Of a stretch of DNA of 64,000 nt, positions 1-64,000 are shown in pieces. Origin of the DNA: Clostridiales bacterium DTU074 (GTDB lineage Bacteria > Bacillota > Clostridia > Caldicoprobacterales > Caldicoprobacteraceae); assembly GCA_001513075.1 (NCBI GenBank), contig LFSE01000115.1, positions 5,090 through 69,089 on the forward strand, in the 5' to 3' direction. Made by a program: the position numbers and the translations under genes. Numbering within the stretch: the first letter of the stretch is position 1; each line of letters starts with the position of its first letter. Under the pieces are notes generated by a model that saw nothing but the letters and a program-made list of their open reading frames with translations, ran no database searches and was not told the DNA's origin.

Positions 1-56
1 ATGAGCCGCCATATCAAAAACGTACTTGCCGAAAATACACAAATATAAGATAGAGC

Positions 57-1682
57 TTATCTGCCCGCTATACCCACCCTATTGATGAGGGTGTCCAGCA
101 TCTCATCTATGGCCGTCAAAATCCTCGCCGATGCATTATAGGCATGCTGAAAGCGCACCATATTTGCCATTTCTTCATCGAGGGAAACACCTGAAACCGC
201 TTCCCGCCGCCTGTCCATCTCGGCCACCAACATCTCCTGGTTGTCAGCCGCATTGGAAGCCTGACGGCTGGCTACCCCCAGTGTAGATACAAAGGCCTTC
301 ACAAAGTCATCCAAATTATCGCATTCGTGCACATAAGTTCTGTACCTCAAATCGAGAAGTCGCAATACATTTTTGTTATTACCCTTGGTAGTGGTAGGAT
401 CAATAATTCCGTTGGCTATGTCTTCCTCATCCAGATATATCGCCGCTATGTTGTTCCAGTCATTTCTTATCTCGTCGGATATGGTTATAAACTTGACTAT
501 GGGCTGCTGAAAATCGTTTGGATCGAAATCGGTGCTGCCATCCGAAAAGAAGTTTATCCCGGTCGTACCGTTTAATGTATAGCCCTGCCTGTGAATTTCA
601 TTGAAAGTGATCACCAGGGTATGGACAAACAGATTCAACATGCGCATGAAATAGGGTATTCCGTATTCGGTATTTTGGTTGGGTGCAGGGTGAAGCTGCA
701 CGGGAGTCGGCGCGGTCCCCGACAACTCTTCGGGAACCCCGGGCAAGGACTGTTCTCTGCCACCAACACCATCACGCATATCAATAAAACCTTTCAATAT
801 GCCACCCGTTATGTTTACCTTTTCACCAGTATTCTTCCATACCACTTCCACCAGATCATTCGTATCCACATGGTTGTTTTTGGGATAACGCACGGCATCT
901 ACTCTGCTGCTCCTGGATACGATATCCAGTTCATATACGTTTACGTGGTCAACCAGCGTCTGTCCCGCTATATCCACCCTGAACCGGCCACTGCTGTCCT
1001 CATGCACCGACACCTGTACTATTTTAGACAGGTTGTCCAAAATTAGATTCCGCTGATCCCGCAGATCGTTTGCCGGCCGGCCCACCGACTCAAATTTGTA
1101 TATCTGCTCGTTAAGTACCGCAATCTCTCTTGCATAGACATTTATCTCCTCTACATGGGTTATTATTGCCTGGTTTGCTTCCTTCTGCAAATCTTCCAGC
1201 TTTATATAAAGATTGCGAATATTTTCAGTCAATGCAAGAGCCCGTTGCCTCACAGCAGCACGGGTTGTAGGATCTTCAGGATTTAAGCTTAATGCCTGAA
1301 GGGCATTGAAGAACTCATTGAGTACCGTACTAATACCAGAATCGGAAGGTTCGTTGAATACAGCCTCTATGTGGGCCAGCATATCCCGCTTGACCTCCCA
1401 CTCTCCCAGCGCCGTTGATTCCTTGCGGTACTGTATATCGAGATAGGCATCCCGAAGCTGGCGCACCTGCTGGATATCCACACCGCCCCCGATAGCATAT
1501 CCGCCGTATGCAGTAATCGATCCCCAGCCGGTCATCGGTTCTACGGATTTCTGAATAACCTGCTGCCTCGAATAACCCTTTGTATTGGCATTCGCAATAT
1601 TATGGGCCGTCACCTCTAAATTGACCTGGTTGACAAAAAGCCCTTTCCGGGCAATTTCCAGCCCGTAAAAAGAAGATCCCAT
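57..1682 (-). CDS. flgK: Flagellar hook-associated protein 1 (FlgK)
   Basis: FlgK (HAP1) sits at the hook-filament junction of the flagellum and is exported by the flagellar type III apparatus. The 541-aa product opens with the flagellar rod/hook signature (FYGLEIARKGL, then HNIANANTKGYSRQ around residues 28-41). It ends with the matching C-terminal helix (SLDEEMANMVRFQHAYNASAR), which packs against the N-terminus in this family. I chose the ATG at 1682 because GAGGAG lies 7 nt upstream. An in-frame ATG 30 nt further up has no ribosome site and would prepend residues foreign to the family. It follows flgN by about 45 nt on the same strand, the usual flgM-flgN-flgK order; flgL would be expected just beyond the left edge. 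Identification is secure. Confidence 0.96.
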   Translation of the reverse strand: MGSSFYGLEIARKGLFVNQVNLEVTAHNIANANTKGYSRQQVIQKSVEPMTGWGSITAYGGYAIGGGVDIQQVRQLRDAYLDIQYRKESTALGEWEVKRDMLAHIEAVFNEPSDSGISTVLNEFFNALQALSLNPEDPTTRAAVRQRALALTENIRNLYIKLEDLQKEANQAIITHVEEINVYAREIAVLNEQIYKFESVGRPANDLRDQRNLILDNLSKIVQVSVHEDSSGRFRVDIAGQTLVDHVNVYELDIVSRSSRVDAVRYPKNNHVDTNDLVEVVWKNTGEKVNITGGILKGFIDMRDGVGGREQSLPGVPEELSGTAPTPVQLHPAPNQNTEYGIPYFMRMLNLFVHTLVITFNEIHRQGYTLNGTTGINFFSDGSTDFDPNDFQQPIVKFITISDEIRNDWNNIAAIYLDEEDIANGIIDPTTTKGNNKNVLRLLDLRYRTYVHECDNLDDFVKAFVSTLGVASRQASNAADNQEMLVAEMDRRREAVSGVSLDEEMANMVRFQHAYNASARILTAIDEMLDTLINRVGIAGR

Positions 1683-1726
1683 AGTCTCACTCCTCAAATC
1701 GTTCATGTCCACAGCTTCGATTAATA

Positions 1727-2224
1727 TTAAGCCTTTTTATCTATCAGATTGCGCTCCTGCCGCTTCGAATTCGCATCTCCGGTTTTGGTATAGATACTGC
1801 CGGTCTGCTCCCGGCCGGTCAACAATCCGAGAGAAAAATTGATATATTCAAGATTATTCTTTATGAGCCGCTCATTAAGCCGGTTTACCCGTCTTTGCTC
1901 GTTTATCAGCCTGTCGAGGGTTTGTCGCAACTTCTCCAACCGCTCTTTCAATTCGCCTTCCGCGCGAGATATGAGATGGGACAGGGCAACATCCTCAGAA
2001 TCCATATTAAGCTCCCGGGCCAAATCCGCAACGCATTTTTCCCGTTCATCTTCCAGACGGCTTAACTCAAGTATAAGGTGTTGTTCAGCCTCCACCAGCT
2101 TTTCCAAATCCTTGATCTTTCCATTGACGATGGTATGCGTCTTTTTTTTGGATAAATCCAGCAGCGTATTATACAATTCGCATTCCATCTCCATTATATT
2201 TACCAATTTCTCCAGGTTGTGCAT
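1727..2224 (-). CDS. flgN: FlgN-family flagellar export chaperone
   Basis: The product is a 165-aa, mostly helical, heptad-rich protein (LEKLVEAEQHLILELSRLEDER; LEKLRQTLDRLINEQRRVNRLN), as expected for FlgN, the cytoplasmic chaperone of FlgK and FlgL. It has no membrane segment or signal. I chose the start MHNLEKLV at 2224, with AAGGGG about 9 nt upstream. A longer in-frame start at 2290 would overlap flgM by 26 nt and adds a basic non-family leader. The family call rests on length, coiled-coil composition and position between flgM and flgK, because FlgN sequences are poorly conserved. Confidence 0.88.
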   Translation of the reverse strand: MHNLEKLVNIMEMECELYNTLLDLSKKKTHTIVNGKIKDLEKLVEAEQHLILELSRLEDEREKCVADLARELNMDSEDVALSHLISRAEGELKERLEKLRQTLDRLINEQRRVNRLNERLIKNNLEYINFSLGLLTGREQTGSIYTKTGDANSKRQERNLIDKKA

Positions 2225-2264
2225 AACACAAAACCCCTTACTTAATACAACAATGTCAAATATT

Positions 2265-2552
2265 CTACCCTTCCTCTTTCTCAGAGGCATTATCCACCAT
2301 CTTTGAGGCTATATCCCAGCTGTTTATATTGTACTGGCCTTTCTCCATCCGCGCCTTAATCTCTTCAATCTTGGCCCACCGTACATCCGGAGCGGATTTA
2401 GCTGCCTTTAGGGCAGTCTGAAACACGTGGGCTTTATCGGATAATATCACCTCATCGCCTTTTTCCCGCTTCTTTTGAACATTACTAGATTTCACGTCCT
2501 GATTTTGATACAACTTAATAATTTTCCATATCTGCGTTCTGTCGATCTTCAA
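2265..2552 (-). CDS. flgM: Anti-sigma-D (sigma-28) factor FlgM, TTG start
   Basis: FlgM binds and inhibits the flagellar sigma factor until the hook is complete, then is exported. The 95-aa product has the family C-terminus: APDVRWAKIEEIKARMEKGQYNINSWDIASKMVD matches the conserved R..KVEEIK..I..G.Y.V....IA pattern (residues about 54-86), and the N-terminus (MKIDRTQIWKI) is also typical. Translation probably starts at TTG 2552: AGAGGTGA lies 6 nt upstream and no ATG is available in the right place. A sigma-D-like promoter lies about 35-60 nt upstream, so the flgM-flgN-flgK unit is probably partly under the sigma factor that FlgM controls. Confidence 0.9.
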   Translation of the reverse strand: MKIDRTQIWKIIKLYQNQDVKSSNVQKKREKGDEVILSDKAHVFQTALKAAKSAPDVRWAKIEEIKARMEKGQYNINSWDIASKMVDNASEKEEG

Positions 2553-2585
2553 TTAATGTCACCTCTTTCCTCCGCTTCATCTATT

Positions 2586-2613
2586 ATATCGTCAGAACAG
2601 GGCAAAAAATTTA
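2586..2613 (-). promoter_or_regulatory. Sigma-D (sigma-28)-like flagellar promoter before flgM
   Basis: Read on the minus strand there is TAAA, 16 nt, then GACGATAT. The sigma-D consensus is TAAA-N15-GCCGATAT, so this has one base changed in the -10 and one extra spacer base. Its position directly upstream of flgM fits late flagellar control. The call is by motif only. Confidence 0.55.
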
Positions 2614-2634
2614 GGGGTAATTTAATGAACCCCT
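2604..2634 (-). terminator. Terminator-like hairpin between yvyF and flgM
   Basis: On the minus strand AGGGGT and ACCCCT form a stem (2613-2634) followed by AAATTTTTT. The T-run coincides with the -35 to spacer part of the sigma-D-like promoter. It could trim read-through from yvyF while flgM starts from its own promoter. Confidence 0.5.
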
Positions 2635-2667
2635 ATATCCACATCCGTTTTCTATATTTTTCAGCAG

Positions 2668-3081
2668 CTACTGCTTCTTCTGTTTGATATAATCCACCAA
2701 ATAGACCCGTCCGGCCTCGGCTTTTAAATCCGAAACCTTTCTAATAGCCTCATTTACATCCTTCTTCATAGCCCGTTCAAATTGTGTCAGACATTCCTTG
2801 CACATCCTGCCGCTGGTAATGGGTTTACCACAGCGTTCACAGGTCAAATCAATGGAAGGTTCCTTAAGCTCTAATCTTCCCTCCCGCAAAAATTCTAGTA
2901 TGATCTTCTCTTCCACCCCCGTTGCCTCCGATACCTGAGCTATATTGGCGTCATCATTTTCGTACAGATAATCCCGCACTTTTATGAACATTTCATCCAA
3001 TTCCAAGATGCAGTGAGGACAGTACTTACTCCCTTTGAATTGGAATAACCTGTTGCATCGTTTGCAATTCCTTACATCCAA
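2668..3081 (-). CDS. yvyF: YvyF-type flagellar operon protein (TIGR03826 family), zinc-finger
   Basis: The 137-aa product has two zinc-binding knuckles: CKRC...YCPHC at residues 6-25 and CERCGKPI...MCKEC at about 80-97. A helical segment between them resembles a small HTH (VSEATGVEEKIILEFLREGRLEL). This matches the YvyF family, encoded beside flgM in Bacillus and Clostridia and sometimes noted to resemble a flagellar regulator. Function is not established. The TTG start at 3081 is well supported by AAAGGAGGAG about 6-8 nt upstream. It lies 25 nt after comFC on the same strand, as in the Bacillus comF-yvyF-flgM arrangement. Confidence 0.88.
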   Translation of the reverse strand: MDVRNCKRCNRLFQFKGSKYCPHCILELDEMFIKVRDYLYENDDANIAQVSEATGVEEKIILEFLREGRLELKEPSIDLTCERCGKPITSGRMCKECLTQFERAMKKDVNEAIRKVSDLKAEAGRVYLVDYIKQKKQ

Positions 3082-3106
3082 TATGCTCTCCTCCTTTCCC
3101 GCGTAA

Positions 3107-3856
3107 TCAACCCGACTTATGCTGTTTCCGATCCAGCCTTCCCGCAGCCAATGTCAGTACGTACACCCGTTTTGCACCCGCATGCATCAGCACGCGGCTG
3201 CATTCATCCACCGTGCTTCCGGTGGTAAATACATCGTCTATGAGTAGAATAACCCTGCCCCTGACCTTGTCAGGGTCGATCACTTCAAAGGCATCCCATA
3301 GGTTCTGCCTCCGCTGATGTTTATTTAAAACAACCTGTGTAGAAGTGTGTTTCCTGCGTTTAAGAATTCTGCAGTCTACCTGGACGCCAATACTCCTTCC
3401 AACCTCCCCGGCCAGAAGGGCTGACTGATTAAAACCCCTCTCCCGCTCCCTCCTGGGATGCAAAGGCACCGGTACTATAACGTCCACTTCCCAGTTGCAG
3501 CGCTGTTTATACGCCTCAGCCATCCAGTATCCCAGGGTACGGCTCAGATAGTATACGCCCTGGTATTTAAAGCGGTGAATAAGCTGCTGCATATCGGAAG
3601 TGTATTCAAAAACCGGTACGGCCCGCTCAAAATGGTACTGGGCATATATACACTCCAGGCAAATGCCGGTATCCTCCTTAACCGTTTTACCGCATTTTTG
3701 ACAAATCGGCGGCTTTATATAAGGAAGTGTTTTTGCACAAACGGGACACAAACCTTTATCGTCTATATCCCTGTGCCTCTTTTGACATAATATGCAAACA
3801 ATATCCTGTGGATAGAGTATATCCAAAATCGCTTCCTTGATGGCGGAAAAATCCAT
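3107..3856 (-). CDS. comFC: ComF/ComFC phosphoribosyltransferase-family competence protein
   Basis: This is a 249-aa ComFC/GntX-type protein. Its N-terminal part carries a zinc-finger-like set of cysteines (CILCQ, CPVC, CQKC, CLEC within residues about 20-70). The C-terminal part is a phosphoribosyltransferase fold with PVPLHPRRERERGFNQ and the PRPP-loop motif VILLIDDVFTTGSTVDEC. In Bacillus ComFC works with ComFA in uptake of transforming DNA; no comFA is seen here. The start at 3856 (MDFSAIKEAILDILYP) has AAGGGTG about 8 nt upstream; a longer frame would run into the end of recD2. Gene order recD2-comFC-yvyF-flgM suggests one transcript. Confidence 0.9.
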   Translation of the reverse strand: MDFSAIKEAILDILYPQDIVCILCQKRHRDIDDKGLCPVCAKTLPYIKPPICQKCGKTVKEDTGICLECIYAQYHFERAVPVFEYTSDMQQLIHRFKYQGVYYLSRTLGYWMAEAYKQRCNWEVDVIVPVPLHPRRERERGFNQSALLAGEVGRSIGVQVDCRILKRRKHTSTQVVLNKHQRRQNLWDAFEVIDPDKVRGRVILLIDDVFTTGSTVDECSRVLMHAGAKRVYVLTLAAGRLDRKQHKSG

Positions 3857-3896
3857 GGGTATCACCCTTGTTAATAATATCACAGCAGGCAAAGTA

Positions 3897-6119
3897 TCAG
3901 AGGCTGATGGCAACAAACATCTTTCTGAAGCGATGGGCCAAACCAGAGTATCGCCTTTCAATATAGTTGTTTCTGATCATGGCTTCAATTACCCGCTCCC
4001 GCCCTACAATTACAACCATTTCCACAGCCCTGGTAACTGCGGTGTAAAGAAGATTGCGGGTCATCAGCATGGGCGGCCCCCATGCCAGCGGAATGATGAC
4101 CACCGGGAACTCGCTCCCCTGGCTCTTATGAATCGAGATGGCATAGGCCAGCTCCAGTTCGTCCATTTGGGAAAAATCCAACACCACTTCTCTTTCATCA
4201 TCAAATAAAACAACCGCATTCTGCTCTTCATGATCTATACTCTGAATATATCCTATATCTCCGTTAAAAACTCCTTCTCCCTCTTCTATAACAGCCCCGT
4301 TTATCTTTTTTTTCCATATAGTCCGGTAGTTGTTTTTTATCTGCATCACCTTATCGCCTTCCCTGAACATGACCCCGTGTAACACCTTTTCACGCTTTTT
4401 TTCGGAAGGCGGATTAAGAATCCTCTGAAGCTCTACATTTAGATTGTTCACTCCGATGGCACCCTTTCTCATTGGCGCCAGCACCTGTATATCCCTAACC
4501 GGATCGTAGTTTCCAAACTTAGGCAGTCTCCTGCATATCAGTTCAAAGACGGTATCCAGTATCGCCTCAGGGCTTTCCCTTTTATCAAAGAAAAAATCTC
4601 CGCCCTTTACATTGAGATAGGGCATGTGCCCCTGATTGATCCTGTGAGCATTGAGCACAATCATACTTTCCTGGGCCTGACGGAAGATCTCGGTTAAATA
4701 CACAACTTTAATAATACCGCTTGAAATAATATCTCTAAGCACGTTCCCCGGGCCTACCGACGGAAGCTGATCAACGTCTCCCACAAGGACAAGCCGGGTT
4801 CCCGGAATAATGGCCTTCAGCAAATTATTCATCAGGAGAACATCCACCATGGACATTTCATCCACGATAATGGCATCAGCCAATATGGGATTATCCTCAT
4901 CTTTTTGAAAGTAAGGCCCGTTATCGCCATAGCTGTATTCAAGCAGCCTGTGTATGGTCCTGGCGTCCCTGCCGGTAGTCTCGGTCATCCTCTTGGCAGC
5001 CCTTCCGGTCGGAGCAGCCAGAGCTACCGTCATACCCTGCTGTTCCATCAGCTTGATAATACAGTTTATGATGGTGGTCTTGCCCGTTCCGGGACCACCG
5101 GCAATAACCGTCACCCCGTTGGATAACGCCTCAATTATGGCCTCCCTTTGCTTAAGAGCAAGGAACATTTTTTCTGTCCTCTGGAATTTTTTCAGCATCT
5201 CGTCCATATCTTTTATGCTCCATTCCACGTCCACCATGGATAGAGCCAGCAACCTGCGGCATACCCCCACTTCAGCATAATAGAAAGGGGCAAGGTATAC
5301 TGCCGTCTGACCCTCTATCTCTTCAACAAAAACCGATTGCTGAATCGCCAGGGAAACAATTGCATTCTCGATCAGGCTCCTGTCAACTCCCAGCAATTCA
5401 GCAGCCCGTTCCACCAGTTCATCCTTTGGCAAATACGTATGCCCATCCGCCGCTGCATGAGAAAGCACGTACTTAACCCCGGAAGCGATGCGGTACGGGG
5501 AGTCAAAGGCAATCCCGATATTCTGAGCAACCCGATCTGCCATTTTAAAGCCAATACCTTCCACCTCATCGGCCAAGCGGTAGGGGTTCTCCTTAATTAT
5601 ACCGATAGCATGGTTTCCGTACATCTTGTATATCTTTATAGCATATGTGGTGGTAATGCCATAGGATTGGAGGAAAATCATGACCTGGCGAAGCTCGCTG
5701 TGCTGAGCATATGAAGTGGCTATCATCTCAGCACGGGCAGGGCCTATCCCCTCAACCTCGACAAGGCGATCCGGCCTGAATTCAATAATGTCCAAAACCT
5801 CCATCCCAAAATGCTCAATCAATTTTTTTGCTGTGGAGGGACCAACGCCTTTTATCAGACCCGAGGCCAGATATTTTTCCATACCGTCGAGGGTGGTCGG
5901 AACGATGCTTTCCATATTGTGAATTTTTATCTGTTGGCCGTAATCGGGATGCACGGTCCATTCCCCAACAATCCTGACCTTCTCCCCCTGATTGGCAAAA
6001 GGAAGGCTGCCTACCACCGTCACCCGTGCCCTGTCTTTCTCGTTTCGCACCTCCATGACGGTAAAACCGTTATCTTCATTCCGAAACACAACTTCCTCAA
6101 TAATACCGGTGATTTCCAC
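3897..6119 (-). CDS. recD2: RecD2-family ATP-dependent DNA helicase
   Basis: RecD2 is a superfamily 1B 5'-3' DNA helicase not associated with RecBC, acting in repair and replication-fork maintenance. The product (about 740 aa) shows an N-terminal OB-like region, helix-hairpin-helix stretches (GIGPARAEMIATSYA; VEGIGFKMADRVA), Walker A GGPGTGKTT near residue 344, Walker B VDEMSMVD, and the C-terminal UvrD-like motif YAISIHKSQGSEF. The start is uncertain. The frame is open to GTG 6224, but that has no ribosome site, and family members begin near EITGIIEEVVFRNEDNGFTV. I give the GTG at 6119 (weak GGTGG upstream). The adjacent GTG at 6122 is equally possible. Confidence 0.93.
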   Translation of the reverse strand: MEITGIIEEVVFRNEDNGFTVMEVRNEKDRARVTVVGSLPFANQGEKVRIVGEWTVHPDYGQQIKIHNMESIVPTTLDGMEKYLASGLIKGVGPSTAKKLIEHFGMEVLDIIEFRPDRLVEVEGIGPARAEMIATSYAQHSELRQVMIFLQSYGITTTYAIKIYKMYGNHAIGIIKENPYRLADEVEGIGFKMADRVAQNIGIAFDSPYRIASGVKYVLSHAAADGHTYLPKDELVERAAELLGVDRSLIENAIVSLAIQQSVFVEEIEGQTAVYLAPFYYAEVGVCRRLLALSMVDVEWSIKDMDEMLKKFQRTEKMFLALKQREAIIEALSNGVTVIAGGPGTGKTTIINCIIKLMEQQGMTVALAAPTGRAAKRMTETTGRDARTIHRLLEYSYGDNGPYFQKDEDNPILADAIIVDEMSMVDVLLMNNLLKAIIPGTRLVLVGDVDQLPSVGPGNVLRDIISSGIIKVVYLTEIFRQAQESMIVLNAHRINQGHMPYLNVKGGDFFFDKRESPEAILDTVFELICRRLPKFGNYDPVRDIQVLAPMRKGAIGVNNLNVELQRILNPPSEKKREKVLHGVMFREGDKVMQIKNNYRTIWKKKINGAVIEEGEGVFNGDIGYIQSIDHEEQNAVVLFDDEREVVLDFSQMDELELAYAISIHKSQGSEFPVVIIPLAWGPPMLMTRNLLYTAVTRAVEMVVIVGRERVIEAMIRNNYIERRYSGLAHRFRKMFVAISL

Positions 6120-6337
6120 CACTTGCCGCCACCCGCTTTCTGCCGGCCGTTTTTGCAATATATACCCTATATAGGCATCTATGATTTGCAATAAAATGAA
6201 ATTGCCGTATACTCTATTAACCACTGTTCAGAAATTATTATATCATATTCTGACCGGCCATCTCTATAAAAAATGAAGTCATAATCGGCCTTCACGGATA
6301 AAAATGAAAATTTGTCAGGCTTCAGCATCAGGCCAGA

Positions 6338-7351
6338 CTACAGCTCTCTACCCACAGCCTGCGCTATCGGCTTTAAGCTCTCCATCAGGTGGGCAAACTT
6401 CTCGGGTTTAAGGGACTGATTGCCGTCACTGACAGCATTGGCGGGATCAGGGTGGACTTCAACCATAAGCCCGTCGGCTCCGGCGGCTACAAATGCTCTT
6501 GAAACCGCATCAACCCATTTCCAGTTTCCACATCCGTGGCTGGGATCTACCACAATGGGCAGATGGGATAACTCTTTTACAACCGGTACGGCATTGATAT
6601 CCATGGTATTGCGGGTGGTAGTCTCAAAAGTCCTGATGCCTCGTTCGCACAGGATTATATCCGAATTCCCCGATACTGCAACATACTCGGCAGCCATGAG
6701 CCATTCTTCAATTGTGGCACATAAGCCCCGTTTTAAAAGAACAGGTTTTCGTGAAAGACCGCACTCCTTGAGCAGGCGGTAATTCTGCATATTTCGTGCA
6801 CCAATCTGCAGTATATCCGCATAACGAGCGACAAGCTCAACATCCCGGGTATCCATCACTTCGGTCACCACCTTAAGCCCGTAATACCTGGCAGCCTCGG
6901 ATAATATTTTTAAACCCTCCTCTTCCATGCCCTGGAAGGAATAGGGTGACGTTCTGGGCTTATACGCTCCTCCTCTTAACACTGTAGCCCCGGCTTCCTT
7001 TACCTTTTTTGCTACCTCGAAGAGCTGCTCTCTGCTCTCTACAGCACACGGACCGGCCATAACCACCAGCTTATTCCCGCCGATCTCAACATCATCTGCT
7101 TTGACAATGGTGTTGTCTTTTTTCAGTTCACGGCCCACCAGTTTATAGGGTTTCATGATGGGAACTATGCTTTCCACACCGGGCAGCTGCAGCAGATTAT
7201 GCCCTTCCAGCAGTCTTTTGTCCCCAACAGCGCCTATTACAGTTTTGACCTCACCATAAATGGGGTGAGTTTTGAAGCCCAGTTCAATAAGCCTCTTTTC
7301 AACATTTTCAATTTCCTGACGGGTAACCCCCGGCCTCATCACTATAATCAT
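6338..7351 (-). CDS. aroF: 3-deoxy-D-arabino-heptulosonate-7-phosphate (DAHP) synthase, type I beta with N-terminal ferredoxin-like domain
   Basis: This enzyme condenses phosphoenolpyruvate and erythrose-4-phosphate, the first step of the shikimate pathway to aromatic amino acids. At 337 aa it has the layout of the Thermotoga-type enzyme. A small ferredoxin-like regulatory domain (residues 1-70) precedes the (beta/alpha)8 barrel with [40 protein letters not shown] and VDPSHGCG. In Thermotoga that domain mediates inhibition by aromatic amino acids. The ATG at 7351 follows GGAG by 9 nt. A T-box leader with an apparent Phe specifier lies directly upstream, so expression should rise when tRNA-Phe is uncharged. 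Confidence 0.95.
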
Positions 7352-7460
7352 ATTTTTACACTCCTTTCCGATGTCTGAATAATATTTACAACAGGAAACA
7401 ATCCCGTGTTCTTTGAATTTAGCAGCCTGCAGCAATATATTGACAGCAGGAAAATCCGTA

Positions 7461-7822
7461 CAAAAAAACCCCGTCCTCTTCAGGACGGGGTTGCTACCCG
7501 CGGTACCACCCAAATTGGCTATCAAAATATGATAACCCTCTCATTTCAGGATACTTGTCTTTGCCCTAATTGTAAGCTCAACGGTTTGTCGGAGCAACCA
7601 ATAAGGACATAATAAGGCAAAAACGCCATATCCCCCTTCCTTTGTAACGGCGAAGGCCACCGGCTCAGCCTACGCAGGGACTCCTCCCCTTCAGCCTGCA
7701 GCTCCCGGGAGAACTTCCATACACCGCTTGCCACCGGGCTCACACCACCCCCGGCTCTCTTCGGGCTTGCAGTTACATGTACTCTTCCCGTTCACAGCTT
7801 TTATAATATCCGGCTCATGTTT
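7461..7822 (-). promoter_or_regulatory. T-box leader (probable tRNA-Phe specifier) upstream of aroF
   Basis: On the minus strand the conserved T-box bulge GGGTGGTACCGCGG (7498-7511) precedes a terminator stem CCCCGTCC/GGACGGGG (7469-7490) with a run of seven T's. Upstream, the Stem I region contains GGGAAGAGTA and the specifier-side sequence GGAAGTTCTCCC. By analogy with other T-boxes the specifier codon reads TTC (Phe). The leader is about 360 nt, normal for the class. T-box identity is firm; the specifier is inferred from position. Confidence 0.93.
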
Positions 7823-7828
7823 TTACGA

Positions 7829-7858
7829 ATTATACTACAGTACTTGCCATTCAGTCAA
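7829..7858 (-). promoter_or_regulatory. Sigma-A promoter of the aroF T-box transcript
   Basis: On the minus strand TTGACT, an 18-nt spacer and TATAAT stand about 7 nt before the likely start of the T-box leader. Confidence 0.7.
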
Positions 7859-7919
7859 GAGCTCGAATACAGATTTATAACGGAGCCCTCCGATTTTACA
7901 CTCCACTGACAGCAAACAG

Positions 7920-8063
7920 TCAGTTTCCTCCGGCCACTGCTCGGGCCAGCTCCTGGATAGAACGGGTCAAATCATCAAGTTTTCCTTCAATGCGCACCAG
8001 AAGATAAACTGACAGGACAATGGGAAAACCCACATTGGCAATAAAGCCTAGCATCTGTTCCAT
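7920..8063 (-). CDS. yvrJ: YvrJ-family small protein
   Basis: This 47-aa product runs from MEQMLGFIANVGFPIVLS to ...LARAVAGGN. It has one hydrophobic segment (about residues 5-24) followed by a charged helix (RIEGKLDDLTRSIQELARAV). The pattern FIANVGFPIVLSVYLLVRIEGKLDDL matches the YvrJ family, single-pass proteins of unknown function. The ATG has AAGGGGGG about 7 nt upstream. It is the last of a DUF1659-DUF2922-YvrJ series downstream of a small sigma factor; in B. subtilis yvrJ likewise neighbours the sigO (yvrI) sigma gene. Confidence 0.8.
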   Translation of the reverse strand: MEQMLGFIANVGFPIVLSVYLLVRIEGKLDDLTRSIQELARAVAGGN

Positions 8064-8201
8064 TTTATTCCCCCCTTAATATAATATGCATTTTATGGCA
8101 CCGATCACCTTCCCATTTTTCGTTTTTTACCTATGACGTTAAAACGAACATCGATGGTTAATACAGCAAAAAACCAAACCTCAAAATACGGTTTTTCACA
8201 G

Positions 8202-8227
8202 TAAAGGAGCGCCCAAGCGCTCCTTTA
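8202..8227 (-). terminator. Strong hairpin after the DUF2922 gene
   Basis: TAAAGGAGCGC and GCGCTCCTTTA form an 11-bp stem with a 4-nt loop immediately after the DUF2922 stop codon. There is no long T-run on either side, so it may be an mRNA-stabilising or attenuating hairpin rather than a full terminator. Confidence 0.5.
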
Positions 8228-8229
8228 CC

Positions 8230-8445
8230 TTAAGTCAAATCCAAAGGTTGTACCTCGGTATTGATGATGTTTGCCTCTACGATTCCAACCAATCCCCCTT
8301 CCACATCGAAGGGATTTGTTTCAACGATGGAATCCATAAAGCTTTTGACATCTTCTGCCTGTAAGTCGGAACGGGGATCATCAAGAGTAATACGATGGCT
8401 TCTGTTCTGTCCCGTTCTGAAAACCATCTCCAGCACTTTAGCCAA
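8230..8445 (-). CDS. DUF2922 family protein, TTG start
   Basis: This is a 71-aa small soluble protein with the DUF2922 layout: LEMVFRT....RITLDDPRSDL...DVKSFMDSIVETNPF, ending in a beta-rich half (GGLVGIVEANIINTEVQPLDL). No function is known. The start is set by the ribosome site: GAGGAGGTGA lies 5 nt before TTG 8445. The GTG nine bases earlier overlaps that site and cannot use it. It follows the DUF1659 gene by about 37 nt, a pairing common in Firmicutes. Confidence 0.85.
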   Translation of the reverse strand: MAKVLEMVFRTGQNRSHRITLDDPRSDLQAEDVKSFMDSIVETNPFDVEGGLVGIVEANIINTEVQPLDLT

Positions 8446-8482
8446 GAACTTCACCTCCTCTCCTCATTACGTAAGAACGGGC

Positions 8483-8707
8483 TTAAACATTTACGTACTC
8501 AAACTGGGCAATCTTTCGGACCATTGACACCGGATGGATTTGCAGCCCTGCCAGCTGGTTGGCCAAATCGTACAGTTGGTTGTCATCAATGTCATTTTTA
8601 ATCCTTGTTAAAGTCTTGGTACGGGTTACCCTTCTGCCGTTCTGGTCCTGTCCCAAATCAAACTGGATCTGAAGACGAGTATCTATCGGCCTTACCTCCA
8701 GTGCCAC
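8483..8707 (-). CDS. DUF1659 family protein
   Basis: This is a 74-aa small protein with the DUF1659 pattern: TRLQIQFDLGQDQNGRRVTRTKTLTRIKND, then DNQLYDLANQLAGLQ. Function is unknown. The ribosome site GGAGGTGA overlaps the ATG at 8713. The GTG at 8707 has the proper 5-nt spacing and is preferred, although the ATG gives a family-like MAV N-terminus and cannot be excluded. It is the first gene after the sigma factor at 8789-9373 and heads the DUF1659-DUF2922-YvrJ series. Confidence 0.83.
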   Translation of the reverse strand: MALEVRPIDTRLQIQFDLGQDQNGRRVTRTKTLTRIKNDIDDNQLYDLANQLAGLQIHPVSMVRKIAQFEYVNV

Positions 8708-8788
8708 AGCCATCACCTCCCGTTTTCTTGTGTTTGTTTACACTCAATAGAATTCAGTTTGTCCTAAAAAAGGACACATTTTATACCG

Positions 8789-9373
8789 TTATTTCGGTCT
8801 ATCGTATTCGAGATTTTTCCTCAACGAGCTGAGGGCCCTGTCCTTAAGGCGCAGCACCGATTTATAGTGGTTTTTTCCCATTCGGGCAATATCCTTATAC
8901 TTCAATCCTTCGAAAAAATGCATAAGTATGACCCGCTTCTGCTTTGGAGACAATTTCTCAATGGCATCATAAAGCCTCTTTTTTTCCATGCGCAGCAGGA
9001 TCTGCTCTTCCACTCCCGGCTCAGTGCCGACCAGCATCTCTTCCAGGGTTCGCCCTTCTCCTTCTTCCACCGTAAATCTCTGTTCCAGAGAAAGAACCAA
9101 ACGCCGGCATCGGGAAGCATTAAACAGTCTGAAATTTACCTTCTTTTTGACATATGTTAAAAACGGCACCCCTTTCTGCGGATCAAAATCCCTTATACAT
9201 TCCATCACCGTCAAACAGGCTTCCTGGTACAGGTCATCCTTGTCCCAGCGGGAGATATACCTCCTGACTGCTGAATATATCAAAGGTTTAACCCTGTCGA
9301 TCACTTCTTCTGCCGCATCCTTATTGCCACGCTTTGCCATTTCCACTACATCCTGCAGCTGAAACTTCATCAT
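8789..9373 (-). CDS. Small sigma-70 family RNA polymerase sigma factor
   Basis: The 194-aa product has a region 2 (IYSAVRRYISRWDKDDLYQEACLTVMECIRDFDPQKGVPFLTYV) and a region 4 (LSPKQKRVILMHFFEGLKYKDIARM...SVLRLKDRALSSLRKNL), separated by an acidic linker. No region 1 or 3 is evident, so it is an alternative sigma factor outside the classic ECF pattern, nearer to sigO/sigI-like small sigmas. The start at 9373 (tandem ATGs) has GGGAGGG 4-5 nt upstream; a longer frame to 9490 lacks a site. The small DUF1659/DUF2922/YvrJ genes follow on the same strand, suggesting a linked role. No anti-sigma gene is adjacent. Confidence 0.88.
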   Translation of the reverse strand: MMKFQLQDVVEMAKRGNKDAAEEVIDRVKPLIYSAVRRYISRWDKDDLYQEACLTVMECIRDFDPQKGVPFLTYVKKKVNFRLFNASRCRRLVLSLEQRFTVEEGEGRTLEEMLVGTEPGVEEQILLRMEKKRLYDAIEKLSPKQKRVILMHFFEGLKYKDIARMGKNHYKSVLRLKDRALSSLRKNLEYDRPK

Positions 9374-9552
9374 TTGCCCTCCCTGCGAGGGCCGGCCCTT
9401 TGTATTTCTTTGGGTTGCACAACCCGGCTGGTTATATATTAGCGGAATAAATGCGGCACACAAAAAGCCGGGGGGCAGCTTTCCCGGCATAATATTCTGT
9501 AAGCTGTCAGCTTTTCAGCAGATTGATAAACCCACTGCCAAATAGTCGGACT

Positions 9553-9918
9553 TTATTTCTGTCCGCCTATCATGTGGTCCAAAAAACTACACAAATCGCC
9601 ATGCCTTACAAATTTAACGCAACAATGTTCATCGGCCAGTCGCTTCATTATCTTTGACGTATCATCACTTGAGCCGGCATCAACCAGCACAATATTGATA
9701 AGGCCGTCCTTGTTACCCTCTGCTTCAGTTTTTAACATAAATCCCCTGACAATTCCTTCGATGACATTCTGCTGGTTCTTTGCCGTTATGATCACGCTAA
9801 AATACCCGTGTTTGTAATATGCCCTGTATAAATCACTGAACAGGCGTACAATAAAATATATAAAGCCGAATATAGCAAATATCCATAGCAGGATTGCAAT
9901 ATACGTATCTATGTACAC
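9553..9918 (-). CDS. Small membrane-anchored GT2-like protein
   Basis: This 121-aa product has one N-terminal membrane helix (IAILLWIFAIFGFIYFIVRLF) and then a short nucleotide-sugar-transferase-like fold. FSVIITAKNQQNVIEGIVRGF and INIVLVDAGSSDDTSKIMKRLA resemble the first half of family 2 glycosyltransferases. It is far shorter than a working GT2 enzyme and lacks the acceptor half. It may be a stand-alone regulatory or binding protein, or a remnant. GTG 9918 is favoured because GGGGAGG lies 7 nt upstream; the longer frame has no site. Confidence 0.6.
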   Translation of the reverse strand: MYIDTYIAILLWIFAIFGFIYFIVRLFSDLYRAYYKHGYFSVIITAKNQQNVIEGIVRGFMLKTEAEGNKDGLINIVLVDAGSSDDTSKIMKRLADEHCCVKFVRHGDLCSFLDHMIGGQK

Positions 9919-9993
9919 ACGTATTCCTCCCCACATAAAAACCAAAAATTTAGTTCCCACTCCATATTACGCAACCCGCCATGCATAGGTGAA

Positions 9994-10030
9994 TAAAAAA
10001 AGCCCCCATTCTTCTGAAAGAATGAGGGCT
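9994..10030 (-). terminator. Terminator of metK
   Basis: AGCCCTCATTC and GAATGGGGGCT (10001-10030) form a stem around TTTCAGAA, followed on the minus strand by seven T's. It lies 35 nt after the metK stop codon. Confidence 0.85.
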
Positions 10031-10064
10031 TTTTATCCTATCGACCTTGATTGATTCCCTTACA

Positions 10065-11258
10065 TTATCTGCCAAACGCCTGTTTTTTTAACTCCTGGGC
10101 TTTATCGGTCCTTTCCCAGGGCAAATCTATATCAAGCCGCCCAAAATGGCCGTAGGCAGCTGTCTGTTTATATATAGGACGTCTCAAATCCAGATCCCTA
10201 ATAATCGCACCGGGCCTTAAATCAAAGTTCTTGTTAATAAGATCTAAAATGACCACTTCCGGAACCTTGGCCGTACCGAATGTATCCACATAAATGGATA
10301 TGGGCTTGGCCACACCTATGGCATAGGATACCCCTACTTCGCATTTATCTGCCAGGCCGGCAGCAACTATATTCTTGGCAATGTAGCGGACCGCATAGCT
10401 TCCCGAACGATCTACCTTTGTGGGGTCTTTGCCTGAAAAGGCGCCGCCTCCGTGGGGTATGTATCCCCCATAGGTATCCACTATGATCTTGCGCCCGGTC
10501 AAGCCGGCATCCCCCTGGGGCCCGCCTATCACAAATCGTCCGGTAGGGTTAACCAGAAAACGGGTTTTATCGTCTAACAGTTCGGGCGGGATGACTGCCT
10601 TCACAACCTTCTCCACCACATCCCTTTCAATTGTGGCATGATCCACATCGGCACTGTGCTGAGTTGAAACAACAACCGTATGCACCCGTACCGGTCTGTC
10701 CCCATCGTATTCCACCGTCACCTGGGATTTCCCATCAGGCCGCAAATAATCCAAAGTCCCATCCTTGCGGACCTCAGCCAGTCTTCGGGTGATCCTATGG
10801 GCCAGTGTAATGGGAAGAGGCATTAACTCCGGAGTCTCATTGCAGGCAAAGCCAAACATCATTCCCTGATCTCCGGCTCCCAAGGCTAAAATCTCATTGT
10901 CATCCATCTCATGCATTTTTGCCTCCAACGCCTTGTCAACTCCCATGGCAATATCAGAGGACTGTTCATCTATAGAAGTGAGCACAGCACATGTATCGGC
11001 ATCAAAGCCGTATTTTGCCCTGGTATACCCTATCTCCCGTATTGTATCCCTTGCAATGGAAGGTATATCCACGTAACAGTTGGTATTGATCTCGCCCAAC
11101 ACAATCACCAAGCCCGTAGTCACCACCGTTTCGCAGGCCACCCTTGCATTGGGATCCTTTGCCAAAATAGCATCCAACACCGCATCCGATATCTGATCGC
11201 ATATTTTATCAGGATGCCCCTCTGTAACCGACTCCGAAGTAAATAACCTCCTGGCCAT
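10065..11258 (-). CDS. metK: S-adenosylmethionine synthetase
   Basis: MetK makes S-adenosylmethionine from methionine and ATP. The 397-aa product carries all family signatures: [21 protein letters not shown] at the N-terminus, the [15 protein letters not shown]-site hexapeptide region near residue 118, and the glycine-rich [16 protein letters not shown] near 260. The ATG at 11258 follows GAGGAGG by 7 nt. It is transcribed alone from a promoter about 130 nt upstream and ends in a strong terminator. The leader lacks SAM-I riboswitch signatures but holds a stable hairpin. SAM-cycle genes ahcY and mtaD lie 8 kb away on the same strand. Confidence 0.98.
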
Positions 11259-11311
11259 TAATATTCCTCCTCATACAACAAGTGTTAGCTGATTTATTCC
11301 GGGCAACGTAC

Positions 11312-11334
11312 AGCTTGGCCATGGCAGCCAAGCT
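11312..11334 (-). other. Stable hairpin in the metK leader
   Basis: AGCTTGGC and GCCAAGCT form a perfect 8-bp stem with a 7-nt loop inside the about 130-nt metK leader. No T-run follows and no SAM-riboswitch core is seen. It may affect mRNA stability or be a protein site. The rest of 11259-11618 is AT-rich and shows nothing else beyond the promoter. Confidence 0.5.
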
Positions 11335-11392
11335 ACTGTTAATCATACATTAAAATAAAAATCGGTATCCAGCTTGTCCGATAACAGATTTC

Positions 11393-11421
11393 AGTATATC
11401 ATACCAAAAATAAAAAATCAA
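11393..11421 (-). promoter_or_regulatory. Sigma-A promoter of metK
   Basis: On the minus strand TTGATT, a 17-nt spacer and TATACT lie about 135 nt before the metK start codon. Confidence 0.65.
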
Positions 11422-11618
11422 TACAAGCCCTGCAGCATTGGAAACACATCAAGCCAAGCGATATAACCGGCATTAGGTTGATTATTCTCTTCATATTGTC
11501 TATAATAGGATTGGATTTCCTAATTTATGGTATTTTATTGCCTGATGCTATCACCGAATAATCGTCGGCTTCATCCCCGGGTATCCTCAGTTTTTCCGAT
11601 ATATGGTGTTTATACATA

Positions 11619-12080
11619 TTAAATAAGCTGATGGCTTAAAAGCAAAATAATCAGTCCGGCAACCAGATTGCCAACGGAAATAGCAATAAAGGATTGTATT
11701 ATTCCCAACTTCAGAAAGGAAGCGATCATACTTCCCGTCCAGACACCGGTGGTAGGAAGGGGAACAGCTACAAATATGAAAAGACCCAGCAAACTATACT
11801 TGTGAACCTTTTGGCTTTTTTGGCTGGTACGCCTGTGTATCCAACGGGCAAATCCCTTCAGGATTCTTGTCTTATGTAAATAACCCATGATTGGTCTGAA
11901 AAAAAACAATAGTACAGGCACAGGAAGAAGTGAACCAATATATGAACATGCGAAGCTCTCCCATATCCCCAGGCCCATTGCCATTCCTACCGGAATAGCC
12001 CCCTTTAACTCCACCAGCGGCAGCGCTGCCGTTAATATCACAATGAACTCATTCTTTATGGTTTGTAACCATTCAAGCAC
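11619..12080 (-). CDS. Small multidrug export family (COG2426) membrane protein
   Basis: This 153-aa polytopic membrane protein begins LEWLQTIKNEFIVILTAALPLVELKGAIPVGMAMGLG, the hallmark of the Sm_multidrug_ex family. Three or four membrane spans follow, including LLPVPVLLFFFRPIMGYL and YSLLGLFIFVAVPLPTTGVWTGS. Despite the family name, the transported substrate is not established. The GTG at 12080 has a GAGG just upstream. It stands alone between metK and tRNA-Tyr. Confidence 0.88.
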   Translation of the reverse strand: MLEWLQTIKNEFIVILTAALPLVELKGAIPVGMAMGLGIWESFACSYIGSLLPVPVLLFFFRPIMGYLHKTRILKGFARWIHRRTSQKSQKVHKYSLLGLFIFVAVPLPTTGVWTGSMIASFLKLGIIQSFIAISVGNLVAGLIILLLSHQLI

Positions 12081-12186
12081 ACAGCCTCAGCCCCTCGTCC
12101 AAATATTTGCCCATAAACAGTAAAAAGGCAGTTGATGTAAACCTTATCAACCACCCTTCTGTTTGTCAAAGTAAAATATAAAAAAA

Positions 12187-12271
12187 TGGTGGAGGGAGAT
12201 GGATTCGAACCATCGAAGGCTGTGCCAGCAGATTTACAGTCTGCCCCCTTTGGCCGCTTGGGTATCCCTCC
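12187..12271 (-). tRNA. tRNA-Tyr (GTA anticodon)
   Basis: On the minus strand the acceptor GGAGGGA pairs with TCCCTCC, the D-arm CCAAGCGGCCAAAGGG follows, and the anticodon stem is CAGACT-GTA-AATCTG. A long class-II variable arm and the T-arm GATGGTTCGAATCCATC come next, and CCA is encoded at the 3' end. Anticodon GTA plus the long variable arm identify tRNA-Tyr. Confidence 0.96.
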
Positions 12272-12311
12272 ATATAAGAACTTTTGTGCATTTTCCCTTA
12301 TTTCAGTTCAT

Positions 12312-12340
12312 ATTATAAGTCAACGACAATACAAAGTCAA
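12312..12340 (-). promoter_or_regulatory. Promoter of tRNA-Tyr
   Basis: On the minus strand TTGACT-N17-TATAAT lies about 40 nt upstream of the tRNA 5' end. Confidence 0.75.
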
Positions 12341-12360
12341 CTGGTATTTTTAGTTCATCA

Positions 12361-12390
12361 TTGATTAACCATACCCCTTACGGTTATAAT
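12361..12390 (+). promoter_or_regulatory. Promoter of murC
   Basis: TTGATT-N18-TATAAT ends 35 nt before the murC ATG and is divergent from the tRNA-Tyr promoter. Confidence 0.65.
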
Positions 12391-12425
12391 TATGATGTAA
12401 TTGCTGTTTCAAGGAGTGTATATTG

Positions 12426-13814
12426 ATGAAAGTTCTTGATATAGATAAACCGGAAAGTTTTCATGTTCACTTCATAGGAATAGGCGGTATAAGTATGAGC
12501 GGCCTGGCCGAGATTCTTATACATAAGGGATACACTGTAAGCGGTTCGGACATAAAGGACTCCCATATAATACGCAAGCTGGAAAACAAAGGTGCCAGGA
12601 TATCCATAGGCCATCATCCTTCCAACATTCAGGGCGCTCATTTGGTCGTTTACACCGCCGCCGTCAAAGAAGATAACCCGGAAATCCAGGAAGCCAAGAG
12701 TAAAAACATACCTCTTATGGATCGGGCCACAATGCTGGGACAAATCATGGAAACTTACCCTTTTTCCATCGGTATTGCAGGCTCCCATGGGAAAACCACC
12801 GCCACCTCAATGCTGTCGGTTATCATGACGCATGCCAAACTCGATCCAACGGTATTGGTGGGCGGTGAGGTGGATGCCATAGGCGGCAACGTGCGAACGG
12901 GTAACAGCCCATACTTTATCACCGAAGCCTGCGAATATGTGGAAAGCTTCTTACACTTTCGGCCATACATTGCTGTAATATTGAATATTGACAGAGACCA
13001 CCTTGACTATTACAAGGACATCGATCATATATACCAGGCATTTTGCAAATTTGCCGGCTTAGTGCCCGAACATGGATACGTAATAGGATGCAGCGACGAT
13101 CCATTGGTAGCAAAACTAATGGAAGAAGTTAAATGCAACACCATAAGCTATTCCATTGAAAATGAAGGATATTGGAAGGCATACGATATTCAATACAGCC
13201 AACCGGGTTTAACAGCCTTCAGGGTAAGCTCCGGGGGCAGAGACCTGGGTCAAATTACTCTGCGCGTGCCGGGAAAACACAACGTATACAATGCTCTTGC
13301 CGCCCTTGCAGCCGCCCACGCAGTTGGGACTCCTTTTGACATATGTCGGGAAGCGCTGGAAAGCTTCAGAGGAGCCCATCGCCGCCTGGAATTCAAGGGA
13401 AATGCGGAAGGCGTAACGATTATTGACGATTATGCCCATCACCCGACCGAGATCAGGGCAACTCTGGAAGCTGTAAAAAATTATCCCAACAGCAAATTAT
13501 GGTGCGTATTCCAGCCGCATACCTATACCCGCACCAAAAAGCTGTTTGATGATTTTGTATTTGCATTTACGGGGGCAGATCAAGTGATCATCACCGATAT
13601 ATATGCGGCCCGGGAAAAGGACATGGGAGAAGTTCATTCCCGGGATCTGGCCAAAGCCATTTCCCGGACTGGCCAGGCATGCATGTATCTCGAAACGTTT
13701 GAGCAGGTGGTAGATTACCTGCGAAAAAATACCGGACCGGGGGATATAGTAATTACCATGGGAGCAGGGGATATATATAAAGTAGGAGATATGCTTGTCG
13801 ACATGTCAGGCTGA
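12426..13814 (+). CDS. murC: UDP-N-acetylmuramate--L-alanine ligase
   Basis: MurC adds L-alanine to UDP-MurNAc in the cytoplasm, the first amino-acid step of peptidoglycan precursor synthesis. The 462-aa product has the N-terminal HFIGIGGISMSGLAEIL Rossmann motif, the ATP loop IAGSHGKTTATSM near residue 117, the central ligase motif PGKHNVYNALAALAAA, and the C-terminal DDYAHHPTEIRATL. AAGGAG lies about 9 nt before ATG 12426; a TTG directly before it is the less likely start. It is a single plus-strand gene with its own promoter, convergent with fhs. Confidence 0.97.
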   Translation: MKVLDIDKPESFHVHFIGIGGISMSGLAEILIHKGYTVSGSDIKDSHIIRKLENKGARISIGHHPSNIQGAHLVVYTAAVKEDNPEIQEAKSKNIPLMDRATMLGQIMETYPFSIGIAGSHGKTTATSMLSVIMTHAKLDPTVLVGGEVDAIGGNVRTGNSPYFITEACEYVESFLHFRPYIAVILNIDRDHLDYYKDIDHIYQAFCKFAGLVPEHGYVIGCSDDPLVAKLMEEVKCNTISYSIENEGYWKAYDIQYSQPGLTAFRVSSGGRDLGQITLRVPGKHNVYNALAALAAAHAVGTPFDICREALESFRGAHRRLEFKGNAEGVTIIDDYAHHPTEIRATLEAVKNYPNSKLWCVFQPHTYTRTKKLFDDFVFAFTGADQVIITDIYAAREKDMGEVHSRDLAKAISRTGQACMYLETFEQVVDYLRKNTGPGDIVITMGAGDIYKVGDMLVDMSG

Positions 13815-13945
13815 TTGCTAAACCTATATATCAGTTCCCTCCCGATAAAATTTATGATCTTCATAACGGCTGTACATATCTGTCGAAAATCAAACAACAG
13901 TACAACCAAATACCCGACTATGCCCCGAAGATGAAGCCTGCTCGT

Positions 13946-13974
13946 TAAAAAGGCCTGTTCGCTAGAACAGGCCT
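13946..13974 (-). terminator. fhs terminator overlapping its stop codon
   Basis: AGGCCTGTTC and GAACAGGCCT form a perfect 10-bp stem with a 4-nt loop (13951-13974), followed on the minus strand by TTTTT. The fhs TAG stop lies in the loop, so the coding sequence ends inside the hairpin. Confidence 0.85.
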
Positions 13975-15641
13975 ACAATAGTTCCGTCGGGCAGCAAATC
14001 CATATTCTCGGCTGCCGGATGCTTGGGTAAACCCGGCATGGTCATCATAGAACCCGCCAGCACAACAATAAAGCCGGCTCCCGCTGAAACCTTGACCTCT
14101 CGCACATTGAGTTTCCAGCCTCTGGGAGCACCTTTTAAGGATGGGTCATCCGAAAAAGACATTTGGGTTTTTGCAATGCATATGGGAAAACTGTCATATC
14201 CCAACTGTTTTAAGTCCTGAATGGACCGCCTGGCTTCCTTACTGTAGGTAACCCCATCAGCCCTATAGATCTTACAGGCAATGGCTTCTATTTTTTCCTC
14301 TATTGATGCTTCAAGAGCATAGAGAGGACGGAAATTGTTCTCATCACCTATCCCATCCAAAACTGCATTGGCCAGCTCGATACCCCCTTCTCCTCCCCTG
14401 GTCACCACCTCAGATATCGCCATATTGACGCCGACTCGGTCACAGTATGCCTTAATAAGCTGTATCTCGGAAGCTGTGTCGGTAGGAAATCTGTTTAACG
14501 CAACTACCAGGGGCAGGCTATAGTGGTTCTTAATGTTATCAATATGCTGTTCCAGATTAGCCAATCCCTTCTCCAGGGCATTCAGGTTTTCAGCTCCCAG
14601 TTCTGCCAAGGGCAGGCCGCCGTGAAACTTAAGGGCCCGAATGGTAGCCACCAGCACCACCACTTCCGGCTTTATACCCGCTACTCTGGAGACAATGTCG
14701 AAAAACTTTTCGGCCCCCAAATCAGCAGCAAAACCGCCTTCCGTAACCACATAATCAGCATACTTCAGAGCCAGACGAGTTGCCATGATAGAATTATTGC
14801 CGTGGGCAATGTTGGCAAAGGGTCCGCCATGTATGAACGCCGGCTGACCTTCAATTGTCTGTACAAGGTTTGGTTTGATAGCATCCTTAAGAAGTATGGT
14901 CATGGCCCCAACTGCTTTTAAATCCCTGGCATACACAGGCTTCCCATCATATGTATAGGCCACCAGTATATCCCCCAGCCGCCTTTTCAAATCCTCCATA
15001 TCGGAGGCCAGACATAATATGGCCATTATTTCGGAGGCTGCCGTTATATCAAAACCCGATTGCATGGGAAGGCCATTGGCCTTACCGCCTAAACCGGTAA
15101 CTATGCTTCGCAACTGACGGTCATTTATATCCATAACTCGCTTCCATATAATGCGGGTGGGGTCTATATTCAACTCATTTCCCTTGACTATATGGTTATC
15201 GATCATGGCGGCCAGCAGATTATGAGCCGCACCGACGGCATGAATGTCACCGGTAAAATGAAGATTTATGTCCTCCATTGGCAGCACCTGTGAATAGCCT
15301 CCACCGGTAGCTCCTCCCTTGATACCAAATACCGGCCCCAGAGAGGGTTCCCGCAAACACAGGGCAACCTTCTTCCCAAGCTTCCCCAGTGCCTGTGTAA
15401 TACCTATAGCGGTGGTGGTTTTCCCCTCACCGGCCAGAGTGGGCGTAACAGCAGTTACATATATCAGCTTTCCGTCCTTCCGCTCCTTTGCCCTTTCCAG
15501 CGCTTCAAGCCTGACCTTGGCTTTATACCTGCCGTACATTTCCAGCTCCTCTTCTGCAAGCCCTATTTGTTTGGCAATTTCGGTAATCGGCTTAAGCTGT
15601 ACTCTCTGTGCGATCTCAATATCGTTCAACATGCTCCGCAT
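13962..15641 (-). CDS. fhs: Formate--tetrahydrofolate ligase
   Basis: Fhs makes 10-formyl-tetrahydrofolate from formate, THF and ATP, feeding purine synthesis and, in acetogens, the methyl branch of the Wood-Ljungdahl pathway. The 559-aa product matches the family length. It has the P-loop [15 protein letters not shown] near residue 65 and the conserved blocks [24 protein letters not shown] and [17 protein letters not shown]. The ATG at 15641 has AAAGGAG close upstream; a TTG at 15662 is less likely. It is transcribed alone from a near-perfect promoter and ends in a hairpin holding its stop codon. No other one-carbon genes are adjacent. Confidence 0.97.
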
Positions 15642-15685
15642 ATTTCTCCTTTCTACAGCCAAATATTGCTGTTTCTGTTTTTGTT

Positions 15686-15714
15686 ATTATATTACCGCAA
15701 ATTGAGCATGTCAA
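15686..15714 (-). promoter_or_regulatory. Consensus sigma-A promoter of fhs
   Basis: On the minus strand TTGACA-N17-TATAAT, a perfect consensus, lies about 45 nt before the fhs start codon. Confidence 0.85.
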
Positions 15715-15725
15715 TTTTAATTATC

Positions 15726-15753
15726 GAGACAAATGCCCAGGCTTTGCTGTCTC
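15726..15753. repeat. Inverted repeat just upstream of the fhs promoter
   Basis: GAGACA and TGTCTC flank an inner GCC/GGC stem. The repeat ends 12 nt before the fhs -35 box, where an activator or repressor could bind. No known operator is recognised. Confidence 0.35.
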
Positions 15754-15770
15754 ATTTCATATATGCCAAA

Positions 15771-15802
15771 AATAAAAAAACCGCCTCCTCTTTAGGAGCC
15801 GG
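15771..15802 (-). terminator. Terminator downstream of the 43-aa membrane protein gene
   Basis: On the minus strand CCGGCTCCT-AAAG-AGGAGGCGG (one mismatch) is followed by seven T's. Upstream at 15833-15855 a second perfect inverted repeat (GCGTAATTTT / AAAATTACGC, 3-nt loop) is present. Confidence 0.7.
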
Positions 15803-15928
15803 GCTATCCCTGGTTTTTTGACATAAAGATCTGCGTAATTTTTACAAAATTACGCTGTACTTCCCTGAATAACATCCTATCAAAAGCCATCTTCCAAAAC
15901 TTTTGACAACCGTTTCGTTACAAAAGCT

Positions 15929-16060
15929 TTATCCTAATGAAAAGAACCGACTGATAACTTCCATGAAAAATATAGGAAATAAGACCGCCAAGACCATAAC
16001 AATTGAAACCACAATCCCGGTAATGCCTCTTCCGACATCGCTCTTAAAAAGTCTGTACAT
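15929..16060 (-). CDS. 43-aa single-pass membrane protein, unknown
   Basis: A short frame encodes MYRLFKSDVGRG, then one long hydrophobic helix (ITGIVVSIVMVLAVLFPIFFM), ending EVISRFFSLG. The ribosome site GGAGGGG is correctly placed before the ATG, TATAATATA lies upstream, and a terminator lies downstream. I do not recognise the family. The layout suggests a genuine small membrane peptide. Confidence 0.6.
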   Translation of the reverse strand: MYRLFKSDVGRGITGIVVSIVMVLAVLFPIFFMEVISRFFSLG

Positions 16061-16260
16061 GGCATCCCCTCCTATTATGTCTTGCCTATATTATAACCAG
16101 GATATGTTTCAAAAGTTTTACATAACGTTTATAAAATTATTAATAACCTTATAACAAAGTATTAAATACTATATTATGGTGTTTTGTTTAACTTTCAGTA
16201 TTTAGGGGATGCCCTGCTTCACATTTACAGATAACAATTGGACCATTTTAGGGAGACCTT

Positions 16261-17595
16261 CTAATTGTCCAATCTGGCCTCCATATAATCTATGAACTGA
16301 CGTGCCGTACGCCCCGAACGCCCGTTGTATTTCTTTTCCCAGCGCAGTGCTTCTTCCCTTAATTTATCCGCATCCACTGATATCCTCCGCTGCCTGGCCA
16401 GAGCTTCCACCATCTCCAAATAGGTTCTCTGATTTGGAGCGACAAAGGTAAGGGTTATTCCAAACCGGTCCGCTAGCGACAACTTCTCCTGCAATGAATC
16501 GACAGCAAAAACCTCCTGTTCCTGTCCCGGACCATATTCTGCATTCCTGTCATGGTGAAACTCCCTTACAATATGCCTTCGGTTTGATGTAGCATACACC
16601 ACAACATTGGAAGGCCTTGTCTTAATCCCTCCTTCCAACAGGGCTTTTATATGCTTATACTCCACTTCATCTTCTTCAAAGGACAGATCATCAACGAATA
16701 ATACAAATTTTTGCTTTCTTCCCTCCAGCTGCTCAAGAATTTTATAATAATCCACCAGGTAATCCTTGGGTACCTCTACAAGCCTGAGCCCCCGATCACC
16801 GTATCTGTGGATCAAGGCCTTTACAAGGGATGATTTCCCGGTACCCTTATCTCCGTACAGCAATACATTGTTGGCCTGATAACCCTTCAAAAGCTGCTCT
16901 GTATTCTCAATAATCCTGGCTTTTTGCTCTTCATAGCCCACAAGCTCATCGAGGGTTATGGGATCTACATCGCTGATTGCCTTGAGGCACCCCTGACCGT
17001 TGACCCGCTCCCATCTGAAAGCTTTATACATGCCAAACACACCGGAGCCGCAGCGATGGAAATGCCGGGCCAGCTCCCGGGCTCCCCAGTCCACCACCGT
17101 GTGATAGTTTTTTAATCCTTTATCACCGGAAACAGGATATGGGCCAAATGGGTTAAACCATTCATCAAAGCCCGCTCTGTACGAGGCAAAATCCAGAATA
17201 TCGTCCCATCTCGCCTTGGCAACCTGCCTTATGCAGCCCAATTCATATTCCATAACATCTTTCAACCAGGATGGAAGTTCCTCATAATTCACAAACTCGG
17301 CCTGACGGCTGAAAACGGTCTCATAGCGCAGCAGGCAGTACCCCCAATAACTGCTCCAGGATGGCCCATCCTGCCCCCAGGGAAAATCATTTATAAGCCG
17401 GTTGAGAAACTGACCGTATATATCCAGCAGCGTATGGGGTGATATTTTATCATCCAGCAAGCCTGCTATAAACTGTTCAAAGGCAGCCACAACCGGATCC
17501 TTACGCACATGTCTGTACAAAGCCAGCCCCTTTAGAGCCCTGTCAATATTCTTTATCTGGCCTTGAATGTTATTGATACCAGTTGCATTCTTCAA
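16261..17595 (-). CDS. DUF815-family AAA ATPase
   Basis: The 444-aa product has a helical N-terminal half and a C-terminal AAA-type ATPase. Walker A GDKGTGKSS lies near residue 250, the Walker B-like FVLFVDDLSFEEDE near 300, and YATSNRRHIVREF serves as sensor 1. These are the DUF815 signatures; the cellular role is unknown. The TTG start at 17595 is supported by GGGGAGG 7 nt upstream. Only one base separates it from the end of mtaD, so it is probably translated from the same message as ahcY and mtaD, though a metabolic link is unproven. Confidence 0.87.
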   Translation of the reverse strand: MKNATGINNIQGQIKNIDRALKGLALYRHVRKDPVVAAFEQFIAGLLDDKISPHTLLDIYGQFLNRLINDFPWGQDGPSWSSYWGYCLLRYETVFSRQAEFVNYEELPSWLKDVMEYELGCIRQVAKARWDDILDFASYRAGFDEWFNPFGPYPVSGDKGLKNYHTVVDWGARELARHFHRCGSGVFGMYKAFRWERVNGQGCLKAISDVDPITLDELVGYEEQKARIIENTEQLLKGYQANNVLLYGDKGTGKSSLVKALIHRYGDRGLRLVEVPKDYLVDYYKILEQLEGRKQKFVLFVDDLSFEEDEVEYKHIKALLEGGIKTRPSNVVVYATSNRRHIVREFHHDRNAEYGPGQEQEVFAVDSLQEKLSLADRFGITLTFVAPNQRTYLEMVEALARQRRISVDADKLREEALRWEKKYNGRSGRTARQFIDYMEARLDN

Positions 17596-17596
17596 T

Positions 17597-18898
17597 TCAA
17601 ATCCTCCCCATGATCCTTGTTTGTATCATTTCAACCTTATAATATACCTCTTGTAAATCAACGGTAGTAAACTGCCTGCCTTCCATCAGAATTTTTCCGT
17701 TTACAATTACCGTATCAACGTCGCTGTCCCGTCCGCTGTATACCAGATGGGTGATAGGATCGGCTGTGGGATGACAATGGGGGCCATCCTGCCTTAATAA
17801 TATGATATCGGCTTTCTTTCCAACCTCTAAACAGCCAATCTCATCTTCCCAGCCCAAAGCTTCCGCCCCGTTTTTAGTGGCCATGCTGAACACCTGCCTC
17901 GCAGGGAGCAGAACAGGGTTTTCGTTGATTCCCTTGCTCAAAAGAGCAGCAAAGTTCATCTCCCTCATAATGCTCAGACTATTGTTGCTGGCAGCACTGT
18001 CGGTACCAAGGGCTACATTAATCCCTTTATCCACGAGATCAACCGTCTTAGCAACACCGCTGCCCAACTTAAGGTTGCTTATAGGACAATGAACGACGTG
18101 TACCCCGTTATCCTTCAATATATCCATATCCTCACGGCTCAAGTGTACACAATGGACGGCTAAGGTATGATGTTTGAACAGCCCCAGTCCTTCCAGATAT
18201 TCTACCGGCGTTTTCCCATACTTCCTTCGGCATTCTTCAACCTCATGCCGGGTTTCGGCCAGATGAATGTGAATACCCGCTCCTAGCTCCTGAGCTAGAT
18301 CCATACATTTCTCCAAATATTCCCGATCACAGGTATACACCGCATGAGGGCCCACCATAATCCTGATACGGCCCTCAGCCTGTCCATTCCATTCTTCCCA
18401 TAGCCTTCGATTTTCTGCAAGACGCTGTTCCGCCTTCGGATCAGGCCCCTGCAGCCCTCTGGCCAGCACAGCCCGGATACCCGAGCGGGCTACGGCTTTT
18501 GCGGTCTGATCCATAAACATATACATATCAGCAAAAACAGTCACCCCGCTCATGATCATCTCGGCAATGGACAGCAGCGACAGCCAGTATGCATCCCCGG
18601 GCATTAATCTGTCTTCCATCGGCCATATTTTTTCCGACAGCCACTCCATGAGGGGGATATCATTGGCATAACCACGAAAAATTGACATGGCCGAATGGGT
18701 ATGGGCATTGACAAAGCCGGGAAGGGCCAGCATACCCTTTCCGTCGATCACTTTGTCGGCCTTAAAGTCCTGAGGCAGCTGTTCCTCCCCTCCAATGTAA
18801 GCTATAACGGCTCCCTCCACCCCGATACATCCTTGGTCATACTCGTTCATGTTGGCGTCCATTGTAATAATACGCACATTTTTTATCAGTATCTTCAT
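17597..18898 (-). CDS. mtaD: 5'-methylthioadenosine / S-adenosylhomocysteine deaminase
   Basis: This is a cytosolic metal-dependent amidohydrolase of the MtaD/TrzF group that deaminates the adenine of SAH and MTA. The 433-aa product has PGFVNAHTHSAMSIFRG (metal-binding HxH, residues about 65-67), HIHLAETRHEVEE, HCVHLSREDMD, and LGTDSAASNN with the catalytic Asp. Metal ligands H, H, H, H and D are all present. AAAGGG precedes the ATG at 18898. It lies 88 nt downstream of ahcY on the same strand, which supports an SAH-salvage role; see the S-inosylhomocysteine finding. Confidence 0.92.
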   Translation of the reverse strand: MKILIKNVRIITMDANMNEYDQGCIGVEGAVIAYIGGEEQLPQDFKADKVIDGKGMLALPGFVNAHTHSAMSIFRGYANDIPLMEWLSEKIWPMEDRLMPGDAYWLSLLSIAEMIMSGVTVFADMYMFMDQTAKAVARSGIRAVLARGLQGPDPKAEQRLAENRRLWEEWNGQAEGRIRIMVGPHAVYTCDREYLEKCMDLAQELGAGIHIHLAETRHEVEECRRKYGKTPVEYLEGLGLFKHHTLAVHCVHLSREDMDILKDNGVHVVHCPISNLKLGSGVAKTVDLVDKGINVALGTDSAASNNSLSIMREMNFAALLSKGINENPVLLPARQVFSMATKNGAEALGWEDEIGCLEVGKKADIILLRQDGPHCHPTADPITHLVYSGRDSDVDTVIVNGKILMEGRQFTTVDLQEVYYKVEMIQTRIMGRI

Positions 18899-18986
18899 CC
18901 TAATCCCTTTCTATAATCGTTTGTTCCGCACGATCATATAAAACTCCCCATCAGACATCCCAATGGCTTACCGGCCATACACAATA

Positions 18987-20228
18987 TCAATAGGACATCA
19001 GGTACTGTCTTTGTTCGGATGTAAGTGAATCAATTTCAATTCCCAACGATTTTAGCTTCATTTGAGCCACTCTGTAGTCAATGGATCGGGGCACGCCGTA
19101 TACCCTGGGTTGAAGCTGTCCCTTATTTTCTACAAGATACATAACCGAGAGAACTTGCAGGGCAAAGCTCATATCCATGATCTCGGCGGGATGCCCATCC
19201 CCGGATGCCAGATTTACCAATCTTCCCTGAGCCAGAAGATTCAGCACCCTGCCGTCCTTCATCACGTATCCCTCAACGTTCTGCCTCATTATCCGCTTCT
19301 CTATCGCCAGCTCTTCCAGGTCGGGCTTGCATATCTCCACATCAAAGTGGCCTGCATTGGCCAGTAACACACCATCTTTCATTCTCTCAAAATGCTCCCG
19401 TCTTATAACTTTTGTACAGCCGGTGGTGGTAATGAATATATCACCCACTTCAGCCGCTTCAAGCATGGGCATTACTCTAAAACCATCCATGGCTGCTTCC
19501 AGGGCTTTGATAGGATCTACCTCGGTAACTATGACATTGGCACCCAGACCTCGGCCCTTAAGGGCAACTCCTCTTCCACACCAGCCATAACCGGCCACAA
19601 CGACGTTTTTGCCGGCAACAATAAGATTTGTGGTTCGCATAATGCCATCCCATACCGACTGTCCTGTACCGTACCGGTTATCAAAAAGGTATTTGCAACG
19701 GGCATCATTAACTGCGATCATGGGAAATCTCAAACTCCCATCCCTTTCTCTCGCCCTGAGGCGGTTAACTCCGGTGGTGGTCTCCTCACAGCCTCCTATT
19801 ATTCGGCTGCATACCTCGGGAGCTTGTGAATGCAAAATTGCAACCAGATCTCCCCCGTCGTCAATGATAATATCCGGACCTATATCAAGAGCCCTGTTAA
19901 GATGTTCATAATACTCCTCATCGGTTGCCCCATACCAGGCGTGGACAATAAGCCCATCCTGTACCAGGGCTGCTGCTATCGCATCCTGGGTAGACAGGGG
20001 ATTGCTCCCGGTAACCGACACCTGAGCACCACCGGCAGCTAAAACCTGACAAAGATATGCTGTTTTTGCCTCCAGGTGCACCGATACCGTGATCCTTTTA
20101 TGGAGCAGGGGTTTATTCAATTCAAATTCCTGCTTCAGCTCGCTGAGCAGAGGCATGTAAGCCTTGACCCAGTCAATCCTTGCTTTGCCTTGAGGCGCCA
20201 AAGATATATCCCTGATTGTACTTTTCAT
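18987..20228 (-). CDS. ahcY: Adenosylhomocysteinase-family hydrolase (SAH or S-inosylhomocysteine hydrolase)
   Basis: The enzyme splits S-adenosylhomocysteine (or its deaminated form) into homocysteine and nucleoside, using bound NAD. The 413-aa product has [15 protein letters not shown], the NAD-binding [27 protein letters not shown], and [12 protein letters not shown]. It lacks the long insert of eukaryotic enzymes and matches the short archaeal/thermophile form. In place of the usual HMTxET substrate motif it reads HLEAKT (residues 51-56), changing the residues that face the adenine amino group. The ATG at 20228 is chosen because AGGAGG sits 8 nt upstream; the ATG at 20234 is too close to that site. 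Confidence 0.93.
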
Positions 20229-20481
20229 CTTCATAACCTCCTGACTGACAGGTAAAACGCATTCTAATTTTAGCATATTGCTGCAAGAATGTCTTGTTTT
20301 TTTGGAAACAAATAGGATTATACCCCCCTTCCTTTTTCCCGTATATTGTGATATAATTTATTATGCACTCCCGTGCGTAGCAGCACAGTATTCATAACCA
20401 TTTTTGCATATTTTCTATACCAACCATTCCTCGGCGTTTTACTTCAACGGGAGTATAAACGTGAAAGGGGGAATTGGTAAC

Positions 20482-20775
20482 ATGTCAGCGCAGTTAGTTA
20501 GGGAGTTTAACGCTGATTTGGGGGAGCTTTCACTTTTAACATCGGGTAAGCATTGGAAGAGATTCAACGCCAATAAAATTGAAAAAATCCAACGCACTAC
20601 AGGAAGCAAAAAGGTGTTGTTCTTTTCTAAGCCTGTGGAAACAATAGAAATACATATTCAGGGCGAAGACACTCCCTACATCATTCAAAAAGGATCGATA
20701 AAAGATGATTTCCAATGGATTGTGGATGTACTGAAAAGATTTGCCGAAAAGAATAAGGTTCCCTTTTCAGGGTGA
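20482..20775 (+). CDS. 97-aa protein of unknown function
   Basis: This is a soluble 97-aa protein with alternating beta strands and a C-terminal helix (VETIEIHIQGEDTPYIIQKGSI, then DDFQWIVDVLKRFAEKNK). It resembles a small PH-like fold by pattern only, and no family is recognised. Two starts are plausible: ATG 20482 (GGGGG about 10 nt upstream) and GTG 20461 (GGGAG 7 nt upstream). A terminator follows at once, and the chemoreceptor gene starts 120 nt further on. Confidence 0.6.
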   Translation: MSAQLVREFNADLGELSLLTSGKHWKRFNANKIEKIQRTTGSKKVLFFSKPVETIEIHIQGEDTPYIIQKGSIKDDFQWIVDVLKRFAEKNKVPFSG

Positions 20776-20776
20776 G

Positions 20777-20803
20777 GTCCAGGTAATGCCTGGCCTTTTT
20801 TAT
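20777..20803 (+). terminator. Terminator after the 97-aa gene
   Basis: CCAGG-TAATG-CCTGG forms the stem, followed by CCTTTTTTAT, directly after the stop codon. Confidence 0.8.
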
Positions 20804-20895
20804 ATGTGACATTGTTTATTAACATGGGCGTTTCAATTCACAAATAATTACTTATAAATAAATAGGTTTTATATTTAAAACAGGAGGGAAAAGGC

Positions 20896-22350
20896 TTGAA
20901 GCAGCTGTTACGGCAATTTCGGGAGAAAAAATCAAAGTCGGATACTTATATCCTATCACTCCATGAGTTTAACGCAACCAAACAGATATTTCAGCGTATC
21001 GCCGAAGGAATTATAGAAGCATCAACGCAAATCAGCAGTTTCGATCTCAGGGCATCCCATTTTGCTGAACTTATCAGCCGTATAACCCAGCGCACCAGAG
21101 AGATCTCCCATTCACTTGTTGCCATGGCTCAACAGACTTCAGCCAGCATGTCGGAGGTGGCCGAAGCTTCAACTCATGCCACAACATCACTTATGGAAAT
21201 TGCACAAGAATCCAATATCATAGTTCAGAATATTCATGATAACTCGCAAAAATTGAACCAGGTGATGAAAAAAAACGAGCAGGCCATTCAAACGGCCCGA
21301 AATATGCAGGAGACTGTTGAAAATTTAATTGCTAAGCTGGAACCAATCCGTGAAACAATAAGGGGTATCGACCAGATTGCCCGCAAAACCAATTTGCTGT
21401 CACTTAATGCAGCAATTGAAGCTGCCCGCGCAGGCGACGAGGGAAAAGGCTTCGCCGTGGTTGCAGAGGAAATACGCAGATTGTCTGAAAGCACCACAAA
21501 TCTGTTGGATACCGCCAGAAAGCTGGTGGAACAAATCCAGGAGGCCTCAACATCAAGTTCTAATAGCGTTAAAGACACAATTGCCATCATCCACGAAATA
21601 AACGATGAACTGCTTATAGTAAACAATAAACTCAATGAAAATACCCACTCGGTATCCAAAGTGAATAAGGAAATAGAGGAAGCTGCTTCATTTAACCAGC
21701 AGCTTAACGCTTCGGTTCAGGAAGTAACAGCAGCATCCCACGTATTAAATCAGGATGCAGAATCCCTTCACAATTCTTCCCTGGAATTGGAGCAGGTCGG
21801 ACAATCTCTGGAGACCGCATCCGCATCCCTCGGAGATATAGAAAATAACCTTGATAAAATTTCGCAAAAAGCAGGTCGCCTCGCCAGTACCCGGCACTGG
21901 GCGCTGCCCAACAGCAGTTTTATCGCTGCAATCGACAGGGCGATTGAAGCTCACAGAAAATGGGTAGAGGACTTAAGAAGCATGATAGACAATATGGTAA
22001 TACTACCCCTTCAAACCAACGAACATAAATGCAGTTTCGGACACTTTTACTACTCTGTGGTCCCATCTCACCCCGAAATCCGCCGGCTGTGGGATGCAGT
22101 GGAATCGGAGCATTCCGTGCTGCATAACAATGCCAAAACCGTTATTGAATGCATACAGAATCAGAAGAAAGAAAGAGCGCTGGAAATATTTGAGCATACA
22201 TTTGAGCTATCTCGAAACATAATACAGACGTTTCAAAGAATACGAGAGATAGCCCGGGCACTTGATGAAAATCAGCAGGGTCTGTTTGAAAACAATCTAT
22301 TCGAGCTATTCGACTTAAATAACACCCAAAACAACAAAATAGGACAATGA
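20896..22350 (+). CDS. Soluble methyl-accepting chemotaxis protein with C-terminal CZB domain
   Basis: The 484-aa product lacks any membrane segment. Its central part is the chemoreceptor signalling domain with the conserved hairpin tip [39 protein letters not shown] (about residues 155-195), where CheA and CheW dock. The C-terminal 130 residues match a CZB zinc-binding module: [19 protein letters not shown] and a later ESEHSVLH provide the His/Cys ligands. Such receptors sense zinc-linked or oxidative signals in other bacteria. The TTG start at 20896 has AGGAGGG about 8 nt upstream. Confidence 0.92.
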
Positions 22351-22356
22351 CCCTAG

Positions 22357-22385
22357 TTGAAAAATCTTTCCATATGTAATATAAT
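22357..22385 (+). promoter_or_regulatory. Promoter of the 31-aa membrane protein gene
   Basis: TTGAAA-N17-TATAAT lies within a few bases of the chemoreceptor stop codon. The transcript would carry a short hairpin (GAGAT...ATCTC, 22396-22411) in its leader. Confidence 0.7.
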
Positions 22386-22444
22386 TAGACATAAGAGATA
22401 ATTAAATCTCCTAATATGGTATCAATTGTGAGGAGGGATAGATT

Positions 22445-22540
22445 ATGTTTAAATTCAAAAAGGTTTCTCCCACATTACTGTACATAATTACAATTGTTTC
22501 TTTGGTTTTAGCAGGTATAGCCGGCATGAAATGGGGTTAA
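22445..22540 (+). CDS. 31-aa single-pass membrane peptide, unknown
   Basis: This 31-codon gene starts MFKFKKVS, has one membrane helix (about residues 10-28), and ends MKWG. GAGGAGGG is spaced 8-9 nt before the ATG. It has its own consensus promoter and its own terminator, so it is a free-standing small gene, not an operon fragment. I recognise no family. Its position between a chemoreceptor and an HD-GYP protein may be incidental. Confidence 0.65.
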   Translation: MFKFKKVSPTLLYIITIVSLVLAGIAGMKWG

Positions 22541-22569
22541 TGTAATACGTTTTTATTAAGAATTACCTC

Positions 22570-22598
22570 AAAAAAAAGCCTTCTATGGGCTTTTTTTT
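22570..22598 (+). terminator. Terminator of the 31-aa gene
   Basis: AAAAGCC-TTCTAT-GGGCTTTT is followed by a further T-run. It stands 30 nt after the small gene's stop codon. Confidence 0.85.
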
Positions 22599-22712
22599 GA
22601 ATCTTATTTTTATTTTGATGATTTTTGTAGGATTTACCGATGTTTTATCGAATAATAAAGCAGCAAACAATAAGCAGAATAAAGAAAACACAAAAGGAAA
22701 GAGCATAGCATC

Positions 22713-23981
22713 ATGAAGAACAGAATACATAATAAGATAAGCGGTTTATATATATATACCATTGCATTAAGCACGTTTCCTTTGTTAATTTATACATACC
22801 CCTGGTTTTCGGTGGACAAAGTACCCGAGATGCTGTTTTGGCTGGCACTTAACACCGCTGCAGAATACAAGCCCCTTTTGATTTCAAAATCCGACGGCAT
22901 CAGCGAAATATCGTTATCCTTTACCACGCATCTGTGCATGATAATACTTTTGGGTACCCGGGGAGCAATCCTAATTGCCATAATCAGTACCCTGATCATC
23001 GAAGCCTTATCAAAAAAACCGTATTACAAAGCATTTTTCAATACGGGCCAGTATTCATTGACCCTGTTGATAAGCGGTAATTTGTTTCACATGCTTAAGC
23101 TTTCCCCCCAAACCGTGGCCTTGGATCTGGTAATGGATATGCCTGCTCTTATAGTGGGGGCTTGCACCTATTACTTTTTTAATGTCTTTTTTGTAAGTAT
23201 TGTAATTTCACTGACAACAAACACACCCTTACGCAATATATTCATGAGTGACTTTAAGATCATAATAGGCTATTACCTGACCCTGGCTGCGGTAAGCTCT
23301 GCAGCTTCAGCCATATATAAGCCGGAACAGCCCTACGTTATATTTATTATGATCCCCTCCTTGTTGATGATCGATCAAGCCCTCAAAAGATACTACAGCC
23401 TTCGTGAAGAAGCCATAGAAACCCTGAAGGTCCTGGCCGAAGCTATAGACGCCCGGGATGAGTATACCGCCACCCATTCGGCCAGGGTAGCTGAATATGC
23501 CAAAAAAATTGCCCAGCAGATGAAATTGCCGGTTGATCACATCAATATTATCGAAATAGCTGGCAAAGTACATGATCTGGGCAAGATCGGCGTGCAGGAT
23601 CACATACTTAAAAAGAAGGGAAAATTAACGGCTGAAGAAATGCAGCAGATCGAAAAACATACCGAAATAGGCTATCGCCTGTTGAAAAACCTCAGACCCT
23701 ACAAAACCGGGGCCATTTATGTCTTATACCATCATGAGCGTATAGATGGGACGGGATATCCCCACAGGATATCAAGTGATTTCATTCCCCTGGGTGCAAA
23801 AATTTTGGCGGTTGCCGACTGCTACGACGCCATGACGTCGGATCGCCCTTATCGCAAAGCGTTAACCCAGTCCCAGGCTGTCGACGAATTGAGGCGTTGT
23901 TCGGGAACCCAGTTCGATGCCAATGTTGTTGAAGCCTTCATAGAGGTGTTAAAACGGGATTATAACTATCAGGAGGAATAA
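22713..23981 (+). CDS. Membrane HD-GYP domain protein (probable cyclic-di-GMP phosphodiesterase)
   Basis: The 422-aa product has an N-terminal membrane domain of six or so helices (residues about 10-225), then an HD-GYP domain. The visible catalytic motifs are HSARVAEYAKKIA, the HD pair KVHDLGKIGV, HTEIGYRLL, HHERIDGTGYP (the GYP motif) and AVADCYDAMTSDRPYRKA. In this family these residues bind two or three metals and cleave cyclic-di-GMP. No GGDEF or receiver domain is present, so the membrane part is presumably the sensor. The ribosome site is weak (AAAGGAAAGAG). DUF5317 follows without a gap. Confidence 0.92.
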   Translation: MKNRIHNKISGLYIYTIALSTFPLLIYTYPWFSVDKVPEMLFWLALNTAAEYKPLLISKSDGISEISLSFTTHLCMIILLGTRGAILIAIISTLIIEALSKKPYYKAFFNTGQYSLTLLISGNLFHMLKLSPQTVALDLVMDMPALIVGACTYYFFNVFFVSIVISLTTNTPLRNIFMSDFKIIIGYYLTLAAVSSAASAIYKPEQPYVIFIMIPSLLMIDQALKRYYSLREEAIETLKVLAEAIDARDEYTATHSARVAEYAKKIAQQMKLPVDHINIIEIAGKVHDLGKIGVQDHILKKKGKLTAEEMQQIEKHTEIGYRLLKNLRPYKTGAIYVLYHHERIDGTGYPHRISSDFIPLGAKILAVADCYDAMTSDRPYRKALTQSQAVDELRRCSGTQFDANVVEAFIEVLKRDYNYQEE

Positions 23982-24557
23982 ATGTTTATTCTATACGCCG
24001 TTGCAATAGGTATACTGGCCGGTTATATCAGAGGCGGGCGGATGAAATGGCTTACCCTGCGTCCCCTAAAGCATAACGGGCTGGCAATCGGCGGCTTTGC
24101 AATACAAATCATACTGTTTTCCGGAATATCCTTTTTGAGTAAAATCCCCCGCGGCCTTACGATAAGCCTTCATGTCATTTCATATATATTACTGCTGCTG
24201 TTCACATTTTTTAACAGAAAAATAACCGGTATCCCTATTATAGGGACCGGTATTCTGTCAAACGCTCTGGCCATATCATTAAATGGAGGTTATATGCCTA
24301 CATATATAGGCAAGCTGGAGGGTACATCCATGGGGAAGTACTCGGAATCCGTAGCACAGGGTTTTAACAATTCCATTGCCATTACCGACAGCACAAAACT
24401 ACCCTGGCTATGCGATATTTTTCACCTTCCCGAATGGCTCCCCTTCTCCAACGTCTTTAGCATAGGCGATGTAATCATCGCCGTGGGAGTGTGCCTTTAC
24501 CTTATCTTTAATATGCAGCCCTCGGAAAAAAAGGCGCCCAATGAACCAGGATATTAG
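23982..24557 (+). CDS. DUF5317 family membrane protein
   Basis: This 191-aa protein has five hydrophobic segments and the DUF5317 signatures: GYIRGGRMKWLTLRPLKH, ALAISLNGGYMP and a final FSIGDVIIAVGVCLYLIF. The function is unknown. The ATG directly follows the TAA of the HD-GYP gene, and its AGGAGG site lies within the last codons of that gene, so the two are translationally linked. It is convergent with thiT. Confidence 0.87.
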   Translation: MFILYAVAIGILAGYIRGGRMKWLTLRPLKHNGLAIGGFAIQIILFSGISFLSKIPRGLTISLHVISYILLLLFTFFNRKITGIPIIGTGILSNALAISLNGGYMPTYIGKLEGTSMGKYSESVAQGFNNSIAITDSTKLPWLCDIFHLPEWLPFSNVFSIGDVIIAVGVCLYLIFNMQPSEKKAPNEPGY

Positions 24558-24576
24558 TCGGCATGCCGTCCCTGAT

Positions 24577-25119
24577 CTATTCACCTGGCGTTGGATTTGC
24601 TATATTAGGTATATTAGCTTTATAAATTATCCCTACTATTATCATGGACATAATGAGCTCGGGCAACAAAAAACTCCCGTTATACACCATTGAGTAAACC
24701 CAGGGATTTTGCCCTTCAGGAGCATAGCTGGCAAATACTACAGCGCCCGATATGACATGGCATATAAACCTGCCCAGCACTCCAACAAACGTACCCGACA
24801 TGGCTCCAATGATTCCCCTCCGACGGAACAGGCCTGCCAAACCGAGACAGGCAAATGCAATAACGTAGTCAAATAATATGGAAATGATATGATAACTCCA
24901 TTTTGGCCCCAACACAAACTGGAGTATGCCGTACACCGCTCCGGCCAATATACCGTGGCCAGTGCCCCATCTTATTGCAAAAACCATTATCGGAACCATG
25001 GAACCGGCCGTCACCGAACCACCCTGAGGCATTTGGTAAATTACCACATAGCTTAGCACCTGGGCCAGGGCTATCATCACCCCGGCTTCCACCAGCATTC
25101 TTACACTCATCCTTTTCAT
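24577..25119 (-). CDS. thiT: Thiamine ECF transporter S component ThiT
   Basis: ThiT is the membrane substrate-binding subunit of an energy-coupling-factor transporter for thiamine; the shared ATPase and T component lie elsewhere. The 180-aa product has about six helices and typical stretches: PQGGSVTAGSMVPIM, GILAGAVYGILQFVLGPKW and FICHVISGAVVF. The ATG at 25119 follows GGAGAGG by 7 nt. A TPP riboswitch and terminator lie directly upstream, so thiamine pyrophosphate should shut the gene off. The riboswitch independently supports the substrate. Confidence 0.95.
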   Translation of the reverse strand: MKRMSVRMLVEAGVMIALAQVLSYVVIYQMPQGGSVTAGSMVPIMVFAIRWGTGHGILAGAVYGILQFVLGPKWSYHIISILFDYVIAFACLGLAGLFRRRGIIGAMSGTFVGVLGRFICHVISGAVVFASYAPEGQNPWVYSMVYNGSFLLPELIMSMIIVGIIYKANIPNIANPTPGE

Positions 25120-25148
25120 CGTTAATCCTCTCCTTCCTTTGGCAGGGA

Positions 25149-25185
25149 GAAAAAAACTGCATGCCAACAAAGAACATGCAGTTTT
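25149..25185 (-). terminator. Terminator of the TPP riboswitch expression platform
   Basis: AAAACTGCATG and CATGCAGTTTT pair around an 11-nt loop, followed by TTT on the minus strand, between the TPP aptamer and thiT. Formation of this stem would end transcription when TPP is bound. Confidence 0.85.
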
Positions 25186-25194
25186 ACTTACAAT

Positions 25195-25280
25195 TCGTCC
25201 CTACGCTGGCATTACCCAGATCAGGTTCATGGGTCGGAGTCATACAACTCCCTCTCAGCCGAATTGCTTCAGCTCCCCGT
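25195..25280 (-). promoter_or_regulatory. TPP (THI-box) riboswitch upstream of thiT
   Basis: On the minus strand the aptamer core is clear: GGGGAGC, GGCTGAGAGGG, GACCCATGAACCTGATCTGG, then GTAATGCCAGCGTAGGGA. These match the conserved pyrimidine- and pyrophosphate-sensing loops of the THI element. Confidence 0.97.
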
Positions 25281-25299
25281 CAATATTAATATTTTTATC

Positions 25300-25328
25300 A
25301 TACTAGCACCTGCAGCTCCCTTTGTCAA
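25300..25328 (-). promoter_or_regulatory. Promoter of the thiT riboswitch transcript
   Basis: On the minus strand TTGACA-N17-TAGTAT lies about 20 nt before the aptamer. Confidence 0.65.
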
Positions 25329-25389
25329 TACTCAATGCTTTTGTCTATATAAAAACACAATGGAAATCAGAACGCAAAAAGGCTTGGAG

Positions 25390-25411
25390 CCTTGTTTACA
25401 CCTTGTTTACA
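25390..25411 (+). repeat. Tandem 11-bp direct repeat upstream of the oxidoreductase gene
   Basis: CCTTGTTTACA occurs twice back to back. An inverted partial copy (TTAAACAA) lies about 15 nt further on. One helical turn per repeat puts both on the same DNA face, as expected for a regulator site. No known operator is recognised. Confidence 0.45.
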
Positions 25412-25545
25412 CAGTGAAATATAGGTTAAACAATGTTTGGAACAAGAACCCCATGGTCCCGGATTGGATAATAGGTTATAATGATTATATAAGCATATGC
25501 AAGAAATTTTTGATATAAAGTTACCGATATTATGGAGGTGATAGG

Positions 25546-26595
25546 GTGCCCCAAAACAACAGGAGCATAAAAACTGGCATCATCGGATACGGGTACGCGG
25601 GAAGGATCATACATCAACAACTTATTCAAGCTACAGATGGTCTGGAACTACGTGCCGTCAGCACATCGAATCCCGACAGACAGACTGAAGCGGAGAGAAA
25701 CAATCTAATAGTTTATCCAAACCCCCAGGAGCTTATAGCAGATCCGGCTATCGAACTGGTTGTCATAGCTACCCCTCACTATTCCCATGCCGAGCTTTCC
25801 ATAGAGGCATTGAATCACGGAAAACATGTGGTAACCGATAAAATAATGTGCTTAACTACCAAAGAAGCCGACGCCATGATACAGGCTGCCCGAGACAACA
25901 AAAAAATGCTGAGCGTGTTTCATAACCGACGGTGGGATGAGGATTTTCTGACAGTACGAAAGTACATTGGAGAAGCTTGTGTGGAAAAGCCAAGAATCAT
26001 CAAATCCTACGTATATACTGACAGCTTTCCACAACCAGGGCGGTGGCGAAGTTCAAGGGCCAAAGGCGGCGGAATATTGAGCGATTGGGGAGCCCATCTT
26101 ATAGATCAGGCCTTATCGCTTCAACCTGCAAGAGTTGTATCGGTATATTGCGATATGCAGTATTCTGCAAAAGATGTTGATGTGGAAACCTGGGCTTTAT
26201 GCGTACTGACTTTTGAAAACGGCACCAGACATATTATCGAAACAGCCAATGACAGCCATAAGCGCCTGAAAGGCTGGGATATATTAGGAAGCAGTTCCCG
26301 ACTCGTTTGTGAAGGCTATGATCCCCAGGAAGCTGCTTTGCGGAGGGGCGAAACCATACCCGATTCGGTGCAGCAATCGGGATTTACAGGCCTGCTTTAC
26401 ACAAAGAATCAAGAACCACTCCCGTTGAATTTTATTCCAGGAGACTGGACCAAATACTATAAAAATATAGTTCAGCATCTGTTGCATGGTGAAGAGCTGG
26501 CCGTCAAACCCGAAGATGCCAGGAAAGTCGTTCAGGTTCGGGAATTGGCCTTACAGTCAGCAAGCAATAATATAATTATAAAAACCAGCATATAG
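25546..26595 (+). CDS. Gfo/Idh/MocA-family NAD(P)-dependent oxidoreductase
   Basis: The 349-aa product has the N-terminal Rossmann motif GIIGYGYAGRIIHQQL and the family dihydrofolate-like signature DKIMCLTTKEADAMI. In most members this second motif reads EKP; here it is DKI, a variation seen in YdgJ/YvaA-like sugar or inositol dehydrogenases. GGILSDWGAHLIDQAL carries the catalytic D/H pair. The substrate is unknown, probably a sugar or inositol. The GTG at 25546 follows GGAGGTG by 5-6 nt. It is a single gene ending in a bidirectional terminator shared with mgtE. Confidence 0.87.
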   Translation: MPQNNRSIKTGIIGYGYAGRIIHQQLIQATDGLELRAVSTSNPDRQTEAERNNLIVYPNPQELIADPAIELVVIATPHYSHAELSIEALNHGKHVVTDKIMCLTTKEADAMIQAARDNKKMLSVFHNRRWDEDFLTVRKYIGEACVEKPRIIKSYVYTDSFPQPGRWRSSRAKGGGILSDWGAHLIDQALSLQPARVVSVYCDMQYSAKDVDVETWALCVLTFENGTRHIIETANDSHKRLKGWDILGSSSRLVCEGYDPQEAALRRGETIPDSVQQSGFTGLLYTKNQEPLPLNFIPGDWTKYYKNIVQHLLHGEELAVKPEDARKVVQVRELALQSASNNIIIKTSI

Positions 26596-26668
26596 CCACA
26601 GATATCAATCAACCATCATACTACTTCAGGCAAATCAGATTCTTTAATGCCCGGCTGCCTTAACATGC

Positions 26669-26714
26669 AAAATAAAGTCCATTACTGTAAGCAACAGCAA
26701 TGGACTTTATTTTT
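26669..26714. terminator. Bidirectional terminator between the oxidoreductase gene and mgtE
   Basis: AAAATAAAGTCCATT and AATGGACTTTATTTT form a long stem with an inner CTGT/ACAG pairing. It serves convergent genes on both strands. Confidence 0.85.
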
Positions 26715-26739
26715 ATGCTTTATATTTTTACGTTTTACC

Positions 26740-28083
26740 TCAGACTGCTATGTGTAAAATCCTTACAGCCAGCGAAAAATATACTATAAGGGAAACTGCA
26801 TCCACAATTGTTGTAATCAGAGGGCTGGCCATTATGGCAGGATCTAGCCCTACCTTTTTAGCCAGCATTGGCAGCGTACCCCCAATAAGTTTGGCAAAAA
26901 TTATTGTCAGAAACAGGGTCAGCGATATAGTGAGCGCAATAGAAAGATCGTAACCTTCCAGGAAATAAATCCTGATAAAATTGACAACTGTTAAACCAAA
27001 CCCAACCAATACGCTGATCTGGAGCTCTTTCCTAATTACCTTTAAAATGTCAGAAAACTTCAATTGGCCTAAGGCAAGGCTCCGGATTACCGTCACCGAC
27101 GACTGAGAACCTGCATTTCCACCGGTATCCATAAGCATGGGGATAAAAGCTGTCAAGGCCACAACCGCCTCGATGGCTACCTGATACCTTCGTATAATAT
27201 AGCCGCTTACCGTGGCGGAAATCATCAATATCAAGAGCCATACGATCCTCTTCCTTGCTAACATCAAGGGAGTCGATTCCAAATAATCTATCTCAGAAGG
27301 CTGAATAGCAGCAATGCGCTGGAAGTCCTCGGTATTCTCCTTCTCAATAACATCAACAATGTCGTCGATGGTTATTATTCCTACCAGCCTTTTTTCCTGA
27401 TCCACTACCGGCACGGCCAGAAAATCGTACTTCTTGAATATATCAGCAACATCTTCCCGATGATCGTAGGTATCAACATAGATGACTTCCTTTCTCATTA
27501 TATCTTCAACCTTTGCATCCGGAGATGCTAAAACCAGATCCTTAAGAGAAACAATGCCTTCCAGCTTGCGCCGTGCATCGGTAACATAGCATGTATACAC
27601 AATTTCCCTGTCCCGGCCTACTCTGCGTATTTTTCCCAAAGCATCTTTCACCGTCATCTCTTTTTTCAGATCCACGAACTCTATAGTCATCAGACTGCCG
27701 GCAGAATTGTCGGGATACTGGAGAAAATGATTTATCAACCTACGCTCGGCTTCAGAAACATTTCTCAAAATCCTCTTAACCACATTGGCCGGCATTTCTT
27801 CCAAAAAGTCGATTTTATCATCGAAAAACAGATCGTTCATGATATCAATCAATTCTTTTTCATCGATCAGCATGGATATTTCGCCCTGCCGCTCGGTAGA
27901 CAGGTAGGAAAAGACATCGGCTGCAATCTCTTTGGGAAGCAATCTGAATGCAATAATGGCATTCTTTGAATCCAATTCGTCTAGAAATTCAGCAATGTCG
28001 GGTATCTGTAGCTCACTTAACCTTTCCTTCAGTTCAACATACCTTTTCTGGGTCAGCAACATTATCATATCCTCAAAAGCCAT
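26740..28083 (-). CDS. mgtE: Magnesium transporter MgtE
   Basis: MgtE is a homodimeric Mg2+ channel gated by cytosolic Mg2+. The 447-aa product has the N-terminal superhelical domain (residues 1-130, AADVFSYLSTERQGEI), two CBS domains (about 135-255, ending VGIITIDDIVDVIEKENTEDFQRIAAI), and five C-terminal membrane helices with the pore motif FIPMLMDTGGNAGSQSSVTVIR. The ATG follows AAAGGAGG by 7-8 nt. I looked for an M-box Mg2+ riboswitch in the 300 nt upstream and saw none, so expression control is unclear. Confidence 0.96.
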   Translation of the reverse strand: MAFEDMIMLLTQKRYVELKERLSELQIPDIAEFLDELDSKNAIIAFRLLPKEIAADVFSYLSTERQGEISMLIDEKELIDIMNDLFFDDKIDFLEEMPANVVKRILRNVSEAERRLINHFLQYPDNSAGSLMTIEFVDLKKEMTVKDALGKIRRVGRDREIVYTCYVTDARRKLEGIVSLKDLVLASPDAKVEDIMRKEVIYVDTYDHREDVADIFKKYDFLAVPVVDQEKRLVGIITIDDIVDVIEKENTEDFQRIAAIQPSEIDYLESTPLMLARKRIVWLLILMISATVSGYIIRRYQVAIEAVVALTAFIPMLMDTGGNAGSQSSVTVIRSLALGQLKFSDILKVIRKELQISVLVGFGLTVVNFIRIYFLEGYDLSIALTISLTLFLTIIFAKLIGGTLPMLAKKVGLDPAIMASPLITTIVDAVSLIVYFSLAVRILHIAV

Positions 28084-28277
28084 ATCATTACCTCCTTTGC
28101 TCCATACGATTATCCCTTATAACTATTTCGTTATAATTCCACAATGCATGTCCAAACCACTGCCCCATGTTTTCCGCTTATACGGCATGCATCTATTGCA
28201 TACCATGGCATATGCAATAGCCTTAATCATATAGAGCCAAAATAATGTATGGCTTTGAGAAAGAGAATCCAATAGGA

Positions 28278-28394
28278 TTATACATTATTTTCATTAATTT
28301 TTATTAAATGGAAAACAGAGGCAGCAGAATACACAATTTCATCACCCGTTATTCTGTTTGTGCTATAAAGAGATTTACTAGGGCCGGCGTCCAT
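28278..28394 (-). CDS. 38-aa small protein, unknown
   Basis: This short frame begins MDAGPSKSLYSTNRITGDE and ends INENNV. The ATG has GGAGGTGG 4-5 nt upstream, an unusually good site. It is hydrophilic, with no membrane helix. It lies in the gap between mgtE and the mutarotase-like gene. The family is not recognised and it could be a sporulation-type small protein. The rest of the gap (28084-28277) holds no other gene. Confidence 0.5.
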   Translation of the reverse strand: MDAGPSKSLYSTNRITGDEIVYSAASVFHLIKINENNV

Positions 28395-28497
28395 TCTACC
28401 ACCTCCATACAGTTTTTAGAATAAAATGTAGAAATTCAAAACCTACCTTTATAGAATAACACACCGCAGGCACAAATTCAAACCGGAATTGTGAAAA

Positions 28498-28525
28498 AAA
28501 TTTAGCGGGCTAATTATAGCCCGCT
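28498..28525 (-). terminator. Terminator after the mutarotase-like gene
   Basis: AGCGGGCT-ATAATT-AGCCCGCT is followed on the minus strand by AAATTTTTTT, 7 nt past the stop codon. Confidence 0.85.
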
Positions 28526-28531
28526 TTTTCC

Positions 28532-29461
28532 CTAACAGCAATTGCAGCAGCACTCAATATGTGCTTTAACCACCTCATCAATTTCAGCTTCATCGTTGGA
28601 GGGCATCCTTACATTGCCTATAAGCTCCCACTCCTCCACATGGCAAAGGGTGGCATCGGGTTCTACCAGGGTTAACGGCGACAAGCTTTCCATCTCCAGC
28701 ATATAATCAGTAGTATAGGTTTCGTAGGAAACACCGAAATCGGGATATTTGGCTCCCATTTGATGCATATACCGTTTTATGAACAGATTTCCATGGTTGA
28801 AATAAGCCGCCCATCCATCCTCATTATTTATGCCAAATTTAATGGGCTGCTTGGTAGCTGGATCCTGCTGCAGAACAATATATTTATCCCCCCAATATAT
28901 GCGATGGTCATTCATCTTTGAATAGGGCCATAAGGCAAGAACCCGGTTGCCCAACAAGCCGGTATCCCTCTTGGGCTGGGGAACGATCTCCTTTCCCCCC
29001 GGCGCCATCACCGTCAAAGCCCACGCGGAAAACTCAACCGGCCATGCATTCCTGTTTGTCAGCCGATGAACAACCCTTACCCTGTCACAGCAGGCAGCCA
29101 GGGTGATCTCCATTTCTTTTTCAATCTGTACCCAGGGTTCAACTTTTTGCTTAACCTTAATCCCATTTTCAATTTTGCACCATTCCACAGGAACATCGTC
29201 AGGAATATAGGAACGAGGATTATTTTCGGGGCTGTGCCATAGCCTATGCCCACCTAATATCTTCCATACCCCCTCCATGGGTTTATCAAGAGGTGTAGTT
29301 TCCTCAAGCGCTTCACAAAATTCGTTTTCCTTACCAAGAAAGCCAAAACGTATTACCCTCGGCCCTACATCCACGGTAACCACTACGTCAACGGAACCGT
29401 TGGAGATCTCAACACATTTTCCATACTCCTTGTAGACAATTTCCTTAATGCTAATCGCCAC
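28532..29461 (-). CDS. Sugar-mutarotase-like beta-sandwich protein with cysteine-rich tail
   Basis: The 309-aa product has a beta-rich body typical of galactose-mutarotase-like or DUF4380 proteins: GPRVIRFGFLGKENEF, GGHRLWHSPE, VRVVHRLTNRNAWPVEFSAWALTVMAPGG, and GWAAYFNHGNLFIKRY. These positions in the fold usually bind a sugar. The substrate is unknown. The last six residues are CCCNCC, an unexpected metal- or thiol-binding tail. The start is uncertain: GTG 29461 (MAISIKEIVYKEYG) fits homologue-like N-termini and has AAGGAG 11 nt upstream. The longer frame to 29512 has no clear site. Confidence 0.65.
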   Translation of the reverse strand: MAISIKEIVYKEYGKCVEISNGSVDVVVTVDVGPRVIRFGFLGKENEFCEALEETTPLDKPMEGVWKILGGHRLWHSPENNPRSYIPDDVPVEWCKIENGIKVKQKVEPWVQIEKEMEITLAACCDRVRVVHRLTNRNAWPVEFSAWALTVMAPGGKEIVPQPKRDTGLLGNRVLALWPYSKMNDHRIYWGDKYIVLQQDPATKQPIKFGINNEDGWAAYFNHGNLFIKRYMHQMGAKYPDFGVSYETYTTDYMLEMESLSPLTLVEPDATLCHVEEWELIGNVRMPSNDEAEIDEVVKAHIECCCNCC

Positions 29462-29551
29462 GACAAACTTCACTCCTTCCCAGCTTATTATATAATCTAT
29501 CATTTTCTCCACAGATCATCAAAATCCTGCTTCCAAACTCCGTGCACAATA

Positions 29552-30532
29552 TCAGACGTATATTTTTTCTTCCGGCAGATACCGGGCAAGCTGTCGGTAC
29601 ATAAAATCCTTCATCTGCCCATCTTCAGCATAGCTCATTACTCCTTTATCCGAATGCATCATGGATTGAGCAAATATGTCGGTATCCAGACGGGATCTGC
29701 TAATCCTTTTAAATTGCTCCTTGTTCATACGAAAAATTCCTATATTTGCATCAAAGATCCCATCCGCTGGGATGGTTGCGAATACGTTATCCACAAAATC
29801 GGCATATATCTTTTGCCAGTTCTTTATTCTGAGCACGGGTTCAAAGCACAGCCGGACCTGCCACCCATCCTCCGCAGCAGCTTTTGCGGCCAGCAGCCTT
29901 GTTTCAAGGGGCGGCACCTGCCTTTCATAACGCCGTGCAACCTCCTGGGGAGATACCGACCAGGCTAACACCACCTGTTCAACGGGTTTTAAGCCTCTAA
30001 TTGCCCCGTAATTAGCGCTTTTAGTCCTAAGTTCAATGGTTAGATTTTGTTTCCTGCCTGCAAACTCTATCCATTTGGAAGCATAAGGCACTATGCCTTC
30101 CAATGCCAAAAGATCGGTGTCATAGGATATGCAAAGGTACAAACTGCCGTACTCAAGGCATTTTCCCACAGCTTCAAAAAAGTCCCCTATATTCACAAAT
30201 ACCACAATATTGGCCGAGTTATAAAGGCCTTGTAAATAGCAGTAATCGCAATCATAAAGACAGTTTAGGACACATGAAGCGTAATAAAAATCATCATTCC
30301 CAAAATCCTCACAAACCTCGGGGCCCTGATAAAGAAAGGGTTCCTGTTTCACGGCCAGGATCAGTTTTGGCGAATCCTTTTGCCGCCTGTAATCCTGATG
30401 CGGTCTGTTGAACACATCTTTATAATGCTGTATCTCCACCTTAACCGCCCGGGGAAAACGTTCCAAAATATAGCCGGTAACCGGATGGGATAAAGCCTTT
30501 TGCTCCACGTATATGTGTGAGAACTTATTCAT
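29552..30532 (-). CDS. splB: Spore photoproduct lyase-family radical SAM protein
   Basis: SPL repairs the spore photoproduct (a thymine dimer) in germinating endospores using a 5'-deoxyadenosyl radical. The 326-aa product has CLYDCDYC at residues 91-98, the Cx3Cx2C that binds the 4Fe-4S cluster. C134 (LYLCISYDTDLLALE) corresponds by position to the hydrogen-donor cysteine of characterised SPLs. The length fits the clostridial form. ATG 30532 overlaps the end of the upstream phosphorylase gene by 8 nt, so the two are co-translated. It is the last gene of an EndoQ-like / phosphorylase / SPL operon. Confidence 0.87.
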   Translation of the reverse strand: MNKFSHIYVEQKALSHPVTGYILERFPRAVKVEIQHYKDVFNRPHQDYRRQKDSPKLILAVKQEPFLYQGPEVCEDFGNDDFYYASCVLNCLYDCDYCYLQGLYNSANIVVFVNIGDFFEAVGKCLEYGSLYLCISYDTDLLALEGIVPYASKWIEFAGRKQNLTIELRTKSANYGAIRGLKPVEQVVLAWSVSPQEVARRYERQVPPLETRLLAAKAAAEDGWQVRLCFEPVLRIKNWQKIYADFVDNVFATIPADGIFDANIGIFRMNKEQFKRISRSRLDTDIFAQSMMHSDKGVMSYAEDGQMKDFMYRQLARYLPEEKIYV

Positions 30533-31370
30533 CAGTGAGTATCCTTTTGATTCTCTCAAAGGCTTTCCTCCCTTCTGCCTTTATCTTAACCTCTTCCACT
30601 ACAATATCCGAGAGATCAGGCAACGGTTTACCGGCCCTGAGCTTGTATCTGCGAGCCAGCTCGACAAGTTGATGTCCCTGAGTTACGGTAAGACGCAGCC
30701 GTTTTTTAATATCTTCCAGCTGCCCCAGTTCATCATCAGAGAAAATCGGTTCATTGGGTTTACAATATATTTCAATCTGTTCCAGGAAACCATCAATCTT
30801 ATCCATGGCCTCAGTTATCAAGCCGACAATCTCGCTTTTGTCGAAGTTGTCTGCCTCCAGATAGTCCCCTATAATTTTTATTATATATATCTGGTGGGGA
30901 GACAAAAATTTGGATGCCGCCTGAAAAAAACCTGAAGCCTCCATGTCCACAAAATCGGCGCAAAGCTGGATTTGACCACTGTCAACGTCCTTCTGCCTTA
31001 CAAGCCGGTTATGAGTTGCAATACTGCCTTCTACGAAGGGGTGCTCCAATAATATGTCGGGATAATACTCCCTCCCGGTTTCATAATCCACAATTCTATG
31101 TATCAGAACCGGGGTTCCAATGGAATGTTTTTGGCTTGCGGCACCGCATACCCCGATATTTACGATGGCTACACCCTGATCGGTATTCACCCCGGCAAGC
31201 AGATAGGTGGTGGCTATTGCCGATGCCATCTTTCCAATGCCGCTCACAATCAGGTACATGCCATTTCCCTTAAACAGCGGGAAAAACTTGCAGCCGTCAT
31301 CACGCTTCAGCTTGTGTCTTTCAACTATAGGCCTGGCTTCCCATGGCAAAGCCGCCACAACATAGATCAC
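30525..31370 (-). CDS. Phosphorylase-superfamily (MTA/SAH nucleosidase-like) protein with C-terminal extension
   Basis: The N-terminal about 175 residues match the purine nucleoside phosphorylase/nucleosidase superfamily: VVAALPWEARPIVER, IVSGIGKMASAIATTYLL, VNIGVCGAAS, and FVDMEASGFFQAA with the catalytic-region ME pair. A further roughly 100 helical residues with no recognised domain follow. By superfamily it could cleave 5'-deoxyadenosine, MTA or SAH. Its overlap with the radical SAM gene downstream suggests removal of 5'-deoxyadenosine, which is inference. The GTG at 31370 has GAGGAGG 7 nt upstream. Confidence 0.8.
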   Translation of the reverse strand: MIYVVAALPWEARPIVERHKLKRDDGCKFFPLFKGNGMYLIVSGIGKMASAIATTYLLAGVNTDQGVAIVNIGVCGAASQKHSIGTPVLIHRIVDYETGREYYPDILLEHPFVEGSIATHNRLVRQKDVDSGQIQLCADFVDMEASGFFQAASKFLSPHQIYIIKIIGDYLEADNFDKSEIVGLITEAMDKIDGFLEQIEIYCKPNEPIFSDDELGQLEDIKKRLRLTVTQGHQLVELARRYKLRAGKPLPDLSDIVVEEVKIKAEGRKAFERIKRILTDE

Positions 31371-31382
31371 ATACCATCCTCC

Positions 31383-32585
31383 TCAATCCATAACTCTACC
31401 GTATATTCCTCCGCCACCGTGCATTATTTTGAGCTTTCCCTCCCGCCCTTTTTTTATCATGTCCGCTATTGACCGGGATACCACCCTGCTCAGCTCTTCG
31501 CCTTTAACCTTGTGCAGAATATTCATTTCACTTCCGAACTCGTTAATAAGCCTGTCAATAGTTTTGGGGCCCACCCCCGGCAAAAAATTCAGCGGAACCT
31601 GATAATGATAGGGAGGACGAATTTCTTGATGAAAACCACCCTTTATCCTCTCTCTGCCTTGAGCCCGATCGCCAATTGTCTCAAGACGGTCTCTAACCCC
31701 CACAACTACTCTGTGTTTTGGGTTATTGGGACACTTAAGCACAGGAGGAGGCTCTTGAACAATTCCCTTACACTTCAGGCAGAAGGTCCTATGATATTTC
31801 CCCAGCTTCGGATCAAGCCCGTAATTGGCAACAATTCCCCTTCCGTCCTCCCCCTTTAATGCCTTGATCACTTCTTCAAAATTCAAGGCAGCAAGCCTCA
31901 TGATGTTGTATTCCCTTCCCATCTTGATCAGCGAATGGGCATCCGAATTGCTGGTAAATGCCTTTGTATCCAATTCGGACAGCAGGCCTGCCATCTGAGT
32001 ATCGGCGCTCAGTCCCAGTTCTATTGCCGGAATCCTGCTGAAGGCTCTGTCATCAAAGATGGTGTGCAGGCTGTGGGTACAGCTGCCGTAAAAACCCTTG
32101 TAGGGAGTAAAGACATGAGCAGGCATGAGGAAACCGCCAAGAGAATCTACTATATCAAAAAGCTGCTGTCCCGACAGCTGGCTGACCATGGAATTCTCCG
32201 GCAGATTAGTCATATGCCTGTCCATTATAAATGAAAACTCCTTGAGTTGGGGTAACCGGGGGAAGAATACCAGCGAATGGGCACGGCATCCGCTTTCCTC
32301 CCGGGTTTCGATTTCAGACCCCAGCAGGATCACCAGGTCATCCCTGTAACTCATACCACCCTCAGGCAGTTCCTCAAGCTGTCCCTGCCTCAGCAGCTCC
32401 TCTATATCTCTTATAATCCAGGGGGATACGCAGTCCGCCATACCAATGATGTTGATTCCCTTACGATACCGGGCCTCATGGGCAATGTTGGCAAATGTAA
32501 GATTACGAGCGGTACCGCCCTTGACAAACCTTCCATCGGAGGACCTCCCAACATGGACGTGCAGGTCAACATAATATTCCCTCAT
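31383..32585 (-). CDS. PHP-domain protein, endonuclease Q-like (TIGR00375 family)
   Basis: The 400-aa product has a PHP metal-binding phosphoesterase domain: YYVDLHVHVGRSSDGR, GSEIETREESGCRAHSLVFF, MPAHVFTPYKG and FTSNSDAHS. A zinc finger (CLKCKGI...LKCPNNPKH) and a C-terminal helix-hairpin-helix (LPGVGPKTIDRLINEFGSE) follow. This is the layout of EndoQ, which nicks DNA 5' of deaminated bases such as hypoxanthine and uracil; homologues in Bacillus were earlier annotated as helicase-like TIGR00375. The ATG has AAGGAG 10 nt upstream. It heads the operon with the phosphorylase (12-nt gap) and SPL. Confidence 0.85.
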   Translation of the reverse strand: MREYYVDLHVHVGRSSDGRFVKGGTARNLTFANIAHEARYRKGINIIGMADCVSPWIIRDIEELLRQGQLEELPEGGMSYRDDLVILLGSEIETREESGCRAHSLVFFPRLPQLKEFSFIMDRHMTNLPENSMVSQLSGQQLFDIVDSLGGFLMPAHVFTPYKGFYGSCTHSLHTIFDDRAFSRIPAIELGLSADTQMAGLLSELDTKAFTSNSDAHSLIKMGREYNIMRLAALNFEEVIKALKGEDGRGIVANYGLDPKLGKYHRTFCLKCKGIVQEPPPVLKCPNNPKHRVVVGVRDRLETIGDRAQGRERIKGGFHQEIRPPYHYQVPLNFLPGVGPKTIDRLINEFGSEMNILHKVKGEELSRVVSRSIADMIKKGREGKLKIMHGGGGIYGRVMD

Positions 32586-32768
32586 TATTTCGCTACTCCT
32601 TCTCCTGCATATCGTCTATTCCGTCTTATTTTACCTCTTTTATCGTTTCTGAATCCATGTCCGCTGACATTTAGAGATCGAATCGCACATCAAAGCGCTT
32701 TACAATCTCTATCGCCCTTCAATAGAGTACACCATACAATACTGATAAGATACATCAGCAAGGGCCGT

Positions 32769-33398
32769 TCACTCTTCAGCGCCCAGCAATACTCTTACCG
32801 GAGCCCCTCCCGCTCCCTTGATCTTCATGGGCAGGCATAGCAGGTAATACATACCCGGCTCCACATCAGACAGATCGACTCCTTCCAGTGCTATTATATC
32901 GTTTCCTAAAATTATATGGTGAACATCCTTTGTGTCCCCGTAAGGCCCTATTGAAAAATAGTCGATGCCCACCAGCCTTATCCCCCGATCCACCAACCAA
33001 CGGGCAGCTTGGACAGATAAAGCCACATAATCCTTGTGAAATTCCCTGTCGTGGAGCCACTTGGAGTTGCTGGTCTTTATAAGCAACCTTTTTATTCCGG
33101 GAGCCACGGCTTGCTTCAGAGCTTCCAAATCCACATGCACCCCTGTCGAGGGCACCTCCACCACCTGACAGGGACCGATGAGCACATTCAAATCCAAATC
33201 CTCAATCCTCTTTCCATCGGCTATAAAGTGATAGGGGGCATCCAGATGGGTACCAAAGTGTACGCTTGATTCAATGGTAGACACATTGGCATTGGAACCC
33301 TTTCCTATTTCGCGGGTTACGCGATGGGCAAAGGGAGTATCCCCCGGCCAGCTTGGACGGCCTTCCTCCATGGGCAAGGTAACATCAATCCATTTCAT
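32769..33398 (-). CDS. Cyclase-family protein (kynurenine formamidase-like)
   Basis: The 209-aa metal-dependent hydrolase of the cyclase/KynB superfamily has WIDVTLPMEEGRPSWPGD at the N-terminus. The metal motif HFGTHLDAPYHF (HxGTHxDxPxH) lies near residues 47-57. VGIDYFSIGPYGDTKDVHHIILGNDIIALEGV gives the downstream half. The substrate is unknown; family members hydrolyse formylkynurenine, isatin or cyclic amides. AGGAGGG precedes the ATG by about 8 nt. It stands between the repair operon and an SDR gene without a clear partner. Confidence 0.87.
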   Translation of the reverse strand: MKWIDVTLPMEEGRPSWPGDTPFAHRVTREIGKGSNANVSTIESSVHFGTHLDAPYHFIADGKRIEDLDLNVLIGPCQVVEVPSTGVHVDLEALKQAVAPGIKRLLIKTSNSKWLHDREFHKDYVALSVQAARWLVDRGIRLVGIDYFSIGPYGDTKDVHHIILGNDIIALEGVDLSDVEPGMYYLLCLPMKIKGAGGAPVRVLLGAEE

Positions 33399-33551
33399 GG
33401 GTGTTTCCCTCCTACATTTTTTATTCCCCTATAATTGTTAAAGCTCACTTTTTATATATAATCAATCAAAGGCATTGTCAAGGCTCTTGTCAGTACCGGC
33501 TTCATTTAAGCAAGTCATATTAATGCTCGTGCTTTTTTTGAATAAATGCAA

Positions 33552-34307
33552 TCATACACAGGTAAACGCACCATCTATGATGATATCCGCACCCGTTGTA
33601 AAAGACGAAGCATCGCTGGCAAGATAAATCACAGCACCCAGCAGCTCTTCAGGTTTTCCCATTCTCCTGGCAACAGACAGATCAAGCCATGTCTTTTTCC
33701 ATTCATCCGGAGCAGATAATGTCATTGCTGTAGATATATACCCGGGGCTTATACAATTTACCCTAACATTATAGGGCATCCATTCAACTGCCAGTGATTT
33801 TGTAAGCTGAATCACTCCGGCTTTCGATGCATTGTATGCACATTGAGGCTGTGGAATGTTGACAATATGAGCTGACATTGAAGCTGTATTTATTATGGAG
33901 CCGCCTCCCTGCTTGATCATAACTCTCCCGACTGCTTGAGCCACCAAAAAAACGGCTGTCAAGTTGACGTCTATGACTCTACACCACGATTCGTAAGACA
34001 TTTCCTCAGCCTTTTCATTAATGCAAATACCTGCATTGTTAAAGCATATATCTATTCTTCCGAATTCTTCAACTACTTCTCGCACCATAGCCGAAACCTG
34101 ATCGGGCTTTGTTACATCAGTTTTTATTGCAATTACTTTTACCCCTGCTTGTTTAATCTTTTCTGCTGTTTTTTTTGCTTCATCAATGTCGATATCAACT
34201 ATTGCCACATCCGCTCCTGCTTTAGCAAATCCCTCTGCAATGCTTTTCCCGATTCCTCTCGCACCACCTGTGACGATTGCCTTTTTTCCCCTGATATCAA
34301 AATTCAT
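33552..34307 (-). CDS. Short-chain dehydrogenase/reductase, SDR family
   Basis: The 251-aa classical SDR has the cofactor motif VTGGARGIGKSIAEGF, then DIDIDEA (an Asp at the end of strand 2 favours NAD over NADP), FNNAGIC, the catalytic Ser in INTASMS, YNASK, and CISPGYISTAM. The substrate is not evident; sugar-alcohol or gluconate-type reductases share this length. The ATG follows GGGGGG by 6-7 nt. A small unknown gene lies 53 nt upstream on the same strand. Confidence 0.92.
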   Translation of the reverse strand: MNFDIRGKKAIVTGGARGIGKSIAEGFAKAGADVAIVDIDIDEAKKTAEKIKQAGVKVIAIKTDVTKPDQVSAMVREVVEEFGRIDICFNNAGICINEKAEEMSYESWCRVIDVNLTAVFLVAQAVGRVMIKQGGGSIINTASMSAHIVNIPQPQCAYNASKAGVIQLTKSLAVEWMPYNVRVNCISPGYISTAMTLSAPDEWKKTWLDLSVARRMGKPEELLGAVIYLASDASSFTTGADIIIDGAFTCV

Positions 34308-34359
34308 ACAAATCCCCCCTTATTACTAAATAATTATTTAGCTATTTGCAATCCTTATA

Positions 34360-34680
34360 TCAATCCTGGCTTCGTTCAGCTTCAAATTCCCTTAACTTTT
34401 TGCACAGTTCTACTGCCTCCTGTTTATTTGATGCGTTTACCTCAATAACCACATGGGCTGATTTTGGACAATTATTCACCCATTCGGGTATCAATCCGTA
34501 AATCTCGCCTTTTTCTACCATTGTATACATATGCCAATGACATACGCTATCACCAAAAACCTTACCCACCTGATGAGGTAAATCCCCATTATAATTTATC
34601 AATACAATTGTCCTTTGGTTTGTATTTGTGTCCATGAAAACCAGCCATTTCTTTTTGCGTTTATCTACAGTTGTAGCCAT
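34360..34680 (-). CDS. 106-aa protein of unknown function
   Basis: This soluble mixed alpha/beta protein has a basic N-terminus (DKRKKKWLVFMDTNTNQRT). Its middle reads VCHWHMYTMVEKGEIYGLIPEWVN and its C-terminal helix is KQEAVELCKKLREF. No family is recognised. AAGGAGG lies 8-9 nt upstream of the ATG, so it is likely a real gene. It lies upstream of the SDR gene in the same direction. Confidence 0.6.
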   Translation of the reverse strand: MATTVDKRKKKWLVFMDTNTNQRTIVLINYNGDLPHQVGKVFGDSVCHWHMYTMVEKGEIYGLIPEWVNNCPKSAHVVIEVNASNKQEAVELCKKLREFEAERSQD

Positions 34681-35274
34681 ATTGAAGTTCCTCCTTCATT
34701 TTCTGTAGGACGGTTTCGTATGATAAACGTCATATAACGGCAGCAGGTTAATTATATATTATTAATTGCCCCAAACCATAGACTGGACACCTTCTCTTCC
34801 AACAAAACTCAATATATTACCTTCTTCTGAAAGTACAAATCGCAAAAGATAGCTATTGCTGTTGCATGAGAAGTGTATTTCTGCCCAGGATACTCTAGAA
34901 TACTGTTACAACCCATATATACAAAAGAGAATATTGCAGTGCATACTTAAGAAGATCACAACTTCAATAAATACAGTATAGCAAAGATTTACTGAATCAT
35001 GGCTCTGTGGATATCAACAGGTAAACATATTATGACTCAGATCATTAGATACGATTACATTTTAACATAATTCCATATCAAAATACCATTTTATTTATAA
35101 TTAGTTTACATATTTATTTCAAAGCAAGCCAACATATACTATTGTACACAAACCATTAACCGTGTGCATTCATTAATGAGACAAGAAATGGGATTTTTGC
35201 GACATTTTATATGATCGAACACATATGGATTGCTAATGCAGACCATCATCGCCAGGCTGTTACTAATTCCGGGC
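34681..35274. other. Long AT-rich intergenic region, possible decayed coding sequence
   Basis: Nearly 600 bp with no acceptable gene. On the minus strand 34762-34905 there is a 47-codon open stretch without a start codon, reading ...SWAEIHFSCNSNSYLLRFV... and ending ...QSMVWGN; it looks protein-like and could be the tail of a lost gene. The rest is AT-rich with many stops on both strands. Confidence 0.3.
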
Positions 35275-35301
35275 ATAAAAAAACGGGGCAAAAAGCCCCA
35301 T
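35275..35301 (-). terminator. Terminator of ileS
   Basis: ATGGGGC-TTTTT-GCCCCGT is followed on the minus strand by TTTTTTT, about 10 nt after the ileS stop codon. Confidence 0.87.
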
Positions 35302-35311
35302 TTAAAGCCAT

Positions 35312-38300
35312 TTATTTTCTTACAACCGTTAAGGTTACCCTCTCGTCATTTATGTTCCATTCCTTTGTATAACCGTCAGCCTTGCCCTCAGCAATTTGAG
35401 TGGCAAGCACTTCCTCGGCAATTTCTTCTTTGTTCCTTTCAATTATACGACCAATCCTGTCGTTGTCGAAGTAGTACAGATGAATTCTGTCCTGAACCTC
35501 AAAGCCTGCTTCCTTACGCATGTTCTGAACCTTGCTGACTATCTCCCGCACAAAGCCCTCTTCCACCAGCTCTTCGGTAAGATTGGTATCAAGTGCAACC
35601 GTTATATCCCTGTTGCTCTCAACCACAAAGCCTTCCCTGTGGCCGGTCTCTATTAACACGTCCTCCTCGGCAAGTTCAATCGTTCGATCTTCAACTGTAA
35701 GTCGAACGGGTTGTCCGTTTCTAAACGTCTGCAGCGCCTTTTTCCCATCCAACTCCCTTAAAGCTTGAGTGAGCTTGGGCAACAATCTGCCGTACCTCGG
35801 CCCAAGGGTTTTAAGCTGGGGTTTTATGGTCACCACCGTAAAATCATCAATATCTTCGGTAAACACCAGCTCCTTAACGTTGAGCTCATCCTTTACCAGT
35901 TCCACAAACATATCCGGCAGGGTTTGACCGAGCTTTACATACATGGTCTTAAGAGGCTGGCGTATCTTTATATTGGCCGTATTGCGGCAGGCCCGCCCCA
36001 TCGTCACCAGCTTAAGCACAACATCCATATTTTTCTCCAGCTCTTCATCTATCCAGCTGGCATCCGACCGGGGATAGTCGCACAGGTGTACGCTCTCAGG
36101 TGCATCTGGCTGTATGCTTCTTACCAGATTGTCATATATCTCCTCGGTCATAAAGGGTACAAACGGTGCCGCCAATTTGGCCAGTTCCACCAGAACAGTA
36201 TACAGGGTCATATAGGCATTTATCTTGTCCTGGGGCATCTCCTTCTGCCAGAAGCGTTCACGGCTTCGTCTTACGTACCAGTTGCTTAGTTCATCCACAA
36301 AATCCTGTATCCCTCTGGCCGCCTCGGTTATCCGATATCGGTTGAGATTGTCATCCACAAAGGCTGTGAGGGAATGCAGCCTTGACAGTATCCACCGATC
36401 CATAACCGACAGCTTGTCATAATCCAGCGAATACTGGGTCGGATTGAATTTATCGATATTGGCATATAGCACAAAGAAAGCATAGGTATTCCAAAGGGTA
36501 GCCATAAACCTTCTCTGGGACTCGCTGACCGCTTCCTCGTAAAAACGGCTGGGCAGCCACGGCGCACTGCTGGTATAGAAGTACCACCGCACTGCATCGG
36601 CTCCCAATTTATCCAGCACTACCCAGGGATCCACCACATTGCCCTTATGCTTGCTCATCTTCTGCCCATCCTTATCCAACACATGGCCGAGAACTATAAC
36701 GTTTTTGTAGGACGGCTGATCAAACAGCAGGGTGGAAATTGCCAGCAGGGTATAAAACCATCCCCGAGTCTGATCCACAGCCTCGCTTATAAAATCGGCC
36801 GGAAAGTTCTCGTGAAACAGCTCCTGGTTTTCAAAGGGATAGTGCCACTGGGCAAAAGGCATGGAGCCCGAGTCAAACCAGCAGTCGATGACTTCCGGGA
36901 CCCTCTGCATCTTACCCTTCTGACATTCGGGACACCTTAAAAATACCCGATCTATATACGGCTTATGAAGTTCTATGTCTTCAGGGACATCTAGGCCCAT
37001 CTCCTTAAGCTCGGCTATGCTCCCCACCACATGGCGGTAGCCGCATTCGCATTCCCATATAGGCAGTGGAGTCCCCCAATACCGCTCACGGCTCAAACCC
37101 CAGTCCACAACATTCTCAAGGAAATTTCCAAAACGCCCTTCCTTGACGTTTTCAGGGAGCCAGTTGATCTGGCGGTTATTCTTTAACAGCTGTTCCCTAA
37201 CGGCTGTCATTTTAATAAACCAGGTATCCCTTGCATAATAAAGCAGGGGAGTATCGCATCTCCAACAGAACGGATAGGAGTGCTGATAATCCGCAACAGC
37301 ATATATAAGGTTTCGCTGTTCAAGGTTTTTGATTATTTCGGGGTCCGCATCCTTCACAAATACCCCTTTCCATGGTTCAGCCGCTTCCACGAACTTTCCT
37401 TCACTGTCCACCAGCTGTACAAAAGGCAGATCGTATATTCTTCCAACCCTTGCGTCATCCTCACCAAAAGCAGGTGCGGTATGAACTATGCCGGTGCCCT
37501 CCGTCAATGTAACAAAATCGTCAGCCACCACATAATAGGCCTTCTTGTCCGTTTTAGCAAAATTGAACAAGGGCTCGTACTCAATCCCCACCAGTTGGTC
37601 ACCGGTCATTCGAGCAAGCACCTCATATTCCTCTTTAAGCACACTTGGTGCAAGAGCCTCCGCCAGGATGTATACCTCATCTCCACACCTTACCTTTACA
37701 TAACTTTCCTTTCCGTTAACGGTAAGGGCCACGTTGGAAGGCAGGGTCCACGGAGTGGTGGTCCAGGCCATGAGGAAGGTTTGCTGTTCTCCTCTGACCT
37801 TGAACTTAACGTAAATGGAAGGATCGGTAACTTCTTTGTACCCCTGAGCTACTTCGTGGCTCGACAGAGGGGTGCCGCAGCGGGGGCAATAGGGAACGAT
37901 CTTATGACCCTTATACAGGAGCCCTTTATCCCATATCTTTTTAAGCGCCCACCAGACCGATTCAATGTACTCGTTATAGTACGTAACGTAGGGGTTCTCC
38001 ATATCGGCCCAAAATGCCACCCTCTCGCTCATCTTCTCCCATTCCTGCTTGTATTTCCATACGCTTTCCTTACACCTGTGTATAAATGGCTCCACTCCGT
38101 ACTTTTCAATTTCAGGCTTGCCGTTTATCCCCAGCTCCTTTTCAACTTCCAGCTCTACAGGAAGCCCATGGGTGTCCCAGCCCGCTTTCCGAAGCACTTT
38201 GTATCCCTTCATGGTCTTGTAGCGGGGTATAATATCCTTTATCACACGGGTAATAACATGACCTATATGAGGCTTCCCGTTGGCCGTAGGAGGCCCGTCA

Positions 38301-38431
38301 TAAAAGGTAAACGTAGGCCCTCCTTCCCGAAACTGTACACTCTTTTCAAATATGCAATTTTCCTTCCAGAATTCCAGTATCTTCAGTTCCCTATCGGCAA
38401 AATTCAAACTGGTCGATACCTTCCTATACAT
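35312..38431 (-). CDS. ileS: Isoleucine--tRNA ligase, long (type 2) form
   Basis: IleS charges tRNA-Ile and edits mischarged valine. The 1039-aa product has the HIGH motif (H55-H58 in GKPHIGHVITR), KMSKH near residue 592, the zinc-like pair YCPRCGTPLSSHEV, and editing-domain stretches (TEGTGIVHTAPAFGEDD). The length and the absence of the C-terminal zinc finger place it with the eukaryote-like type 2 enzymes that tend to resist mupirocin. The start MYRKVSTSLNFADRE has GGAGGG 7 nt upstream; a longer frame to 38473 lacks a site. A T-box with an apparent Ile specifier lies directly upstream. Confidence 0.97.
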   Translation of the reverse strand: MYRKVSTSLNFADRELKILEFWKENCIFEKSVQFREGGPTFTFYDGPPTANGKPHIGHVITRVIKDIIPRYKTMKGYKVLRKAGWDTHGLPVELEVEKELGINGKPEIEKYGVEPFIHRCKESVWKYKQEWEKMSERVAFWADMENPYVTYYNEYIESVWWALKKIWDKGLLYKGHKIVPYCPRCGTPLSSHEVAQGYKEVTDPSIYVKFKVRGEQQTFLMAWTTTPWTLPSNVALTVNGKESYVKVRCGDEVYILAEALAPSVLKEEYEVLARMTGDQLVGIEYEPLFNFAKTDKKAYYVVADDFVTLTEGTGIVHTAPAFGEDDARVGRIYDLPFVQLVDSEGKFVEAAEPWKGVFVKDADPEIIKNLEQRNLIYAVADYQHSYPFCWRCDTPLLYYARDTWFIKMTAVREQLLKNNRQINWLPENVKEGRFGNFLENVVDWGLSRERYWGTPLPIWECECGYRHVVGSIAELKEMGLDVPEDIELHKPYIDRVFLRCPECQKGKMQRVPEVIDCWFDSGSMPFAQWHYPFENQELFHENFPADFISEAVDQTRGWFYTLLAISTLLFDQPSYKNVIVLGHVLDKDGQKMSKHKGNVVDPWVVLDKLGADAVRWYFYTSSAPWLPSRFYEEAVSESQRRFMATLWNTYAFFVLYANIDKFNPTQYSLDYDKLSVMDRWILSRLHSLTAFVDDNLNRYRITEAARGIQDFVDELSNWYVRRSRERFWQKEMPQDKINAYMTLYTVLVELAKLAAPFVPFMTEEIYDNLVRSIQPDAPESVHLCDYPRSDASWIDEELEKNMDVVLKLVTMGRACRNTANIKIRQPLKTMYVKLGQTLPDMFVELVKDELNVKELVFTEDIDDFTVVTIKPQLKTLGPRYGRLLPKLTQALRELDGKKALQTFRNGQPVRLTVEDRTIELAEEDVLIETGHREGFVVESNRDITVALDTNLTEELVEEGFVREIVSKVQNMRKEAGFEVQDRIHLYYFDNDRIGRIIERNKEEIAEEVLATQIAEGKADGYTKEWNINDERVTLTVVRK

Positions 38432-38476
38432 AGCTTTCCCTCCAAAATCCAACGATTGTTTTGCGTACACCAATAT

Positions 38477-38774
38477 AAATAAAACCTTTCATCCAGATAT
38501 CAGGACGAAAGGTTAACTTCCGCGGTACCACCCGATTTTGATATAACACACGTGTATATCCACTTACCCGCATACAGGCGACTCCTATATGCGCCCTCGG
38601 TAACGGGAGGTCCGTCCCAGCTTACTCGGAAAGCCTTTCAGCCGGCCGTTCAGAGGTGATTTTCAATACCCTTGGACGGGATCGGGCTCCCACCATCCCC
38701 AACTCGCTGGCCCCACAAAGGTATCTACTCTTCCTCATCATCACGTTTTATAGCCAGTTATCCAATTTCATGTT
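38477..38774 (-). promoter_or_regulatory. T-box leader (probable tRNA-Ile specifier) upstream of ileS
   Basis: On the minus strand GGGTGGTACCGCGG (38520-38533) is followed by the terminator stem AACCTTTCGTCC / GGATGAAAGGTT (38483-38514) and TTATTTAT. Upstream, Stem I carries GAGGAAGAGTA and the specifier-side GAAAATCACC, placing ATC (Ile) in the specifier position. This agrees with the gene it controls. Confidence 0.95.
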
Positions 38775-38780
38775 GCATGT

Positions 38781-38809
38781 ATTATAACCAAAATATGATG
38801 TTTTGTAAA
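38781..38809 (-). promoter_or_regulatory. Promoter of the ileS T-box transcript
   Basis: On the minus strand TTTACA-N17-TATAAT ends 7 nt before the leader. Confidence 0.7.
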
Positions 38810-38846
38810 GGGCTAATGTGCAATTTATCCTTCATTGGCAACTTCC

Positions 38847-40172
38847 TTATTTACAATCATCAACAAAGGCATAGTAAATTGCCCTGACAGCCTCTTCCAT
38901 ATCGTCATTTTCGATTCCTACTATTATGTTTATCTCGCTCGAACCCTGATCGATCATGCGTACGTTTATACCCTTGTTCCCCAAAGCTGTAAACAGCTTG
39001 GCAGCTATACCCGGGGTTCGGGCCATGCCCCTTCCAACCGTAGCAATCAGCGCCATGTTGGAATAAACTTCGACCGAATCGGGTTTAAGCTGTTCCTTGA
39101 TCTCAGCCAGCACTTTCTCAAGTTTCCCGTCGAGCTGGGAATCGGCAATAACCAGGGAAATTGTATCAATCCCGGACGGCATATGCTCAAAGGATATGCC
39201 GTTAGATTCAAGGATTGAAAGCAGCCTTCGCCCAAAGCCCAGTTCATTGTTCATAAACGTCTTTTCGATGGCAATTACGGTAAAACCCTTCTTCCCGGCT
39301 ACGCCGGTTATACCTCCCGTGCAGCATACCGGTTCCGCTTCATTCACAATTATCGTACCCGGATCAGTAGGAACATTGGTATTTTTTATGTGAACAGGAA
39401 TACCGGCTTTTTTCACCGGGAATATTGAATCTTCATGGAGAACACCGGCACCCATATAAGCCAGCTCACGGAGTTCGCGGTAAGTTATCTTCCGAATGGG
39501 TTTGGGATTGCTGACAATCCTGGGGTCAGCCATCATGAAACCGGAAACATCGGTCCAATTCTCATAGACATCGGCATTAACGCCTCTGGCCACAATGGCT
39601 CCCGTAATATCCGAGCCTCCGCGGGGAAAGGTCTTTATCCGACCGTCAGGCATGGAACCATAAAAACCCGGGATAACCGCCCGTTCATGATGCTGCAGAC
39701 GCCGGCCTATTTCTTCATTGGTCCTCTCGCTGTCAAACATTCCCTGGCTGTCAAAAAATATTATATCAGCAGCGTCGATAAAGTCGTAACCAAGGAGTTT
39801 GGCAAGAATAATTCCGTTCAGGTATTCACCCCTGCTTGCCGTATAATCCGCCGATGCACCCTCCCGAATCCTTGATTTTATATTCTTCAATACGGGTTCC
39901 AGATCCAAATCAAGATTTAAGCCACGGACAATATCCATATACCGCTGCGTTATAGCTTCAAAAATATCATCAAAGGCAAGAGCCTGTTTCGCCCGTTCGT
40001 GACACAAATATAAAAGATCGGTAATCTTAGCGTCATCCCTATGGCGCTTTCCCGGCGCCGAAGGAATCACATAGCGCCTGTTTGCATCGTTCAAAACAAT
40101 ATCCCGTACCTTGCAGAACTGCTCAACGCATGAAAGAGATGTTCCTCCAAACTTTGCTACAATAACTCCCAC
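38847..40172 (-). CDS. lysC: Aspartate kinase
   Basis: Aspartate kinase phosphorylates aspartate, the entry step to lysine, threonine, methionine and diaminopimelate. The 441-aa product has the kinase signature VAKFGGTSLS at the N-terminus, then PRGGSDITGAIVARGVNADVYENWTDVSGFMMADPR. Two C-terminal ACT-type domains (FTVIAIEKTFMNN..., MALIATVGRGMARTPGIAAKLFTAL) normally bind feedback inhibitors. GTG 40172 is preferred because AGGGGGA lies 9 nt upstream; the TTG at 40181 sits too close to that site. It is monocistronic, with its own promoter. Confidence 0.94.
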   Translation of the reverse strand: MGVIVAKFGGTSLSCVEQFCKVRDIVLNDANRRYVIPSAPGKRHRDDAKITDLLYLCHERAKQALAFDDIFEAITQRYMDIVRGLNLDLDLEPVLKNIKSRIREGASADYTASRGEYLNGIILAKLLGYDFIDAADIIFFDSQGMFDSERTNEEIGRRLQHHERAVIPGFYGSMPDGRIKTFPRGGSDITGAIVARGVNADVYENWTDVSGFMMADPRIVSNPKPIRKITYRELRELAYMGAGVLHEDSIFPVKKAGIPVHIKNTNVPTDPGTIIVNEAEPVCCTGGITGVAGKKGFTVIAIEKTFMNNELGFGRRLLSILESNGISFEHMPSGIDTISLVIADSQLDGKLEKVLAEIKEQLKPDSVEVYSNMALIATVGRGMARTPGIAAKLFTALGNKGINVRMIDQGSSEINIIVGIENDDMEEAVRAIYYAFVDDCK

Positions 40173-40211
40173 CTGTTCCAATCCCCCTATAACGATAAAA
40201 TAATTAAGAAA

Positions 40212-40240
40212 ATTATAAATTTATGTTTTGTAAAAGTCAA
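40212..40240 (-). promoter_or_regulatory. Promoter of the aspartate kinase gene
   Basis: On the minus strand TTGACT-N17-TATAAT lies about 40 nt before the start codon. The remaining intergenic DNA (40241-40490) shows only the terminator described next. Confidence 0.75.
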
Positions 40241-40305
40241 GGGCTACAAAGCTCCAGATGTATAGTATAGCTTGAGAACCAACAACGTATGCCCCTTTAT
40301 ATTAG

Positions 40306-40351
40306 GCAAAAAAATAGCGGCAGTTGAAGGCTCTCTTCAATTGCCGCTATT
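40306..40351 (-). terminator. Terminator of the sugar-gene cluster
   Basis: AATAGCGGCA and TGCCGCTATT pair, with an inner TTGAAG/CTTCAA stem, followed on the minus strand by TTTTT. It lies about 140 nt after the oxidoreductase stop codon. Confidence 0.85.
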
Positions 40352-40490
40352 GAAATCGGTTTTATAGCTTTGCCGTCCCTGGTCTGGATTTTTTACACCA
40401 TGCCAACCATAATACAATCATAATACTTCAGGCAAATTTCTTGACCATAAGCTAATATGGCCGGCCAAATTGTAATTCCCGGCATCGAAA

Positions 40491-41534
40491 TCATTTCTTC
40501 CACATCAAAATATAATCCCTGGCAACTTTTAAGTCCTCCACAGCCTCCCTGGCTTCACAGGGCGCCGGTCTTTCCTTTCTTACCGCGGCCAGGAAGTTCA
40601 TTGCCTGCTTTTTCATCGCGTGTATCCTGGGCAATGTAGGCTGAACGGTTACCGGCTCACACTTTCCGTTATCCATCATAACTGTAACCCGTCCCGGCTG
40701 CTGACATGCAAGGGGAGGCGGAAGCTCAACCTTTATAAAGCCTTTTTCAAAGCACACCAGCACGCTTTCCTGCCAGTCAATTGTGTTTTCATAGGGTGCC
40801 ATCTCGATAATGCCTGACACACCGCTATCGCTTTCAGCAACCAGCAATACCCCTGACTTATCCGCATGGGTAACTTTATAGGGTTCACCCAACATGAACC
40901 GCAGGGCATTTACCTGATGAATATAGTAATTTACAAAAATATCATAAGCCTTAGCCGTTTCCTCATCGAAATACGCCGCATCGTGTTCCAATTCGATTTT
41001 CGGATAGGGCTCATCGGATGTGATGGCATTTCCCGCACCGCTAACCCAGTCGCCGGGCGGCATTGTTATCCTGATATACCTGAGCCTTCCGTATTCACCG
41101 CTTGCCTTCCATTCATCCACCAGCTTTTTGGCATATTCCATAGCAGGATCCGAACGTTTATGGTAGCCCACCATGTGGAGAACTCCCTTTTCATCGGCCA
41201 GCTTTGCAAGGTATTCCCCTGCCTCTACCGAGAGGGCCAGGGGTTTCTCGGTTAGCAACGGTATTCCTGCATTAATTATATCCGGAACAATTTTTATATG
41301 ATGCCTGTAGGGCTGAGCTGCCACAATAGCATCTAACTGACAGTCCTCCAAAAGCTCCAAATGATTTTTATACACCTTTTCCACGCCATATCGCCTGGCT
41401 ACCTTCTCAGCCAGCTGCCGCCGGGGTTCAGCAATTGCCACCACTTCACAATCATCCAAGACAGCATAGTTGGCTAGATGGGCTTTTTGCCCCATAAAAC
41501 CCACGCCTACAAATCCAATTCTTAGTTTATCCAC
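40491..41534 (-). CDS. Gfo/Idh/MocA-family oxidoreductase
   Basis: The 347-aa NAD(P)-dependent sugar dehydrogenase-like protein has RIGFVGVGFMGQKAHLANYA as nucleotide-binding loop, the family signature LLTEKPLALSVEAGEYLA, and NYYIHQVNALRFMLGEP, where D/Y...H pairs act in catalysis in this family. It follows the GH4 gene by 14 nt on the same strand. GH4 enzymes themselves use an NAD-dependent oxidation, so the pair may process the same sugar. The GTG at 41534 has AAAGGA upstream. The substrate is unknown. Confidence 0.87.
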   Translation of the reverse strand: MDKLRIGFVGVGFMGQKAHLANYAVLDDCEVVAIAEPRRQLAEKVARRYGVEKVYKNHLELLEDCQLDAIVAAQPYRHHIKIVPDIINAGIPLLTEKPLALSVEAGEYLAKLADEKGVLHMVGYHKRSDPAMEYAKKLVDEWKASGEYGRLRYIRITMPPGDWVSGAGNAITSDEPYPKIELEHDAAYFDEETAKAYDIFVNYYIHQVNALRFMLGEPYKVTHADKSGVLLVAESDSGVSGIIEMAPYENTIDWQESVLVCFEKGFIKVELPPPLACQQPGRVTVMMDNGKCEPVTVQPTLPRIHAMKKQAMNFLAAVRKERPAPCEAREAVEDLKVARDYILMWKK

Positions 41535-41548
41535 AGCTCTCTTCCTTT

Positions 41549-42961
41549 CTACTTAGCTAATTCTCCAAAACGGGCAAATATGGCCAATGCCGGATCAATA
41601 GGCACATCGGCTCGCTTTACATCCTTAGGTATGCTGATTATCGGGGTACTCCTGACCTTCTTACCCTCAAATTGAGGCAGCCACTGTTTTTCAGCCTCCA
41701 GCATTTCGGCCACCATATCCCTGATCTCTTTCAGTGTAAGCACCGCCCCAGTCAGTGGATCCAGAGCACAAGCCTGAACAACGGTCTCAGGATCACCTGT
41801 TTTTGCAGCCAGCACCGCCAATCTCTGAACATTGATATTTGTCAGGTTTAAAGCTGCACATTGAGGTGGTAGATCGCCTACAATTGTGGGATGAAGCCCG
41901 GTTTTATCAGCAAATATAGGTCCTTCGGCACAGCAATCAGCCGGAAGGTTTGTAATCATTCCATTATTTCGTACGTTTCCGTTGAATTTGAATGTCTTTC
42001 CAAGCTCAATGGCTTCAATGATATAGGAGCAGTATTCCACACTTCTGGGAGGCAGTTCTATTGGCTCGTTTTCAAGTATGTTCTTATCCTTGAACTTTTC
42101 GGCAACATGAGCGCACCATTTATAGTATGCTCCCGTCTCACCTCCGAAAGAAGGTTCATCACAATACAGCTCCAAAGCCTTTTTATTCTTTCGGAACCAA
42201 GGAACATACTCGGAAAGATGGCCTGTTGATTCGGTCATGAAATATCCAAAATGTCTGAAAACCTCTCCACGCACCTTTTCGTTAACGTAATACTCCGGCT
42301 TTTCAAACTTTTCGCGCAAAATAGGATAGAGATCCTGTCCATCCTTTTCAATTTTCAAAAACCATGCCATATGGTTAATACCCGCACACAGATACTCAAT
42401 CTCCTCTTTGGGCACCCCTACATAGCCTGCTATCAAATCCAAAGTAGTCTGTACGCCATGGCATAGACCAACAAACTTCACCTTTGTCTCTCCCAATGCC
42501 CAGCATACCATTGCCATAGGATTGACGTAATTAAGGAGCAGGGCATTGGGACAAAGCTCTTCCATGTCCCTGGCCATGTCAAGTGCTACCGGAATGCTCT
42601 TCAAAGCCCTGAACACTCCCCCAGGCCCTAAGGTATCTCCGATACACTGATCCACGCCATACTTCATGGGGATGGCATAGTCCATCTCAAATGCAGTCAC
42701 ACCGCCCACCTGAAAGGTTGCAATAACATAATCAGCATCCTTAAGAGCATCCCGCCTGTCGGTGGTGACGTATACTTCACTTCTCAATCCGTTTTTCTTG
42801 ATAACCTTCTTCATATACTTTTCCACCTGAGGCGTCTTGCTGGTGGTGGGAGCCATGAGCGCAAACTGTGTGTCATCCAGACCCGGTGTAGCCATGATAT
42901 CAAGCATCAAGGTTTTGCAAAAGACCACACTTCCCGCTCCAATAATAGCAATCTTTCGCAT
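41549..42961 (-). CDS. Glycoside hydrolase family 4 enzyme (NAD- and Mn-dependent)
   Basis: GH4 enzymes cleave glycosides by an unusual oxidation-elimination mechanism with NAD and Mn2+. The 470-aa product has KIAIIGAGSVVFCKTLMLDI as NAD-binding loop, NYVNPMAM (residues 144-151), the metal-binding Cys-His in CHGV (C167-H168) and GINHMAW (H197). The subtype motif reads CHGV, unlike the CHSV of MelA alpha-galactosidases, so the substrate may be a glucoside, glucuronide or galacturonide. AGGAGG-like GGGAGGGG precedes the ATG. It is transcribed with the downstream oxidoreductase and probably with the VCBS gene upstream. Confidence 0.9.
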   Translation of the reverse strand: MRKIAIIGAGSVVFCKTLMLDIMATPGLDDTQFALMAPTTSKTPQVEKYMKKVIKKNGLRSEVYVTTDRRDALKDADYVIATFQVGGVTAFEMDYAIPMKYGVDQCIGDTLGPGGVFRALKSIPVALDMARDMEELCPNALLLNYVNPMAMVCWALGETKVKFVGLCHGVQTTLDLIAGYVGVPKEEIEYLCAGINHMAWFLKIEKDGQDLYPILREKFEKPEYYVNEKVRGEVFRHFGYFMTESTGHLSEYVPWFRKNKKALELYCDEPSFGGETGAYYKWCAHVAEKFKDKNILENEPIELPPRSVEYCSYIIEAIELGKTFKFNGNVRNNGMITNLPADCCAEGPIFADKTGLHPTIVGDLPPQCAALNLTNINVQRLAVLAAKTGDPETVVQACALDPLTGAVLTLKEIRDMVAEMLEAEKQWLPQFEGKKVRSTPIISIPKDVKRADVPIDPALAIFARFGELAK

Positions 42962-43007
42962 AAAAACACCCCTCCCATAAAATTAATCAAAAAATTTATG
43001 GCAAGAT

Positions 43008-44090
43008 CTACACATAGCCCAGGTTTTCAAAGAGGTACAGCCCTTCCTTTCCGGGAGCAACAATATCCAATCGTCCGTCACCGTTTATATCCGTAACCCA
43101 GAAATAAATACCCACACCCGAAGCCTCTCCAGCCTCTCCGTAATCGATTACGTGCTTTATAAACTCGCCCTTGTTTATTTTAAAATAATATATACCAACC
43201 GGATCATTGTCCCCCGGATCATTTCCGCAGTGAGCCCTATAACGTTTCCCGGTAACAAGCTCCAGTTCTCCGTCCCCGTCAATATCCACCAGCTTCATAT
43301 CGTGATACTGGGCCACGGTATTGTCTATCTCATGCTTTTCCCATATCCTTTTTCCGTCTTCACCTATCTTGTGTTCCCACCATGCCAATCCATAACCGTG
43401 GGCATTCCCCACAATGAGGTCGTTTAGACCGTTGCCGGTAACGTCGTATCCCAGTATGGGAATGCTGGCCGTTCCCAAGTTAAATTCCCTATGGAATTTC
43501 CACGGTCCTTCATAAGGATTTTCAGGCTGTTCAAGCCAACCACCGCTTAATACAATATCAGCCCTGCCATCGCCGTTTATATCTACAAATCCCATTCCGT
43601 GACCGCTGGGTTCATCTCCTATAACATATTTAACAAAGCTGCCGGTTCCCTTCCCCTGCTGGTCCACAACCAGTTTATAGAAAGCCTGAGGCTCACCTGG
43701 CGTATTGGGGAAAACCTCGGGAATCCCGCAGCCATCTATGTCAAAGAATCGTATGGTTTCAATACTCCCGCACCTATCAATATCATGAACCTTCCATTCC
43801 CCATATCCGCCGGGATTTTCCCTCCATCTAAGGGTCTGACCCCACCAGCCCCCAGTAATAATGTCAATGTATCCGTCCCCATTCACATCCATACCGTAAT
43901 CGGAAAAATCATCAAAGTATTCCCCTTCCGGCTGGACATCGCATATCTTGTGTTTTCGTTTAAAATCCGGACCTTCATACCAGTATTCGCCGCACACAAT
44001 GTCCAAAAAACCATCATTATTCACGTCAAAGACACACGCAGCTTCGTAAGACACATTATCGATCAACCGTTTTTTAAACTTTAGTTCCAT
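43008..44090 (-). CDS. Cytoplasmic FG-GAP/VCBS beta-propeller protein
   Basis: The 360-aa product is built from seven repeats with calcium-loop motifs of the DxDxDG type: DVNNDGFLDIV, DVNGDGYIDII, DIDGCGIPEVF, DINGDGRADIV, DVTGNGLNDLI, DIDGDGELELV and DINGDGRLDIV. Seven repeats imply a complete seven-bladed propeller. No signal peptide or membrane segment is present, so it should be cytoplasmic, unusual for this fold in bacteria. The start at 44090 has GAGAGG upstream; the longer frame to 44123 lacks a site. By position it may bind or act on the same sugar as the GH4 and GH51 enzymes. A lyase or sugar-binding role is speculative. Confidence 0.8.
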   Translation of the reverse strand: MELKFKKRLIDNVSYEAACVFDVNNDGFLDIVCGEYWYEGPDFKRKHKICDVQPEGEYFDDFSDYGMDVNGDGYIDIITGGWWGQTLRWRENPGGYGEWKVHDIDRCGSIETIRFFDIDGCGIPEVFPNTPGEPQAFYKLVVDQQGKGTGSFVKYVIGDEPSGHGMGFVDINGDGRADIVLSGGWLEQPENPYEGPWKFHREFNLGTASIPILGYDVTGNGLNDLIVGNAHGYGLAWWEHKIGEDGKRIWEKHEIDNTVAQYHDMKLVDIDGDGELELVTGKRYRAHCGNDPGDNDPVGIYYFKINKGEFIKHVIDYGEAGEASGVGIYFWVTDINGDGRLDIVAPGKEGLYLFENLGYV

Positions 44091-44262
44091 ATGGCATTCC
44101 TCTCTCCCTTTATATATTGACATGCTTGTAAATATAAAGATGTGCCGGTCGTATTGGTAAAATTTACTTTTCTAATAATAATTTTAACACTGAATATCCT
44201 AAAAAACAAATAGAATATTCAAAGAAGAGAATGGATAAAACCGATATCCTCTGCTAAAACAT

Positions 44263-44403
44263 CTACTGTGGGGGTGATTTTTTGCATGGCTGATATCCAT
44301 CGGGTTGATAGCCCAGCCTATAACAAGATTTCCTGAACATATCCATAACACATGAGAAATCGTTTATTATACTCATGGTACCGGTGTACTCAAAATTGGC
44401 CAT
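44263..44403 (-). CDS. 46-aa small protein, unknown
   Basis: The frame begins MANFEYTGTMSIINDFSC, continues with VMDMFRKSCYRLGYQPDG and ends CKKSPPQ. GAGGTGG lies 5 nt before the ATG. Three cysteines are present and there is no membrane helix. It lies just past the terminator of the cysteine-rich gene at 44506. The family is not recognised; it is supported by ribosome site and open frame only. The remaining DNA between it and the VCBS gene holds no other gene. Confidence 0.45.
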   Translation of the reverse strand: MANFEYTGTMSIINDFSCVMDMFRKSCYRLGYQPDGYQPCKKSPPQ

Positions 44404-44444
44404 AAAAGCCACCTCTTTCTCACCTACCGAATGGGCATCCATGT

Positions 44445-44486
44445 GAAAAAAGCAGCCCTTATCAATATAAGCTGTAAAGGCTGCTT
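44445..44486 (-). terminator. Terminator after the cysteine-rich protein gene
   Basis: AAGCAGCC and GGGCTGCTT pair around an inner AGCTTATA-type stem, followed by TTTTT on the minus strand. Confidence 0.75.
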
Positions 44487-44505
44487 TAATGCTATGAAAT
44501 CGTTC

Positions 44506-44766
44506 CTACCACCGGGGCTGATATGGGTATGGACATCTGGCACCTACAAGCTTGGCCTTTATCTGCACTATACAGCCGCAAAACCTGCATGTGGTACCGT
44601 AATCCAGGTACTCACATAAGCTGCATTTCTCCAACCTGTCGCTGTACTCATCCTCCGTAACCAGCTTCACCTGTTTAACCTTTACCGTCTCTCCAAATAT
44701 CTTATTTATCTCTTCTTGCGACAGCCTCACGGTGGCAACGCACCCTTTGCACCCGATATTTTCCAT
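44506..44766 (-). CDS. Cysteine-rich putative zinc-binding protein (DUF6171-like)
   Basis: The 86-aa product has an N-terminal GCKGC and a C-terminal pair KCSLCEYL...TTCRFCGCIVQIKAKL...CPYP. The CxxC-x(8-10)-CxxCGCxV pattern is typical of small zinc-ribbon proteins near carbohydrate or phage genes; DUF6171 is the closest family I can name, with moderate confidence. GGAGG lies 8 nt before ATG 44766; the ATG at 44787 has none. It stands between the GH51 gene and the VCBS gene. Confidence 0.6.
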   Translation of the reverse strand: MENIGCKGCVATVRLSQEEINKIFGETVKVKQVKLVTEDEYSDRLEKCSLCEYLDYGTTCRFCGCIVQIKAKLVGARCPYPYQPRW

Positions 44767-44810
44767 AAGAATGGCCTCCCAGCTCACATATCAATACAAC
44801 CGTTTCACAT

Positions 44811-46289
44811 TTATTCAAGTGTCAGCACCACAACGGATTTGGGAGGAAGATGAACATCAATCACGTTGCCAACAATGGATACTTCATGAAATTCAGCAGG
44901 CTTTACATTATCAGGTTTATCAAAAGTATTATGAGCATTCATTTCAGCAGCTGTTAGAATGGTGCCGCTTACATGTGATTTTACCGCTCCTCTTAGTTCA
45001 CAGTTAATATGAGTGCCTGAATTTGGATCCAAATTGCACAATGAAATGTGAATCCTATTTTCAGCATCTTTTGAAGAGGATACACTTATTTGCGGAATAC
45101 TGTCATCCAGATAACTGTACAGGCTGTTCTCAGCTTCAACGGGAAGCAGCTGGCCGTTTTGATGAACCTTATACATATCGAATACATGATAGGTGGGCGT
45201 TAATACCATTTTCTCCCCCTCTGTGAGAATCATTGCCTGAAGCACGTTTATTGTCTGGGCCAGGTTAGCCATATGTACCCTGTCACAGTGGTTGTTAAAT
45301 ATATTGAGGTTGATTCCGGTCACCAGGGCATCCCTTAGAGTATTCTGCTGATACAAAAATCCCGGATTGGTACCCGGCTCCACATCATACCAAGTACCCC
45401 ATTCGTCCACAACAAGGCCCACCCGCTTTTCCGGATCATATCTATCCATGATGGTTGAGTGTTTTGTGATCAACTCATCCATCACCAGCGTCTTCTTCAT
45501 GGTAACAAACCATTCCCGTTCATCAAACTCAGTGGCAGAACCCTTACTCTTCCAATCTCCCGGCACGGTATAATAGTGAAGACTCAGGCCGTCCATAAAC
45601 TTCCCTGCTTCCCTCATCAGCACTTCAGTCCAGCGGTAATCAAAAGAAGATGCTCCACAGGCAATCTTATAAATCCTGTTACCGCTGAAATTTTTTACAT
45701 ATGTAGAATATCTGCGGTACAGGTCCGCATAATATTCAGGCCGCATATTGCCTCCGCAACCCCAGTTTTCATTGCCCACTCCAAAGTAAGGCAGCTTCCA
45801 GGGTTTCTCTCTGCCGTTTGCCCTTCTTAAGTCAGCCAAAGATGAAGGCCCGTCAAAGGTTATGTACTCAATCCATTCCTGCATCTCCTGCACGGTACCA
45901 CTGCCCACGTTGCCGCATATATAGGGATCCGCCCCCAATAGTTCACAAAGGCGAAAATACTCATGAGTACCAAAACTGTTATCCTCTACCACACCGCCCC
46001 AGTGTGTATTAATGGTTCTCGGGCGGTTCTCATAAAGACCAATACCGTTCCGCCAATGATACTCATCAGCAAAACAGCCCCCCGGCCACCGCAGTACTGG
46101 AATATTTACCTTTTTCAGGGCATCCACAACGTCATTGCGTATTCCATCGGTGTTGGGAATGGGCGAATCCTTTCCAACCCAAAAACCGCCGTAGATACAT
46201 CTGCCTAAATGCTCAGCAAAATGACCGTAAATATTTTTGTTGATCTTCCCTTTTGGAAAATCGGCATTTAAAACCATCCTCACAGCCAA
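44811..46289 (-). CDS. abfA: Alpha-L-arabinofuranosidase, GH51 family
   Basis: GH51 enzymes release arabinose from arabinan and arabinoxylan oligosaccharides, here in the cytoplasm (no signal peptide). The 492-aa product shows [47 protein letters not shown], the acid/base glutamate in FGVGNENWG (E174) and the nucleophile glutamate in VVDEWGTWY (E296). The TTG start at 46289 has GGGAGGGGG upstream. A promoter and a perfect palindrome lie just before it, suggesting sugar-responsive control. Confidence 0.95.
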
Positions 46290-46316
46290 TGAGATCCCCC
46301 TCCCATAATTATAAAA

Positions 46317-46328
46317 GTGTAATTACAC
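46317..46328. promoter_or_regulatory. Perfect palindrome GTGTAATTACAC near the GH51 start site
   Basis: A perfect 12-bp palindrome lies 4 nt downstream of the -10 box, where a bound repressor would block transcription. No arabinose-repressor consensus that I know is matched. Confidence 0.5.
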
Positions 46329-46332
46329 ATGT

Positions 46333-46361
46333 ATTATAAACTTAATATAATCCATTATAAA
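46333..46361 (-). promoter_or_regulatory. Probable promoter of the GH51 gene
   Basis: On the minus strand TTTATA-N17-TATAAT. The -35 is weak, as in regulated promoters. Confidence 0.5.
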
Positions 46362-46365
46362 CCCC

Positions 46366-46406
46366 ACAAAAATACCAGTTCCTGGCCCATAAAAGCAAAG
46401 AACTGG
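46366..46406 (-). terminator. Terminator of the HTH protein gene
   Basis: CCAGTTC and GAACTGG pair across about 18 nt, followed by TATTTTTG on the minus strand, 12 nt past the stop codon. Confidence 0.65.
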
Positions 46407-46417
46407 CATATGTCTGT

Positions 46418-47371
46418 TTACAGATTGGCATACTCCTTTATGCAATTCCCCAAATCATTTAAATAATCATTTAAAGAGGATATCTTTTCAACGTCCGGCA
46501 GAGCCAAAAACCTCTGGTTAATACCGATAAGCCTATCTAAATAGGCTTCCATCCTATTCAATCTGTTCTGAAAATCCTCGCATGTTTTTTCCAGGCGGGT
46601 CCCTTGATCCAGATTATCAGCGCGTTTACCCCTTCCGGCCATATAAACCAGTTCCTGTAAGCCGCTGAAAAACGCATCAATGGATATGCTGTCAAATTCC
46701 CCAAGACCCGTAACTATTTTCCCCAGCACTTCAGCTAACGAGCCTGTAACACCTTTGGCCATGTAAGCATTACTCTTTCTCATCGGGCCAACAGTCTCAT
46801 GGGCAGATTTGGATACGGCCCCCTTACCGGCTGTCCCTTCATTCCCTTCCACTATAGTCCTGGTGTAGGGATTGAAATACCTTATTCCTTTTTGGGCCAT
46901 TTCATCCATCAGGTTTCTCACATATTCCGATTGGCTGGCTATGACATTTCTATATTTGTTTTGGAGGCGAAGCATCTTTTTTGGATCTCCCCCGGCCAGG
47001 CGGTTGGCGCACGCCCGTACCGATTCTCCCTCCGCCTGAGCCGCTAAAATGGCCATGACTAAATTCCTGACTTCTTCTTCGGTAAATGACTTCCCGGCAA
47101 CACCCTTATAAGCCCAGTCGCTTCTTTTAACTCCGCTCTGCCCTCTATTTTTATTCAAATGGGCATGAAGATATCGATAATAGTAGTTGCGTATTGTGTT
47201 AACCTTAAGTCCACTTTTTTGGGCTACGGCTTCAAAAGCCCGAATCATTGGAATGTTCTCCCTCTTGGCGCGGAGTACTTCTTCTTCCATTGAGGACATA
47301 AGCTCAGCATCAATACCAGGTATGCTGTTTTCCGGAACGTTTTCCCTCTCAACAATCTCATTCCGTGCCAT
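46418..47371 (-). CDS. Putative HTH DNA-binding protein of Firmicutes, unknown role
   Basis: The 317-aa product has an N-terminal helical region that looks like a helix-turn-helix (residues about 40-70: IRAFEAVAQKSGLKVNTIRNYYYRYL). A second helical block (FTEEEVRNLVMAILAAQAEGESVRACANRLA) and a coiled C-terminus (LEKTCEDFQNRLNRMEAYLDRL) follow. It resembles sporulation-associated regulators of the RsfA type only in outline, so I do not name it. GGAGGAG precedes the ATG. It is upstream of the ECF sigma pair's terminus, on the same strand. Confidence 0.6.
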   Translation of the reverse strand: MARNEIVERENVPENSIPGIDAELMSSMEEEVLRAKRENIPMIRAFEAVAQKSGLKVNTIRNYYYRYLHAHLNKNRGQSGVKRSDWAYKGVAGKSFTEEEVRNLVMAILAAQAEGESVRACANRLAGGDPKKMLRLQNKYRNVIASQSEYVRNLMDEMAQKGIRYFNPYTRTIVEGNEGTAGKGAVSKSAHETVGPMRKSNAYMAKGVTGSLAEVLGKIVTGLGEFDSISIDAFFSGLQELVYMAGRGKRADNLDQGTRLEKTCEDFQNRLNRMEAYLDRLIGINQRFLALPDVEKISSLNDYLNDLGNCIKEYANL

Positions 47372-47474
47372 TATTACTCCTCCAATCCACGTAAATTGTA
47401 CTCACAGCCATATTATTCTCCAAAATTATCCTATTTATACAGTAAAAACTGATTGTATAATGAAACTAAATAAT

Positions 47475-48350
47475 TTATTCGTCATGTATTATGATAATGG
47501 ATACCGTATCGCTACTGAAATCCGTTCCCACATCCCTTACCGTACCGAGCATTTTCAGCTCCCTGTATATCAGTTTTCTCTGCTCTTCATCGGTAAATTG
47601 CAACGTTATATCCCTTTCAGCTACATCAATTACGCTTATCCCATACTGTAATGCTTTGGTCATCAAAGTCTGAGGCGTTACACATATATCCTGAACCTCA
47701 AGTTCCACAACATCCGATTTTATAGCATCTACATCATCTTCACCAACACTTTCTTCCAAAGATATGCCGGTATCGATTTCTTTCGGCATCCCGCCTTTTT
47801 TTCCCGCATCATCACCGCTTTGAGCCAATTCCCCATGACCAGACTGATCAGACGGCTCTTCGCTCTCCAGGGGCGCTTCCTGTACATAGCCTGCTAATTC
47901 ATCCTCAGCCCCGGCACTTTCAGACGCTTCCAGCCTGCCATCCTCCATTACCATCGATTCGGTGGAATCGCTCACAGTTCTGCTGTTGATACCCACGGTG
48001 GATAAACTTTGCAAATTCAGCACACCCAACAGCCTAAGCGAAAACACAATAAGAGCAACTGCGGATGCCATTCCCATCCATTTTATCCAGTATCGGGCGC
48101 GTTTCGGTTTTTGTTGATACCGGGCCTGCCGTTCAGCTTCAAGGCGGATGTGCAGCCTTTCGGAAAAACCATCGGGTACATCCTCCTGGCCCAGGTTTCT
48201 GACCAAGGTAACCACTTCATTTATCTCTTTAAACCGGTTATAACACTCCCGGCATTCTCCCAGATGTGCCTCCATATCCCGCTTCCTGATCTCATCCAGA
48301 TTATCATCTATATAAAGGGTGATAAGCTCCCGAGCAAGTTTACAATCCAT
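47475..48350 (-). CDS. Membrane anti-sigma factor with zinc-finger (zf-HC2) domain
   Basis: The N-terminus (MDCKLARELITLYIDDNL...MEAHLGECRECYNRF) is a ZAS/zf-HC2 anti-sigma domain with the HxxxCxxC zinc site (H29, C33, C36). One membrane helix follows (residues about 90-112, WMGMASAVALIVFSLRLLGVL). The outer part has an acidic, low-complexity stretch and a compact C-terminal domain of about 80 residues. The protein should hold the ECF sigma factor inactive at the membrane until an envelope signal triggers release. It lies 4 nt after the sigma gene; the ATG has AGGAGAGGGG upstream. Confidence 0.9.
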   Translation of the reverse strand: MDCKLARELITLYIDDNLDEIRKRDMEAHLGECRECYNRFKEINEVVTLVRNLGQEDVPDGFSERLHIRLEAERQARYQQKPKRARYWIKWMGMASAVALIVFSLRLLGVLNLQSLSTVGINSRTVSDSTESMVMEDGRLEASESAGAEDELAGYVQEAPLESEEPSDQSGHGELAQSGDDAGKKGGMPKEIDTGISLEESVGEDDVDAIKSDVVELEVQDICVTPQTLMTKALQYGISVIDVAERDITLQFTDEEQRKLIYRELKMLGTVRDVGTDFSSDTVSIIIIHDE

Positions 48351-48354
48351 TATC

Positions 48355-48924
48355 TCACCCCTCTCCTAACGTCCTCTTAAGGGCATCGCTGAGTGCAGCC
48401 CTGGCACGGCTGATATGTGACTTCACAGTACCAAGGGGTAGCTGCAGAATTTCGGCTATTTCCTCATAGCTGTAGTTCTGTATATCCCTGAGGATGATAA
48501 CGGTTTTATATTTTGGTTTTAAACTTGCAATACATGCCTGGATCTTTTTATACCGTTCCTTTTGTATCACCTCATCCTCCGGTAACGGATTCCCGGAAAC
48601 AAGCTGCATGGTTCCGACATTTTCATCATTGCCTGAATCCAATGAAAAAAATTGAATTTTTTTCTTTCTTCTGTGTTTGTCAACACATGTATTATATGCA
48701 ATACGATATATCCATGTGGAAAATTTGCTGTCTCCTTTAAAGCCATCCAAATTCCTGTATACCTTTATAAAAACTTCCTGGGCTAAATCTTCAGCATCTT
48801 CCCGATTATTTGTCATTCTATAGCAAAAATTATATATTTTTTTCTCGTAAAGGGAGATCAATTCCTCAAAGGCGGAAATGTTTCCGGCCTTGGCCCATTC
48901 TATAAGCAAGGCCTCCTGGTTCAC
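48355..48924 (-). CDS. ECF-type RNA polymerase sigma factor (SigW-like)
   Basis: The 189-aa product has region 2 (SAFEELISLYEKKIYNFCYRMTNNREDAEDLAQEVFIKVYRNL, with STWIYRIAYNTCVD) and region 4 (LKPKYKTVIILRDIQNYSYEEIAEILQLPLGTVKSHISRAR), the two domains of ECF sigma factors. It is controlled by the anti-sigma protein encoded 4 nt downstream. The GTG start has GGGAGGGAG upstream. Its promoter may be self-regulated: GAAAC-type elements occur at about 49019-49023, but I could not align a matching -10 with confidence. Confidence 0.94.
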   Translation of the reverse strand: MNQEALLIEWAKAGNISAFEELISLYEKKIYNFCYRMTNNREDAEDLAQEVFIKVYRNLDGFKGDSKFSTWIYRIAYNTCVDKHRRKKKIQFFSLDSGNDENVGTMQLVSGNPLPEDEVIQKERYKKIQACIASLKPKYKTVIILRDIQNYSYEEIAEILQLPLGTVKSHISRARAALSDALKRTLGEG

Positions 48925-49159
48925 ACTACTCCCTCCCCCCTATATGCTGCACCACAATCATTGGTACTCAACTTTCGTGCTGAACACATGGTGTATACAA
49001 AAAACAGAACGGTTTCCTGTTTCGAATGCAAGTATGTATGTTATATTTTTGCTATATTGTATAAATAACAGCAGATATTATGATTATAACACAATATTCA
49101 TACACTTGTACTATATATTGAAAAAATAGGTATTTTGTCCCATTGTCGGTTTACCGAAA

Positions 49160-51724
49160 TCATCCCACTATTTTGAAAGTAGAACCAGCGGGGGTCTTAA
49201 CCACTTCGATCTGTACCGGGAAAGAATCCTTCAATTCCTGAACATGGGTGATTACGAGTATTTTGTCAAACTCATCCCTGATGGCATTTATAACCTCAAC
49301 CAACCTCTCCCGGCCCTGTTCGTCCAACACACCAAAACCTTCGTCCAATATCAGCATGCGCATATTTGCCCCTGCCCGGTTGGCCAATATCTTGGCCAGG
49401 GCAATGCGAATGGCAAAATTTATGCGAAATTCCTCTCCGCCAGAATAGGTCTCATATTTTCTTGTATCCATTCCATCCGATATTTTTATATCCAGTGTTT
49501 CTACTACACTGCCGGCTTTTGTATCCCTTTGCGTAAGAAACTCGACGGCCAAACGCCCATCGGTAATTTTGGCCAAAATCCGATTTGCCTCATCCTGAAG
49601 CTCGGGGATGGCGTTTTCTATAATCGCAGCCTGAATTCCCCGTTTTCCGTATATCAATGCCAAGGTATTATAAATCTCCAGCTTTTTTTGTAATTCTCCA
49701 AGTTCAGCTCTCTTTTTCTCCAACAGCGTTTCGGCCTCCCGAATTTTTTCCATACGCTCCCCGAGAGCTCCTCTTTCGGCTTCCTTTCTTCGTATCTCCC
49801 GTTGAACATCCTGAATGATCCCTTCCAGTTCCGAAATCCTTTCCAGTATATCGGGCAGGTCCTTTATAGCCTCCTGAAGATCGCATATAATACCGGCAAC
49901 ATCCTCCAAGTATTTTCTTTTCTCATCAATCATCTTGCTAAAACGCACCAGGCTCTCGGTCCCGGAAACCATTCCGGCCTTTGCCTTTTGCAAGGCTTCC
50001 CATTCATTGGGAACGCTGTTCAGCTTTACTATTCTTTCCTGTATAATTCGATGCCGTTCAGCGTCATAACCTATCTCAAGTATCCTTCCTTCCAGCCCTT
50101 CGAGTTCCTTTATCAGATCCTCAACAAAAGCTTTTTGGTTAAACAGCTGTCTCAATGGCACGAGCTGCTCATTTAATTCACCATGCTTCTGCTTGGCTTC
50201 CTGAGCTTCCTGGATCTGCCGGAAAAGCAAAGCAGCCCGCCCTTCCAGCTTCCCCCGCTCTTTAAGTCTGAACCTGATCTCCTTCTGCCGGGCTTCCATC
50301 TCCTTTTTCTGTTTATCTAGCTTGTTCAGGGCTTCCCCCGTCTCTTTGATAGCCTGCCGTACAGCCTCGCCTTGCCGGACCGCTTCATCCATCAGTTGTT
50401 TCTTATGCTGATCATCAAGGGGCTTTCCGCAGACGGGGCAGTCAGCCTGCGCCTCCTTTAGCACCTTGTATCGTTCCCCTAATTCCCTGAGATGCTGGTT
50501 CAGCGATTCCCGCCTGGCAATCAGGCCGGCTGCTTCCTGAGTAAGTTGGCCTGCCCTCTCTTCCATCCCCGTCAGGTCCTTTTCCAACATATCAAGCTCC
50601 TGAAGTTTTTTCTGACACCGCTCCCATTCCTGTTTCAGTTCCCTTTCTTTCGACATCTTTTCCTGCTGCTGTTCCATTTCTTTTTCCAGAACATTAATGC
50701 GATGTATCATATTCTGTTCCCGGATTCGCATTTCTCCTTCCAGGCGTTCCTTCTTACGCATAAGCTCGGCAACGCGCTGAAATTTATCGTTCAAAGCTTT
50801 TTCCTGCTTTTGCAGCTCCCTTAATTCAGCATAGCTATTCTCGATCTCATCTTCCCTCTCAATAATTTTCCTGTAATCTTCAAGTCGTCTCCTGATGTCA
50901 GCTTCTTCTTTTATTAGAGAATTGATCTCCTTATTACCCCTCTTTAATGCATCCTGATAATTCTCTACCCTTTCCTTTATACTTTCCTTCTCCTGTTTTC
51001 GCCGGGTAAATTCTGCCAGCTGTTCCCTGAGAGCCCTTTCCCTGTCCTGAACATCTGCAAGAGTTTTAATAACCCGTGCCATTTCTTTTTCCACATCGCC
51101 TTTTTCAGCCAGCTGGCGCTGCAGGTTCTCCATTTCCCGCTCCAGCCATTCCAACCTGAGCCGAAGTTCGTTGCGCTTATCAAGAGCTTTTCTTTCCAGC
51201 CTATCATATACAGACAGGTTCAGGATCTCGGCCAGTATCTCCTTGCGCTCGTTTGGCTTTTTCATGGCAAACAGATCAGCTTTCCCCTGGCTTAAATATC
51301 CCGTACACAGGTAGGTCTCGTAATCCAGCTTAATTACCTCCTGGATCTTTAGCTGCGTCTCGTCTATGCGATTCCCGCTGATGGGCACAAAAGCATCTCC
51401 CCGTTTTAGCATAAAATCAAGGGCAGATTGACCCCTTCTCTTATCCCGCTTGCGAATTACCTTGTATACATTGCCATCTTCCTCGAAGGTAAATGAGACT
51501 TCCATATCCTCTGCGCCCGTCCGAACCAGATCGTCTATGCCACCCCTGCCATCCATTCCCTTACATTTCCCCCATACGCACCAGGCAATGGCATCAGCCA
51601 GAGATGATTTGCCGTTTCCGTTTTCTCCGCTCAATAGCGCTATATCAAACTGTTCAAAATCCAAAATCGGAGCATTTTCGCCGTAGGATTTAAAGTTCCT
51701 CAGATATAGGGCCAGGGGTCTCAT
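49160..51724 (-). CDS. sbcC: SbcC/Rad50-family SMC-like ATPase
   Basis: The 854-aa product is the ATPase of the Mre11-Rad50-type nuclease that processes DNA ends. Walker A GENGNGKSS lies at residues 33-41. Two long coiled-coil arms flank the zinc hook CPVCGKPL near 428. The C-terminal ATPase half has the signature YSGGEEFRINFAIRIALAKI and Walker B MLILDEGFGVLDEQG. Its length is closer to archaeal Rad50 than to the longer E. coli SbcC. The ATG overlaps the sbcD stop as ATGA. It is the last gene of the nurA-HAS-herA-sbcD-sbcC operon. Confidence 0.96.
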   Translation of the reverse strand: MRPLALYLRNFKSYGENAPILDFEQFDIALLSGENGNGKSSLADAIAWCVWGKCKGMDGRGGIDDLVRTGAEDMEVSFTFEEDGNVYKVIRKRDKRRGQSALDFMLKRGDAFVPISGNRIDETQLKIQEVIKLDYETYLCTGYLSQGKADLFAMKKPNERKEILAEILNLSVYDRLERKALDKRNELRLRLEWLEREMENLQRQLAEKGDVEKEMARVIKTLADVQDRERALREQLAEFTRRKQEKESIKERVENYQDALKRGNKEINSLIKEEADIRRRLEDYRKIIEREDEIENSYAELRELQKQEKALNDKFQRVAELMRKKERLEGEMRIREQNMIHRINVLEKEMEQQQEKMSKERELKQEWERCQKKLQELDMLEKDLTGMEERAGQLTQEAAGLIARRESLNQHLRELGERYKVLKEAQADCPVCGKPLDDQHKKQLMDEAVRQGEAVRQAIKETGEALNKLDKQKKEMEARQKEIRFRLKERGKLEGRAALLFRQIQEAQEAKQKHGELNEQLVPLRQLFNQKAFVEDLIKELEGLEGRILEIGYDAERHRIIQERIVKLNSVPNEWEALQKAKAGMVSGTESLVRFSKMIDEKRKYLEDVAGIICDLQEAIKDLPDILERISELEGIIQDVQREIRRKEAERGALGERMEKIREAETLLEKKRAELGELQKKLEIYNTLALIYGKRGIQAAIIENAIPELQDEANRILAKITDGRLAVEFLTQRDTKAGSVVETLDIKISDGMDTRKYETYSGGEEFRINFAIRIALAKILANRAGANMRMLILDEGFGVLDEQGRERLVEVINAIRDEFDKILVITHVQELKDSFPVQIEVVKTPAGSTFKIVG

Positions 51725-52944
51725 ATGGCTTCCTCCTCCTTGAGCTCCTGTATCAGCTGATCGTTGGCTTTGATAAGTTCCTCTCTTATATCCCGGTATT
51801 CTTCTTTTTTGGAAATATATTCTGAAATAGCCCGTCTAACATCCATCTTTTCGGTAATCCCCGGATGTCGCAGATGTGAAAGATCCGAAACTATATCCTT
51901 TTCAATGCCTGCAATGTAAAAAGCCCTTTCCCGAAGAAGCCTGTACAGTTCCCGCTCCCTCAGGAGGGATATATCATAGGCTTTGATTTTTACCCTGATC
52001 TTTACAATGGCATCATCCAAAATCTGTCCTTCAATGGCCTTGATTACCTCTTCAAAGGGCTCACCCTTTGTTGCATCCACATAAAAGGTTCTAAAAGGGC
52101 GGGTATCCAACTTTATAAACTCAAAGGAGGCATCACCCTTTTTCAAAAGCACCTCCACAAAGCCCTTATCCTCCCTTTCCTCATTGAAATCCACCCTGTC
52201 GAGACTGCCGCAGTAGACAACCGGCGGTTTTTCATACAGCACCTGGTGCTTGTGTATGTGCCCAAGGGCTACATAATCCAACTCCGACCTGGCAAAAAAG
52301 CCCACGGGAAGCGTCACTTCCCGGCCAAGCATAATGGCCTTTTCCGAACCAGGAACCGCGCCGATAAGGGAGAAATGGGACATCAATACCGTCGGCAGGC
52401 CAGCATCCAATCTTTGCATCAGCATATCCAGCATCTGTCCCAGCCGTTCACGGATCGAAACCGATATATCCTGGATGCTGTTCCCTTCTATCGCCAGATT
52501 GCTGGGAGAAACGTAGGGCAATGCAACTATCTGAAAGGGGCCACGCCGGGTTTCGAGCACATCCACTTCAGGCCTTCTTCGTACATACACCCCGGGCAGT
52601 TTAACCACATCGTATATCTCCACCGACGTGGCCTTTCCCACGGTATTATGCAGATCGTGGTTACCAACGATGATATATACCTTTATTCCTTCATCCGACA
52701 AACGCTTGATCCTTTTGGCAAATTCCCGCTGCTGGGTAACATCGGGTTCCCTGTTCCTAAACACATCCCCGCATATCAATACCCCGTCCATCTGGTTATC
52801 CACAGCATAATCCACCAGCTTATCCAGGGTGGACAAAAAATCCGTAAGGCGGGTATGCATACCTGTCAAGCCATCCATTCTGCCATAATTTTGCACACCT
52901 ATATGGAGATCTCCCGTATGAATCAAGCGGATAGGTTCAATCAT
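51721..52944 (-). CDS. sbcD: SbcD/Mre11-family DNA nuclease
   Basis: The 407-aa calcineurin-like metallophosphoesterase has Mre11 motifs: IHTGDLHIGVQ (motif I), ICGDVFRNREP (II), VGNHDLHN (III), MSHFSLIGA and ALGHIHKHQVLY (IV/V). All metal-binding Asp, His and Asn positions are present. With SbcC it forms a nuclease acting at double-strand ends. The C-terminal helices (ERELYRLLRERAFY...IREELIKANDQLIQEL) would bind the SbcC coiled coil. The start overlaps the herA stop by 4 nt (ATGA). Confidence 0.96.
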   Translation of the reverse strand: MIEPIRLIHTGDLHIGVQNYGRMDGLTGMHTRLTDFLSTLDKLVDYAVDNQMDGVLICGDVFRNREPDVTQQREFAKRIKRLSDEGIKVYIIVGNHDLHNTVGKATSVEIYDVVKLPGVYVRRRPEVDVLETRRGPFQIVALPYVSPSNLAIEGNSIQDISVSIRERLGQMLDMLMQRLDAGLPTVLMSHFSLIGAVPGSEKAIMLGREVTLPVGFFARSELDYVALGHIHKHQVLYEKPPVVYCGSLDRVDFNEEREDKGFVEVLLKKGDASFEFIKLDTRPFRTFYVDATKGEPFEEVIKAIEGQILDDAIVKIRVKIKAYDISLLRERELYRLLRERAFYIAGIEKDIVSDLSHLRHPGITEKMDVRRAISEYISKKEEYRDIREELIKANDQLIQELKEEEAI

Positions 52945-54611
52945 TCACCGTACAACTCCTTCATAAGATCTTCAAACTCTTTGCCGGGAGGCAATTCTTC
53001 TTCCTGATCCACCTTTGGCAAAGGGGAAACTCCGGTCAACCGCCCGGCGGTATGGCTTACCCAATTTTTGTTATCGTCGTCACGGGTTATATCCCTGTAA
53101 AAGGTTTCATCATACGTGCGGGTTTTGATAACCACTGGCATGGGCACCGCATGCCCCATTATTATGGCCTGCTGTTTGGTATCCAGGCTGGCCAGAACAT
53201 TGCGCAGCATCCTGGCGTTGTTGACACCGCTTAAAACCGATTCGATATCCCTTTCCTCGGTCAGCAAAGCCACAATTTTGGTGCCCAATTGAGAATGAAC
53301 CTCCGGATCTATCCCTGAAGGCCTCTGATCTACCACAAGCAGCGTTACATTGTATTTCCTCATCTCCCTGGCTATCATCCCGAATATGGTTTGCCGAGAC
53401 ATATCGGGACTTAAGAACTTGTGGGCTTCTTCTATCACTATAACCAGGGGGGTGTTGTTTTCCCTCATGCCTCCCAACGCCTTTTCAGTCCGTTTAACGT
53501 ACAACTCATGAATGCGCCGGGTCAGTATATTGGCCACCAGCATATAGGCCAGCATGCTCCTCTGGTGTCCAAACTCCAATACCACATTCATCCCGTTGTC
53601 CAAGTACTGCATAATGCGTTCAACGGCGTCGTCGGCGGGATTTTCTTTTATAAAGGGCAACTTCTGAAGCTTGAACAGCTTTCGCTGCAGAGCCTGAATA
53701 GCTCCTTCATGGGAGCCGGTGGCCTCCGCAAAATCCTTAATGGAAAAGGCGTCCATATTCAAAAAAGTGCACAGCCAATCCTGTCCCAGATGTTTCTGAA
53801 GCACATATATAACTTCCAGAGCGGTGGGATTTAGATTTAACTCTTCCCACACCATAGCAATGTCTTCGGCTTCAATGGAGCGATAGGGGATCTCAACCAC
53901 AAAATCAGGATACACCCCCCGGTTTCTTGATGACTCGGGATCCAAAGTAAAAATGGCCACCTTTGAGCCGAAGAGCTGTTTTAATCCCTTGGCTTTCTTG
54001 CGGGTTTCATCCTCATCTTCTCCTTCCCAGCCGTACTCGGAATGCATATCAAAGACCAGGATGTTGCAAAGCCCGCTTTTTATCATGCCACACAGCATCA
54101 AGCGTGTATAAAAGGTCTTTCCCGTACCTGATTTCCCAAATATGCCATTTGATCTCTCAATAAATTTTTTAAGATCTATACACACGGGTATGTGATCCAT
54201 ATCCAGAGGCGAACCAACATGAAAATGAGTTGGGTCCGGTCTTCCGAAGATCTTAAATACGTCCTCCTCCCTGGCCTCCCGCACCACCGAAAGATACGAC
54301 GGTATGCTCTTTACCGGCTGTATTCTTCCCTCCTCACGGTTTATGGCAATCATGGGCTGGATCTTCACTTTGTCTATGATGCCGGTACCTCGTACTATTT
54401 CGTTTAACAGGGGATTATCCGACAGGTTTTCATAAAAAGCTCTTGGGTTGGCAGCTTCAATATCCTCATCCACCACCATGGAGAAAAAATCATGGCTTCT
54501 GCCTTCCACAACACAGAAGGTCCCCACCTTTATCTCTTCAATATTCTCACCGATATCTAGTCTGACCTCCAACCCACCTGACAGGGAGCCTCTTAAAATA
54601 GTTCCCTTCAT
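52941..54611 (-). CDS. herA: HerA-type hexameric DNA translocase
   Basis: HerA is a FtsK/VirB4-like ATPase that pumps DNA to the NurA nuclease during end resection in archaea. The 556-aa product has an N-terminal HAS-barrel (residues about 1-60, GTFCVVEGRSHDFFSMVVD), Walker A GKSGTGKT at 159-166, Walker B LVIVIEEAHKFL, and the HerA motif LVVDQRPSGIDPEVHSQLGTK. It overlaps the HAS-barrel gene upstream and sbcD downstream by 4 nt each. Presence of HerA with NurA, Mre11 and Rad50 in one operon is the archaeal arrangement, found sporadically in bacteria. Confidence 0.93.
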   Translation of the reverse strand: MKGTILRGSLSGGLEVRLDIGENIEEIKVGTFCVVEGRSHDFFSMVVDEDIEAANPRAFYENLSDNPLLNEIVRGTGIIDKVKIQPMIAINREEGRIQPVKSIPSYLSVVREAREEDVFKIFGRPDPTHFHVGSPLDMDHIPVCIDLKKFIERSNGIFGKSGTGKTFYTRLMLCGMIKSGLCNILVFDMHSEYGWEGEDEDETRKKAKGLKQLFGSKVAIFTLDPESSRNRGVYPDFVVEIPYRSIEAEDIAMVWEELNLNPTALEVIYVLQKHLGQDWLCTFLNMDAFSIKDFAEATGSHEGAIQALQRKLFKLQKLPFIKENPADDAVERIMQYLDNGMNVVLEFGHQRSMLAYMLVANILTRRIHELYVKRTEKALGGMRENNTPLVIVIEEAHKFLSPDMSRQTIFGMIAREMRKYNVTLLVVDQRPSGIDPEVHSQLGTKIVALLTEERDIESVLSGVNNARMLRNVLASLDTKQQAIIMGHAVPMPVVIKTRTYDETFYRDITRDDDNKNWVSHTAGRLTGVSPLPKVDQEEELPPGKEFEDLMKELYGE

Positions 54612-55180
54612 ACGATATCCACCCTTTCGAATACGGATTTAAGCCTCTGAGTGTCGTAATTCATTATTCTGAGCAGTTCCCTGCCAACTTTTATGACATA
54701 TGCTCTCGGATCGGTTTGAAGCCGGGCAGTTGTCCTTATAACCGCTGCCGTTAACTCTTCTCCATTACCCGAAGGGTCGTTGAGAGTTTTATCCAGATAA
54801 TTTAGGTACTGGGATATGGTCAACACCTCAAGATCATCGGCTTCCTCCACCGGCAGATGGAGCCCCGGGTGGGAAGGGGGATAATAGGGATGATATCGGC
54901 CCGCCTCTTCATAACCCACGACCACACATGAAAATTCAGTGCGAAGCAGCTCGAATATCTGGGGCTGCTCCATTTTAAGCTCCTCCAGTGATTTGAAAAA
55001 CGCCTTGGCCTTGCTTACACCATCCATACTCCCGGTATACGCTCCAGACACAATACCGTATATCAATATATTCCCATCTCGAACCTTAACAAATGAACCG
55101 TATGCGGGAACCTGATCATACCTCCTGGCCTCAGCTGTAAATTCCGCCGTTGTGCTCTCAATAACCTCACCTATAGCCAT
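54608..55180 (-). CDS. HAS-barrel-like protein linked to HerA
   Basis: The 190-aa soluble protein has a beta-rich N-terminus (AIGEVIESTTAEFTAEAR, PAYGSFVKVRDGNILIYGIVSG) resembling the HAS-barrel of HerA and ATP synthase subunits. A helical remainder includes LEVLTISQYLNYLDKTLND. It likely belongs to the HerA complex, as an adaptor or loading factor, by operon context only. The second of two tandem ATGs is chosen (AAAGGGG 6 nt upstream). It overlaps herA by 4 nt and follows nurA by 16 nt. Confidence 0.6.
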   Translation of the reverse strand: MAIGEVIESTTAEFTAEARRYDQVPAYGSFVKVRDGNILIYGIVSGAYTGSMDGVSKAKAFFKSLEELKMEQPQIFELLRTEFSCVVVGYEEAGRYHPYYPPSHPGLHLPVEEADDLEVLTISQYLNYLDKTLNDPSGNGEELTAAVIRTTARLQTDPRAYVIKVGRELLRIMNYDTQRLKSVFERVDIV

Positions 55181-55196
55181 CATATTCCCCTTTCCG

Positions 55197-56381
55197 TCAG
55201 AAGATTCTTGTTCGCTTGCGAAGCTCCTTGCTGGTCACTCGACAGGGAAGCCCATGTCTTATGAATTGCCCTTCCACCAATCGGAAAAAAGCCTCTCGCT
55301 CTTCTCCCCTAACCACGGCAAAATGATGGGCTTCCTGAAGGGCCACCGGATATCCCATTCCCTTCTGTGCCTGATTATAAACCACCCAATGCAGCCTATC
55401 CAGCAGCTCCCTGTTTTCCAGCACATAGTCGGGCGCTTCCACCCTGGCTATTTCACTGCCCACATTTATATAAAAGAAGCCTATGCGATAGGGCGGCCAT
55501 TCATGCTTTGGAAGAATATTTATGCCCCCGTAAAAACACACCGATCTCTCACCGGGGTTAAGAATATCCTTAAACAGAGCGGTATCCCTCAGCCCTTCCA
55601 TTTCCCGACAAGGGGCTTTCGGTTCATTGCGGTATTCACAGCTCACGCAGTTCATGACCGGTTGGGTACAGTCGCCCGCCCGCAGGGTATTGATGACCAG
55701 CGCGGTCCGGGAACCGGATATGTACCCCGCCACCGGAATTCCCAGCCTTTCACCTGTTTCAAAAACATCTACATAGTTGGGAGCGGTAAAACCGCCTATA
55801 TCTTTCTTGGCAGAGCCCGCCCTGTCCCACGACGCAAGGGTGCCGTCCAAAAGAGCCACAGCCGGGCTCCCGTCCCTGCAGTGATTTATAAGCAGCTCAT
55901 TAAGCTGCCTGGCTTCCATCCTGGAACGCTTCTCGGCCAAATCTTCCCCTTGCACGAGAAAATTCTCACCATTCCCCTGCACGTACAGATCCTCATCCTT
56001 ATAAAAAAGAAAGGGTAAACTGTCCATCAACGGAGGCTCGCCGGTACCATAGTGCAAAACTACCCTGCCTATATTGATCACGTAACACAGCACAATTTCA
56101 TGGGTATCAACGTCAATCTGAGAACCGTCCACGGCCATAACGGTGTGGGAAGCAAAACTTCCGGGAAGTGGGAAAGCATCATCTATCCTGCCCTGAGGAA
56201 AAGCCACAAAAAAATGACGGCTATCTGAATTGATTTTTTCCATAAAGCGGCTGAAATTTTTCCGATACTCATCCAAAGCCTTTAATGCTGCGGCCTCTTT
56301 TTGATTATAACTCTGAATATCCTGTTTACGCTGAAGCGCCATATCAGCCAGTTGAATGCCTAATTTTCCTAAGTCCAGCAT
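55197..56381 (-). CDS. nurA: NurA-domain nuclease with four-cysteine cluster
   Basis: NurA is an RNase H-like 5'-3' nuclease that works with HerA. The 394-aa product has the metal-site aspartates in VMAVDGSQID (D85) and ALLDGTLA (D179), and a C-terminal IGFFYINVGSEIARVEAP...YPVALQEAHHFAVV typical of the domain. Residues 238-258 hold C-x6-C-x2-C-x9-C (C238, C245, C248, C258), not part of the usual NurA core. The start MLDLGKLG at 56381 has AGGGGAG about 7 nt upstream. It is the first gene of the resection operon. Confidence 0.85.
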   Translation of the reverse strand: MLDLGKLGIQLADMALQRKQDIQSYNQKEAAALKALDEYRKNFSRFMEKINSDSRHFFVAFPQGRIDDAFPLPGSFASHTVMAVDGSQIDVDTHEIVLCYVINIGRVVLHYGTGEPPLMDSLPFLFYKDEDLYVQGNGENFLVQGEDLAEKRSRMEARQLNELLINHCRDGSPAVALLDGTLASWDRAGSAKKDIGGFTAPNYVDVFETGERLGIPVAGYISGSRTALVINTLRAGDCTQPVMNCVSCEYRNEPKAPCREMEGLRDTALFKDILNPGERSVCFYGGINILPKHEWPPYRIGFFYINVGSEIARVEAPDYVLENRELLDRLHWVVYNQAQKGMGYPVALQEAHHFAVVRGEEREAFFRLVEGQFIRHGLPCRVTSKELRKRTRIF

Positions 56382-56484
56382 ATAAATCTCCCCTGATGCC
56401 TTTACAAATATTTCGATCAACACAATTCTTTAATATTATGGTCCATTAAGGAAAAACAAATCAGAAATTAGCAAATATGTATAA

Positions 56485-57087
56485 TCATTGAAAAGTTTCA
56501 ACCTTCATTATTAGATGGTCAGCCCGCTTCAAGAGCTGCTGTTTTTCCAATGATCTCGCTATTATCCGTTTTGCCCGGTATATTCTGGATTTTACAGTGC
56601 CTATCTTTATATTGAGCAGCCTGGCTATATCTTCATAACTAAAATTATGATAATATCGCAGTATGATAACCTGTTGGTAGCATTTATCAAGTTCTCTACT
56701 GATAATATTTATAATTATTCTCCTGATTTCTCTCTCTTCCAACACATCAAGCAGATCTTTATCCCATATCTCTTTATGAAAACAACTGAAATCATTGATC
56801 GATAAGAGCTTATTCTGTTTTTTTAGCTGGGCGAAGGCACAATTTTTCACAATGGCTATCATCCATTGAACAATTCTATCCAAATGTTTTAGCTGATCCA
56901 TTTTATTGTAAACCCTAATAAAAGCTTCATGAACAGCATCTTCAGCAAGGACCTTGTTTCGTAATATACAGTAGGCACAGCGGTAAGCCATATCATAATA
57001 ATTTTTATATAAATTATACAACACAAGGTTTTTATCCTTTATCAATTCCTCCACCCTGCCTTCACAACTCTGATTATATTTTACCAT
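56485..57087 (-). CDS. ECF-like sigma-70 factor
   Basis: The 200-aa product shows region 2 (NKVLAEDAVHEAFIRVYNKMDQ with RIVQWMIAIVKNCAF) and region 4 (YQQVIILRYYHNFSYEDIARLLNIKIGTVKSRIYRAKR). It has no adjacent anti-sigma gene, unlike the pair at 47-49 kb. The ribosome site is weak (GGAG 13 nt upstream), so the start is uncertain. Targets are unknown; the nearby envelope genes or the resection operon are possible but unsupported. Confidence 0.88.
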   Translation of the reverse strand: MVKYNQSCEGRVEELIKDKNLVLYNLYKNYYDMAYRCAYCILRNKVLAEDAVHEAFIRVYNKMDQLKHLDRIVQWMIAIVKNCAFAQLKKQNKLLSINDFSCFHKEIWDKDLLDVLEEREIRRIIINIISRELDKCYQQVIILRYYHNFSYEDIARLLNIKIGTVKSRIYRAKRIIARSLEKQQLLKRADHLIMKVETFQ

Positions 57088-57486
57088 ACTTTTATATGAA
57101 CTCCAAAATATTTATAATTCATCTATTGATTTATTCGGACAAGCCTGATTTAAAGAATTATAGCGTAAATTGAACTGAAAAATGGTATATTGTATTATTT
57201 ATCCGATTTATTTTAAATGTTTATTTTATATCAATTCTGTGATATGATTAAATCAAATGTTGCAGCGTTCGCGGTGAACCGTGTTTTTATCCCGTAATAA
57301 ACAATAAATATATTATAAAATATTGTAATAATAAAACCCTTCAAATGAGTGGAATGATCCATGGATACCGGAAAAGAATGGTTCTATATTTGTATTAATT
57401 ATTATTAAATATAATCGGAAGGTTATCTTTTCAAGGTGGAAACACACGGAGCAATATTATGTTAGCAACGTAAAAGGAGTGAAAGC
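57088..57486. other. AT-rich intergenic region between divergent genes
   Basis: Nearly 400 bp strongly AT-rich, with promoters for the sigma gene (minus) and glycosyltransferase gene (plus) presumably inside. A TATAAT on the minus strand lies about 60 nt before the sigma start. A small CGGT-GA-ACCG stem with a T-run occurs at about 57272-57290. I see no small gene. Confidence 0.5.
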
Positions 57487-58671
57487 ATGGGCTCACCCGT
57501 TAAAGAAAAATGCAACGTGCTTATCATCACCGCCTGCTACGGCGCTGGCCATTATCAAGTTTCCAATGCTCTGGCACTGATGATAAAGCAGTTGCGTCCT
57601 GACTGGAATGTAGAAATACGCGATTTCCTGAACTATACAAAACCTTTCATAAAGCATGCCCTATTGTTCGGCTACCAGCAGGTTATCAAACACTTTGCCA
57701 ATGGATACAAATGGTACTATCAGGCCACCAGCCAGTTGAGCCCCAATTCGAAGCTGCGGCAGATAGTAAACCGCGTAGGAAGCGAAAAACTGCTGGAAGC
57801 TATTCAAAGCCTTTCTCCTGATATAGTTGTCTGCACCTTCCCCAATCCAGCCGGAATAGTATCTCACCTAAAATCCTGCGGTTGCATTGACATGCCACTG
57901 GTTACCGTTATTACGGATGTTGCATTCCACAATCAATGGCTCCATCCTTTCATGGATGCATATATACTGGCAGCCGATATTGTTGCTAAACATCTGAAGA
58001 GAAAAGGTGTGCCTTCACAAAAGCTTTACGTAACCGGCATCCCCTTACGCCCGGAATTTTCAGTTGCATGCCACAGCCCGACCATCTGGAAAGATTACGA
58101 TATCAGCCCGGATCTTTTTACCCTGATGACCATGGGAGGCGGCTGCGGCCTGCTTGCCGGAATAGAAGACATATTCCATGAGCTTGCAAGCATGGATCTT
58201 CCCATGCAGATCCTGGCAATAACGGGAACAAATCAGGCTTTGGCTAAAAAGCTGGAAACCATAGCCAAATCTTCAAGAATCCCGATCCGGGTAATGGGAT
58301 TTGTAGACAATGTTGCCCAGCTCATGGAGATATCGGATCTTCTGCTTACAAAAGCCGGAGGCGTAACGGTGTTTGAAGCCCTTGCCAAGAGGCTGCCCAT
58401 GATTATATATAAACCCCTGCCTGGACATGAAAGGAACAATGCCCGCTTTTTGCTCAAACATAATGCAGCCATACAGGCAAAGACAAAGGAGCAGGTCATT
58501 GACACTGTTATAAGGTGTATAAACGACCCCACCATATTAGACAAAGTGAAAAAAAACATGGATGGCATCGCTAAACCTTTCGCCGCCAGAGATGCAGCCA
58601 GCATTATAATTGATATGGCTGAGAATTACCGCAAAAGCAAAAATCAAGCCAAAATATATACGGTATCATAA
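57487..58671 (+). CDS. UgtP/MGDG-synthase-family glycosyltransferase
   Basis: The 394-aa GT28-type enzyme related to processive diacylglycerol glucosyltransferases has NVLIITACYGAGHYQVSNAL (MGDG synthase N-domain), VTVITDVAFHNQWLHPFMDAYIL, GIPLRPEF, and the nucleotide-sugar site TKAGGVTVFEALAKRLPMI....PGHERNNARFL. It probably transfers a sugar to a membrane lipid at the inner face of the membrane; donor and acceptor are not defined. AAAGGAG precedes the ATG by 7 nt. A polysaccharide deacetylase and a YkoP-like gene follow on the same strand. Confidence 0.88.
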   Translation: MGSPVKEKCNVLIITACYGAGHYQVSNALALMIKQLRPDWNVEIRDFLNYTKPFIKHALLFGYQQVIKHFANGYKWYYQATSQLSPNSKLRQIVNRVGSEKLLEAIQSLSPDIVVCTFPNPAGIVSHLKSCGCIDMPLVTVITDVAFHNQWLHPFMDAYILAADIVAKHLKRKGVPSQKLYVTGIPLRPEFSVACHSPTIWKDYDISPDLFTLMTMGGGCGLLAGIEDIFHELASMDLPMQILAITGTNQALAKKLETIAKSSRIPIRVMGFVDNVAQLMEISDLLLTKAGGVTVFEALAKRLPMIIYKPLPGHERNNARFLLKHNAAIQAKTKEQVIDTVIRCINDPTILDKVKKNMDGIAKPFAARDAASIIIDMAENYRKSKNQAKIYTVS

Positions 58672-58826
58672 TTCCTTTCAAGTATAGCGGCATTTAGCTT
58701 ATTGCAGGTTGCCGTCCCGGATTTCGTCATCAACAAATCCATACAATAGCTTTAAACGGGAAAAATCGTCAAAGGCATCAATACGATAGAAAAAACGTGG
58801 TAATATCGGAGAGGAATGGGAAAACT

Positions 58827-59540
58827 ATGCGGGAACAGCTGATGAGCGCTATAGGTATCATAATTTTATTTTTCATTCTCTATTGTGTTATACCCAATTA
58901 CTGGGCCCGAAACCACTCCAGGGCTGTTGTCCGCACGGGAGATAGCAAAAGCTCGTATATCGCCCTTACTTTTGATGATGGCCCAAACCCCGAATATACT
59001 CCAAAACTACTGGATATCTTAAAGGAACACGGTGTTAAGGCCACCTTTTTTGTTGTGGGCAAAAATGCAAAGCAATATCCCCACATACTCCGCCGAATCC
59101 ACTCGGAGGGACATCTTGTGGGATGTCATTCATATTCACACCGTCATGCCTGGCTGTTGTCGCCCATGAGCACTATCCGGGATTTAAAACAGGTATATAA
59201 AATACTAGAAGATGAATTGAAACAACTCCCCGGCTGGTATCGCCCCCCTTGGGGTATGTTTAACCTGCTTACCCTATTGGCCGCTAAAAAAATGGGACTG
59301 AAAACAGCCTATTGGTCTATTGAAGCCCAGGACTGGGAAAGTAAAACCACTCCGCAGCATATCTATAACACTGTTATATCCCGCGCTAAAGGCGGCTCCA
59401 TAATCGTGCTCCACGACAGCGGCGGAGCTACCGGAGCACCGGCAAGAACTCTGGAAGCACTCCCTTCGATAATAAGCGCATTAAAGCAAAAGGGTTACAA
59501 ATTTGTAACCCTTGAAAAAATGAAAGGAGATGGGCAATGA
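58827..59540 (+). CDS. Polysaccharide deacetylase (NodB-domain), membrane anchored
   Basis: The 237-aa product has an N-terminal membrane anchor (residues about 6-24, IGIIILFFILYCVIPN), then a carbohydrate esterase 4 domain: LTFDDGPNP (catalytic and metal Asp), HLVGCHSYSHRH (metal HxxxH), WYRPPWG and IIVLHDSGG. It would remove N-acetyl groups from peptidoglycan or another extracellular glycan. The start is weakly defined: ATG 58827 has GAGAGG 12 nt upstream; a GTG at 58797 has no site. Its stop overlaps the start of the next gene (ATGA). Confidence 0.9.
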   Translation: MREQLMSAIGIIILFFILYCVIPNYWARNHSRAVVRTGDSKSSYIALTFDDGPNPEYTPKLLDILKEHGVKATFFVVGKNAKQYPHILRRIHSEGHLVGCHSYSHRHAWLLSPMSTIRDLKQVYKILEDELKQLPGWYRPPWGMFNLLTLLAAKKMGLKTAYWSIEAQDWESKTTPQHIYNTVISRAKGGSIIVLHDSGGATGAPARTLEALPSIISALKQKGYKFVTLEKMKGDGQ

Positions 59541-60097
59541 TAAAAAGACTGATCGTGCCCGTATTTGTTTTATGGGAAAAAATCTACTCATGGATATACA
59601 GAATACGCATAGTGGAAAATTCGCCATACAAGTTGCTGCGAATAGCAATCCACCCCTACAGGGGAGAACCCCTCCCTCTGGAGGAGAATACTTACGTGCA
59701 GCCCGGCGATTATGTGGCTGAACTCCACATATCAAACATCGCCATAGCACGGGGTAAGGTAGGCAGCGTGACTGTGGCTTCCGATATCCATTTGCTGCCT
59801 CTGTTTCGGGAAGAATTGCGCAACCTTGCCAGGCTGATTCGCCAAGACAAACTGGACCCACGCGTAAAAGCTCTGTGGGGTGTCACCCTCTTTGGCCCCG
59901 GGGTAAGGCGGTTAGGTTTTTTAGTACGCCCCCTGCCGGCGGGCAAAAACACCGCAAGGCTCAGGGGCTGGATGCGCTTCCTCCGCTGGGTGTTCTCACC
60001 TCCCACAGCCAAAAAACCTTCCAAAACCAGTACCGCCCGGCAGCCCATGGAATTCTGGATATCAACTCAACAGTTCATTGAAAAGTACAAAGATTGA
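59537..60097 (+). CDS. YkoP-like protein, unknown function
   Basis: The 186-aa product has a membrane-proximal N-terminus (IKRLIVPVFVLWEKIYSWIYRI) and a middle with ENTYVQPGDYVAELHISN and SVTVASDIHLLPLF. VKALWGVTLFGPGVRRLGFLVRPLPAG comes next and the tail is basic. The pattern and the pairing with a UgtP-like glycosyltransferase recall B. subtilis YkoP, also of unknown function. It starts on the ATGA overlap with the deacetylase gene and ends base-to-base with the convergent CARDB-like gene, with no terminator between them. Confidence 0.6.
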   Translation: MIKRLIVPVFVLWEKIYSWIYRIRIVENSPYKLLRIAIHPYRGEPLPLEENTYVQPGDYVAELHISNIAIARGKVGSVTVASDIHLLPLFREELRNLARLIRQDKLDPRVKALWGVTLFGPGVRRLGFLVRPLPAGKNTARLRGWMRFLRWVFSPPTAKKPSKTSTARQPMEFWISTQQFIEKYKD

Positions 60098-61942
60098 TTA
60101 CTGCTGCGAAGGAGCTTTGGGTTTTAGGGTTTTTCTCTTTCGGAAGAAGGGCAGCGAATCCCTAACTATATAGAGTAGTGCTCCGGCTATCAACACGATT
60201 AAGAATATTACGACAATTAGCACCGTCTTAAGAAGGGTAATCTTGCCTTCGCTATCCCTGCCGCCTTCTTGCGACTCCTGCAGCCCCACCGTGATTTCAA
60301 AGGGCTGGCTGGTAAATTCAAGAGCATTGCCCTCCGGATCCTCAGCCTTGACCAATACAGTGAAAGTCTCGGTTTCCTCCACACCAAGGTGAGAAAGGGT
60401 AAAAGTTTCCTCTTGCCCCGGGCTGAGGGTCAGCACGCTTCCCATGGGGATATTCCTTTCCTTGATGAAAACCTCCAAATTGCTCAGAACAACATCGCCA
60501 TCATTTTTTATAACACAGGTAACCTTAACGGATCCGGCTTCTTCAAGGCTGGGAGGATCAAAGGTAACATCAATGGATAAATGGGGATTTCTACCGCTTC
60601 CAACGGCAGGAATAAACCATTCATCGGCTTCAAAACGATAGCTTTCTCCGGTACTTTCATCCTTTGCCGTTACAACTGTTTTGCTTACTATTCCATCTTC
60701 ATCCATCTCTTCCTGTACAGTAAAGGTCTTCTCCTCGCCGGGCGCCAATTTATCAAAGGAAGCAACGTTCCCAAGCTCGGGTTCATCCACCACAACATCC
60801 ACCAGCGCAATATTTCCCGTGTTTTTAATCGTATAATTCAGAGTTACAATATCCCCGGGAGCGGCTTCTTCGGGTTCAAAATCCCTTATTATCTCCACAT
60901 TGGCCTGTGCTTTCTTTACAGTAAAATTATAGGTTGCGGTAACCTTTTGGGCACCGTCTTCAGGTGTGCCGCTGCAGACAATTTTATACTCCTTATCGGG
61001 GCTAATCCTTGCCTTATATTCAGCCTTCGTCTCCTGCCCGGGAAGCAGCTGAACTATTTCAAAAAACACATTGCCGTTCCAGTCGGAACACTGTACATTG
61101 ATTAAAGCCACGTTCCCCGAATTCTTAATCTGCAGCCTTATGTTTACCTCTTCTTCGGAGGAAATATGTGATTTATCCACACTTCCCGTCACTTCCAGTG
61201 AATAGACTGGTTCTTTCTCCTGGACCTCCACCTTAACCTTGGCGTTCGGCATCTCCTGCGTAATTTCATCCGTCATACCGGTAGGATCCTTGCATTTCAA
61301 AATAATATGACTTTCAGTGGTATTCTGAAGCCTGAAATACTTGGTAAGGGTTTTCGCCTTCCCTGGCTCCAGTACCGGAATCCTTCCAATCTCGCCAAGC
61401 TTGCTGTCAATCACTACAACATCCAATAACGGCACATTGGATGTGGATTCTACAACGGCCGTGTATTGGACCTCTTCATCCTTTTTCACCTTCCCGGATA
61501 CATTGGCCTTATAATTCACCTTAAACCCTACATTAATTATAACTTCCTCGCCTTCGTCCAAACTAATCCATTGATCTTCACCCAGTATCTGGTACTCCAC
61601 TGAATATCGGATGAAGCCGTAAATGGCATTTTGTTCCTCACCGGCAAAAGATATGCTTTCCCCGGCAGGAACACTTTTTTCGGTAACGGTAACATGCCTG
61701 GCCAGCTGCTGCTTATTGGCATCCAACAGCTGTTCGGTTACGCGTATACGGGCAATTTCCTTGTCTGAACCGTTTTCCATGCTATAAATTACCTGGAATC
61801 TGTATCCAGTATCGGAAGAATAAATATTTAAATCGGCATCAAAGCTTATCTGGCCTTCTGCTAGCACCACCGTATTAAATTTCAGCATTTGCAAAATCAA
61901 TATCAATACCATGGATAGCACAAGCCACGTTTTTTTTCGCAT
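60098..61942 (-). CDS. Exported, membrane-anchored protein with CARDB/DUF11-like Ig repeats
   Basis: The 614-aa product has a signal peptide (KKTWLVLSMVLILILQMLKFNTVVLA) and four to five beta-sandwich repeats of the CARDB/alpha-galactosidase NEW3 kind (IKNSGNVALINVQCSD; IKNTGNIALVDVVVDEP; IKNDGDVVLSNLEVF). A C-terminal membrane helix (LLKTVLIVVIFLIVLIAGALLYIV) and a basic tail follow. The repeats should lie outside the cell, tethered by the C-terminal helix. The role is unknown, probably envelope scaffolding or adhesion. It follows the TPM gene by 40 nt; GGAGGGAG precedes the ATG. Confidence 0.8.
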   Translation of the reverse strand: MRKKTWLVLSMVLILILQMLKFNTVVLAEGQISFDADLNIYSSDTGYRFQVIYSMENGSDKEIARIRVTEQLLDANKQQLARHVTVTEKSVPAGESISFAGEEQNAIYGFIRYSVEYQILGEDQWISLDEGEEVIINVGFKVNYKANVSGKVKKDEEVQYTAVVESTSNVPLLDVVVIDSKLGEIGRIPVLEPGKAKTLTKYFRLQNTTESHIILKCKDPTGMTDEITQEMPNAKVKVEVQEKEPVYSLEVTGSVDKSHISSEEEVNIRLQIKNSGNVALINVQCSDWNGNVFFEIVQLLPGQETKAEYKARISPDKEYKIVCSGTPEDGAQKVTATYNFTVKKAQANVEIIRDFEPEEAAPGDIVTLNYTIKNTGNIALVDVVVDEPELGNVASFDKLAPGEEKTFTVQEEMDEDGIVSKTVVTAKDESTGESYRFEADEWFIPAVGSGRNPHLSIDVTFDPPSLEEAGSVKVTCVIKNDGDVVLSNLEVFIKERNIPMGSVLTLSPGQEETFTLSHLGVEETETFTVLVKAEDPEGNALEFTSQPFEITVGLQESQEGGRDSEGKITLLKTVLIVVIFLIVLIAGALLYIVRDSLPFFRKRKTLKPKAPSQQ

Positions 61943-61982
61943 AGTTCTCCCTCCACCTTAACTTTTTACTTCTCCTCCTTAT

Positions 61983-62804
61983 CTACCAACTGCGGGAGCT
62001 TCCGCCGCCTCCAGCGCTGCCTCCGCCGCCCCCAAAGCTGCCACCACCAAAGCCGCCAAATCCGCCGCCGCTTCTTCTATTATGGTCAAAAGGCCCTCTT
62101 CGCCTGCCTCTTACCGAGGAGCGCAGAAGCATCATGGTTATTGCGCCCTTGAATAAAGATGTATCCAAAATTATTAGCACTACGATAATTATAAGCGCTA
62201 TGACAAAAGGAAGAATAGAATCATCTTCATCCGCAGTTTGCTCTGCAGGCAGCATGCCATCTTCTGTCAGCCTCTCACTCCCAACCAATCTGTCGGTATA
62301 TCCGTATTCCATATAGATTTCATTTACTATCGCATTAAATCCCGCAACTATTCCCTGACCATATTCACCATTCCGAAAATGGGGTACCATATATCGATCC
62401 TGTATTCTGCCGGTTTTTCCGTCGGTAAGCACCCCTTCTAGGCCATAACCCACCTCAATCCGCGACTGTCGTCCTTCGACATCCACAAATATAAGAACGC
62501 CGTTATCTTTTTCCTTTTGGCCGATCCCCCATCGCCTGAACAGCTCCAGGGTGTATTCCTCCAGGGAGTCACCGTCAATACCCGCCATGGTTACCACAAC
62601 CACTTGGGCGGTGGTGACATCCTCCAACTCTTCCGCTACCCTCCGAATGTGGTCCTCCGCTTCGGTATCCATCACTTGTGCAAAATCATTTACATAAAAA
62701 TCGTCGGTGGGTTCCGGATAGTTCTCAACCACCATACAAGCAGCCAGCAACAGTATGACAAGCCATAACAAAACGGTTAACTTTACACGTTTTATCTGTT
62801 TCAT
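61983..62804 (-). CDS. TPM-domain membrane protein with glycine-rich tail
   Basis: The 273-aa product has an N-terminal signal (LTVLLWLVILLLAACMVV, a possible lipobox LLAAC) and a TPM domain (VYVNDFAQ-like FYVNDFAQVM, TAQVVVVTMAGIDGDSLEEYTLELFRRWGIG, DNGVLIFVDVEGRQSRIEVGYGLEGVLTDGKTGRI). A second membrane helix (ILPFVIALIIIVVLIILD) and a C-terminal glycine/serine-rich tail follow. TPM proteins often pair with LemA, as here. The function is unsettled; roles in photosystem or membrane quality control are described in other groups. ATG 62804 is preferred; TTG 62831 and a GTG between are possible and would overlap lemA. Confidence 0.87.
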   Translation of the reverse strand: MKQIKRVKLTVLLWLVILLLAACMVVENYPEPTDDFYVNDFAQVMDTEAEDHIRRVAEELEDVTTAQVVVVTMAGIDGDSLEEYTLELFRRWGIGQKEKDNGVLIFVDVEGRQSRIEVGYGLEGVLTDGKTGRIQDRYMVPHFRNGEYGQGIVAGFNAIVNEIYMEYGYTDRLVGSERLTEDGMLPAEQTADEDDSILPFVIALIIIVVLIILDTSLFKGAITMMLLRSSVRGRRRGPFDHNRRSGGGFGGFGGGSFGGGGGSAGGGGSSRSW

Positions 62805-62820
62805 TTTCGTCAACACCTTA

Positions 62821-63396
62821 TTAATCTCCAAACAGATCGCCTACATCGGGAGCCTGCCGGGCATCTTCAGAAGCCTCAAAATATTGTACTCTATCAAAGC
62901 CAAATATACCGGCAATTATGTTTGTAGGAAATCTCCTGATGGCTGTATTATAGCTTCGGGCCGCTTCATTATAGTCCCGCCTGGCAACCGCAATTCTGTT
63001 TTCGGTTCCGGCCAGCTCATCCTGCAGTTGTATAAAATTCTCGTTGGCTTTAAGCTCGGGATAATTCTCCACTATGGCCAGCAGCCTCGATAAAGCGCTT
63101 GTAACTTCGGCATCAGCCTGAGCCATATCTTCAACGGTAGTTGCACCTGCCAGCTTGGACCTGGCTTCGGATACCTGGGTAAACACCTCCGATTCATGGG
63201 CGGCATATTGCTTGACTGTCTCCACCAAATTTGGAATCAGATCATTCCGCCTTTGAAGCTGATTATCTATCTGGCTCCAAGCCGTTTGCACCAATTCGCT
63301 TTTAACCACCAATCCGTTATATCCGCTTATACCCCAAATTACTAACAACACGAGTACAGCAATTATACCAACAACAATTTTGGTTGATTTTTTCAT
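62821..63396 (-). CDS. lemA: LemA family membrane protein
   Basis: The 191-aa product has a short N-terminal tail, one membrane helix (VVGIIAVLVLLVIWGISGYNGLV) and a long helical bundle with the family block WSQIDNQLQRRNDLIPNLVETVKQYAAHE. It ends AVARRDYNEAARSYNTAIRRFPTNIIAG. Its function is unknown although widely conserved. ATG 63396 has GGGGG 7 nt upstream. It heads a lemA-TPM-CARDB-like operon. Confidence 0.94.
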   Translation of the reverse strand: MKKSTKIVVGIIAVLVLLVIWGISGYNGLVVKSELVQTAWSQIDNQLQRRNDLIPNLVETVKQYAAHESEVFTQVSEARSKLAGATTVEDMAQADAEVTSALSRLLAIVENYPELKANENFIQLQDELAGTENRIAVARRDYNEAARSYNTAIRRFPTNIIAGIFGFDRVQYFEASEDARQAPDVGDLFGD

Positions 63397-63485
63397 AAAC
63401 TTACCCCCAAACAAATTAATGACGCCGTATAACCATAGACATACTCTGATAACATGAGCCCCTGGTCTCGGCTGATTTCTATATT

Positions 63486-63515
63486 ATTCTATCATCATTG
63501 ATATATCGTTATCAA
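63486..63515 (-). promoter_or_regulatory. Probable promoter of the lemA operon
   Basis: On the minus strand TTGATA-N18-TAGAAT lies about 90 nt before lemA. The remaining intergenic DNA to 63680 is AT-rich with nothing further evident. Confidence 0.45.
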
Positions 63516-63679
63516 GCAAAACCTTATTCAGGGCGGTATAATACTATGTTTAGGAATATAGACCCTTTTATTTCTCATATATATACTATGCGCCTCTAGT
63601 TCTAATAAGCGACTGAAAAATAAAAACTAAATATATATAAAGCATAAAAGACATACTATAGGCAAAGAACAAAAAATTG

Positions 63680-63698
63680 TTTGACCTTTATTGACTTT
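63680..63698 (+). promoter_or_regulatory. CtsR-box-like tandem heptads upstream of the YugP gene
   Basis: TTTGACC-TTT-ATTGACT closely resembles the CtsR operator (tandem RGGTCAA heptads separated by 3 nt, read on the other strand). It overlaps the -35 box of the promoter, where a repressor would act. The second heptad has two mismatches. Confidence 0.4.
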
Positions 63699-63719
63699 TA
63701 ATGATGAGTATGATAGAAT
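63691..63719 (+). promoter_or_regulatory. Promoter of the YugP-family gene
   Basis: TTGACT-N17-TAGAAT gives a leader of about 180 nt before the ATG. The leader (63727-63906) holds no riboswitch I can recognise. Confidence 0.55.
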
Positions 63720-63906
63720 TACAATAGAAAACAATGGAGATTTTCTCCACTTCATCGAAAAATAATGATAGGTGCAAGACCGCATTTAATACATTTATAC
63801 AATTACAATAGCATGAAAGGCATCAGTACGATGGCAAGCACGGCTTTGTGTAACCCAGGCTGCAAGCCAGTTGTACCCAATTACGTAACGAAAGGAGTTG
63901 AATCAT

Positions 63907-64000
63907 ATGCCATTTTTCTGGTACGATCCAACCATGATAATACTGCTACCGGCTATTTTCCTGGCTATGTATGCCCAATTCAAGGTGCAGAACACCTTTG
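63907..64000 (+). CDS. YugP-family zinc metallopeptidase (partial, runs off the window)
   Basis: Only the first 31 residues are present: MPFFWYDPTMIILLP, then AIFLAMYAQFKVQNTF. The pattern of a short start, YDPT, a membrane helix and AQFKVQNTF matches the N-terminus of the neutral zinc metallopeptidase YugP family. The HEIGH zinc site would lie further right. AAAGGAG is 9 nt before the ATG. The identity rests on a short stretch. Confidence 0.75.
   Translation, partial: MPFFWYDPTMIILLPAIFLAMYAQFKVQNTF

Follow-up and report, generated by a model that had tools for sequence, protein, structure and literature searches.

The window examined here, a stretch of 64,000 nucleotides from a clostridial draft genome, carries adjacent genes for a HerA-type translocase, a NurA-type nuclease and an Mre11-Rad50 pair. 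The question is whether these genes form a single system for processing DNA ends, whether they came from archaea, and whether they take the place of AddAB in this organism. The window spans positions 5090-69089 of contig C29. The draft genome (2.56 Mb, 138 contigs, 96% complete) belongs to the family Caldicoprobacteraceae, class Clostridia, and to a genus other than Caldicoprobacter.

Organisation of the operon

Five uninterrupted open reading frames follow one another in the same direction on the minus strand (window positions):

55197..56381, minus strand: nurA, RNase H-fold nuclease, 394 aa (PF09376, 109 bits)
54608..55183, minus strand: predicted stand-alone HAS-barrel protein, 191 aa (PF09378, 29.1 bits against a cut-off of 25.2)
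52941..54611, minus strand: herA, ring translocase ATPase, 556 aa (PF01935, 112 bits)
51721..52944, minus strand: sbcD/mre11, metallophosphoesterase nuclease, 407 aa (TIGR00619, 139.8 bits against a cut-off of 77.7)
49160..51724, minus strand: sbcC/rad50, compact SMC-type ATPase with the zinc hook CPVC, 854 aa (SMC_N, SbcC_Walker_B and Rad50_zn_hook above cut-off)

A preliminary description of this DNA had reported one tight operon of five genes with three ATGA overlaps, and all the reading frames and the 4-nt overlaps at the HAS/herA, herA/sbcD and sbcD/sbcC junctions were recovered. The gap between nurA and the HAS gene is 13 nt when counted from the first ATG of the latter and 16 nt from its second ATG; because a sister species begins at the second ATG, the true start is probably at 55180, and the 16-nt gap given earlier is probably correct. 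The set is also as complete as had been claimed, with all five genes present and their motifs intact, and nurA, herA, mre11 and rad50 stand together as in the archaeal resection operon. The operon of Sulfolobus, Pyrococcus and Thermococcus has these same four partners, including an RNase H-fold NurA and a HerA ring ATPase with a HAS barrel, but the layout departs from the standard archaeal one: the clostridial operon has an extra stand-alone HAS protein and its Mre11-Rad50 pair after HerA. It differs further in its cysteine-bearing NurA and in falling in a bacterial clade apart from the archaeal sequences compared.

ECF sigma genes flank the operon on both sides (47475-48924 downstream and 56485-57087 upstream), and the downstream one, together with a putative anti-sigma gene, is kept beside the operon both in this family and in its sister family. 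No GAACNNNNGTTC site pointing to SOS-type control was found near the operon, the sole match in the window, at 31 kb, being at chance level.

The five proteins

NurA combines a clear NurA domain with four residues of catalytic type (D85, E156, D179, and H352), acidic ones among them, that were invariant in 90 of 90 aligned homologues, most of these being 34-43% identical to the query. Three cysteines, C238, C248, and C258, were invariant in the same 90 sequences and are thus conserved as strongly as the catalytic-type residues, while C245 was present in 83; the cysteine-bearing NurA singled out in the preliminary description is therefore real. The best solved match of the AlphaFold model (pLDDT 87) was S. 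solfataricus NurA (2YGK), followed by T. maritima 1ZUP, and a search of PDB sequences with the NurA profile gave no match at E 0.01. Model confidence was lower around the cysteines (block means of 69-76 for residues 241-260), which probably bind a metal, either zinc or an Fe-S cluster, holding an inserted loop.

The HerA protein has a Walker A motif (GKSGTGKT) and a Walker B motif (VIVIEEAH), and its profile can be aligned to S. solfataricus HerA (4D2I) across residues 23-182, showing that the N-terminal HAS region is kept together with the ATPase. It belongs to a discrete subfamily: among 398 Bacillota genomes, orthologues scored 760-917 bits and the next HerA-like protein 63 bits.

The small HAS protein was modelled (pLDDT 91) as a barrel (about residues 1-115) followed by a C-terminal helical domain (117-188). 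The 50 best solved matches listed for this model are all HerA-family ATPases, with T. kodakarensis and S. solfataricus HerA leading, and many HerA-family structures superpose at an rmsd of 2.3-2.8 over about 130 columns, mainly in the barrel. The protein is thus predicted to fold as the HAS barrel of HerA plus a helical domain. A protein of this type has no sequence match in the PDB, and sequence profiles did not link it to the HerA N-terminus, so that the link comes from the predicted fold and from Pfam. Since HerA retains its own N-terminal HAS region, the small protein is an addition and not a split-off domain. In the complexes studied, the HAS barrels of HerA dock NurA (PMC9960219).

The SbcD and SbcC proteins share with SbcCD of Firmicutes and E. 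coli the metallophosphoesterase and the zinc-hook SMC ATPase, but the clostridial operon SbcC is shorter (853-857 aa, and 889 aa in one genome, versus 923-1223 aa in relatives), and the clades are separate. In the SbcD tree, the operon proteins lay on one side of a branch with support of 91/96; 13 ordinary Firmicute SbcD grouped with that of E. coli (100/99), and two haloarchaeal Mre11 proteins also stood apart from the operon. The tree of SbcC heads resolved the operon clade (99/99), an ordinary clade including E. coli (100/99) and four archaeal Rad50 proteins (99/99). SbcD passes TIGR00619, and SbcC scored 268.8 bits on TIGR00618, below the cut-off of 478.5. Judged by tree position and family cut-offs, the operon pair forms a lineage of its own, distinct from ordinary Firmicute SbcCD; the grouping with the latter that the preliminary description had named as counter-evidence appeared in neither tree.

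Distribution and inheritance

The operon and its flanks were syntenic in six relatives of the same family, in one of them (G002) only as far as the contig end; NurA seems to be missing from this genome, but the absence is only apparent, as the contig stops within herA. In the sister family, two genomes (G008 and G014) have the complete operon, and a third (G017) shows only sbcD and sbcC before the contig end. Two peculiarities were observed in this family: in G008 a radical-SAM-like gene separates nurA from the HAS gene (L051:7562-8491), and the nurA of G011 is broken into two frames (L057:8978-10298) with the other four genes intact, reflecting either a pseudogene or an assembly error. Synteny of the operon is also preserved between species of Thermoanaerobacterium and of a second clostridial genus (g176). 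A plasmid or phage origin was rejected, since plasmid and phage collections gave no phage match and no close plasmid match, and viral contigs gave none either. The operon is chromosomal, vertically inherited and resident in Caldicoprobacteraceae and the sister family, and is thus ordinary for its family. In line with joint inheritance, the pairwise distances of the five operon proteins correlate with an r of 0.92-0.97, a value that shared species history alone also raises.

Of the 398 Bacillota genomes, 17 proved strong carriers in a search with the NurA profile; one more match, at 18 bits, is not of this type. The five-gene order was present in 12 of the 12 other strong Bacillota carriers examined, in every Bacillota operon of this type examined that had a spanning contig, and in two Tectomicrobia loci. 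Chance is excluded as the source of this arrangement, because the identical order recurs in about 20 further loci with NurA identity down to about 27%. When 84,980 species genomes were scanned, at least 571 NurA relatives were returned, the best 80 of which came from Cyanobacteriota, Armatimonadota, Latescibacterota, Gemmatimonadota, Chloroflexota, Thermodesulfobacteriota, Tectimicrobiota, Myxococcota and others. About nine bacterial phyla have the NurA-HAS-HerA trio; its genes are adjacent in most non-cyanobacterial loci, and the cyanobacterial NurA stands alone.

The HAS protein, the strong NurA and the subfamily HerA occurred in the identical 17 of 398 Bacillota genomes. Likewise, in a set of 11 NurA-bearing genomes drawn from several phyla, including six cyanobacteria, every one had the HAS protein, and one strong HerA orthologue was found in each of 14 such genomes, the genes being scattered in cyanobacteria. 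That the three proteins occur together even where their genes are unlinked is an argument that they work as one unit.

Bacterial HerA-NurA has been described as limited to a few bacteria, such as Deinococcus-Thermus, and as probably derived from archaea (PMC9960219, PMC12977600). The D. radiodurans proteins (PDB 7F6D, 7WRW; PMC9960219) are likewise a bacterial pair and form a translocation-coupled nuclease of the kind predicted for the clostridial proteins but, unlike the clostridial operon, Deinococcus-Thermus HerA-NurA has no Mre11-Rad50 partner (PMC12977600), and our subfamily profiles did not find drNurA (E 0.01) or drHerA (E 0.001) in the PDB. The clostridial operon is real, complete and conserved, and is a member of an old, broad and little-studied bacterial HerA-NurA subfamily, marked by one more subunit and by clustered cysteines in NurA. 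We found no experimental study of NurA(Cys)-HAS-HerA in the literature, and the original FtsK-HerA survey may mention the stand-alone HAS protein. The chances seem to us evenly balanced that the trio is a distinct bacterial machine with an obligate HAS subunit and a metal-cluster NurA, and the most widespread bacterial form of HerA-NurA, spanning about nine phyla.

A different HerA-NurA cluster was observed in another clostridial genome (G047, L056:13308-19358). Besides a 218-aa protein it includes two small ones, an SMC-like ATPase (482 aa) and a phosphoesterase-like protein (257 aa), and is possibly a miniature version.

Function, relation to AddAB and origin

The constant gene order, the obligate trio, the invariant catalytic-type residues, the predicted HAS fold, the correlated protein distances (r 0.92-0.97) and the synteny in three lineages make it rather likely that the products of the five genes form a single system for processing DNA ends, in which a HerA translocase-NurA nuclease acts with SbcCD. 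From the studied HerA-NurA and Mre11-Rad50 proteins, we infer complex formation, translocation and nuclease action. SbcD-SbcC would recognise and open a blocked or hairpinned double-strand end, at which a HerA hexamer would be loaded and would thread the duplex through the ring, feeding it to a NurA dimer bound at the face formed by the HAS barrels. Cutting during translocation would produce single-stranded tails of putative 3' polarity or ends that are degraded completely. The small HAS protein may sit on the HAS ring of HerA as a third core subunit, acting as a loading factor or as an adaptor that connects the ring to NurA.

Recent papers disagree on whether HerA-NurA resects breaks at all (PMC9960219, PMC12977600): the T. 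kodakarensis enzyme is reported to cut both strands, and a role in resection was argued against (PMC12977600). For the clostridial operon, as for the archaeal enzyme (PMC12977600), resection and DNA destruction may both be considered. A subfamily that spans many phyla, has tractable carriers (Synechocystis, Thermoanaerobacterium) and brings a third subunit and a cysteine cluster makes the resection question testable by gene removal.

HerA-Sir2 and HerA-DUF4297 are known systems of defence against foreign DNA, and the operon might similarly destroy foreign double-stranded DNA of phages or plasmids instead of resecting chromosomal breaks. PADLOC HerA models match the operon ATPase, and haloarchaeal relatives of the whole cluster sit on megaplasmids; the same role was proposed for the archaeal homologue, T. 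kodakarensis HerA-NurA (PMC12977600). However, NurA and the HAS protein had no PADLOC match, SbcD and SbcC matched generic models only, and neither Sir2, DUF4297 nor another known effector was found beside HerA. Moreover, in three clostridial lineages the operon lies on the chromosome, keeps its synteny and is passed on vertically; it lacks phage matches and close plasmid matches, and its HerA is better conserved than any other protein of the neighbourhood, with an identity of 92% between species of the genus and 88-89% between genera of the family, above that of its operon neighbours and unlike fast-changing defence genes. We thus regard defence as unlikely.

Less probable still is that one transcript carries two independent modules, the NurA-HAS-HerA trio and an Mre11-Rad50 pair that does not cooperate with it. 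The link to Mre11-Rad50 is not universal, because outside Clostridia and Tectomicrobia the trio was not beside SbcCD in the loci seen, and most phyla with the trio show no neighbouring SbcCD. In Bacillota and Tectomicrobia, however, the pair beside the trio always belongs to one special SbcCD lineage, and archaea couple the same partners, both of which speak against two separate modules.

The operon is not a simple substitute for AddAB. The preliminary description had presented it as a possible alternative to AddAB, which holds in so far as the family is mostly without canonical AddAB, and fails in that its relatives have a divergent AddAB-like pair and canonical AddAB is present in the draft genome itself (bin G000), on a contig of uncertain assignment. 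The search for addA and addB suggested there found both genes full-length and adjacent on this contig (C55, L062:8120-15338); the AddB shares 57-60% identity with its counterpart in another family of the order. This reflects either an exchange of AddAB in the species or the mis-binning of C55, whose GC content and tetranucleotides lie inside the genome range and fit both readings. The divergent pair of the other family members was not found in the bin, and its AddA scores about 250 bits, far below the AddAB family cut-offs. In Caldicoprobacter algeriensis, the two proteins of this pair (1213 and 1060 aa, L063:7377-14116) are encoded adjacently and have cysteine-rich nuclease-like ends. Within the order, the operon is limited to two families that, apart from G000, lack canonical AddAB. 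It is absent from 19 genomes of two families where canonical AddAB is the rule, an exclusion that amounts to one independent event or two at the most. The operon is thus a case of HerA-NurA-Mre11-Rad50 alongside an AddAB-type enzyme.

The NurA tree needed 16 label changes for 15 groups, the minimum being 14, and is therefore sorted mostly by phylum. Haloarchaeal NurA lies on a very long branch, far from the bacterial clade. Both NurA and SbcC fall in clades apart from the archaeal sequences compared, a sample of plasmid-borne haloarchaea and PDB entries too small to place the deep root. A possible gain by transfer had been suggested for the operon; its vertical inheritance, its synteny, the sorting of NurA by phylum and the lack of close plasmid or phage matches speak against a recent transfer from archaea. 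Although the composition resembles archaeal clusters, including the haloarchaeal ones, and the family mostly lacks canonical AddAB, a recently transferred archaeal operon serving as sole resection machine is highly improbable and was rejected, given the family-wide synteny, the separation of SbcC from four archaeal Rad50 proteins, the bacterial NurA clade a long branch away from haloarchaea, and the AddAB-type pair in relatives and in the bin.

The clusters on haloarchaeal megaplasmids (DL31, Halobaculum, and Natrinema; L193, L246, and L247) have all five kinds of component, but in the permuted order Mre11-Rad50-NurA-small protein-HerA and with a NurA that lacks the cysteines. Their small protein (195-233 aa, unannotated) is encoded directly before herA and overlaps it. 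Against the HAS profile, it aligned collinearly over 151 columns (p 0.0015), compared with 12 columns for a control match; with the Bacillota-only HAS alignment the p value was 0.09. These results are suggestive of homology between the haloarchaeal small protein and HAS.
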